From Candidatus Sulfopaludibacter sp. SbA3 (GTDB lineage: Bacteria; Acidobacteriota; Terriglobia; 20CM-2-55-15): a stretch of DNA of 33,491 nucleotides. Shown piece after piece: positions 1-33,491 of the stretch. The number at the start of each line of letters is the position of its first letter. Position 1 is the first letter of the stretch. Location: contig CAMBFR010000039.1 of assembly GCA_945865815.1 (NCBI GenBank), positions 1-33,491 of the forward strand. The letters are read 5' to 3'. Made by a program: the position numbers and the translations under genes. Below the pieces are notes generated by a model. It ran no database searches and was not told where the DNA came from. It was given only the letters and a program-made list of their open reading frames with translations.

Positions 1-1
1 C

Positions 2-265
2 ATGCGATACGACGCGGCATCGAAGTATGAGCGCGGCGAGAAGTGCGGAGCTGAAGCCAACATGGCCAAAATGCTCGCATCGGAAGCCTCATGGGAAGCA
101 GCCGATGTCTGCATGTCCACGTACGGAGGCTATGGTTTTGCTCGTGACTATGACATCGAACGAAAGTTCCGGGAAACCCGTCTGCTGATCGCCGCACCGG
201 TAAGCAACAACATGGTGTTGGCTTTCCTTGGCCAGAACGTGCTCGGAATGCCGAAGTCCTATTAA
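2..265 (+). CDS. Acyl-CoA dehydrogenase, C-terminal fragment (gene begins outside the window)
   Basis: The frame is open from the first bases and ends at TAA 263-265, so only the last ~87 residues are present. They match the C-terminal helical domain of acyl-CoA dehydrogenases: the segment STYGGYGFARDYDIERKFRE is the usual GG-G-F..Y.IER..R signature, which packs against FAD and the adenine pocket near the C-terminus. The family oxidises acyl-CoA thioesters to 2-enoyl-CoA and passes electrons to ETF. The ATG at position 2 lies inside the protein and is not the real start. A CoA-ester lyase follows 23 bp after the stop on the same strand, which suggests an operon for catabolism of an acyl-CoA. 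The substrate cannot be read from this fragment. Confidence 0.9.
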   Translation: MRYDAASKYERGEKCGAEANMAKMLASEASWEAADVCMSTYGGYGFARDYDIERKFRETRLLIAAPVSNNMVLAFLGQNVLGMPKSY

Positions 266-288
266 TTAATAAGAAAGGCTTTTTAACT

Positions 289-1203
289 ATGGATCAAAAC
301 AACAAGCTGTTTCGGTCATGGATGTTCGTGCCCGGTGACCGGCAGAAAATGATCGACAAGGCCATGGGCGCGGCCGTGGACGCCATCATGATGGACATTG
401 AAGATGGCGTGGCGCCCGAAGCGAAAGAAACGTCGCGCAAACAGATTGCGGAATCCCTGAAACAACTGGCCCCGCGGTTGAAAGCGGATCCCTCATTGCG
501 CACGCCCGCGCGATATGTCCGCATCAATGCGGTCGGCCATGAACGGATGCATGCCGATCTCGACAGTGTGATCACCCCGGGCCTTGAAGGCCTGGCAGTG
601 CCAAAGGTCGACACTCCGGAGCAGGTGAAGGTTGTAGAAAAGATTCTCGACGAGCGCGAGCCGAAAGTCGGAATTCCGTCAGGAACGGTGCGATTGCTCG
701 TCGCGATTGAGAGCCCGCGGGGGTTGTATAACGCGTTCGCTATCGCGTCATCCTCCCCGCGCGTCATGGGCCTGATGTTCGGGACCGAGGATTTCTCGAG
801 AGAGCTCAACCTTCCGCTGCGCCGGGAAGCAGAAGCCGTCGACCTCTTCTACGCACGCTCCGCGATTGTCACGGCCGCTGCAGCCGCTCACGTTCAGTGC
901 GTCGACGGCGTGTGGCCGAACTTCCAGGATGCGGAAGGGCTCAAGAAGTTTGCCGCGCAGTCCCGGCGCCTGGGATTTTCCGGAATGTCGCTGATTCACC
1001 CGGCTCAAATCGAGCTGGTGAACGCCGCATTCACTCCTACCCCCGACGAGCTCGATTATTGCCGCCGGGTTGTTCAGGCATTCGACGATGCGCGTAAGCG
1101 CGGCGAAGGCGCGATTGCATTCGGTGGCCAGCTTCTGGATATGCCGATCGTGGATCGGGCGCGACAGACGCTTGATTTGGCGGATTATCTGGGCGTGAAG
1201 TAG
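289..1203 (+). CDS. CoA-ester lyase of the HpcH/HpaI (citrate lyase beta-like) family
   Basis: 304 residues, the normal length for CitE/malyl-CoA-lyase-like enzymes, which cleave or condense beta-hydroxyacyl-CoA such as malyl- or citramalyl-CoA using Mg2+. Visible features are an N-terminal RSWMFVPGDRQKMIDKA strand-helix; MMDIEDGVAPEAK, whose acidic residues belong to the active site; LVAIESPRGL with the metal-binding Glu; MFGTEDFSREL with the second metal-side acidic cluster; and a C-terminal IHPAQIELVNAAF segment. The start at ATG 289 follows an AAAGG about 10 bases upstream. The gene is 23 bp downstream of an acyl-CoA dehydrogenase, so co-transcription is likely. The exact CoA substrate is not resolved; this branch is large and often annotated only as CoA ester lyase. 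Confidence 0.9.
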   Translation: MDQNNKLFRSWMFVPGDRQKMIDKAMGAAVDAIMMDIEDGVAPEAKETSRKQIAESLKQLAPRLKADPSLRTPARYVRINAVGHERMHADLDSVITPGLEGLAVPKVDTPEQVKVVEKILDEREPKVGIPSGTVRLLVAIESPRGLYNAFAIASSSPRVMGLMFGTEDFSRELNLPLRREAEAVDLFYARSAIVTAAAAAHVQCVDGVWPNFQDAEGLKKFAAQSRRLGFSGMSLIHPAQIELVNAAFTPTPDELDYCRRVVQAFDDARKRGEGAIAFGGQLLDMPIVDRARQTLDLADYLGVK

Positions 1204-1204
1204 C

Positions 1205-1223
1205 CGCGGGCTTTATGCCCGCG
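1205..1223 (+). terminator. GC-rich hairpin directly after the CoA-ester lyase gene
   Basis: CGCGGGC-type arms of 7 bp (1205-1211 and 1217-1223) surround a 5-base loop, beginning one base after the stop codon. No T-tract follows, so this is only a candidate intrinsic terminator or 3'-end stabilising stem. Confidence 0.4.
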
Positions 1224-1234
1224 TTCGGGACGCT

Positions 1235-1308
1235 GTAAACGTAAAGGGACGCACACTTAAGAATCGCGTGGTACTGCGATTCTTAAGTGTGCGTCCCTTT
1301 ACGTTTAC
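1235..1308. repeat. Long perfect inverted repeat IR1 (33-bp arms, 8-nt loop)
   Basis: The left arm at 1235-1267 and right arm at 1276-1308 are exact reverse complements over 33 bp. The loop at 1268-1275 reads GTGGTACT. The arms include GGGACGCACACTTAAGAATC. The repeat lies between two convergent genes, the CoA-ester lyase and the alpha/beta hydrolase, where a fold-back could stop transcription from both sides. The loop and parts of the arm resemble IR2 at 4240-4345, so I read it as a REP-like mobile hairpin rather than a one-off terminator. Confidence 0.9.
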
Positions 1309-1310
1309 CA

Positions 1311-1329
1311 CCCGCCTGCGAACGGCGGG
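1311..1329. repeat. Short hairpin sharing sequence with the element at the window end
   Basis: CCCGCC (1311-1316) and GGCGGG (1324-1329) can pair around TGCGAAC. The 13-mer GCGAACGGCGGGG at 1318-1330 recurs exactly at 33392-33404. TACCACCC at 1306-1313 recurs at the last bases of the window, 33484-33491. This looks like part of a second dispersed repeat family lying next to IR1. Confidence 0.45.
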
Positions 1330-1345
1330 GGACCTTTCTGTCTTA

Positions 1346-1380
1346 TCTACACGTTACGTTTGAACGGTCAAACTTGTAGA
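1346..1380. terminator. Two-part stem between convergent genes, candidate terminator
   Basis: An inner stem of GTTTGA and TCAAAC (1358-1363 and 1368-1373) with an ACGG loop is flanked by an outer TCTACA and TGTAGA pair (1346-1351 and 1375-1380), with an unequal bulge between them. TTTT follows at 1381-1384 on the plus strand, so it could end transcripts coming from the CoA-ester lyase gene. The support is structural only. Confidence 0.3.
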
Positions 1381-1403
1381 TTTTGATCGGTCCTGCATTG
1401 GAT

Positions 1404-2294
1404 TTATTGAAGGTACTGTTTGAACCATTCGAGGACCGGTTTCATAACTTCATCTGTCCTCTTCCCATACACGTCGAAGTGTACGCCGTCTTTTAGAGTG
1501 AAGATCTTCTTCGGTTCCTTAGCCTTACGATACAAGATATCGGCGTCATCAGCCTCGAGCTCGTCCTTCTCAGCTTGAACGAAGAGAATTGGTGTTGGAG
1601 ACACCTTGTCAATAATCTCTTCCGGCTTGTAGTCCAGCCACCCATCAACGGTTGCCAGAGTTGTGCTGTTGCCTTTTTCGTTTTCCACCTGTTCAGCTTC
1701 CTTCAACGAATGGCTCAGATCCGGAGGCATGATCAGTACCGAATCGGTTCCCTCATTCAAAAACCCATGGAAGGCTTTGGACTTGCCAGTCACAGCCCTG
1801 TTTATCCTGTCCTCTTTAACTTTTTGCATGAGAGTTTCCCACTGCTGCTCGGTTCGAAATCTTCGCATTCTCCGTTCGCCATCACCGACCAGGACCATTG
1901 AGGCAACAGCCTTTACTCGCCGGTCTCGAGCTGCTATGTATGCGACTTCTCCTCCTCCCAGACTTACACCTAATATGGCGATTTTGTCCGGGCTAACTTC
2001 TGGTCTGGATTGCAAGTAGGATATGGCGTTACTGGCGTCATAGATCTGCAGGTATGGAATGACCTCGCCGCGGACGCCTTCGCTCTCTCCGAATCCTCTG
2101 AAATCCATAGTCAGGGATACAAAGCCAGCTGCGGTGAACGCGTCAGCGAACCCAGGAAAGAAAGCATCCGCCGTGCTCATGAAACCTGGCACAAGCACGA
2201 CACCAGGAAGACGTTTTCCTTGGGAATTGTCAGGCTTAGAAAGTATTCCGGACAGTTTTAGGCCGTCGCTATAGTAGCTAATTCTCTCTTTCAT
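1404..2294 (-). CDS. Alpha/beta hydrolase, dienelactone-hydrolase/S9-peptidase-like
   Basis: 296 residues of the alpha/beta-hydrolase fold. The nucleophile elbow GVSLGGGEVAY places the catalytic Ser at residue 111, the oxyanion-side LVPGFMST lies at 34-41, a QAEKDELEADD stretch near 245 supplies the acidic residue, and DGVHFDVYG supplies His at about 272. No signal peptide is visible, so it is probably cytoplasmic. The start at 2294 has a clear AAGGAG about 9 bases upstream. The two 60-base rows counted inside the gene gave 48 and 52 % GC, below most of the window. It stands alone, convergent with the CoA-ester lyase and with IR1 in between. The likely role is ester or small-peptide hydrolysis; the substrate is unknown. 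Confidence 0.85.
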   Translation of the reverse strand: MKERISYYSDGLKLSGILSKPDNSQGKRLPGVVLVPGFMSTADAFFPGFADAFTAAGFVSLTMDFRGFGESEGVRGEVIPYLQIYDASNAISYLQSRPEVSPDKIAILGVSLGGGEVAYIAARDRRVKAVASMVLVGDGERRMRRFRTEQQWETLMQKVKEDRINRAVTGKSKAFHGFLNEGTDSVLIMPPDLSHSLKEAEQVENEKGNSTTLATVDGWLDYKPEEIIDKVSPTPILFVQAEKDELEADDADILYRKAKEPKKIFTLKDGVHFDVYGKRTDEVMKPVLEWFKQYLQ

Positions 2295-2344
2295 TAATCA
2301 AAGCTCCTTTTCCAAAGGTTTTCGATTCGTTTATTAAATGCAGA

Positions 2345-3346
2345 CTATGATTTGCCCCACGCTTCGACGAACCTGCGGGCATCGTCGATGACGGGTTCCG
2401 TCACGGGGACGTAAGGAACAATGAGCCGATCCACGCCGGCTTCCACGAAAGGCTGCAGCCGGTCCTTTATTTCCTGTACCGATGTGGCCGGAATTACAGG
2501 CAACTTGTCCATGTACTCATCCGTCATCTTGGCGCTGGCGGCTTTGAAACCGCCGGCCTTGAAAGCCTCGCCGATGGTGTTGACTTCGGCCTCGAATCCG
2601 GATGCCTTGAGCATGTCGCGGTAATGGTCCGCGATATTGTAGAACGTCAGAACCTGCCGCAGTCTTGAGCGCGCCAACTGCCGGTCCGGATTCATCGAGA
2701 CGCGCACTTTCGCGATGATCTTGACGTCTTTGGGATCGCGGCCCGCTTCTCTCGCTCCCTCGTGAACGCGCGCGGCGATCTCTTTTATAGTCGCGGGGGT
2801 GGCCATATTGATGAACACGCCGTCGGAAATCTTTCCGACGAGTTTCGTCATCTGTGGACCCAATCCCGCCAGATAAACGGGGAATGTGGGATGGCTTGGT
2901 TTCCACGAGAGTTGGAAACGCGTTCCCGTCGAATACATTTCGCCCTGGTATTCGACTCGCTCCCCCTTTGCGACTTCCCGAAGGATGTGTATGTACTCCT
3001 GCGCGCGCCGCAACGGACGATCGAAAACGCCGCCATGCCATGCCGCAATCGTCTTGTTGGCAACGCCGAGGCCCAGCAGAAGCCGCCCACCGGAGAGATC
3101 CTGCAACGTGGCCGATTGAATGCCCAGGGTGACGGCGCTGCGGCCATAAATGTGATAGATGGCTGTTCCGAGCTTCAGCGTTTTCGTGCGCGCCGCGATT
3201 CCGGCAAGCAGGATCAGCGGATCCGTGCTGTTCGATTCGCCTTTCCAGAACGCGCCAAACCCGGCCTGTTCGATCAGCGGCGACAATTCCACGATCCCCG
3301 AGACGGGATAGTGCGCCGCGGAATTCAGTTCAATGTCATAAATCAT
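2345..3346 (-). CDS. LLM-class flavin-dependent oxidoreductase (luciferase-like)
   Basis: 333 residues matching the bacterial-luciferase-like TIM-barrel family, which uses reduced FMN or F420. Recognisable elements are an N-terminal MIYDIELNSA strand, KLGTAIYHIYGRSAVTLG with the family's typical GT-I....R.P-like turn, SGGRLLLGLGVANK, which is the classic GR..LGLG signature, and a late GVDRLIVPYVP strand. The start at 3346 is preceded by AGAGGA. Members act on many substrates, including alkanesulfonates, F420-linked alcohols and methylene-tetrahydromethanopterin; nothing here allows a choice, and no F420 biosynthesis gene is present. The intergenic region upstream is shared with a divergent coiled-coil gene pair. 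Confidence 0.88.
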   Translation of the reverse strand: MIYDIELNSAAHYPVSGIVELSPLIEQAGFGAFWKGESNSTDPLILLAGIAARTKTLKLGTAIYHIYGRSAVTLGIQSATLQDLSGGRLLLGLGVANKTIAAWHGGVFDRPLRRAQEYIHILREVAKGERVEYQGEMYSTGTRFQLSWKPSHPTFPVYLAGLGPQMTKLVGKISDGVFINMATPATIKEIAARVHEGAREAGRDPKDVKIIAKVRVSMNPDRQLARSRLRQVLTFYNIADHYRDMLKASGFEAEVNTIGEAFKAGGFKAASAKMTDEYMDKLPVIPATSVQEIKDRLQPFVEAGVDRLIVPYVPVTEPVIDDARRFVEAWGKS

Positions 3347-3598
3347 GATTACGTCCTCTTTCAGTTCGAAGTAAGGGCGGGCGAGCAGGAAGTAGCCTGA
3401 GAAACCTTATAGTTTGTAATTTATTGGCCCGACGACGCCGACTTTCGTGTCCACGCTCCGGTGATGCGGAAACATGGAACCAAAAGTGGATGAGGCTATC
3501 AGAAGTAGTGGGGTACTTCAAGCGGGATATTCCTCCGGATCCTCCAGATCACCGTGTTAGGATGGCGCTCCGGCCCTCCAAACCCAGGAGGAAAAAAC
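3347..3598. other. Divergent intergenic region, no gene seen
   Basis: About 250 bases separate the leftward LLM oxidoreductase gene from the rightward coiled-coil pair and must carry promoters for both. Short open frames cross it, but none has protein-like composition or a convincing ribosome site. A strong AGGAGG at 3586-3591 serves the gene starting at 3599. TAGGAT near 3558 is a possible -10, but I find no good -35 for it. Confidence 0.5.
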
Positions 3599-3979
3599 AT
3601 GCCTTCCAAAAAGAAAACCGTCACGCTCGAACAGGTATTTGAAAAACTCACCGGCCACGACAAACAGTTTGCGGCCTTGGCAAAGCATTTGTTCAGTTTT
3701 GAAGACGACCTGAAGAAAGAGGTTGGGAAACTGGATAAGCGCATTCAGGCCATCGAAGCCAACCTCGAGAAACTTACAGACGATCTGGAGACACTCACCG
3801 AGGAGTACCATGCCATCACCGTGGGACTCAAGCGGCTGGAGGCCGCTGTAGGGGTGGGTAGTGCCGGCAAGGGTAAAACCTCGATTCAATCGGAGTTGAA
3901 GTCGATGAAGACCCGTCTGTCGGTCGTCGAGGGTAAGGTAATGGCTATGGAATCGCGCGCTGAGGAGCCACATGTCTGA
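3599..3979 (+). CDS. Small coiled-coil protein, function unknown
   Basis: 126 residues from ATG 3599, chosen because AGGAGG lies 7 bases upstream; a longer frame from 3554 would start before that ribosome site. After a basic MPSKKKTVT head, residues ~20-80 are rich in heptad-spaced Leu/Ile with Glu/Lys between them (for example LDKRIQAIEANLEKLTDDLE). A Gly-rich hinge GVGSAGKGK follows, then a second helix to the C-terminus. There are no Cys, no signal peptide and no membrane span. A homo- or hetero-oligomeric cytoplasmic coiled coil is likely. It overlaps the next small gene by 8 bases, so the two products may be made together and interact. I do not recognise the family. Confidence 0.75.
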   Translation: MPSKKKTVTLEQVFEKLTGHDKQFAALAKHLFSFEDDLKKEVGKLDKRIQAIEANLEKLTDDLETLTEEYHAITVGLKRLEAAVGVGSAGKGKTSIQSELKSMKTRLSVVEGKVMAMESRAEEPHV

Positions 3980-4238
3980 ACGAACATTAGACGAGACAAT
4001 GTCTCGCTATGAGTTCCGATCGATCTTCTGGGGCGTTACCGCTCTTGACCTGAAGACATTTGTGCTCGAACGCCGCGTACGCAACCTCGAACGCCAATGG
4101 CCTGGCGAAGGGAAGGTCGAACAGCACGAATTCCGCATGGAAAGGATGCGGGTTCGGCATGAGTTGGAACTGCTCAAGATCGAGATGGGGACTCTTGAGC
4201 AACGCGCTTCCCGGTGGAACGCAGAGGAGACGGGATAA
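3972..4238 (+). CDS. Small helical protein, partner of the preceding coiled-coil gene
   Basis: 88 residues: an N-terminal half (residues ~1-30, including YEFRSIFWGVTALDLKTFVL) with several aromatic residues, then a strongly charged, probably helical C-terminal half with repeated Arg/Glu and Leu (RVRNLERQW, RHELELLKIEMGTLEQR). The start at ATG 3972 has GAGGAG at 3962-3967 and overlaps the stop of the previous gene by 8 bases, the usual arrangement for translational coupling. The aromatic part could be a docking surface and the rest a coiled coil, but that is inference. No known family is recognised. The gene ends one base before the long inverted repeat IR2. Confidence 0.7.
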   Translation: MSERTLDETMSRYEFRSIFWGVTALDLKTFVLERRVRNLERQWPGEGKVEQHEFRMERMRVRHELELLKIEMGTLEQRASRWNAEETG

Positions 4239-4239
4239 A

Positions 4240-4345
4240 GGAATTACGGGGACAAAGGGGGAATTAAGGGGACAGACTCCGAATTCCTTGTGGTGCAGGA
4301 ATTCGGAGTCTGTCCCCTTAATTCCCCCTTTGTCCCCGTAATTCC
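4240..4345. repeat. Long perfect inverted repeat IR2 (49-bp arms, 8-nt loop)
   Basis: The left arm 4240-4288 and right arm 4297-4345 are exact reverse complements over 49 bp. The loop at 4289-4296 reads TGTGGTGC. The arms carry stacked motifs: GAATTACGGGGACAAA, then GAATTAAGGGGACAGACTCC, then GAATTCC, so a GGGGACA unit occurs twice per arm. It fills the gap between the convergent coiled-coil pair and TauE gene and could terminate both. The GTGGT in the loop and the GGGAC...GAATC/GAATTC arm pattern match IR1. Confidence 0.92.
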
Positions 4346-4349
4346 CCCT

Positions 4350-5072
4350 TCAAAAGAATCCGCGGTAGAACAAACTTGCGCCGAGCAGGGCCATGGCGCC
4401 GGAGAGGCCGGCGCGGAGTTGTTGCGATGGTACGCGTCCGGCGAGGTAGCCGCCCAGGATCGCGCCAGGCACGCCGCCGGTAAGCAGTTGCAGCAGGACG
4501 GCGCTGTCCAGCGTACCCATGGCCGCGTTGACGCCTCCCCCGATCAGCGAGACGATCAAACCAAAAACAAGGTCCGTTCCCACTACGGCGGCGGCAGCCA
4601 GGTTCGTCATTCGCATCAGCGCCAGCGCGCCCAGCGCACCCGCCCCGGCCGAGGAGAAACCAACTTCCGTTCCGATGGCCAGGCATACGAGCGCCAGCAT
4701 TTTGGAGCGGTCGTGCCGGTGATGAACCTTCGGACGCAGCAGATTGAAGATGGCAACGACGACGATCGTCGCGCCGATGATTCCGGTGATGACCTCGCCC
4801 TCGAGGCCACTGAGCAGGAACACCCCGATGAGCACTCCCGGGACGCCGCCCAGGAGCATGAAGCCGAGCGTCCGCCAGTCCACTTGCCTGCGCGCCATGT
4901 AGACGGGCGCGGTAATGATTTTTACGACCGCGCCGAAGATGAGCGCCGTACCGACGGCGACCGGCGCGGAGACGCCCACCGCCAGAATCAACAAAGGCGT
5001 GGTCAGCGTTCCGGCGCCGACGCCGGTCAGCCCGATCGCGACTGCAATCACAAAACCAAGCAGATATGTCAT
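4350..5072 (-). CDS. TauE/SafE (TSUP) family membrane exporter
   Basis: 240 residues, almost entirely hydrophobic, with about eight membrane segments. The N-terminal LGFVIAVAIGLTGVGAGTLT and the later IGTEVGFSSAGAGALGALA are the two family repeats, each with the small-residue G-T/S-VGAG motif. This family exports sulfite, sulfoacetate or other organosulfur anions, or simple organic acids, in the inner membrane. It is the last gene of a leftward cluster, 57 bp after the CoA-transferase subunit. The substrate is not indicated by the sequence; the neighbour with a thiol-disulfide domain does not prove sulfur chemistry. The gene ends 4 bases from IR2. Confidence 0.88.
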   Translation of the reverse strand: MTYLLGFVIAVAIGLTGVGAGTLTTPLLILAVGVSAPVAVGTALIFGAVVKIITAPVYMARRQVDWRTLGFMLLGGVPGVLIGVFLLSGLEGEVITGIIGATIVVVAIFNLLRPKVHHRHDRSKMLALVCLAIGTEVGFSSAGAGALGALALMRMTNLAAAAVVGTDLVFGLIVSLIGGGVNAAMGTLDSAVLLQLLTGGVPGAILGGYLAGRVPSQQLRAGLSGAMALLGASLFYRGFF

Positions 5073-5129
5073 GCAGGGGAGCGTTTAACTACGAGGGCAA
5101 ACGAACAGAGACGGGAAACAGCCCACGCA

Positions 5130-5906
5130 CTAACCTTCCTTTCCCAGGTAAACGCGCTTCGGGTCGATCTCCTCGCGCAATAAGCGCAGTTCCTCAGCGG
5201 TGGGAAGCGGAGTGTTGGGCACTTGTTTCGGTATCTTCAAAGTAAATCCGGTGTTTTCGACCACGTCTTCCAGTGAAACTCCAGGGTGCAGCGAAACCAG
5301 CTTGGCCGAATGAGTCTCCTCGTCGAAACCCAGCACGGCCTTATCCGTAATAACGCAGAACGGCCCGCCGCCGCGCAACCCCAGCTCCTTCCGGCTCTTT
5401 CCGCCGACGAAACCGGGACTCGTCAGGTGAGCGACAAGGGTCGGCAGCTTCCGCTTTTCGTGCCGCATGATCATCATCACGCTCTTGGCCATCGACGCGA
5501 TGTCGTTTCCACCCGCGCTGCCATTGAAATAGCGAATTCCGCCCTTGTCGTTCTTGAGCAATGTCGTATTGATGTTTCCGTGCTGGTCAATTTCGAGGGC
5601 GCCCAGAAACCCGACATCGACAACGCCGCGATGCACATTCATGCCCATCACATCCAGAAATCCGCTCCAGCACGTGGCCTTGTACCAGATCCGCGCGTCC
5701 GCCAGGCCTACCGCCGTATCGATAGGCGCCGGGTTTATGACGCCGATTTCAAGAAGCGCGCTCAGTCTTGGAGCGTGCGTCCGCTTGGCGAGGACGGTCG
5801 CGACCTGGGGCAATCCGAGCCCCACGACAACGACCTGGCCATCTTTAAGCTCTCTCGCACCGGCCGTTGCCATGATTTCGGTATCCGTGGCGGGGACTTC
5901 TGACAT
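5130..5906 (-). CDS. CoA-transferase family I, beta subunit (glutaconate/IpdB-like)
   Basis: 258 residues resembling the beta subunit of glutaconate CoA-transferase and of IpdB, which acts in steroid-ring catabolism. Glu53 in LLEIGVINPAPI sits where the catalytic Glu of GctB is expected (about residue 54), and the GSAGGNDIASMAK and SPGFVGGKSRKELGLRGGGP segments are typical of this subunit. The start at 5906 has AGGAG about 8 bases upstream and lies 29 bp after the SurA-DsbA-like gene. The alpha subunit, normally the adjacent gene, is absent from both sides, so the partner must be elsewhere or this is a solitary form. The family moves CoA between acyl-CoA and free acids. Confidence 0.82.
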   Translation of the reverse strand: MSEVPATDTEIMATAGARELKDGQVVVVGLGLPQVATVLAKRTHAPRLSALLEIGVINPAPIDTAVGLADARIWYKATCWSGFLDVMGMNVHRGVVDVGFLGALEIDQHGNINTTLLKNDKGGIRYFNGSAGGNDIASMAKSVMMIMRHEKRKLPTLVAHLTSPGFVGGKSRKELGLRGGGPFCVITDKAVLGFDEETHSAKLVSLHPGVSLEDVVENTGFTLKIPKQVPNTPLPTAEELRLLREEIDPKRVYLGKEG

Positions 5907-5935
5907 CTCTTTATCTCCTGGTTCTTCGCTTCCGA

Positions 5936-6994
5936 TTACCGCGCGTTTGCGCGCTGCAGTTCGTCGTCGATCAGCGTCTTGAGGTTGGCGTAGCTCGGTC
6001 CACCCGCAAGCAGGCGGCCATTGATAAACACCGTCGGCGTCCCGCCTACTCCAAGCTGCGCCCCTTCAGCCTTCTGTTTTTGAATGGCTTCCGCCTGCCT
6101 GCCCGAATCCAGGCACTGATTGAAAGCGGCGGTGTCCAGCTTCAGGTCGGCTGCCCTTCGCTTGAGCGCCTCCACGCTGAGCTCGCGCTGATTCTGGAAG
6201 AGGGAGTCGTGATACTCCCAGAATTTTTGCTGCTCGAATGCGCATAGCGAGGCTTCGGCCGATTTTTGAGCATTAGGATGCAAAGTCGTAAGAGGGAACT
6301 GGCGATACACGACGCGCAGCCTGCCGGCATAGTTCTCTTCGATCAGCTTGAGAGTTGGAAACAGCCCGCCACAGAACGGACACTCAAAATCGGCGAACTC
6401 CACCAGTGTCACCGGCGCATTTGCGGCCCCGCGAGAGGGATGGCCCGCGGTTGCCACGTCCATCCGTACTGGATCGAGATTTGTGGTTACGCCGTATTTT
6501 TGTTTCAGCCTCTGCACGAGAGGACCACGCAGGCGGCGCCGGACCTGGTCCATCATGAACTGCCGCACCTGCGGCAGGGCCTCGGCTTTCGGCAGTGGAA
6601 TCTGCGCCTTGTTCGCCTCGTAAAAAGAATCGACTTCCTCCGGAGAAGGCGCCGGGATATTGCTTTCGATCTCGATTCCCAAAAACTCTTCCTTCGTTAT
6701 CTTCAGGCTGGTTGCTTCGGCCGCGATGACCTTGTCTTCAACAAGCGAGTCCAGAAACCGCCACATGATCTGCAGCTTTTGCCGCGCATACGCCGCTTCC
6801 TGCTGCGGCCGGTTCGACTCGAGTTTTTCGAGGTCCGCAGCGGCCGCCCGGGCCACCTGTTCTTCGGTGATGACTTCGCCGTTGACGACTGCCGCTGTCT
6901 TCGGGCCCGACTGTGCAGCGGCCACTGAAGCCATTGCAGCTGTGAGGGCCAGCACCAACGCTCCAAACACGATCAAGCTACGATGTAATCTCAT
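5936..6994 (-). CDS. Exported SurA-N/DsbA-like thiol-disulfide oxidoreductase
   Basis: 352 residues with a signal peptide at ~1-28 (LIVFGALVLALTAAMASVAAAQ-like core, AAA-Q cleavage). Residues ~35-165 resemble the SurA/PpiD chaperone N-domain (AAVVNGEVITEEQVARAAA, then Arg/Gln-rich helices). Residues ~185-352 are a DsbA/thioredoxin-fold domain with the active-site C205-PF-C208 in FADFECPFCGG and the cis-Pro loop GVGGTPTVFINGR. It should work in the periplasm in disulfide formation or isomerisation, with the N-domain holding unfolded clients. AAAGGAG precedes the start. It lies 30 bp after the aminotransferase and 29 bp before the CoA-transferase, so it is part of a leftward operon, although the partners suggest no common pathway. 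Confidence 0.88.
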   Translation of the reverse strand: MRLHRSLIVFGALVLALTAAMASVAAAQSGPKTAAVVNGEVITEEQVARAAAADLEKLESNRPQQEAAYARQKLQIMWRFLDSLVEDKVIAAEATSLKITKEEFLGIEIESNIPAPSPEEVDSFYEANKAQIPLPKAEALPQVRQFMMDQVRRRLRGPLVQRLKQKYGVTTNLDPVRMDVATAGHPSRGAANAPVTLVEFADFECPFCGGLFPTLKLIEENYAGRLRVVYRQFPLTTLHPNAQKSAEASLCAFEQQKFWEYHDSLFQNQRELSVEALKRRAADLKLDTAAFNQCLDSGRQAEAIQKQKAEGAQLGVGGTPTVFINGRLLAGGPSYANLKTLIDDELQRANAR

Positions 6995-7024
6995 TGGGTA
7001 GCTCCTTTTACCTGCTGCTTGCGG

Positions 7025-8191
7025 TTACGCCCACCGGGCGGAAACTTTTCGAATACGTTCGATCGCTTCCTGGATGTTCGCTAACGAATTGGCGTAACTG
7101 AATCTCAAATATCCTTCGCCGTATTCGCCGAAGGAAGACCCGCTGAGCGACGCGACGCCGCCCTCGTTCAGCAGCAGGTCCGCAAGCGCCTTAGACGACA
7201 TTTTAGTGCCGGTGATGTTGGGAAACGCGTAAAAGGCGCCCGGCGGAAGCGAGCACCGGAAGCCGGGAATCTCATTCAAGCCTTTGACAATGGCGTCGCG
7301 CCGTTTGCGGAATTCTCCAACCATGGCCGTGACGCAGTCCTGTGGACCCTGGAGCGCAGTCAGTCCTGCGCGCTGCGTGAAACTTGCCGTGCATGAGTTG
7401 GAGTTTACAGTCAGCATGTTCACGGCATTCGCCAGCCATGCCGGCATGACTCCATAACCAAGGCGCCAGCCGGTCATCGAATACGTTTTCGAGAATCCAT
7501 CAAGGATGACGGTTTTCTCCGGCATCCCATCAAAGCTCGCTATGGATCCCGGTTCCTGCTCGTACCAGATTCGCGAGTAAATCTCGTCGCTCAGCACGAT
7601 GACGTCGCGCTCCCGAAGCATGCCGGCCATCTGCGCCAGGTCTTCCTTTGGAATGACGCCGCCGGTCGGGTTGGCCGGGGAGTTGAGAATGACCATTTTC
7701 GTCTTGCCGGACAGCCGGTCGGCGAGGACATTCAAATCAAACGAGAATCCGCGGCTTTCCACCAGCGGCACGGGAACCGGCTTCGCCTCGAGGAAATTAA
7801 TCATCGATTCGTAAATCGGAAATCCGGGATTGGGATAGATCACTTCGTCTCCGGGCTCGAGAAGGGCCATCATGCTGAAAAACATGGTGGGTTTCCCGCC
7901 TGGAACGACACATACATTTTCGGCGCCGACTTTGATGCCGCGCGTTCGAGACACTTCGGCGGCGATCGCTTCGCGAAACTCCAAAAGACCGGGCGTAGGA
8001 CCGTATTTCGTCCAGCCTTCGTCGAGCGCGCGCTTGCCGGCGGCGACGACGTGAGGGGGCGTGGGGAAATCGGGCTCGCCAATCTCCAGATGGACCACCG
8101 TACGGCCCTGCTTTTCGAGGGCCGTAGCTTTGGCGAGAACTTCATATGCGGATTCTGTCCGCATGCGGGACATTTTTTCAGCAAGTCGCAT
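7025..8191 (-). CDS. PLP-dependent class I/II aminotransferase (aspartate aminotransferase-like)
   Basis: 388 residues if started at ATG 8191 (MRLAEKMSRMRTESAYEVLA), the usual beginning of the family; the longer open frame to 8377 adds 62 residues without family character. Fold-type I residues are visible: LEIGEPDFPTPPHV, NSPANPTGG with Asn174, SDEIYSRIWYE with Asp202 below the pyridine ring, and DGFSKTYSMTGWRLGYG with Lys235 as the PLP lysine and Arg243 for the substrate carboxylate. It transfers amino groups between an amino acid and a 2-oxoacid. There is no clear ribosome site before this start. The gene is divergent from the molybdenum hydroxylase operon and heads the leftward cluster ending in TauE. 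Confidence 0.9.
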   Translation of the reverse strand: MRLAEKMSRMRTESAYEVLAKATALEKQGRTVVHLEIGEPDFPTPPHVVAAGKRALDEGWTKYGPTPGLLEFREAIAAEVSRTRGIKVGAENVCVVPGGKPTMFFSMMALLEPGDEVIYPNPGFPIYESMINFLEAKPVPVPLVESRGFSFDLNVLADRLSGKTKMVILNSPANPTGGVIPKEDLAQMAGMLRERDVIVLSDEIYSRIWYEQEPGSIASFDGMPEKTVILDGFSKTYSMTGWRLGYGVMPAWLANAVNMLTVNSNSCTASFTQRAGLTALQGPQDCVTAMVGEFRKRRDAIVKGLNEIPGFRCSLPPGAFYAFPNITGTKMSSKALADLLLNEGGVASLSGSSFGEYGEGYLRFSYANSLANIQEAIERIRKVSARWA

Positions 8192-8264
8192 GGTGTTAGT
8201 GGCTCGGGACGGCAGACTCCAGCTGTCCCAGGGCCGGAGAAGTATACACTGGGCAATTCCTCGC

Positions 8265-8295
8265 TTGACGCCGAAGTTGAGAAAAAGAGTAGAAT
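8265..8295 (+). promoter_or_regulatory. Candidate sigma-70-type promoter for the molybdenum hydroxylase operon
   Basis: TTGACG at 8265-8270 and TAGAAT at 8290-8295, 19 bases apart, lie about 70 bases upstream of the first structural gene at 8368 and in the space between the divergent aminotransferase and hydroxylase genes. The spacing is two bases longer than ideal, so the call is tentative. Confidence 0.35.
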
Positions 8296-8367
8296 AACAT
8301 TCGCAATTTCGCCGGTCGGCGTGCCGTGCCGGCGCATCTTCATGAGCGACTTCGCCATCAAGGGAAA

Positions 8368-8913
8368 ATGAAAACAATCAAGAAATCCAGGACCAGGCTT
8401 GAGAAAGCGCATATCTCCTTGCGGGTGAACGGCGAGAGCGTCGAAGTCGCCTTTGCTCCGCACAAGACATTGCTCGAAGTGCTCCGCGAGGACATGGGCC
8501 TCACCGGCACCAAACACGGTTGCGAACTGGGCGAGTGCGGATGCTGCGCCGTCCTGGTCGACGGCCAACCGGTGCTTTCCTGCCTGGCTTTAGGGCTGGC
8601 AATGGAAGGCCGCGAAGTCACAACTGTCGAAGGCATGGCGGATGGAACAAGCCTGCATCCTTTACAGCAGACATTTGCCGAGTTGGGCGCCGCACAGTGC
8701 GGATACTGCACGCCCGGATTTTTGTTAACCGCAAAGGTGTTGCTCGAAAAAGACGCGAAGCCTTCCCGTCAGGAAATCAAGGAAGCGCTGTCGGGTAATA
8801 TCTGCCGGTGCACCGGCTACATCAAGATCTACGAAGCCGTCGAACTAGCCGCCGCCAGGATGCGTGGCGAGCAGGCCGAGCCTGCAGAGGAGACCATTTA
8901 TGGCCGGCAGTAA
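8368..8913 (+). CDS. hcrC: [2Fe-2S] small subunit of a 4-hydroxybenzoyl-CoA reductase-type molybdenum hydroxylase
   Basis: 181 residues from ATG 8368, preceded by AGGGA; the open frame to 8326 adds no family sequence. Cys52, 57, 60 and 72 (CELGECGCC... then SCLAL) bind the plant-ferredoxin-type cluster. Cys111, 114, 146 and 148 (CGYCTPGF ... NICRCTGY) bind the second cluster near the molybdopterin. The small subunit passes electrons between the molybdenum centre and the FAD subunit. It is the first of three co-directional genes and overlaps the large-subunit start by 14 bases. The gene symbol follows the operon's Fe-S loop evidence (see the FAD subunit); sequence alone cannot separate it cleanly from CoxS-type subunits. 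Confidence 0.85.
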   Translation: MKTIKKSRTRLEKAHISLRVNGESVEVAFAPHKTLLEVLREDMGLTGTKHGCELGECGCCAVLVDGQPVLSCLALGLAMEGREVTTVEGMADGTSLHPLQQTFAELGAAQCGYCTPGFLLTAKVLLEKDAKPSRQEIKEALSGNICRCTGYIKIYEAVELAAARMRGEQAEPAEETIYGRQ

Positions 8914-11341
8914 CGGTTCCGGAAGGAAGAATTTGAAGGTCATCGGAAAGCCGTTCCACAAGGTGGATGTCAAAGCCAAGTGCACCGGCGAAGCTTTGTA
9001 CGCCGACGACCTGACACTGCCGCGCATGCTCCACTGCAAACTCCTCCGCAGCTCCGTGCCGCACGCCCGGATCGTGAAGATCGATACGTCCAGGGCGGAA
9101 GCGTACCCCGGTGTGAAGTATGTCCTGGTTGGAAAAGACCTGCCGACCAGCTTCGGCGCGCTTCCCGTAAGCGAAGACGAGCACGCCCTGTGCATTGAGA
9201 AGGTCCGGTTCGTGGGCGATCCCGTGGCAGCCGTTGCCGCCATTGATGAAGACGTCGCCACTGAAGCCCTGGACCTCATCGATGTTGAATACGCGCCGCT
9301 TCCGACCATCACCTCGATGCAGGAGGCCTACGATGTCTCCGACCCCCGTATCCACGAATACGGCGAAGACGGAAACATCCATCGCAAACAGATTTACGAG
9401 TTCGGCAGCGTGGAAGCAGGCTTTGCAGCAGCGGACTACGTTCGGGAAGACATTACCTTTTACGAAGGCAGCACCCACCTCGCGCTGGAGCAGCACGCGA
9501 GCCTGGCGCACTACAGCCATGACAACAAGCTCACGCTCTGGAGCTCCACGCAGGACATGCATTACCTGCATCGTCATCTGGCCCAGGTGCTCCAGATTCC
9601 GACCAACAAAATCCGCGTTATCGCAACTCCATGCGGCGGCGGCTTTGGAGGCAAGTGCGACCCGTTCAATCACGAGATTGTGGTGTCGAAGCTCGCGATG
9701 ATCCTGCGGCGTCCGGTCAAGATCTGTCTGACCCGCGAAGAAGTCTTCTACTGCCACCGTGGCCGGCACCCTGTGTTGATGGCCACCAAGACCGGTTTCA
9801 AGAAGGACGGCTCCATCACCGCCATGCACCATCGCACGATCCTGGATGGTGGCGCTTACGGCGGTCATGGCGTAGCCAGCACCTTCTACACCGGAATTCT
9901 GCAAACCACCACGTACCAGCTGCCCAACTACAGGTTTGAAGCCGTCCGTGTGTTCACGAACAAGGCGCCCTGCGGTCCCAAGCGCGGCCACGGCACGCCT
10001 CAGCCTCGATGGGCGCAGGAAATTCAGATGGACCGGATTGCAGAGCAGTGCGGAAAGGATCCTGCCCAGATGCGCTGGGAGCAGGCCGTGCTTCCCGGGC
10101 ATGTGACGGCGAACTGGATCAAGATCAGCACCTTCGCGCTGCGCGAGGCGATCGACAAAGTCGTGGAAGGTTCTGGCTGGAAGAAGAAGTTCCGCAAGCT
10201 GCCATACGGCAAAGGCATCGGCATCGCGTGCAGCGCGTACATGTGCGGGACGCAGACTCCGATTTACTGGAACAAGATGCCGCAGTCGGGCGTGCAATTG
10301 AAGCTCGACCGCAGCGGCATGGTGACAATTTTCTGCGGGTCCGCGGAAATCGGCCAGGGTTCGGATTCGATCCTGGCGTATTGCGTGGCCGAGGTTTTGG
10401 GAATCGATCCGTTTGACACCAAGGTCGTCACGGGCGACACGGATCTCACACCGGTCGACATTGGCAGCTACTCGAGCCGCGTTACATTAATGACGGGCAA
10501 CGCCGCCATCCAGGCTGCCGAGCGGGCGAGGGAGTTCCTGCGCCAGGCGGTTGCCGAAAAACTACAGGTGCCGGGTGAGCGGCTGGTCTTTGCGGACCGC
10601 CGCGTCTTCGACGGCGAGAATCCGGAAAAAGGAATGACCTTTATTGAGGCCGTCTGGCTTGCCGAATCAAAGTTCGGCACGCTCGGCACAGTCGGATCCT
10701 ACTCGCCTCCCGCGGCGCCCGGGAAGTTCAAGGGAGCCACGATCGGCCCATCGCCCGCTTTCAGTTGCACTGCCGCGATTGCCGAAGTGGACGTCAATCC
10801 GGAAACCGGCATCGTCACAGTGGAGCGCATATGGATCGCGCATGACATCGGTCAGGCTATCAATCCAGTGCTTGCAATCGGACAGGTCGAAGGCGATGTC
10901 TACATGGGATTGGGCGAGGCCCTCATGGAAGACATGGCATATCGGGGAAACCGCAACGTGGTCATGAAAAACCCGTCGTTCCTCGAATACAAGAGCCCGA
11001 CGACGCTGGAGATGTGCGATGTCGTGACCTATCTGGTCGGAGAGCCGGAACCTAACGCTCCGTTCGGAGCCAAAGAAGCCGGACAGGGCCCGCAGCTACC
11101 GGTTCCTCCTGCGATTGCCAATGCCATTTATGATGCCGTGGGCGTTCGCATCGATGAAATTCCGATCACGCCCGACAAGGTGCTGAAGGCAATCAAGCTG
11201 AAGGCGAAAGGCCTGGAAGGCCGAGTCGGCCCCACGGTGTTCCCGACTTGCCCGATGCCCGAAGCGATCGTCGTGCCAACGCCGTATGACGGTGGAGACG
11301 GCAAGGCAATCGAAGACAAAGCAGCTTTAGCGAAAAAGTAG
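8900..11341 (+). CDS. hcrA: Molybdopterin-binding large subunit, 4-hydroxybenzoyl-CoA reductase type
   Basis: 813 residues from ATG 8900, which has GAGGAG upstream and overlaps the small subunit. It belongs to the xanthine oxidase family: an N-terminal a/b-hammerhead-like VIGKPFHKVDVKAKCTGEALYA, the Moco loop GGGFGGK at 246-252, KRGHGTPQPR at 361-370 in place of the RG-GGPQ loop of xanthine dehydrogenases, and GAKEAGQGPQ at 723-732 with Glu726 as the base next to molybdenum. In 4-hydroxybenzoyl-CoA reductase this subunit removes the ring hydroxyl to give benzoyl-CoA. The ~813 length is somewhat longer than a typical HcrA because of a C-terminal extension (about the last 40 residues). The exact aromatic substrate is inferred. 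Confidence 0.85.
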   Translation: MAGSNGSGRKNLKVIGKPFHKVDVKAKCTGEALYADDLTLPRMLHCKLLRSSVPHARIVKIDTSRAEAYPGVKYVLVGKDLPTSFGALPVSEDEHALCIEKVRFVGDPVAAVAAIDEDVATEALDLIDVEYAPLPTITSMQEAYDVSDPRIHEYGEDGNIHRKQIYEFGSVEAGFAAADYVREDITFYEGSTHLALEQHASLAHYSHDNKLTLWSSTQDMHYLHRHLAQVLQIPTNKIRVIATPCGGGFGGKCDPFNHEIVVSKLAMILRRPVKICLTREEVFYCHRGRHPVLMATKTGFKKDGSITAMHHRTILDGGAYGGHGVASTFYTGILQTTTYQLPNYRFEAVRVFTNKAPCGPKRGHGTPQPRWAQEIQMDRIAEQCGKDPAQMRWEQAVLPGHVTANWIKISTFALREAIDKVVEGSGWKKKFRKLPYGKGIGIACSAYMCGTQTPIYWNKMPQSGVQLKLDRSGMVTIFCGSAEIGQGSDSILAYCVAEVLGIDPFDTKVVTGDTDLTPVDIGSYSSRVTLMTGNAAIQAAERAREFLRQAVAEKLQVPGERLVFADRRVFDGENPEKGMTFIEAVWLAESKFGTLGTVGSYSPPAAPGKFKGATIGPSPAFSCTAAIAEVDVNPETGIVTVERIWIAHDIGQAINPVLAIGQVEGDVYMGLGEALMEDMAYRGNRNVVMKNPSFLEYKSPTTLEMCDVVTYLVGEPEPNAPFGAKEAGQGPQLPVPPAIANAIYDAVGVRIDEIPITPDKVLKAIKLKAKGLEGRVGPTVFPTCPMPEAIVVPTPYDGGDGKAIEDKAALAKK

Positions 11342-11352
11342 GATTCACAAGA

Positions 11353-12402
11353 ATGCTCAGACTTCCGAAGTTCAAGTACCTTCAGCCGAAAAATGTAAAT
11401 GAAGCGGTACGCATGATGGCAGACGCAGGGCCGGAGGGCATGTTCGTGGCCGGCGGAACGGATCTTTATCCGAACATGAAGCGCCGCCAGCAGACGCCGA
11501 AGATCGTTATCGGATTAGGAAACCTCAGGGAACTCCGAATCCTGAAAGGGAAGCCTGCCGAGGGAATCGTCCTCGGGGCGAGCCTGACGCTCACAGAGGT
11601 TACGGAAGACAAGAAAGTCCGGAAGGCTCATCCTGCCGTTGCCAGAGCCGCCGAGCTGATTTCGACTCCGCTGTTGCGCAATATGGGCAGCATCGGCGGG
11701 AACCTCCTGCTCGACACCCGCTGCAATTATTACGACCAGACCTACGAATGGCGCAAAGCCATCCACTTCTGCATGAAGAAGGACGGCGAGATCTGCTGGG
11801 TCGCGCCTTCGAGCCCGCGCTGCTGGGCCGTGCAGTCCAGTGATTGCGCGCCGGTGATGGTCGCGATCGGAGCGAAAGTGAAGCTCGTGTCCCCATCGGG
11901 AGAGAGAGTTATTACCGCGAGCGAGCTTTATAACGATGACGGAATTCGCCACCTGAACAAGCGTCCTGATGAATTGCTCACCGAAGTACAGTTGCCGGCT
12001 GTAAACGGCTGGCGGGCCACTTATTGGAAACTGCGGCGCCGCGGTTCCTTTGATTTCCCGGTCCTGGGCGTGGCGGCATGGATGAAACAGGACAGCCAGG
12101 GGACCGTTACGGAAGCCAAACTCATCCTCGGAGGAGTGGGCTCGTTTCCCATCGAGGCCGAAGCTTCCGAAAAGGCGATCATCGGAAAAAAACTTACCGA
12201 AGATACGATCCGCGAGGCCGCGGAAGCCGCCTTCCGGCCCGCGAAGCCGCTCGACAATACCGACTTCCATATGCTTTGGCGTAAAGAAATGACCCGCTAT
12301 TACGTTGCCGGTGCGTTGAGGGAAGTCGGCGGTCTGCCGCCGAGTACGCCTCCTCAAGCGATACGTGGCAATGGCTCCTCGGGATTGCACGTTCTTCCGT
12401 AG
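11353..12402 (+). CDS. hcrB: FAD/[4Fe-4S] subunit, 4-hydroxybenzoyl-CoA reductase beta type
   Basis: 349 residues with the CoxM/FAD-binding fold: FVAGGTDLYPNMK (FAD pyrophosphate loop) and NMGSIGGNLLLDTRC (second FAD loop). Unlike ordinary CoxM subunits it carries a cysteine-rich insertion with Cys124, 140, 148 and 157 (spacing 16, 8, 9) and a further Cys165. From memory the extra [4Fe-4S] cluster of Thauera HcrB uses Cys122, 138, 146 and 155, the same spacing. That cluster lets the reductase run against the usual electron direction, so the operon is better called a hydroxybenzoyl-CoA reductase than a xanthine or CO dehydrogenase. The gene begins 11 bp after the large subunit. Confidence 0.86.
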   Translation: MLRLPKFKYLQPKNVNEAVRMMADAGPEGMFVAGGTDLYPNMKRRQQTPKIVIGLGNLRELRILKGKPAEGIVLGASLTLTEVTEDKKVRKAHPAVARAAELISTPLLRNMGSIGGNLLLDTRCNYYDQTYEWRKAIHFCMKKDGEICWVAPSSPRCWAVQSSDCAPVMVAIGAKVKLVSPSGERVITASELYNDDGIRHLNKRPDELLTEVQLPAVNGWRATYWKLRRRGSFDFPVLGVAAWMKQDSQGTVTEAKLILGGVGSFPIEAEASEKAIIGKKLTEDTIREAAEAAFRPAKPLDNTDFHMLWRKEMTRYYVAGALREVGGLPPSTPPQAIRGNGSSGLHVLP

Positions 12403-12539
12403 CTTGCCAGGATCAAACACAAACCGTTTTTTGACCTTTGCACGGGCTTCGGCGAAGAAACAATTTCTCGTTGATCTGGGTCATTGATTTCTAAGTTCTC
12501 GAATCCTCTGCTAAGGTATCAGCAAAAATCACACAAGGA

Positions 12540-12617
12540 GAAATACCCGGTCCGGTAATTCCGGTGACGTTGATCGAATTCGATTAACGTCACCGGAATT
12601 ACCGGACCGGGTATTTC
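12540..12617. repeat. Long inverted repeat IR3 (37-bp arms, AATT centre)
   Basis: Arms 12540-12576 and 12581-12617 are reverse complements with one G-T mismatch (12572 against 12585). The four central bases AATT are self-complementary, so the block is essentially one 78-bp palindrome with no true loop. It lies 19 bases upstream of the MBL-hydrolase start and just 7 bases before that gene's ribosome site (GGGAGG at 12625-12630). A second ribosome-site-like AAGGAG at 12535-12540 abuts its left edge. The loop and arms do not match IR1/IR2. Confidence 0.88.
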
Positions 12618-12636
12618 CACTACCGGGAGGACGGAT

Positions 12637-14151
12637 ATGGCTAGACGACTTTGTCTCGTAATGGTAGTCGTGGCGCTGATGGCCTGCTCGGCCGCGGCGC
12701 AGGATGTTCGCGGAGTGTTGCAGGCCTCCGCGGCGGCAATGGGCATAAGCAATGTGAAATCGATTCAGTATACGGGGACCGGCTGGCAGGGAATGGTCGG
12801 CCAGAATTTCACTCCGGATCTGGATTGGCCGCGAGTGGATCTGACGAGCTATACGCGGACGATGGATTTCGACACGATGTCTTCGAGAGAGGAATACGTT
12901 CGTGTACAGGGCAACAACCCGCCACGGGGCGGCGGCGCCGGGTTTCCCTTTCTGACCGAACAACGGGTGATCAACCTCGTCAGCGGCAACTATGCCTGGA
13001 CCTTGAACGCGCAAGGACAACCTGTTCCTCAGCCGGCGGCTGCCGAGCTGCGGCGTCTCGAAATCCTTCTCACGCCGTACGGGTTCCTGAAGGGCGCGCT
13101 GGCGCCCGGCGCCAACCCGACCCTGGTCCGGCGCAACGAATACGGAGGCCGCGTGAGCGTGGTCTCGTTCATCGCGCTCGGGAAGTATCGGGTGAACGGC
13201 ACCATCAATGATCAGAATCTGGTGCAGCGTGTGCAGACGTGGGTTCCCAATCCCGTCGCCGGCGACCTGTACTACGAAAACGTTTACACCAACTACCGGG
13301 ACATGGGGGGCGTGAAGGTTCCCCGGTTCCATCAGCACCAGGATTACGATGATGGCGCAAACCAGCCGAACGTCAGCGGCGGCGACCATGGGTTCGGGCT
13401 CGAAACCGTCAGCGCCGTCCGCGTGAATGTTGACGGCGCGGCGCTCACAGTCCCGGACGTTGTGCGGGGCGCCACCGCTCCACCCGTCCGAGTGGAATCG
13501 CAGAGGCTGGCCGATGGGGTGTGGCTGCTGGCCGGCGGATCGCACAACAGCGTGGCGGTCGACTTCCGGGACTACGTGGCCGTGATCGAGGCTCCGCTGA
13601 ACGAAGAGCGGTCTCTGGCCGTCATCGCGGAAGTGAACAGGCTCATTCCAAACAAGCCGATCGCCTACGTTGTGAATACGCATCATCACTGGGACCATCT
13701 GGGTGGAATTCGCACGTATGTTCACGAAGGCGCTGCCGTGATCACGCACGAAGGGAATCGTCCGTATTACCAGGAAGTATTCAGGGCGGGGCCGTGGTCG
13801 CTGGAGCCCGACCGGTTCTCGCTGAACCCGCCGGAGGAGTGGTCGGAAGGCTACATCTTCGAGACGGTGCGCGAGAAATACGTCCTCGCCGACGACACGA
13901 GAACTCTGGAACTGCACAACGTGCAGGGGCTCGCCCATGCCGGGGGCATGCTGATCGCATATTTCCCGAAGGAAAAAATCGTGGTGCAGGCGGATCTCTA
14001 CAATCCGGCGGCCACCGCCCCAAACGCCAGCAACCGGACCTTCTACCAGAACCTGCAGCGCTTGAAGCTGGACGTTACGACCATCGTGGGCATTCACGGA
14101 AACCCGGCCCCGATGAGCGGGTTCGTTCAGCTCGTGAGCCGGCCGCAGTAG
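12637..14151 (+). CDS. Exported MBL-fold metallo-hydrolase with a large N-terminal extension
   Basis: 504 residues. An N-terminal hydrophobic segment (MARRLCLVMVVVALMACSAAAQ) is a signal peptide; LMAC is a weak lipobox, so it could be a lipoprotein. Residues ~25-280 form an extension with no motif I can name, rich in beta-type segments. Residues ~285-504 are the metallo-beta-lactamase domain: VVNTHHHWDHLGG gives His349, His351, Asp353 and His354, followed by LHNVQGLAHAGGML with another metal-site His and VVQADLYNP with the bridging Asp. Zinc-dependent hydrolysis outside the cytoplasm is expected; the substrate is unknown. GGGAGG precedes the start. The gene follows the hydroxylase operon but is separated from it by IR3. 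Confidence 0.87.
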   Translation: MARRLCLVMVVVALMACSAAAQDVRGVLQASAAAMGISNVKSIQYTGTGWQGMVGQNFTPDLDWPRVDLTSYTRTMDFDTMSSREEYVRVQGNNPPRGGGAGFPFLTEQRVINLVSGNYAWTLNAQGQPVPQPAAAELRRLEILLTPYGFLKGALAPGANPTLVRRNEYGGRVSVVSFIALGKYRVNGTINDQNLVQRVQTWVPNPVAGDLYYENVYTNYRDMGGVKVPRFHQHQDYDDGANQPNVSGGDHGFGLETVSAVRVNVDGAALTVPDVVRGATAPPVRVESQRLADGVWLLAGGSHNSVAVDFRDYVAVIEAPLNEERSLAVIAEVNRLIPNKPIAYVVNTHHHWDHLGGIRTYVHEGAAVITHEGNRPYYQEVFRAGPWSLEPDRFSLNPPEEWSEGYIFETVREKYVLADDTRTLELHNVQGLAHAGGMLIAYFPKEKIVVQADLYNPAATAPNASNRTFYQNLQRLKLDVTTIVGIHGNPAPMSGFVQLVSRPQ

Positions 14152-14174
14152 TAATGCGGTGTTGCTCGTCACAA

Positions 14175-14304
14175 ATGTCAGATGTTGGGATGTCCAATGT
14201 GCGATGTCATATGTATTTGTCACATGACTCACTGACCACTTGGTCGTTCGGTCGTTTTACAAATACATATGACATCGCACATTGGACATCCCAACATCTG
14301 ACAT
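14175..14304. repeat. Long perfect inverted repeat IR4 (46-bp arms, 38-nt loop)
   Basis: The left arm 14175-14220 and right arm 14259-14304 are exact reverse complements over 46 bp, separated by a 38-base spacer that itself contains a small GACCA...TGGTC palindrome. The arms repeat short ATGTC/GACAT words (ATGTCAGATGTTGGGATGTCC). It lies immediately left of a truncated propeller-gene remnant, so insertion or deletion at this point may have broken that gene. Confidence 0.92.
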
Positions 14305-14328
14305 CCGGAACAGCGCGTAACACAGCTG

Positions 14329-14460
14329 AGTAATCCTCACGAAACCATCGCCCGTGTGGCCCGCGGACTCAGTGTGTCTTCCGGCGATCGCATGATGCTT
14401 TTCTCGCAGCGCGATCAGAGAGGCAGCGTTCTTATGCTGGTCGATGGGTTTGAGAAATAG
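14329..14460 (+). pseudogene. C-terminal remnant of a PD40/TolB-like beta-propeller protein
   Basis: One frame from about 14329 to TAG 14458-14460 reads like the end of an acidobacterial propeller protein: ETIARVARGLSVSSGD, then RMMLFSQRDQRGSVLMLVDG and FEK-stop. In that family the usual ending is G(L/I)-VSPDG-LL-SQ-D--GSDLMLVENF, so the match covers the last propeller blade. There is no start codon with a ribosome site, and the frame leads back into IR4, which ends at 14304. The first 25-40 bases after IR4 no longer look like the family. I read it as the decayed tail of a once larger gene, perhaps a winged-helix/propeller or kinase/propeller gene. Confidence 0.6.
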
Positions 14461-14489
14461 CGCGCCGCTCCCGGAACGTTTTCAGCAGG

Positions 14490-14519
14490 CGAAAATTCAG
14501 ACGGATTCTCGAATTTTCG
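14490..14519. promoter_or_regulatory. 9-bp inverted repeat upstream of the kinase promoter
   Basis: CGAAAATTC (14490-14498) and GAATTTTCG (14511-14519) pair perfectly around 12 bases. The repeat lies about 22 bases upstream of a TATAAT, overlapping where a -35 would be, so it is a candidate operator. It could also be a terminator stem for the dead gene before it, but no T-tract follows the right arm. Confidence 0.4.
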
Positions 14520-14541
14520 TGCAGGCTCCGAAGCAGCCTCC

Positions 14542-14547
14542 TATAAT
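14542..14547 (+). promoter_or_regulatory. TATAAT -10 element giving a leaderless kinase transcript
   Basis: An exact TATAAT ends 11 bases before the kinase ATG at 14559. Transcription would start about 7 bases downstream of it, leaving a leader of only a few bases. No ribosome site is visible, and the protein's N-terminus (LQPGTKLGPYEIL) fits the family from this ATG, so the start is probably right and the mRNA leaderless. Confidence 0.55.
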
Positions 14548-14558
14548 TTGCCAACCCT

Positions 14559-17384
14559 ATGTCTTTACAACCCGGAACTAAACTCGGACCGTATGAAATC
14601 CTTGCCCAGATCGGCGCCGGCGGGATGGGAGAAGTCTATAAGGCGGCCGATGCGCGTCTGAACCGCACGGTGGCCGTCAAGATACTTCCTCAGCATTTTT
14701 CGGAGCAGCCGGAAATGAAGCAGCGCTTTGTCCGCGAGGCGCAGACCATTGCCGGCCTGAATCATCCCAACATCTGTACGGTCTACGATGTCGGCCGGCA
14801 GGACGGCATCGACTTCATCGTGATGGAGTACCTCGAAGGCGAAACGCTCGCCCAGCGGCTCGGCCGTGGAGCCCTGCCGTTCGACGATACCCTGAGAGTC
14901 GCCATCGCGATAGCAGATGCGCTGGATAAGGCCCATGGGCAGGGAGTCACGCATCGGGACCTCAAGCCGGGCAACATCATGCTGACGCCTAGCGGAGCCA
15001 AGCTCCTGGATTTTGGACTCGCGAAACTCGCGCACCCCGCGCCCAGCGCCGGGTCGATGACGGCCTCCGGCGTCAACAAGACCGCTCCCGGGACGATCCT
15101 CGGCACGCTGCAGTACATGGCGCCCGAACAGTTGGAAGGCCAGGAGGCGGACGCGCGTACGGACATCTTTGCATTCGGCGCGGTCCTGTACGAGACGTTG
15201 ACCGGACGGAAGGCGTTTGAAGGAAGAAGCCAGGCTCTGCTGATCGCCTCCATTGTGTCTTTCAATCCCGAACCTCCGTCGAAATCGCAGCCCAAAGTGC
15301 CGGCGGCGCTCGACTACCTTGTGAAACGATGTCTGGCAAAGGATCCCGAACAGCGCCTGCAAACGGCGTGCGATCTTGTGGCTCAGCTCCAGTGGATTGC
15401 GGGGGGCGGCGCGGACCTGGCCGCTATGCCTCTTCCAGCCGCGGCTCCGCGGAGGCGGACGGCCACGCCGGCGCGCGCCGCGCTCGCGATCGTTCTGCTG
15501 GTTGTGGCCGCGCTCGCCATACTCGCCTTCCGGTCCTTTCAAAGTCCGCCTGTGGGCGAGGAAACCCGGTTCCTCGTCAGCGTGCCGGATATGCCTGTGC
15601 CCGAAGCGGTCTCGATTTCGCCCGACGGTCGCTGGATCGCCTATTCAGGCCGCGATACCGCATCGACATCCGTATTTGTCCGGCCAATGGGATCGGAAGC
15701 ATCGCAGAAACTGGTCGGAACCGAAGGCGCCGGCCGGCTGTTCTGGTCGCCCGACAGCCGCTGGATTGCGTTCTTTGCCGGCGGCACGCTCAAGCGGGTG
15801 GAGGCGATCGGCGGGCCGCCGCAAAGCATCTGTGAGACGGCGGATCTGCTTGGCGGCGCCTGGAACGCGGAAGGCGTCATTGTTTTCGCTTCGAGCAAAG
15901 GATTACAGCGCGTGCTGGCCGCCGGCGGCGAGCCCACGCCGATCGAGATCGCGGCATCCGGCGAAGCCGGGGACAATGCCGACAGCGCCGGCAGCCCGCC
16001 TCAAAGTGGAAACACACCGCGTGAACCGTTCTTCCTGCCCGATGGACGGCATTTCCTGTACCTTGCGGGTGCCGCAATTTTTGCCGGTGAGCTCGATTCG
16101 AACGAGACGACGCGTTTGGTGACCGCCGAGTCCAACGCGGCGTACGCCGAGCCAGGCTACCTTCTGTTCCACCGCGAAGGCACGCTGTACGCCCAGTCTT
16201 TCGATCCAGACAGTCTGGAGCTCTCGGGAGAAGCCATTCGCATCGCCGATAAGATTCCATACAGTACGACAGGCGCGGCCGCTTTCTCAGCGTCGCAAAC
16301 CGGCGTACTCCTTTTCAGGAACAATCCGCAGCTTCAGGCGGGCGCCGCCGCGACCGGCGCCATTCTGAACGCGCCGTTGGTCTGGGTGGACCGCTCCGGA
16401 ACGAGGATCGAGCAGGCGGCAGCGCCGGCCGGCTGGGCCGGGCTGAATCTTTCTCCGGATGGCAAGTGGACGGCGGTTCACCGTCATGACGGAAACGGCG
16501 GCGACATCTGGAATTTCGAGGCGGGATCGGACACGCCGTCGAGGTTCACCTTCGACGCCACTCAGGACAACTCCATGCCTGTCTGGTCCCCCGATGGGAG
16601 GCGCATTGCGTTCGCCTCCAGACGGAATGGCAAGTGGGGTCTCTACGTGAAGATCGCGGACAACACGCGCGCCGAAGAGCTGGTGATCGAATCGGAACTC
16701 GCCACCATGCCGATGAGCTGGTCGAACGACCGTTTGGTCTACTGGACGAGCGATCCCAAGACGGCCGGCGATGTGTGGAGCGTGGCCCTTAGCCCCGCAG
16801 CCGGCGACAAGAACGCGAGTCCGGTTCTCGAGACACCGGCCGATGAGCGCAACCCTCAGGTTTCGCCCGATGGAAAATGGCTGGCTTACAGTTCCAACGA
16901 GAGCGGCCGAAGCGAAATTTATATCCGGCCTTTTCCGGAAGGTCCGGGGAAAATCCAGGTTTCCGTGAACGGCGGCGTGTTTCCGCGATGGCGTGGCGAC
17001 GGGAGGGAGCTGTACTTCCTGAGTCTCGTATCGCTGGGCGCCATGATGCAGTCTGAAATCCGTGTGGCCGGATCATCCGTGCAGCGGGACGTTCCGCGCA
17101 TGCTGTTCCAGCCGATCAACGTCAACGGCTTTCACTCCGCGGGGCCGTATCATGCCTATGCCGTCTCCGGCAACGGCCAGCGGTTTCTGATCCCGCAGTT
17201 CGCAAACCTTCAGAGCATTCCGGGCGTCGGAGGAGGAGGGGGCGGCGCAACGACGACGGCCGCCATCGCTTCTGTCCTTCCGGCTGTTCTGGCGGACCGG
17301 AACGCGGCCGCATCTTCTTCCGGTACGTCCGCCGCGCCAATCACCGTTGTTTTCAATTGGACCTCGGCGCTGAAAGGGAATTAG
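14559..17384 (+). CDS. Membrane Ser/Thr protein kinase with C-terminal PD40/TolB-like propeller
   Basis: 941 residues. Residues ~12-280 form a complete Hanks kinase domain: Gly loop GAGGMG at 19-24, VAVK with Lys41, Glu60 in helix C, HRDLKPGN with catalytic Asp134, DFG at 151-153 and APE at 188-190. A single membrane span lies at about 305-325, flanked by PRRR on the cytoplasmic side. The remaining ~610 residues are repeated SPDGRWIAYS/SPDSRWIAFF-type blades of a PD40 beta-propeller, placed outside the membrane, and end in ITVVFNWTSALK. The layout suggests a receptor that senses a ligand and phosphorylates cytoplasmic proteins; ligand and targets are unknown. A paralogue follows 2 bases after the stop. 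Confidence 0.93.
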   Translation: MSLQPGTKLGPYEILAQIGAGGMGEVYKAADARLNRTVAVKILPQHFSEQPEMKQRFVREAQTIAGLNHPNICTVYDVGRQDGIDFIVMEYLEGETLAQRLGRGALPFDDTLRVAIAIADALDKAHGQGVTHRDLKPGNIMLTPSGAKLLDFGLAKLAHPAPSAGSMTASGVNKTAPGTILGTLQYMAPEQLEGQEADARTDIFAFGAVLYETLTGRKAFEGRSQALLIASIVSFNPEPPSKSQPKVPAALDYLVKRCLAKDPEQRLQTACDLVAQLQWIAGGGADLAAMPLPAAAPRRRTATPARAALAIVLLVVAALAILAFRSFQSPPVGEETRFLVSVPDMPVPEAVSISPDGRWIAYSGRDTASTSVFVRPMGSEASQKLVGTEGAGRLFWSPDSRWIAFFAGGTLKRVEAIGGPPQSICETADLLGGAWNAEGVIVFASSKGLQRVLAAGGEPTPIEIAASGEAGDNADSAGSPPQSGNTPREPFFLPDGRHFLYLAGAAIFAGELDSNETTRLVTAESNAAYAEPGYLLFHREGTLYAQSFDPDSLELSGEAIRIADKIPYSTTGAAAFSASQTGVLLFRNNPQLQAGAAATGAILNAPLVWVDRSGTRIEQAAAPAGWAGLNLSPDGKWTAVHRHDGNGGDIWNFEAGSDTPSRFTFDATQDNSMPVWSPDGRRIAFASRRNGKWGLYVKIADNTRAEELVIESELATMPMSWSNDRLVYWTSDPKTAGDVWSVALSPAAGDKNASPVLETPADERNPQVSPDGKWLAYSSNESGRSEIYIRPFPEGPGKIQVSVNGGVFPRWRGDGRELYFLSLVSLGAMMQSEIRVAGSSVQRDVPRMLFQPINVNGFHSAGPYHAYAVSGNGQRFLIPQFANLQSIPGVGGGGGGATTTAAIASVLPAVLADRNAAASSSGTSAAPITVVFNWTSALKGN

Positions 17385-17386
17385 TG

Positions 17387-20188
17387 ATGCTTGAATCCGG
17401 TACGAAGCTTGGCCCGTACGAAATTCTTTCGCCGCTGCCCGCGTCGCGCGCTGGTGAAGCATACAAAGCGTCGGACTCCCGGCGGAACCGCTCCGTCGTG
17501 GTCACCCTGCTTCCGCCGCACGTCTCGGAGCGCGCCGAGGCGGTGGAACGGTTCAAACGCGAGGCGCGGACGATCACGTCACTGAGCCATCCAAACATCT
17601 GCGCTCCAGACGACGTGGGCCATGAGAACGGCACGGACTTCTTCGTGACCGATGACGTGGAAGGTGAAACGCTTGCCCAGCGGCTCGCGCGTAGTCCGCT
17701 CGCGGTGGATGAAGCCTTGAAAGTGGCCATTGCCATCGCGGATGCCCTCGACAAGGCGCACCGGCAGGGCGTGACGCATCGCGGCCTGAATCCCTCCAAT
17801 ATCGTGCTCACGCCGGACGGTCCCAAACTCCTGGATTTCGGACTGGGCAGGGCAACGGCCCTTGAGGCGTTATCGGGTCCGGCCGGTTCCGCATCGTCGC
17901 TGCCAACGCGACCAGCAGGCGCGGCGGGCGCGGCTCTGTCCGCCGTTCCCACTTCCGCCGCGCCGTACCTGGCGCCGGAACAGTGGGAAGGAAGAGAAGG
18001 CGACGCCCGCTCCGATGTCTATGCGGTTGGCGCGGTCCTTTATGAAATGGTCGTGGGAAAGCCGGCTTTCGAGGGCAAGAACCAGGCAATATTGATCGCC
18101 GCGATCGCGACGGTCGATCCGGACCCGGTGTCGAAGGCGACACCGGCGGCTCCAGCACTCGACTACGTCGTCGAGCGCTGCCTGATGAAGGATCCCGCCC
18201 GGCGGATGCAGACCGCGTGGGACCTGATGGGTCAGCTTCAGTGGATTGCCGAAACCAGCACGCCGGTTGGCGTCCCCGCACCCCTCGCGGGACACGGGCG
18301 CAAGCAGGACCGGGCCGTCTGGATCGCGCTTGCCGCCGCCTTGCTGGTGGCCGCAATCCTCGCGCCGTACGCCCTTTCGTCCCTCCGGAGTTCGCCCGAA
18401 CCCGAAGAAGTTCGCTTCGTGGTGTCGAATATGGGCAACGGGCCCGTGCCGTTATCGATTTCCCCCAACGGCCGCTGGATCACCAACAGCCGCGGCGCCC
18501 CGAATCCAGGAGTGGACGGTCTTCTGCTTGGCTCTGTCACACCGCAGGTTCTCATCGGCGACAGTGTCATGTACCAGCCTTTCTGGTCGCCGGACAGCCG
18601 CTCGATGGCGTTTTTCGATCGGGCGGGGAAATTGAAGAAGGCGGAGGTCTCCGGCGGACCTTCTCAGAACATTTGCGACACGCCGAACCTCGCCGGCGGG
18701 ACGTGGAACAGCGACGGCGTGATTCTGTTCTCCGGCGGAGGCGTCATCCAACGCGTGCTCGCCGCGGGCGGACAACCGGCGCCGATCACGGAATTGGACA
18801 AGTCCCAAAAGGAAACCGAACACATCGGGCCATACTTCCTGCCGGATGGCCGCCATTATCTGTACACGGCGGTGTCCGCGGAGGGTTCGGAAAGCGCCAT
18901 CTATGCCGGTTCCCTCGATTCAAAGGAGCGGAAGCGTTTACTCGCCGCGGAGTCCAAGGCGTCCTACGCGGCGCCGGGATACCTGCTGTTCAATCGCGGG
19001 GGCACGGTGTTTGCCCAGCCCTTCGATGCCGGCGCCCTGGAGTTGTCCGGTGAAGCCGTCCGAATCGCGGACGGAGTTCCTGCTTTAACTGTCAGCGCCC
19101 AGACGAGCGTGAACCTGAGCCGCACCGCAAGCTTCGCCGTTTCGCAGGCCGGAGTGTTCGTCTATCGCACCGCGGCGAATGCCGCGGCAGCCGCTCCGGG
19201 AACCAATCTCGTGGATCTGTCGCTCGTGTGGTTCGATCGGTCCGGCAGCCGGATTGGAGCACCGGCCGGAACGCCGGGAGGCTACGCCGGCGTCGACCTT
19301 TCTCCGGACGGAAAGCAGGTCGCGCTTCATCGTCACGAAGGCAACGGCGGCGATAGCTGGCTGTTCGACCTGGCTCTTGGCCGGATGCAACGGCTGACCT
19401 TCGATGCCACCCAGGAAAACACGATGCCCGTCTGGTCACCGGATGGAACCCGCATCGCCTTCGGATCCACCCGTAGCGGCAAGCCCGGATTGTATGTGAA
19501 GCTCGCGGATGGAACCGGCGCGGAAGAATTGATCGTCGAGTCGAGTGGCGTCATGCAGCCGATGAGCTGGTCTCCGGACGGAAAACTCCTGGTTTATGTG
19601 GCCGACGCCGGAGGACCCGACGACGTTTTTGCCGTTCCGCTCAGTGGCGACCGCAAACCGATTCCCATCCTGCAAACGCCGTTCAATGAACAACTCCCTC
19701 AGGTCTCTTCGGACGGGAAATGGCTGGCGTATGCCTCTGACGAAACGGGGCGCAACGAAATCTACGTCAAACCGTTTCCGGAGGGTCCCGGCAAATGGCA
19801 GGTGTCCACCGAAGGCGGGCAGTTTCCCAGATGGCGCGGTGACGGCAAGGAACTGTTTTTTCAACTGGCGCCAAACATAATGGCCGCGGAGATCCGCGTG
19901 ATGGGATCGTCGGTTCAGTCCGGCGTACCGCGCGTGCTGTTCGGTATCAACAACCCGAGCCTCCAGGGGTCGGCCCACAGTACGCCCTACCACCGTTATG
20001 ACGTCTCCGCGGACGGTCAGCGGTTCCTCCTGCCTCAACTCGGGGGCGCCGGCGGTCCAAACGTTGCGGGCGGCCTTGCCGCCACCATCGCAGCGCTGGC
20101 GGATCAAAACGGAGCGGGAACAACCGGCGTCGCTGCGGGCGGCGTTTCGGTCGTGCTCAACTGGACGCGGATGATGACGCAGAAGTAG
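17387..20188 (+). CDS. Pseudokinase paralogue: kinase-like domain, membrane span and propeller
   Basis: 933 residues from ATG 17387 (AAGGGA upstream, 2 bases after the previous stop); a TTG at 17357 is in frame but inside the upstream gene. Architecture matches the preceding kinase: kinase-like domain (~10-275), membrane span near 295-315, PD40 propeller, terminal VVLNWTRMM. Key catalytic residues are lost: the Gly loop reads SPLPASRAGEAY, the ATP lysine is Thr40 (VVVTLL), and the HRD motif is HRG with Gly133 and Asn135 (HRGLNPSN). Helix-C Glu59, DFG (150-152) and APE (196-198) remain. The frame is intact for 2.8 kb, so the protein is probably selected for a non-catalytic role, perhaps as partner or regulator of its neighbour. 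Confidence 0.9.
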   Translation: MLESGTKLGPYEILSPLPASRAGEAYKASDSRRNRSVVVTLLPPHVSERAEAVERFKREARTITSLSHPNICAPDDVGHENGTDFFVTDDVEGETLAQRLARSPLAVDEALKVAIAIADALDKAHRQGVTHRGLNPSNIVLTPDGPKLLDFGLGRATALEALSGPAGSASSLPTRPAGAAGAALSAVPTSAAPYLAPEQWEGREGDARSDVYAVGAVLYEMVVGKPAFEGKNQAILIAAIATVDPDPVSKATPAAPALDYVVERCLMKDPARRMQTAWDLMGQLQWIAETSTPVGVPAPLAGHGRKQDRAVWIALAAALLVAAILAPYALSSLRSSPEPEEVRFVVSNMGNGPVPLSISPNGRWITNSRGAPNPGVDGLLLGSVTPQVLIGDSVMYQPFWSPDSRSMAFFDRAGKLKKAEVSGGPSQNICDTPNLAGGTWNSDGVILFSGGGVIQRVLAAGGQPAPITELDKSQKETEHIGPYFLPDGRHYLYTAVSAEGSESAIYAGSLDSKERKRLLAAESKASYAAPGYLLFNRGGTVFAQPFDAGALELSGEAVRIADGVPALTVSAQTSVNLSRTASFAVSQAGVFVYRTAANAAAAAPGTNLVDLSLVWFDRSGSRIGAPAGTPGGYAGVDLSPDGKQVALHRHEGNGGDSWLFDLALGRMQRLTFDATQENTMPVWSPDGTRIAFGSTRSGKPGLYVKLADGTGAEELIVESSGVMQPMSWSPDGKLLVYVADAGGPDDVFAVPLSGDRKPIPILQTPFNEQLPQVSSDGKWLAYASDETGRNEIYVKPFPEGPGKWQVSTEGGQFPRWRGDGKELFFQLAPNIMAAEIRVMGSSVQSGVPRVLFGINNPSLQGSAHSTPYHRYDVSADGQRFLLPQLGGAGGPNVAGGLAATIAALADQNGAGTTGVAAGGVSVVLNWTRMMTQK

Positions 20189-20304
20189 CCGCCAGCCCTG
20201 CGGGACGTAACCGTTTTCAGGATTTTGCGAATGCCTTGCCGGCCTTGCTCAACAGCTTGAGCCCTTTCGCGATCGGCGAGCGGCCATCACACGGTTTAGA
20301 GCCT

Positions 20305-20607
20305 CTACGACTCGAAGGCCATTCCCGAAATCTTTTCCGTCAGCGGATTGATGACACTCAGCGCTGGAAATCTTCCGACGTAGGCCATCTCTCGAAGCCG
20401 GTCCCAGCTGACGCCCTTCAATGGCGTCTGGAGTCCCTTCCCGCGAAAACTTGCCTTACGCAGCTTGAACTCTCCCGGCTTCTTCCGGTCAGCCAAAGTC
20501 TGGCGGAGGCCTGCCTCAATCAGCTCTCGCAAGGTAGTCCCCTCGGTTGCAGCGACCTTCCTTGCGGCTTCGAGTAGTGCGCCGGAAATCTCTACTGTCG
20601 TCTTCAT
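20305..20607 (-). CDS. VapB-like antitoxin/DUF2191 protein without an adjacent toxin
   Basis: 100 residues from ATG 20607; a second in-frame ATG at 20619 is possible and neither has a ribosome site. The N-terminus MKTTVEISGALLEAARKVAA followed by EGTTLRELIEAGLRQTL is the DNA-binding ribbon-helix/helix fold of VapB-type antitoxins. The middle FRGKGLQTPLKGVSWDRLRE matches the toxin-binding tail that normally ends soon after a YEGR-like motif. Here AYVGR is followed by 20 more residues (FPALSVINPLTEKISGMAFE) that do not resemble the family. A PIN-domain VapC toxin should follow downstream, but only 116 bp remain before the pseudokinase stop and none encode one. It may be a relic or a standalone regulator. 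Confidence 0.65.
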   Translation of the reverse strand: MKTTVEISGALLEAARKVAATEGTTLRELIEAGLRQTLADRKKPGEFKLRKASFRGKGLQTPLKGVSWDRLREMAYVGRFPALSVINPLTEKISGMAFES

Positions 20608-20707
20608 AGGGGGAACCATATCAGAGCCGGCGCAACCGGGCCGTTAGCTTGGTTGCATAAGCTTCGTCGACGACGGGACTCTCCACACCGCAGAATATCG
20701 ACGCTCT

Positions 20708-23700
20708 CTATGGCAGAGGCCCCCGGATCGCGCGTATCCGATTGTTATAGCTATCGGCAACGAAGATGTTGCCTTCGGAATCCACGGCAAGGGCCTGAGG
20801 AAAATAGAACGACGCCGCAATCGCGGGCCCGTTATCTCCGAAGAACCGCTGATCGAAAGAAGTGCTCGCGATGTTCTGAACCTGTCCCGCAGAACTAATT
20901 CGGATCAGCGTATTTCCGTTCTCGAGAATAAAGAGGTTTCCCGAGCGGTCAAAGGTGAGGTCGGTCGGAGAAAACACATCCGACGCGTGCGTCGTGATGG
21001 TTTCGGTGGACAGCGCTATTTTTCGAATGCGTCCGTTGTTGCGATCACAAATGTAAAGGTTGCCGGCGCCGTCGAGAGCGAGGCCCCAGGGACTGTCGAG
21101 TGCCGCCGCAGCCGCCGGTCCGCCATCGCCTGAGAAGCCGGCCGTTCCCGTGCCGGCGATTGTCGTGACGGCGCCATCCGGGGAAATACGCCGGACGCGA
21201 TGCTCGAATTGATCGGAGAAATACGCGTTGCCGGCGGAGTCGACAGCAAGGCCCGTTGCACTTATGAATCTTGCCGGGGTGGGGAAGCCCGCGATAACGG
21301 CGAGCGTTCCCGTGGCGGCCGAGATCTTGAGGATTTGCGAAGCCGCGAGAAGGTAAATGTTGCCGGCCCCATCGAGAGCGACTTCATTTGGCGCTCCGAT
21401 ACTGACGGAGGTTGCCGGACGATCCCCTTCGAGAACGACAGAGAAGACGCCATTGCCGGCAATCGTGGTCATAACGCCGGTCCGTGCGTCGACACGCCTC
21501 AGGCGATTGTTCGAGCCGTCTCCAATCAGCATATTGCCGCCGGAGTCAAAAGCAACTCCGGACGGCCGGCTCAGTGTTGCGGCGGTCGCCGCCTCGCCAT
21601 CGCCAACCGATCCACCGCCGATTCCGGCAAAAACGGAAATCATGCCTGCTCCGGACACGCGATACACGCGTTTATCCAGGCCATCGGTAATGAAAAGATT
21701 GCCGGCCGCGTCGACGGATACCGAGCCCGCCGTCAAGCTGACCGACGTTGCGGGAACGCTTCCCGTGGCCGGCGCTCTCTGGCCTCCTCCTCCTGCCACG
21801 GTCGTGATGATTCCATCGGTATTGATTTTGCGGATTCGCGTCTCTGAAAGATACAAGTTGCCGTCGGCGTCCATGCTGAGGCCATCTGGAGAGGAAAGGG
21901 CCGCGCTTATCGCTGGAATGTTGCTGCCCGATATTCCAAAGGAGCCGGTACCGGCAATAGTGGTGATGATCCCCGTTCCCGCGGCGATCTTCCGAATGCG
22001 TCCGTTGAACTGGTCTGAAAAAAAGACGTCTCCCGCCGGGCTTATCACAATGCCGGCCGGATTCCATATCTGGGCGGAAGTGGCCGGACCACCATCGCCT
22101 GAAAAGCCGGACTGACCGTTGCCGGCAATGGTCGTAATTATTCCCGTGCTCGCGTCGACCTTGCGGATTCGCCGGTTGCCGGAGTCCGAGATATAAAGGT
22201 TATCGGAACGATCAAAAGCAATACCTGAGGGAGACAGGAGGTAGGCGCTCGAAGCGGGACTGCCGTCACCCAGCCGGTCAAATCGGCCGCCGCCCGCGAA
22301 GGTTGTAATGATTCCGGTGACTCGATCCACTCTGCGCACTCGATTGTTGTTCGCGTCGGTAACGAAGAGATTTCCGGCCGCATCGATCGCCAGCGCGCCC
22401 GGTGTGTCCAGTTCCGCCGCGATCGCCAGGCCGAAGTCCCCGGAAAATCCACGTTGACCGCTGCCTGCCACGGTATTGATGGCGCCGCTGACGGGATTGA
22501 CGCGGCGAATCTGGTGGGCATCTCTGTCGGCAATGTACACGGCGCCGGTGGCGTCAATTGCGGTTGCTTTGGGAGAAACGATGTTCGCGGAGGCCGCCGG
22601 CCCGCCATCGCCCGCAAATGTCGTTCCGCCCGCCACAGTCGTGATGTATCCCACCTGCAACGATGTGAGCGGCTGAGGCTGAACAACCAGCGCGGCCTGG
22701 GCAATGCCGCCGCGGTTCTGAATCGTAACCGTCGCTCTGCCGCTTCCGAGCGCAGGCGCCGTGAACGTAATGGTTTCGGTGCTCTGAACCGCCGCGCCGG
22801 AGATCACCGTGCCGCCAATAATGACGACGCTATCCGTTGAGAAGTTGGTTCCGCGGATTGTAATGCGCTCTCCGCCGCGATTGCTGACGGTTTGCGGGCT
22901 CACGCTCGCAATCTGTGGCGCGCCATAACTGAGTTGCCGTGCCCCGAATGCGCCATCCGCAACCACAACCGTTCCATTGGCTGCCGTTGTGAGGCCGCGT
23001 GGTCTGACGAAGGTGTTCTCCTGCGTCACTGTGACGACGACACTTTCGATACGAACAACCAGTTTCAGGCGGCTCGACTCCGTCACGTAAATGTTCTGAC
23101 TCGAATCCACAAGAACACCGGTAGGACTGTTGAAATAAAAAGGCGCGCCAACTGCTGAAGTAACGCCTCTCTTGAAGTCCTCAATACCGGCGCCCCGTGG
23201 CGCTTCCACGCGAACCGTTTCGACGGTGCCGTTTTCCTGCACCCGCCGCAGTACGCCATTGGCCGTGTCCGCGACGATCAGGGAAATAGGCGGGGGCGGT
23301 TCACCGCGGCGTTCGCGCTCGAGTTGCCGAACGGAGCTCTCGGTCTCTATTGCGATTCCAGTCGGAGACCGAAACTGCGCCGCCGTTGCTCTTCCGTCTG
23401 CAAAGCCGGGCACTCCAGGTGTTCCGGCGATGGTTTCGACGGTCCCCGCAGCCGGATTGATCCGGCGAATGGTGTGGTTACCGGTGTCGACTATCCAGAG
23501 ATTCCCGCGAGGATCCAGCGCAATGCCCTGTGGCGTATTGAACTGAGCTTCCATGAGCGGCCCGTCGCGGCTGCCGGGCGTGCCATTCCCCGCCATCGTC
23601 TCAACGGCTCCGGATGCGCCGGGCCTGACCCGCCGCACGACGTGGTTCGCCGAATCCGCCACGTAAAGACTGCCTTCAGCCTGATTGAAAGCAAGGTACG

Positions 23701-25606
23701 ACGGGTTCCTGAATTGGGATTGAAGCCGCATGTCATTCTTGAGTCCCGGCGATTGCGCGATGCCGGCGTAAATTGCCGGCGCCTGGCGGACGTCCTGAGC
23801 AAGCGAGATCGTATGATCCTGTGACGACGTCAGGTAGAGCCGTTGCGCGAGATCCTGGGCGATGCCGACCGTCCCGAACCCGCCTGTCCCTAATTCGACG
23901 CGCACCACCGTGACCGTTCCAGGCGACACCACTCCGCCCGACGACATCGTCAGGCTCGAGAAGCCCGCAACTTTTCCCTTAATCGAACTATCCGGATTCA
24001 CCTCCGCAATGGCCGTGTTGCTCGACGTGTACGTCACATCGTAGTCATCCCGGCTCTGGCCGCTGCTGTCAATCACCCGGACCCTCGGCCTCAACGTGTT
24101 TCCTTCGTTGATTGCCACCTCTGTCGTTTCCGTGTTCGATGACGGATCCATCAGCGTGATTGCCGCAACGCGCGCGGTGTTTCCCGGATAGAACTGGCGC
24201 CCGCCGCCCGCGGCCATGCGATACAGGAACTGGCTGCCCGTTTCGGCGCCCATCGGGACCACCATGTTGTTCCCGTCGGATTGGTAAAAGCTCAACCGGC
24301 CGCCCGCCGCCGCTGTCTTGTCCGTATTGATGAAGACCAGACGCGTCGAAAAGTTCGTCCCAATCGCAATCTGCGGAAAAATCAGCGTTGCCGCCGAAGA
24401 CAATCGGTTCAAATCCGCAACCGGCAGTGTCGTCATCACCAGATCGTTCCGCGTGTTCACAGTCAGCTTCAACGTAATCGGCGCAACGGCCACGGTGCTC
24501 TGAATCTCCATTACGCCGGTGAAGCCTTCCGTCAAGACCGAGAAAAGGTCGTTGGCATATATCGCGAGGTGATTTCCGCCGGCGAGAGGCCGCGTCTGCA
24601 CCTGCTCGACATTGCCGTTACGGTCCATCAGAGTCAGGGTCAACTGCGCTTCCTGAGTCGACGGATTCGCTATCGCTACGCCGGTCTGTGTTCCCGCGTT
24701 GTCGATGAACACGCGGGACGCCGTCGTCGCAGGCGTTGCCGCCACGCCCGCCTCGCTTACAATCTGGTTGCTCGCTTTCCACTGAAACACGATGCTTCCG
24801 GACGGCGCAGCGCTCCCGGCCGACGGTACCGCCGTCGACCATCCGGACCGGAGAGCCGGCGCATCGAGAACCGCCCGGAACGTTCCGTGTGCCGGAATAT
24901 CGTAGGGAATCTGCGATACGCTGCTGCCCGCGCTTTGCAGCAGAAGCGGCTGGCCGGTGGAACCGTAGAAGCGCACGTCGCCGCGAATCGATTCAGAGTA
25001 GGGATTCATCAGGAGCAGTTCCGTCGTGAAACCGTCTCCCGCTGCAATGTGCGGAAACACCAGCGGGCTGTTTGATGACCCTGCGGGAAGAGTGACTACA
25101 GGCAGGGTCGTGTACAGCGGCTCACCCTGCACATTCCGGGTTTCCCGCAGCGTCACTGCCGCTATCGGCCGCGTGCTCTCGAACGTCAGGCTGCCTCGAA
25201 AATCCGCGCTTTGGGACGGAAACAGATCGCTCACATAACGGGCCGTATGACGATTGGCCCCCAACGTATCGCTGACACGCGCCGTTTCCGCGCCGGCTGC
25301 ATTGCGCAGGATGAAAGCAATGCTCGCCGCTTCCGGACCGTTGTTGGCCAGCGCCAGTCCCGTCTTTGCGCCGGATTGATCCACGAACACTCGTCCCGAA
25401 GCAATCGGCTCGATTGCTCCCACCGCCGCCTCACTGACGATCACGCCACCCGCATTTGTCACTCGAAACAACGCGCTTCCGACAGGCATCCGGTTTCCCG
25501 CTTCCGGTGTATACAATCCGTACCCGACCTGTAAGGGACTCTGGGCAGAGGCGCCGCTCAGCAAGAGCAACATGACGGCCACAAAAGGGAATTTGCGGGA
25601 TTTCAT
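20708..25606 (-). CDS. Giant secreted NHL-repeat protein with Ig-like and TIG domains
   Basis: 1632 residues with a signal peptide (MKSRKFPFVAVMLLLLSGAS, AQ after it). Residues ~25-470 contain duplicated modules with the recurring phrase G/SRVF(V/I)D.(S/A)G..TG.A(L/I)AN. About 500-575 is a BIG2-like Ig domain (TYTSSNTAIAEVNPDS). About 620-870 are NHL repeats (YVADSANHVVRRV, GNLWIVDTGNHTIRRINP). About 895-975 is an IPT/TIG domain (ASVSPQTVSNRGGERITIRG), and ~985-1632 a second NHL run with roughly 56-residue units (GNLFVTDANNNRVRRV, TIAGNGQSGFSGDGGPA). Such propellers bind ligands or partners at the cell surface or outside it; no catalytic motif is seen. No C-terminal anchor or sorting tail is evident. 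No ribosome site is clear before ATG 25606. Confidence 0.9.
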   Translation of the reverse strand: MKSRKFPFVAVMLLLLSGASAQSPLQVGYGLYTPEAGNRMPVGSALFRVTNAGGVIVSEAAVGAIEPIASGRVFVDQSGAKTGLALANNGPEAASIAFILRNAAGAETARVSDTLGANRHTARYVSDLFPSQSADFRGSLTFESTRPIAAVTLRETRNVQGEPLYTTLPVVTLPAGSSNSPLVFPHIAAGDGFTTELLLMNPYSESIRGDVRFYGSTGQPLLLQSAGSSVSQIPYDIPAHGTFRAVLDAPALRSGWSTAVPSAGSAAPSGSIVFQWKASNQIVSEAGVAATPATTASRVFIDNAGTQTGVAIANPSTQEAQLTLTLMDRNGNVEQVQTRPLAGGNHLAIYANDLFSVLTEGFTGVMEIQSTVAVAPITLKLTVNTRNDLVMTTLPVADLNRLSSAATLIFPQIAIGTNFSTRLVFINTDKTAAAGGRLSFYQSDGNNMVVPMGAETGSQFLYRMAAGGGRQFYPGNTARVAAITLMDPSSNTETTEVAINEGNTLRPRVRVIDSSGQSRDDYDVTYTSSNTAIAEVNPDSSIKGKVAGFSSLTMSSGGVVSPGTVTVVRVELGTGGFGTVGIAQDLAQRLYLTSSQDHTISLAQDVRQAPAIYAGIAQSPGLKNDMRLQSQFRNPSYLAFNQAEGSLYVADSANHVVRRVRPGASGAVETMAGNGTPGSRDGPLMEAQFNTPQGIALDPRGNLWIVDTGNHTIRRINPAAGTVETIAGTPGVPGFADGRATAAQFRSPTGIAIETESSVRQLERERRGEPPPPISLIVADTANGVLRRVQENGTVETVRVEAPRGAGIEDFKRGVTSAVGAPFYFNSPTGVLVDSSQNIYVTESSRLKLVVRIESVVVTVTQENTFVRPRGLTTAANGTVVVADGAFGARQLSYGAPQIASVSPQTVSNRGGERITIRGTNFSTDSVVIIGGTVISGAAVQSTETITFTAPALGSGRATVTIQNRGGIAQAALVVQPQPLTSLQVGYITTVAGGTTFAGDGGPAASANIVSPKATAIDATGAVYIADRDAHQIRRVNPVSGAINTVAGSGQRGFSGDFGLAIAAELDTPGALAIDAAGNLFVTDANNNRVRRVDRVTGIITTFAGGGRFDRLGDGSPASSAYLLSPSGIAFDRSDNLYISDSGNRRIRKVDASTGIITTIAGNGQSGFSGDGGPATSAQIWNPAGIVISPAGDVFFSDQFNGRIRKIAAGTGIITTIAGTGSFGISGSNIPAISAALSSPDGLSMDADGNLYLSETRIRKINTDGIITTVAGGGGQRAPATGSVPATSVSLTAGSVSVDAAGNLFITDGLDKRVYRVSGAGMISVFAGIGGGSVGDGEAATAATLSRPSGVAFDSGGNMLIGDGSNNRLRRVDARTGVMTTIAGNGVFSVVLEGDRPATSVSIGAPNEVALDGAGNIYLLAASQILKISAATGTLAVIAGFPTPARFISATGLAVDSAGNAYFSDQFEHRVRRISPDGAVTTIAGTGTAGFSGDGGPAAAAALDSPWGLALDGAGNLYICDRNNGRIRKIALSTETITTHASDVFSPTDLTFDRSGNLFILENGNTLIRISSAGQVQNIASTSFDQRFFGDNGPAIAASFYFPQALAVDSEGNIFVADSYNNRIRAIRGPLP

Positions 25607-25623
25607 GGAATTGTGAGGCGATT

Positions 25624-27141
25624 CTACGCAGATGGCTGGCCTCGCGCAACCGCGCTCTCGCGAATGGCGGCTTCAATAGCCAAGAGCTCGTCATCTCGTA
25701 ATTCTGCGAACTGCTCCCGTCTGTTGCCGGCAAGGCGTCCCTTATTTTGCAGAATCAGTTTGACAAGCAAAGCCGCGCGGCGATCAGGCATATCGACAAT
25801 CTCCGCCGTCTTTCGCAGCGCTTCATCAAAAGCTTTCAGGAAGCCGATCTCTTCACCGATATCCTTTCGAATCGTCTCGGCCACGCAGCTGTAGAGGTAT
25901 TCAGCAAACCGAGTGGCATCCCAGAACCGATAGAGACGTGCCGTGTCATTCAAGACTGTCATACGGCCTTCGCGATCCAATTGATACGTGATAAACGGCA
26001 TGATGGCCGAAGAGAAGGTATTCAGAACTCGATCGTACTCTCGTCGTTCCCTCAGCATCACGGCCGAAACCGGGAATAGCAGTCCACCCGGCGCGAACTT
26101 TGTGCTCGCGAGCATATGGTGAATCAGAAATCGATGAATGCGGCCGTTTCCATCTTCGAACGGATGATTGAAGACGAACCCGAAGGAAGCCGCCGCCGCC
26201 GCGAACACCGGGTCTATGGCCGATTGCTTGAGCCTGAAGACCATTTGCATCCACCCTTCCATTAACGAAGCAACATGCTCAGGCTTCGGACCGGCGTAAT
26301 ACACGTGCTCGGAAAAATCGCTCTTTGTCCCAGAGACGTAGTTCTGCCCCGTTCTCCAGCCGGCCTGCCCATAGCGCGGATCAACAATCGCGTTTTGAAG
26401 GCGGACGAATTCCGCAATATCGAGAGGATTGAAGGACTCCGCGTTGGCCAAAGCGGCAACAAATCGTTCGGAGCGGCCTCCGCTCGGCGCTTCACCTTCG
26501 ATGGCGTATGACGATTTTGTCTCCTGCGTATAGAGGTAGTTCACCGCTCTGGCCATGATCGCCGGATCGATTCCCTCAACGAGTGCTTTTGCTTCTCGAT
26601 CCAGCCGCGAAGCGCTTGCGGTTTTTAGAGCTTCCGTCCGGCGGATCAAGGGAGAGTATTTTGCGGTGCCCAGGAGATTGTTGTTTATTCGTTGACGACG
26701 AACGCGGTTTCCCGTTGCGGTGATATGCAGGTCAGGATTCAGCAGGTCAATATATCCAGCAGGTGGAACATCGGGTACATCCAGGCTTGTTTCCATTAAC
26801 AGTTCGTACAAATACCAGGCCCGCCGGACAAAGACACCAGTAGGCTCAGATTGGACCCATTTCTCAATGTCGTTTTTGTCGATTGCGTGAAACAAGGCAT
26901 CAACGACGCGGAGATCGATGGGTTCGTATCTCATCGCGAATTTTAGATGTCCCAGTAGATCGGCCGGAGCGTAGCTCCGCGGATACTGCTCCAAAACCAG
27001 CCCGTTTTCGACCTTGGTTCGCCGAGAACCTGTAATTTCGGATCGGACGGCAGGCGGGGGCACCTCTAAGCGGAGTTCCTGGATCAGTCGCGCGAAACCA
27101 ATCAAAAATGGAGATTTTGAATCGAAATTGTTATCAGTCAC
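25624..27141 (-). CDS. Fic-domain protein with internal inhibitory motif (class II)
   Basis: 505 residues, GTG start at 27141. The Fic core motif HPFEDGNGRIHR at 326-337 has the catalytic His326 and the metal- and phosphate-binding Asp330, Asn332, Arg334 and Arg337, so it should transfer AMP (or another nucleotide-derived group) to protein hydroxyls. Upstream, S211-YAI-E215-G216 fits the (S/T)xxxE(G/N) inhibitory helix, which puts it in class II Fic proteins that hold the enzyme in check. Residues ~1-200 and ~340-505 are extra domains of unknown role; the C-terminal part is helical. No antitoxin partner gene is needed in this class. The gene stands between the NHL gene and the polyamine genes, all leftward. 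Confidence 0.88.
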   Translation of the reverse strand: MTDNNFDSKSPFLIGFARLIQELRLEVPPPAVRSEITGSRRTKVENGLVLEQYPRSYAPADLLGHLKFAMRYEPIDLRVVDALFHAIDKNDIEKWVQSEPTGVFVRRAWYLYELLMETSLDVPDVPPAGYIDLLNPDLHITATGNRVRRQRINNNLLGTAKYSPLIRRTEALKTASASRLDREAKALVEGIDPAIMARAVNYLYTQETKSSYAIEGEAPSGGRSERFVAALANAESFNPLDIAEFVRLQNAIVDPRYGQAGWRTGQNYVSGTKSDFSEHVYYAGPKPEHVASLMEGWMQMVFRLKQSAIDPVFAAAAASFGFVFNHPFEDGNGRIHRFLIHHMLASTKFAPGGLLFPVSAVMLRERREYDRVLNTFSSAIMPFITYQLDREGRMTVLNDTARLYRFWDATRFAEYLYSCVAETIRKDIGEEIGFLKAFDEALRKTAEIVDMPDRRAALLVKLILQNKGRLAGNRREQFAELRDDELLAIEAAIRESAVARGQPSA

Positions 27142-27353
27142 GCGAAAACAATATCATATATGCAAGTAGACACAACAATAGCATCGATCGGCTTGCCAGA
27201 GGAACCGCGAATTCCTCATCAAGTGCTCGAAATAGCCATCAATAGGAATAGATAGCTTGAAATCTCTATTTGTCCTGCTGCCCGTCCTTTCCCAAATGAA
27301 TTCCGGGCAACTACAGCAACGGCGCCCACAGGCCAGACCTGTCAAGGGTTCCC
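27142..27353. other. Intergenic region between agmatine deiminase and Fic genes
   Basis: About 212 bases without a gene. The 60 bases next to the Fic start are AT-rich (ATATCATATATG). Read on the minus strand they offer TTGTTG and TGATAT 16 bases apart as a weak promoter. The other half, beside the deiminase stop, shows no hairpin terminator. Confidence 0.4.
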
Positions 27354-28388
27354 TTAGACCGGTTCCTGCTGCGTGGCGCAATGAAGCGTTCCCAATCCCC
27401 ATACCAGATCGCCGCAATGAATCCCGGCCACCTGACGCTCGGGAAAAAACTCGGCGATCGTACCCAACGCCCGTCTGTCTTTGGAGTCATTGAACGTGGG
27501 CACGATCACGACTTCGTTTGCAATATAGAAATTGGCGTAACTGGCGGGTAATCGCTGGTTGTTGAAGACCACAGGTTCCGGCATAGGCAGGCGGACCACA
27601 TCGATTCCGGCGCCTTCCAGGCGTTCGCGGTTTTCTTCGAGAGCCGCGTAGTTTTCGTCTTTGCTGTTTTTCTCCTCGCACAGCAGAACCACTCCCGGCG
27701 CGATGAATCGAGCCACGTCGTCGATGTGCCCGTGCGTATCGTCGCCGGCGATGCCGCGTCCCAGCCAGATGACCCGCCTCGCTCCCAGCGCCTCCCACAG
27801 AATCCTTTCGATATCGGCGCGGCCGAGATCCGGGTTGCGAGCCTGAACGCCGGAGAGCAGGCATTCCTCCGTCGCGATGAGATTTCCGGTTCCGTCCACG
27901 TCGAGGGCTCCGCCTTCCATGACGACGTCCTCGCCGTTTGCCGTGGCGGCATATTCCTTCACGCCGGCGATTGTTGCGATTCGGCTCGCAACTCGCGCGT
28001 CACGTTTGTGGTTGGGATACTTGGCCCAGGCATTGAATTTCCAGCGCGTGGCAATTTTATCGCCCTGCTTATTCGTGACGAAGATCGGCCCCGAGTCGCG
28101 GACCCATGACCGGTCGGTCGGTATCCGGTAAAAATCGATTCTCTCTAAACTCGCTCCCGCCTTCTTCAGCACGGCGCGCGCCCGCTTTTCTTCGAGAGCG
28201 TTTTCAACGAGGATCGCCACGCGTTCGTGCCGGCTGAGCACGCGAACCATTTCTCCATAGACCCATGGGATGGGCGTGAATTTCCCCGGCCAGTCGGTTC
28301 GTTCATGGGGCCAGGCGAGCCAGGTGGCGCGATGCAGCGCCCATTCGGCGGGCATTGCAAAGCCGTCGAGCCCGGGGGCTCGGGTCAT
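27354..28388 (-). CDS. aguA: Agmatine deiminase / Porphyromonas-type peptidylarginine deiminase family
   Basis: 344 residues of the guanidino-group-modifying fold. Visible are the N-terminal PAEWALHRATWLAWPHERTD, the substrate loop DRSWVRDSGPIFV, MEGGALDVDG with the metal/acidic site, HGHIDDVARF with the catalytic His-Asp and the C-terminal LHCATQQEPV with nucleophile Cys337. The enzyme turns agmatine into N-carbamoylputrescine plus ammonia. The start overlaps the stop of the amidase gene by four bases (ATGA), so the two are translated together and form the agmatine-to-putrescine route. The loop before Cys reads GLGT rather than the usual GGGN/GGGG-type, a minor change. Confidence 0.9.
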   Translation of the reverse strand: MTRAPGLDGFAMPAEWALHRATWLAWPHERTDWPGKFTPIPWVYGEMVRVLSRHERVAILVENALEEKRARAVLKKAGASLERIDFYRIPTDRSWVRDSGPIFVTNKQGDKIATRWKFNAWAKYPNHKRDARVASRIATIAGVKEYAATANGEDVVMEGGALDVDGTGNLIATEECLLSGVQARNPDLGRADIERILWEALGARRVIWLGRGIAGDDTHGHIDDVARFIAPGVVLLCEEKNSKDENYAALEENRERLEGAGIDVVRLPMPEPVVFNNQRLPASYANFYIANEVVIVPTFNDSKDRRALGTIAEFFPERQVAGIHCGDLVWGLGTLHCATQQEPV

Positions 28389-29272
28389 GGTTTCTCCAGT
28401 GTGCGTTTGAGGATCGGTGCGTAGGCGTCGATGCGGCGATCGCGAAGGAAGGGCCAGTGCTGGCGCGCCGTCTCAAGAACCGATGGATCGCACTCCGCGA
28501 TGATGACTTCCTCTCGATCCCCGCGGGCTTCGGCCAGGACCCGGCCATACGGATCGCAGATGAACGAGCCGCCCCAGAATTCGATTCCGCCTTTTTTCGG
28601 GCCTTCGTGGCCGACGCGGTTGACGGCAGCGACGTAAACTCCATTTGCGATCGCGTGCGACCGCTGCATCGTTTGCCACGCCGAGAGTTGCGAGGCGCCC
28701 CATTTCTTTTTCTCGCTTGGATGCCACCCGATCGCGGTCGGATAGGCCAGGACTATTGCGCCCTGCAGAGCCGTGAGGCGCGCTGCTTCGGGATACCACT
28801 GGTCCCAGCAGACCAGCGTTCCAACGCGGCCGCATTCGGTATCGATGGCCTGAAATCCAAGGTCGCCCGGGGTGAAATAGAATTTCTCGTAATAGAGGGG
28901 ATCGTCCGGAATGTGCATCTTCCGGTACATGCCTGCGAGCGAGCCGTCGGCGTCGAGCACGACCGCTGTGTTGTGATAAACGCCGGCGGCGCGCCGTTCA
29001 AACACCGACCCCACGATGACGATTTCGAGCTCGCGCGAGAGGCCGGCCAGCGCTTTGGTCGTCGGGCCGGGAACCGGTTCGGCAAGCTGGAATTTGGAAT
29101 GGTCTTCGGTCTGGCAGAAGTAGGTGCTGCGAAAAAGCTCGGGCAGGCACGCCATCCGGGCGCCTGACTTTGCGGCCTTCCGTATGAATTTTTCCGCTGT
29201 GGCCAGATTCCGGTCTGCATCATCGGTGCACCGCATCTGGATCGCAGCGATCTTGAACGCGCTTGTTGCCAT
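28385..29272 (-). CDS. aguB: N-carbamoylputrescine amidase (carbon-nitrogen hydrolase)
   Basis: 295 residues from ATG 29272; an in-frame ATG at 29305 would add 11 residues. Neither has a clear ribosome site, and I chose the one closest to the family's usual beginning (FKIAAIQM). The nitrilase-superfamily triad is visible: Glu45 in CLPELF, Lys118 in YRKMHIPDDP and Cys155 in LVCWDQWYPE. The YYEKFYFTPGD and GTLVCWDQWYPEAAR segments are those of AguB rather than of other nitrilases. It cleaves N-carbamoylputrescine to putrescine, CO2 and ammonia in the cytoplasm, completing the path started by the overlapping deiminase gene. It follows the quinone oxidoreductase gene by about 48 bases. Confidence 0.9.
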   Translation of the reverse strand: MATSAFKIAAIQMRCTDDADRNLATAEKFIRKAAKSGARMACLPELFRSTYFCQTEDHSKFQLAEPVPGPTTKALAGLSRELEIVIVGSVFERRAAGVYHNTAVVLDADGSLAGMYRKMHIPDDPLYYEKFYFTPGDLGFQAIDTECGRVGTLVCWDQWYPEAARLTALQGAIVLAYPTAIGWHPSEKKKWGASQLSAWQTMQRSHAIANGVYVAAVNRVGHEGPKKGGIEFWGGSFICDPYGRVLAEARGDREEVIIAECDPSVLETARQHWPFLRDRRIDAYAPILKRTLEKP

Positions 29273-29320
29273 CGTGTCGAGAATAGCAAAAGATCGTTGA
29301 TTCAATGCTCAATTCTCACC

Positions 29321-30283
29321 CTATGGCGTCAAAACGATCTTCCCATACGCGCCCGGCGTCATGACCGCCTGATGGGCGCGAGGCGCGTCGGCGAGAGCCA
29401 GTTCCTGGCCTACAACCGGGCGCAGGCTTCCGTTCTCAAGCCCTGCACAGAGTGCGGAGTGTATGCGCATGGAATCATCCGGTGTGACGTTGAACAAGAG
29501 CACGCCCTGAATGATCGCTTCTTTCGCCATCGCATCACGGGGATTCATCTCGATGGTCCCTCGGTTTCCGATGACAAGAATTCTTCCATGCGTTGCGACC
29601 AACTGCAGGTCTTTCGTCAGGTTCACGTTTGCGAGCATCTCCAGAATGAGATTCGGTCCTCGGCCGCCGGTCGCCGCCTGCACTTGATCCGCAAAGTCAC
29701 CGGCATTGTGATCGATGGCGTGGTGCGCGCCCTGCTCAAGAACCAGCGCGCGCCCGCGGTCGGATCCCGCGGTTCCGATGACCGTCAAGCCCGCTGCTCT
29801 CGCAAGTTGTACCCCGGCAATGCCGACGCCGCCGCTTGCGCCGTGGACCAGCGCAATGTCGCCGGCCCTGGCGTGCCCGAGCTGGAACAGAGCGCGATAC
29901 GCCGTGGCATACGGCACATGAACCCCTGCGCCCTGTGCAAAACTCACTCTCTCGGGAAGCGGATGAATCTGCGATTCCTCCGAGAGGGCCTTTTCCGCAT
30001 AGGCTCCGGTGGAGGTTCCGCCGACGTAGACCCGATCGCCGGGTTTGAACCTCCGCACTTCGGATCCGACCAATGAGACGACTCCCGCACCGTCGCTGCC
30101 CGGCGTGTAGGGCAGTGGCGGTTTTCTCGCGTACGTTCCCGCGCGAATGTATGTGTCTACGGGATTCACGCCCGCGGCCTTCACATCGACAACCACCTGG
30201 CCCGGCCCCGGCACGGGATCCGCGACTTCTTCGATACGCAGGACTTCGGGACCGCCGAATTGATGTACACGAATTGCTTTCAT
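29321..30283 (-). CDS. NADPH:quinone reductase-type MDR oxidoreductase
   Basis: 320 residues from ATG 30283, chosen because GAGGAG precedes it by about 10 bases and MKAIRVHQFGGPEVLRIEEV is the standard beginning; a much longer open frame to 30583 reads into the divergent gene. It is a zinc-free medium-chain reductase: GVNPVDTYIRAGTY, TPGSDGAGVV, the NADPH loop HGASGGVGIAGVQLA, and no catalytic or structural Cys set. The family reduces quinones or 2-enals with NADPH. It is followed on the same strand by the two polyamine genes, so a shared transcript is possible, and faces a divergent zinc-type alcohol dehydrogenase gene. Confidence 0.9.
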   Translation of the reverse strand: MKAIRVHQFGGPEVLRIEEVADPVPGPGQVVVDVKAAGVNPVDTYIRAGTYARKPPLPYTPGSDGAGVVSLVGSEVRRFKPGDRVYVGGTSTGAYAEKALSEESQIHPLPERVSFAQGAGVHVPYATAYRALFQLGHARAGDIALVHGASGGVGIAGVQLARAAGLTVIGTAGSDRGRALVLEQGAHHAIDHNAGDFADQVQAATGGRGPNLILEMLANVNLTKDLQLVATHGRILVIGNRGTIEMNPRDAMAKEAIIQGVLLFNVTPDDSMRIHSALCAGLENGSLRPVVGQELALADAPRAHQAVMTPGAYGKIVLTP

Positions 30284-30381
30284 GGAACGCTCCTCAATCT
30301 GAAACGGACGATTCCGGCAACAGAGGATAGTGCCGGCGCCGACTTCCTCCAAACGAAAACAGATTGTGAGATCATTCGGTG

Positions 30382-30412
30382 GTAGTGGCCTGTCCCCGAA
30401 TTGGACCACTAC
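30382..30412. repeat. Small hairpin resembling the IR1/IR2 family
   Basis: GTAGTGG (30382-30388) and CCACTAC (30406-30412) pair around a 17-base loop that contains CTGTCCCCGAATT. That stretch resembles the IR2 arm (CTGTCCCCTTAATTCC, plus GTGG). It ends six bases before the alcohol dehydrogenase ATG at 30419 and may be a small or decayed member of the same repeat family. Confidence 0.5.
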
Positions 30413-30418
30413 AAAGCT

Positions 30419-31369
30419 ATGATCGCGATTCATCTCGGTGAAGGCCACGTCAGAACCAAACGCGTCCCCCGGCCGCGCCGTCCCGAGGGCTTTGCCCTGA
30501 TACGCCTGTTGTGCGGCGGCATCTGCAATACGGATCTGGAACTGCAGCGAGGCTACTATGGTTTTGCCGGGACTCCGGGCCATGAATTCGTGGGCGAAGT
30601 CATTGAAGCGGACAACGCGAAACTGGTCGGCCGCCGCGTTGTGGGCGAGATCAATCTCTCATGCCGGAAATGCGATTGGTGCCGTAAAGGACTCGGACGG
30701 CACTGCCCGAACCGCAAGGTGCTCGGAATCGTGAAGCATGCCGGGGCGTTCCGGGAGTTCCTCACTCTGCCCGAAGAGAACCTGCACGTCGTCCCGAACT
30801 CCGTGCCGACAGAACACGCCGTGTTTGTCGAGCCGCTGGCCGCCGCGTGCGAGATTCTGGACCAGGCCCGGATTCCAAAAGGCGCGGAAGTGGCGGTGCT
30901 CGGCGATGGAAAGCTGGGATTGCTTGTCGCACAGGTCCTGAATGCCAATCGGCAGAACGTGCATCTGTTTGGACGCCACAAGCCAAAACTCCGGATCGCG
31001 GAGCGCGCCGGTGTGCAGACTGTCCTTCGAAAGAAGAAGATGCCGCAGGCGGCTTATGACTGGATTGTCGAGGCCACCGGATCCCTGGAAGGCCTCGCCG
31101 AGGCTGTCGAGATGGCGCGTCCACGCGCGACCGTTTTCATGAAATCCACGACTCACGGCCTGGCGCCGATCAACACCGCCCCGATCATCGTCAATGAAAT
31201 CACTTTGGTGGGTTCCCGGTGCGGGCGGTTCGAGCCGGCCCTCCGTCTCCTGAAGACCGGCAGGATTAACGTCGGAGACATGATCTCTGAAGCATTTCCG
31301 CTCAGCGAAGCGTCCCGCGCCTTTGCAAAGGCCGGCGAGGCCGGTGTCTTGAAAGTCTTACTTACCTAA
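30419..31369 (+). CDS. Zinc-dependent MDR alcohol/sugar-alcohol dehydrogenase-like protein
   Basis: 316 residues from ATG 30419; a TTG at 30401 is in frame but lies inside a repeat-like hairpin, and no ribosome site is seen for either. Catalytic-zinc ligands are Cys36 (GGICNTDLEL), His55-Glu56 (TPGHEFVGEV) and the Glu in FVEPLAAACE. Structural zinc Cys82, 85, 88 and 96 (CRKCDWCRKGLGRHC) are all present. The cofactor loop AVLGDGKLGLLVAQ fits a Rossmann fold. It probably oxidises an alcohol or polyol with NAD(P)+; the substrate is not evident. It is slightly shorter than the usual ~345 residues. The permease gene follows 34 bases later. Confidence 0.87.
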   Translation: MIAIHLGEGHVRTKRVPRPRRPEGFALIRLLCGGICNTDLELQRGYYGFAGTPGHEFVGEVIEADNAKLVGRRVVGEINLSCRKCDWCRKGLGRHCPNRKVLGIVKHAGAFREFLTLPEENLHVVPNSVPTEHAVFVEPLAAACEILDQARIPKGAEVAVLGDGKLGLLVAQVLNANRQNVHLFGRHKPKLRIAERAGVQTVLRKKKMPQAAYDWIVEATGSLEGLAEAVEMARPRATVFMKSTTHGLAPINTAPIIVNEITLVGSRCGRFEPALRLLKTGRINVGDMISEAFPLSEASRAFAKAGEAGVLKVLLT

Positions 31370-31388
31370 ACGGATTTCACCGGGCAGC

Positions 31389-31394
31389 TATAAT
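31389..31394 (+). promoter_or_regulatory. TATAAT -10 element upstream of the permease gene
   Basis: An exact TATAAT lies nine bases before the first in-frame ATG at 31404. As with the kinase promoter at 14542, transcription would begin almost at the start codon and give a leaderless message. A later ATG at 31494 has AAGGGTGGA before it and would give a ~90-base leader instead. Confidence 0.5.
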
Positions 31395-31403
31395 CGTTCG
31401 CTC

Positions 31404-33347
31404 ATGATCAAGGCCAACCCGACCAACCGATCTGTTGCTTCCGCCGCACCGCCGGCCTCCTCACTTGGCCGATGGTTCCAGAAGGGTGGAAGCATGGACG
31501 AGCAGCACGCGCACTCCGAAACTCACCCGTGGTACATGGTTCTGTGGCTCACCGGAGTGGACTACTTCTCGACGCTGGGTTACCAGCCGGGCATTGCGTT
31601 GATAGCGGCCGGCGCGCTCTCTCCGATTGCGACTCTTATCCTTGTCGGCGTGACGCTGCTGGGCGCCCTGCCGGTCTATTCCCAGGTTGCGTTCCGCTCT
31701 TACGCGGGGCAGGGATCGATTGCAATGCTCGAGAACCTGCTGCCGGGCTGGCGCGGCAAGCTGTTCGTCCTCATCCTGCTTGGTTTCGCCGCGACAGATT
31801 TCGTAATTACGATGACGCTTTCGGCCGCGGATGCGGCGCAGCACGCCATGGAAAACCCTTATCTTGAGCCGTTTCTCGGAGAAGCGCGCGTCTTGCTCAC
31901 CGTGGGTCTTCTGGCGTTGCTCACCATCGTCTTTCTCAAGGGTTTTGTCGAAGCCATCGGGCTGGCCGCGGCAGTGGCTGTTCCATACCTGCTGCTGAAC
32001 CTGGTGGTTCTGCTGCGCGGTTTCGCCGAGATAGGCCGCCGTCCCGAACTGCTGGCCGGCTGGCGCCTGGACCTGATGGCGCATGGAGACTGGACGATGA
32101 TTTTCATCGCATCCGGAATCATATTTCCCAAACTGGCGCTCGGCATGAGTGGTTTTGAAACCGGCGTCTCCGTCATGCCGCTGGTCTCGGGAAAGGGAAC
32201 TCCGGAGCGCGTCCGCGCAACCCGCCTGCTGCTCACGGCTGCGGCGGTGATTATGAGCGTCATGCTGGTGTTGTCGAGCTTCATCACCACACTGCTGATT
32301 CCCGAGGAGGCATTTCGGACCGGCGGAGAAGCCGGCGGCCGCGCGATCGCGTATCTCGCCCACCTCTATCTGGGCGGCGTTTTCGGCACGGTCTACGATA
32401 TCTCGACCATATTGATTCTCTGGTTCGCGGGCGCATCCGCAATGGCAGGGCTGATCAACCTGATTCCCCGGTATCTGCCGCGTTTCGGAATGGCGCCCCG
32501 GTGGGTCGCGTACCGGCGGCCGCTCGTCCTGGTTCTGTTCGTCATCTCAATCGTTGTGACCGTGGTTTTCGAAGCCGATGTCGAGTCGCAGGCCGGGGCT
32601 TACGCCACGGGCGTGCTGGTGCTGATGCTCTCTGCCGCAGTCGCGGTGGCGCTGGCGCTGTGGCGCGAAAGAACCGGGGCGGCTCGGCGCAATGGAGCAA
32701 TACTCAGCGTGTATTTCTGGATTGTCAGCGCTGTTTTTGCCTTTGCGCTCGTCGATAACATCATCGAAAGACCGGATGGCGTCATCATTGCCAGCATCTT
32801 TATCGCCTGCGTGGTTGTCGTTAGCGCGATCAGCCGGTACTGGCGCGCCACCGAGCTGCGAGTTTCCGAAGTCACTTTCGTGAACGGCGACAGCGAAAGA
32901 GTGTGGCAGCGTATCGTGGGTAAAAAAGTGAATCTCGTGACCCTGCGTACGAACACTCCGGAGGCCCGTGCCCAAAAGGCGGCCGAAGTAAGAAAGCACT
33001 ACGCAACCCGTGGTGCGCTGGCCTTCATTCACGTGAAACTGCTCGACAACCGCAGCGAGTTCCTTTCGCCTATTCAAATCAGCGTGACGCAGGAGGGCGA
33101 AGACTTTGTGGTCGAGGTTTCGGGCGCGATCGCGATCGCCAATACCATTGCTTATGTCAGCGAACTGATCGATCCTGTCAGCATTTTCCTGGGACTGACG
33201 CGGCAGAACCTTATGACGCAATCCTTCCGCTTTATTTTTCTGGGGGAAGGTGAGACCGGACTTCTTGTCTATACGATCCTGCTGAAGTATTGGGAGTTGA
33301 CGCCTGAGGATGACGTGCGGCCCCTGATATTCATCATGAGCGAATAA
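31404..33347 (+). CDS. APC-superfamily amino-acid-type permease with C-terminal soluble domain
   Basis: 647 residues from ATG 31404, or 617 from ATG 31494, which has a better ribosome site (AAGGGTGGA); the first 30 residues do not resemble the family. WLTGVDYFSTLGYQPGIALI is the typical first membrane helix of this APC branch, and about twelve hydrophobic segments follow to residue ~475 (for example LLTAAAVIMSVMLVLSSFIT). The last ~170 residues are a hydrophilic mixed domain with no motif I recognise, possibly regulatory. It should import amino acids or related solutes across the inner membrane; the substrate is unknown. A strong hairpin follows the stop by three bases. Confidence 0.85.
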   Translation: MIKANPTNRSVASAAPPASSLGRWFQKGGSMDEQHAHSETHPWYMVLWLTGVDYFSTLGYQPGIALIAAGALSPIATLILVGVTLLGALPVYSQVAFRSYAGQGSIAMLENLLPGWRGKLFVLILLGFAATDFVITMTLSAADAAQHAMENPYLEPFLGEARVLLTVGLLALLTIVFLKGFVEAIGLAAAVAVPYLLLNLVVLLRGFAEIGRRPELLAGWRLDLMAHGDWTMIFIASGIIFPKLALGMSGFETGVSVMPLVSGKGTPERVRATRLLLTAAAVIMSVMLVLSSFITTLLIPEEAFRTGGEAGGRAIAYLAHLYLGGVFGTVYDISTILILWFAGASAMAGLINLIPRYLPRFGMAPRWVAYRRPLVLVLFVISIVVTVVFEADVESQAGAYATGVLVLMLSAAVAVALALWRERTGAARRNGAILSVYFWIVSAVFAFALVDNIIERPDGVIIASIFIACVVVVSAISRYWRATELRVSEVTFVNGDSERVWQRIVGKKVNLVTLRTNTPEARAQKAAEVRKHYATRGALAFIHVKLLDNRSEFLSPIQISVTQEGEDFVVEVSGAIAIANTIAYVSELIDPVSIFLGLTRQNLMTQSFRFIFLGEGETGLLVYTILLKYWELTPEDDVRPLIFIMSE

Positions 33348-33350
33348 AGT

Positions 33351-33371
33351 CCCCTCCTGGATTAGGAGGGG
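33351..33371 (+). terminator. Hairpin terminator after the permease gene
   Basis: CCCCTCCT (33351-33358) and AGGAGGGG (33364-33371) pair perfectly around GGATT, starting three bases after the stop. No long T-run follows, but the second stem next to it has TTTTT in its loop. It may be the left end of the compound repeat that fills the rest of the window. Confidence 0.55.
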
Positions 33372-33372
33372 C

Positions 33373-33491
33373 GCCGTTCGCGCGTTTTTCAGCGAACGGC
33401 GGGGTGGTGTACATGATGCGAAGCCACCTTATAGATAGTCGCGAAGCGCACCGAAATTGATAAGGTCGCTTCGCGCCGTTCCGTACCACCC
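33373..33491. repeat. Compound repeat element, runs off the window end
   Basis: GCCGTTCGC and GCGAACGGC (33373-33381 and 33392-33400) form one stem. A larger imperfect stem follows: GGGTGGT (33402-33408) pairs with ACCACCC (33485-33491), and inside it GCGAAGCCACCTTAT pairs with ATAAGGTCGCTTCGC at one mismatch. GCGAACGGCGGGG and TACCACCC also occur at 1306-1330, so this is a dispersed repeat. No coding frame is seen in it. Confidence 0.7.

Follow-up and report, generated by a model that had tools for sequence, protein, structure and literature searches.

A putative transmembrane pseudokinase-propeller receptor encoded next to its canonical kinase twin in an acidobacterium

Bacterial Ser/Thr pseudokinases are largely unstudied. 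A 2025 review described seven pseudokinase-rich bacterial families, which have lost either all three motifs or the ATP- and metal-binding motifs; known bacterial pseudokinases scaffold other partners, in an EssB/YukC- or MviN-like manner, and SelO and SidJ are precedents of atypical catalysis (PMC12599244). The PknB-type receptor kinases (PknA, PknB, StkP and PknE) have an N-terminal cytoplasmic kinase domain, a single transmembrane (TM) segment and a C-terminal extracytoplasmic sensor domain. Crystals of the PknB mutants L33D and L33E were obtained in work on dimerisation and substrate binding, and the Leu of MviN equivalent to PknB Leu33 has been described as crucial for the back-to-back dimer.

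We analysed a window of 33,491 nucleotides from Candidatus Sulfopaludibacter sp. SbA3, whose genome is 4.3 Mb in size. This window contains a gene, P0001, with a degenerate kinase domain. The features of P0001 and of its upstream paralogue, P0002, are listed below, with the basis of each in parentheses.

14559 to 17384, plus strand: upstream canonical kinase-TM-PD40 paralogue P0002, 941 aa, with K41, HRDLKPGN and DFG intact (ORF calls, Pfam, alignment)
17385 to 17386, plus strand: 2-nt spacer from the P0002 stop to the P0001 ATG, with AAAGGGA upstream (sequence)
17387 to 20188, plus strand: pseudokinase-TM-PD40 propeller gene P0001, 933 aa (ORF calls, Pfam; AlphaFold2 mean pLDDT 81.7)
17438 to 17455, plus strand: degenerate Gly loop PASRAG, canonically GAGGMG (codon check, alignment)
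17483 to 17485, plus strand: Arg33 where PknB has Leu33, the Leu of the back-to-back dimer (alignment, codon check)
17504 to 17506, plus strand: Thr40 replacing the beta3 ATP lysine (codon check, alignment)
17777 to 17800, plus strand: catalytic loop HRGLNPSN, with the HRD Asp changed to Gly133, the Lys to Asn135, and Asn138 kept (codon check, alignment)
17834 to 17842, plus strand: DFG, kept (codon check)
17843 to 17980, plus strand: activation segment to APE, rich in Ala, Ser and Thr, with residues 162-183 of low confidence in the model (alignment, model)
18311 to 18385, plus strand: transmembrane helix, aa 309-333 (AlphaFold2 model, sequence)
18410 to 20041, plus strand: PD40/TolB-like beta-propeller region, aa 342-885, predicted to be periplasmic (Pfam, model, Foldseek)
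20042 to 20185, plus strand: C-terminal tail with GGxGGPNxAGG...ALADQ...VVLNWTR; the orthologue P0005 shares part of it (56% over the tail)

The frame of P0001 is open throughout, from ATG to TAG, as the original prediction had stated. A TTG located 30 nt 5' of this ATG would give a longer alternative start, but it overlaps P0002. The Pkinase domain (PF00069) was matched at 2e-25 in P0001, compared with 3e-49 in P0002, and the kinase fold scored 90.1 bits against a cut-off of 31.7; for PD40 the Pfam match was 9e-28, and the PD40/TolB-like propeller scored 96.1 bits against a cut-off of 20.9. The AlphaFold2 model, based on an alignment of 34 relatives, displayed a bilobal and ordered kinase domain (10-residue pLDDT means of at least 83 outside the loop region at 151-190), a helix at 309-333 and a beta-rich propeller region; its pTM was 0.47, at which the inter-domain arrangement is unreliable. 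Foldseek matched the kinase domain to PknA/PknB and the propeller to TolB chains. The kinase fold is therefore intact as far as this prediction goes, and Pfam and the model agree that the predicted succession of kinase domain, membrane span and PD40 propeller has been retained.

P0001 resembles the PknB-type receptor kinases in its kinase fold, for which they were the best Foldseek and phmmer matches, and in its layout across the membrane. It differs from them by having a propeller instead of PASTA repeats, by the loss of the catalytic Lys and Asp, and by the replacement of Leu33; against the PknB_PASTA_kin equivalog (NF033483) it scored 185 bits, with a cut-off of 450. P0001 has in common with ActPs3 (MviN of Mycobacterium) that both are bacterial Ser/Thr pseudokinases linked to a membrane protein (PMC12599244). 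In MviN, however, all three motifs are lost, DFG among them, and the Leu/Asp dimer residues are kept, whereas P0001 has kept DFG and lost the Leu. The DLHK, DYD and CP1 families are also bacterial Ser/Thr pseudokinases. The DYD family is membrane-associated and has a changed beta3 Lys, as in P0001, while in DLHK the pattern of P0001 is reversed, with the HRD Asp kept and DFG lost. When compared by description, ActPs1-3, GLW, CP1, DYD and DLHK all have a divergent DFG, which P0001 does not (PMC12599244). P0001 thus fits neither group of the review, since it has lost residues of the ATP and catalytic motifs and kept DFG. None of the seven families is described as having its architecture or its pattern of losses: they are not propeller receptors, no grouping combines the loss of Lys and the HRD Asp with a kept DFG, and the review (PMC12599244) does not mention propeller, PD40 or Acidobacteria. 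The same architecture is found in the canonical kinase-PD40 paralogues of Acidobacteriota, which show about 40-55% identity and often lie in tandem, but these keep K, D and D.

The codons confirmed the predicted changes of the ATP lysine to Thr40, of the catalytic Asp to Gly133 and of Lys135 to Asn, as well as the retention of alphaC Glu59, DFG and APE; Asn138, the second Mg ligand, is also kept and had been overlooked. The Gly loop was predicted to be lost. This held in that PASRAG replaces GAGGMG, but the third Gly of GxGxxG (G23) is still present. Further conserved sites were changed at A38V, at the hinge (E89D) and in the activation segment (G186A, T191A and M195L). P0001 therefore lacks the beta3 Lys, HRD Asp and intact Gly loop of an active Hanks-type kinase (T40, G133 and PASRAG), while it has the DFG Asp. 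By sequence, with at least one canonical catalytic residue lost and the fold retained, it is a bacterial Ser/Thr pseudokinase, and we infer that it is unable to carry out normal phosphotransfer.

To place these changes, we used 181 distinct canonical kinase domains from Acidobacteriota and neighbours. Asn was found at the HRDxK Lys in none of the 181, and loss of K or D was absent from the near-full domains surveyed before filtering, with the exception of P0001, its orthologue in the genome G757, the sister pseudokinase P0003 and a partial sister (see below). The substitutions in P0001 are therefore not due to chance. In its own genome there are 25 PF00069 matches, and all other full-length kinase-PD40 genes are canonical. 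The 'partial' kinases without an N-lobe that turned up in the survey were canonical ones with inserts, or were cut by contig ends or frameshifts, and one pseudokinase candidate (L119) proved to be the start of a kinase fused to a different frame. At 54 columns the canonical domains, in which K, D and D were required, were at least 95% conserved, and P0001 departs from them at 15. All 15 fall within the 24 columns of the Gly loop, beta3, hinge, catalytic loop, DFG and activation segment, versus 0 of the 30 others (p=1.5e-7). The G757 orthologue changes 12/23 of the functional columns versus 2/30 others (p=3e-4), and P0003 changes 9/23 versus 3/30. These p values are somewhat generous because the functional columns, although chosen from general kinase knowledge, were defined after the first list of changes had been viewed. 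As judged from the alignment, this pattern of losses is the one expected of a protein that keeps its fold but acts non-catalytically.

A search seeded with P0003 led to G757, an acidobacterial genome of another class than that of the window. Its contig C49 carries orthologues of P0002 and P0001, likewise in this order and separated by 12 nt. The canonical orthologues are 75% identical in the kinase domain and 68% in the propeller, and the pseudokinase orthologues (P0001 and P0005) are 60% and 58.5% identical, respectively. P0005 has IGAQDD at the Gly loop, HAGLNPAT and DFG, and it keeps the beta3 Lys (VALK), so that the loss of this Lys is not a conserved hallmark. In both proteins the HRD Asp is replaced by Gly, the HRDxK Lys by Asn and the hinge Met by Thr, and both have PTxAAPYLAPEQ leading into APE; P0005 has Thr instead of Asn138 and lacks the HRD Arg. 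In these two sequences, the conserved hallmarks are HxGLNP and a broken Gly loop.

Cassettes of the P0002-P0001 type are known from these two genomes only. No orthologue of P0001 was found in 10 other genomes of the family, and no further copy was found in 399 genomes of the window's class, 396 relatives of G757, 193 searched genomes of the class of G757 or, with P0003 as the query, a draw of 396 genomes from the phylum. A scan of genome contigs with peptide patterns of P0001 alone gave no match because these patterns are lineage-specific; a scan with the propeller alignment gave 80 loci. With such a sparse distribution, both transfer and repeated loss are possible. When the genes annotated in the window were compared with the ORFs of G757, by inspection rather than by a systematic synteny analysis, the two cassettes had no recognisable neighbour in common. 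In the window, an NHL/TIG beta-propeller protein of 1632 aa (20708-25606, minus strand) converges on P0001. It is followed by a Fic/DOC-domain protein of 505 aa (25624-27141, minus strand), which adjoins a gene of the peptidyl-arginine deiminase family (27354-28388).

Next, selection was examined for the kinase and propeller halves separately; a dN/dS near 1 across the kinase domain had been set beforehand as the sign of a decaying gene. A GY94-type branch model (own code, F3x4) was applied to 8 sequences with orthologues included, after a paralogue-only model had been dropped as too saturated. Synonymous sites were near saturation (4-fold identity of 0.44 versus 0.37 expected by composition), and the omega values are therefore approximate; that of the short pseudokinase stem is not interpretable. 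For the kinase half, omega was 0.064 in canonical genes, 0.146 in the pseudokinase lineage and 0.157 in the sister pseudokinase (2dlnL 13.2, 2 df); for the propeller half, the values were 0.078, 0.092 and 0.047 (2dlnL 2.1). Thus, the kinase omega of the pseudokinase lineage was about 2.3 times that of canonical relatives, and the propeller was unchanged. On this lineage omega=1 was rejected for the kinase (2dlnL 131.6) and for the propeller (2dlnL 267.3). Both halves of P0001 are under purifying selection, and its kinase half is less constrained than in canonical relatives. In fixed-topology protein trees without the G757 orthologue, the kinase branch of P0001 was 3.5 times longer than that of P0002 (0.626 versus 0.181), whereas the propeller branches were 0.355 and 0.413. 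The acceleration is therefore confined to the kinase half. The 4-fold divergence between the pseudokinase orthologues was about 1.2 substitutions per site. Neutral simulation over 0.4-0.7 substitutions per site gave about 10-11 stops and 26-43% identity, compared with no stop in the P0001 frame and an amino acid identity of about 60% between the orthologues (under 45% if neutral).

Pseudokinases were also found in a related array. In the Terriglobia MAG 3_4_m_bin7, locus L083 carries three consecutive kinase-PD40 genes: a canonical one, the pseudokinase P0003 (4111-6906) and another canonical one, which overlaps P0003 by 4 nt. P0003 has LGAANGSE, VALR, Gln for the alphaC Glu, and HRDLNPTS; a second, partial pseudokinase with HRDLHPKS lies at L082:1-2536 of the same MAG. 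The propeller tree joined these two to the canonical L084 gene with a support of 100. A single origin with P0001 was rejected by the propeller tree (AU p=6e-9) but not by the kinase tree (p=0.69), both built without the G757 pseudokinase. An independent origin of the sister-array pseudokinases is therefore likely but not proven. Both lines have Asn (or His) at the HRDxK Lys and Thr (or Ser) at the hinge Met.

P0001 and P0002 are about 55% identical, with the same order of kinase, TM helix and PD40 propeller, and the 2-nt spacer suggests that their translation is probably coupled. Tandem adjacency was considered as evidence of partnership and set aside as weak: tandem kinase-PD40 arrays are common, accounting for roughly 70 of the 100 ORFs counted in public loci, so that adjacency by itself proves nothing, and it is the conservation of the pair and of its order that carries the argument. 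One array, at L152:2197-13287, has four successive kinase-PD40 genes, all canonical. A further clue came from the PknB Leu33 position, numbered by counting back from K40. It is Leu in P0002 (Leu34) and in 170 of the 181 canonical domains, with no Arg among the residues listed, but Arg in P0001, Glu in P0003 and Val in P0005. Judging from these residues, a contact between P0001 and its twin, if any, is probably not of the symmetric PknB back-to-back mode; the change could also point to a reduced rather than a closer contact with the twin.

A selected non-catalytic role for P0001 is well supported. Decay of a duplicate, which could account for the accelerated kinase half and the restricted distribution, is hardly tenable: within the limits of the codon model it is refuted by the rejection of omega=1 in both halves, and a conserved pseudokinase orthologue, a frame open despite near-saturated synonymous divergence and the absence of changes at structural sites, as opposed to those for catalysis, ATP binding and activation, all speak against it, in line with the original prediction. 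Altered nucleotide transfer or a relocated lysine, making use of the retained DFG Asp and Asn138, has its precedents in SelO and SidJ, and the beta3 Lys of the orthologue would suit it. We regard such atypical catalysis as very unlikely, since HRD Asp, HRDxK Lys and Gly loop have gone together in P0001, and no common alternative active site is apparent because the orthologue has lost Asn138 and the HRD Arg.

For the role itself, we consider the chances about even for the following reading: a kinase-TM-propeller gene was duplicated in tandem, the two copies are passed on together as a cassette, and P0001, a TM pseudokinase receptor maintained by selection, acts on its canonical twin non-catalytically. 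Its propeller would face the periplasm and bind a ligand or partner like that of the twin, and its cytoplasmic domain would serve the adjacent active kinase as a regulatory partner, docking platform or phospho-acceptor, presumably through a contact other than the ordinary symmetric dimer. The ordered pair in G757, the selection, the concentration of losses at functional columns, the intact fold, the sister-array parallel and the Leu33 change count for this explanation. Against it count the commonness of arrays, the occurrence in two genomes only, the ambiguity of the dimer residue and the relaxation of the kinase half, which would also suit a folded anchor. Indeed, the propeller, as a periplasmic binding or decoy receptor, may be the main target of selection, with the kinase domain remaining just as a folded anchor in the cytoplasm, needed for stability or membrane insertion, and both the omega values and the branch lengths of the two halves point this way. 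This account is rather unlikely: an omega of 0.146 is still strong constraint, and a bare anchor would not need the derived HxGLNP, hinge Thr and PTxAAPYLAPEQ common to the orthologues. That P0001 binds other cytoplasmic proteins and leaves the adjacent kinase unaffected is unlikely, even though known bacterial pseudokinases work in this way (PMC12599244) and the Leu33 change speaks against standard pairing, as the twin is the sole co-inherited gene seen and no neighbour shared with the G757 cassette was recognised. Partnership with the adjacent active kinase is thus the best mechanism for P0001, albeit unproven.

More tentatively, the locus may represent a modular receptor pair, a bacterial counterpart of kinase/pseudokinase receptors such as HER2-HER3, in which an active kinase-propeller protein is controlled at the membrane by a dedicated pseudokinase-propeller protein of the same cassette. 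Such pairs would have evolved at least twice in acidobacterial tandem arrays, and on each occasion the HRDxK lysine would have been lost and the residue at PknB Leu33 changed. With P0001 beside an active twin, an orthologous pair and a likely independent parallel, regulation of a neighbouring kinase by a pseudokinase becomes a testable question.

Two other proteins of the same genome have kinase-like regions. One, of 1679 aa (L056:473-5512, minus strand, contig C37), has a degenerate kinase domain with HGRIRPSNL and without DFG, together with AAA_16, TPR and a sigma-54 interaction domain; it is possibly a pseudokinase-gated sigma-54 activator. The other, a 705-aa ORF (L057, minus strand, contig C18) with a weak kinase match, has HGDLQHGN and DYD in place of HRD and DFG and is a member of an atypical kinase family.
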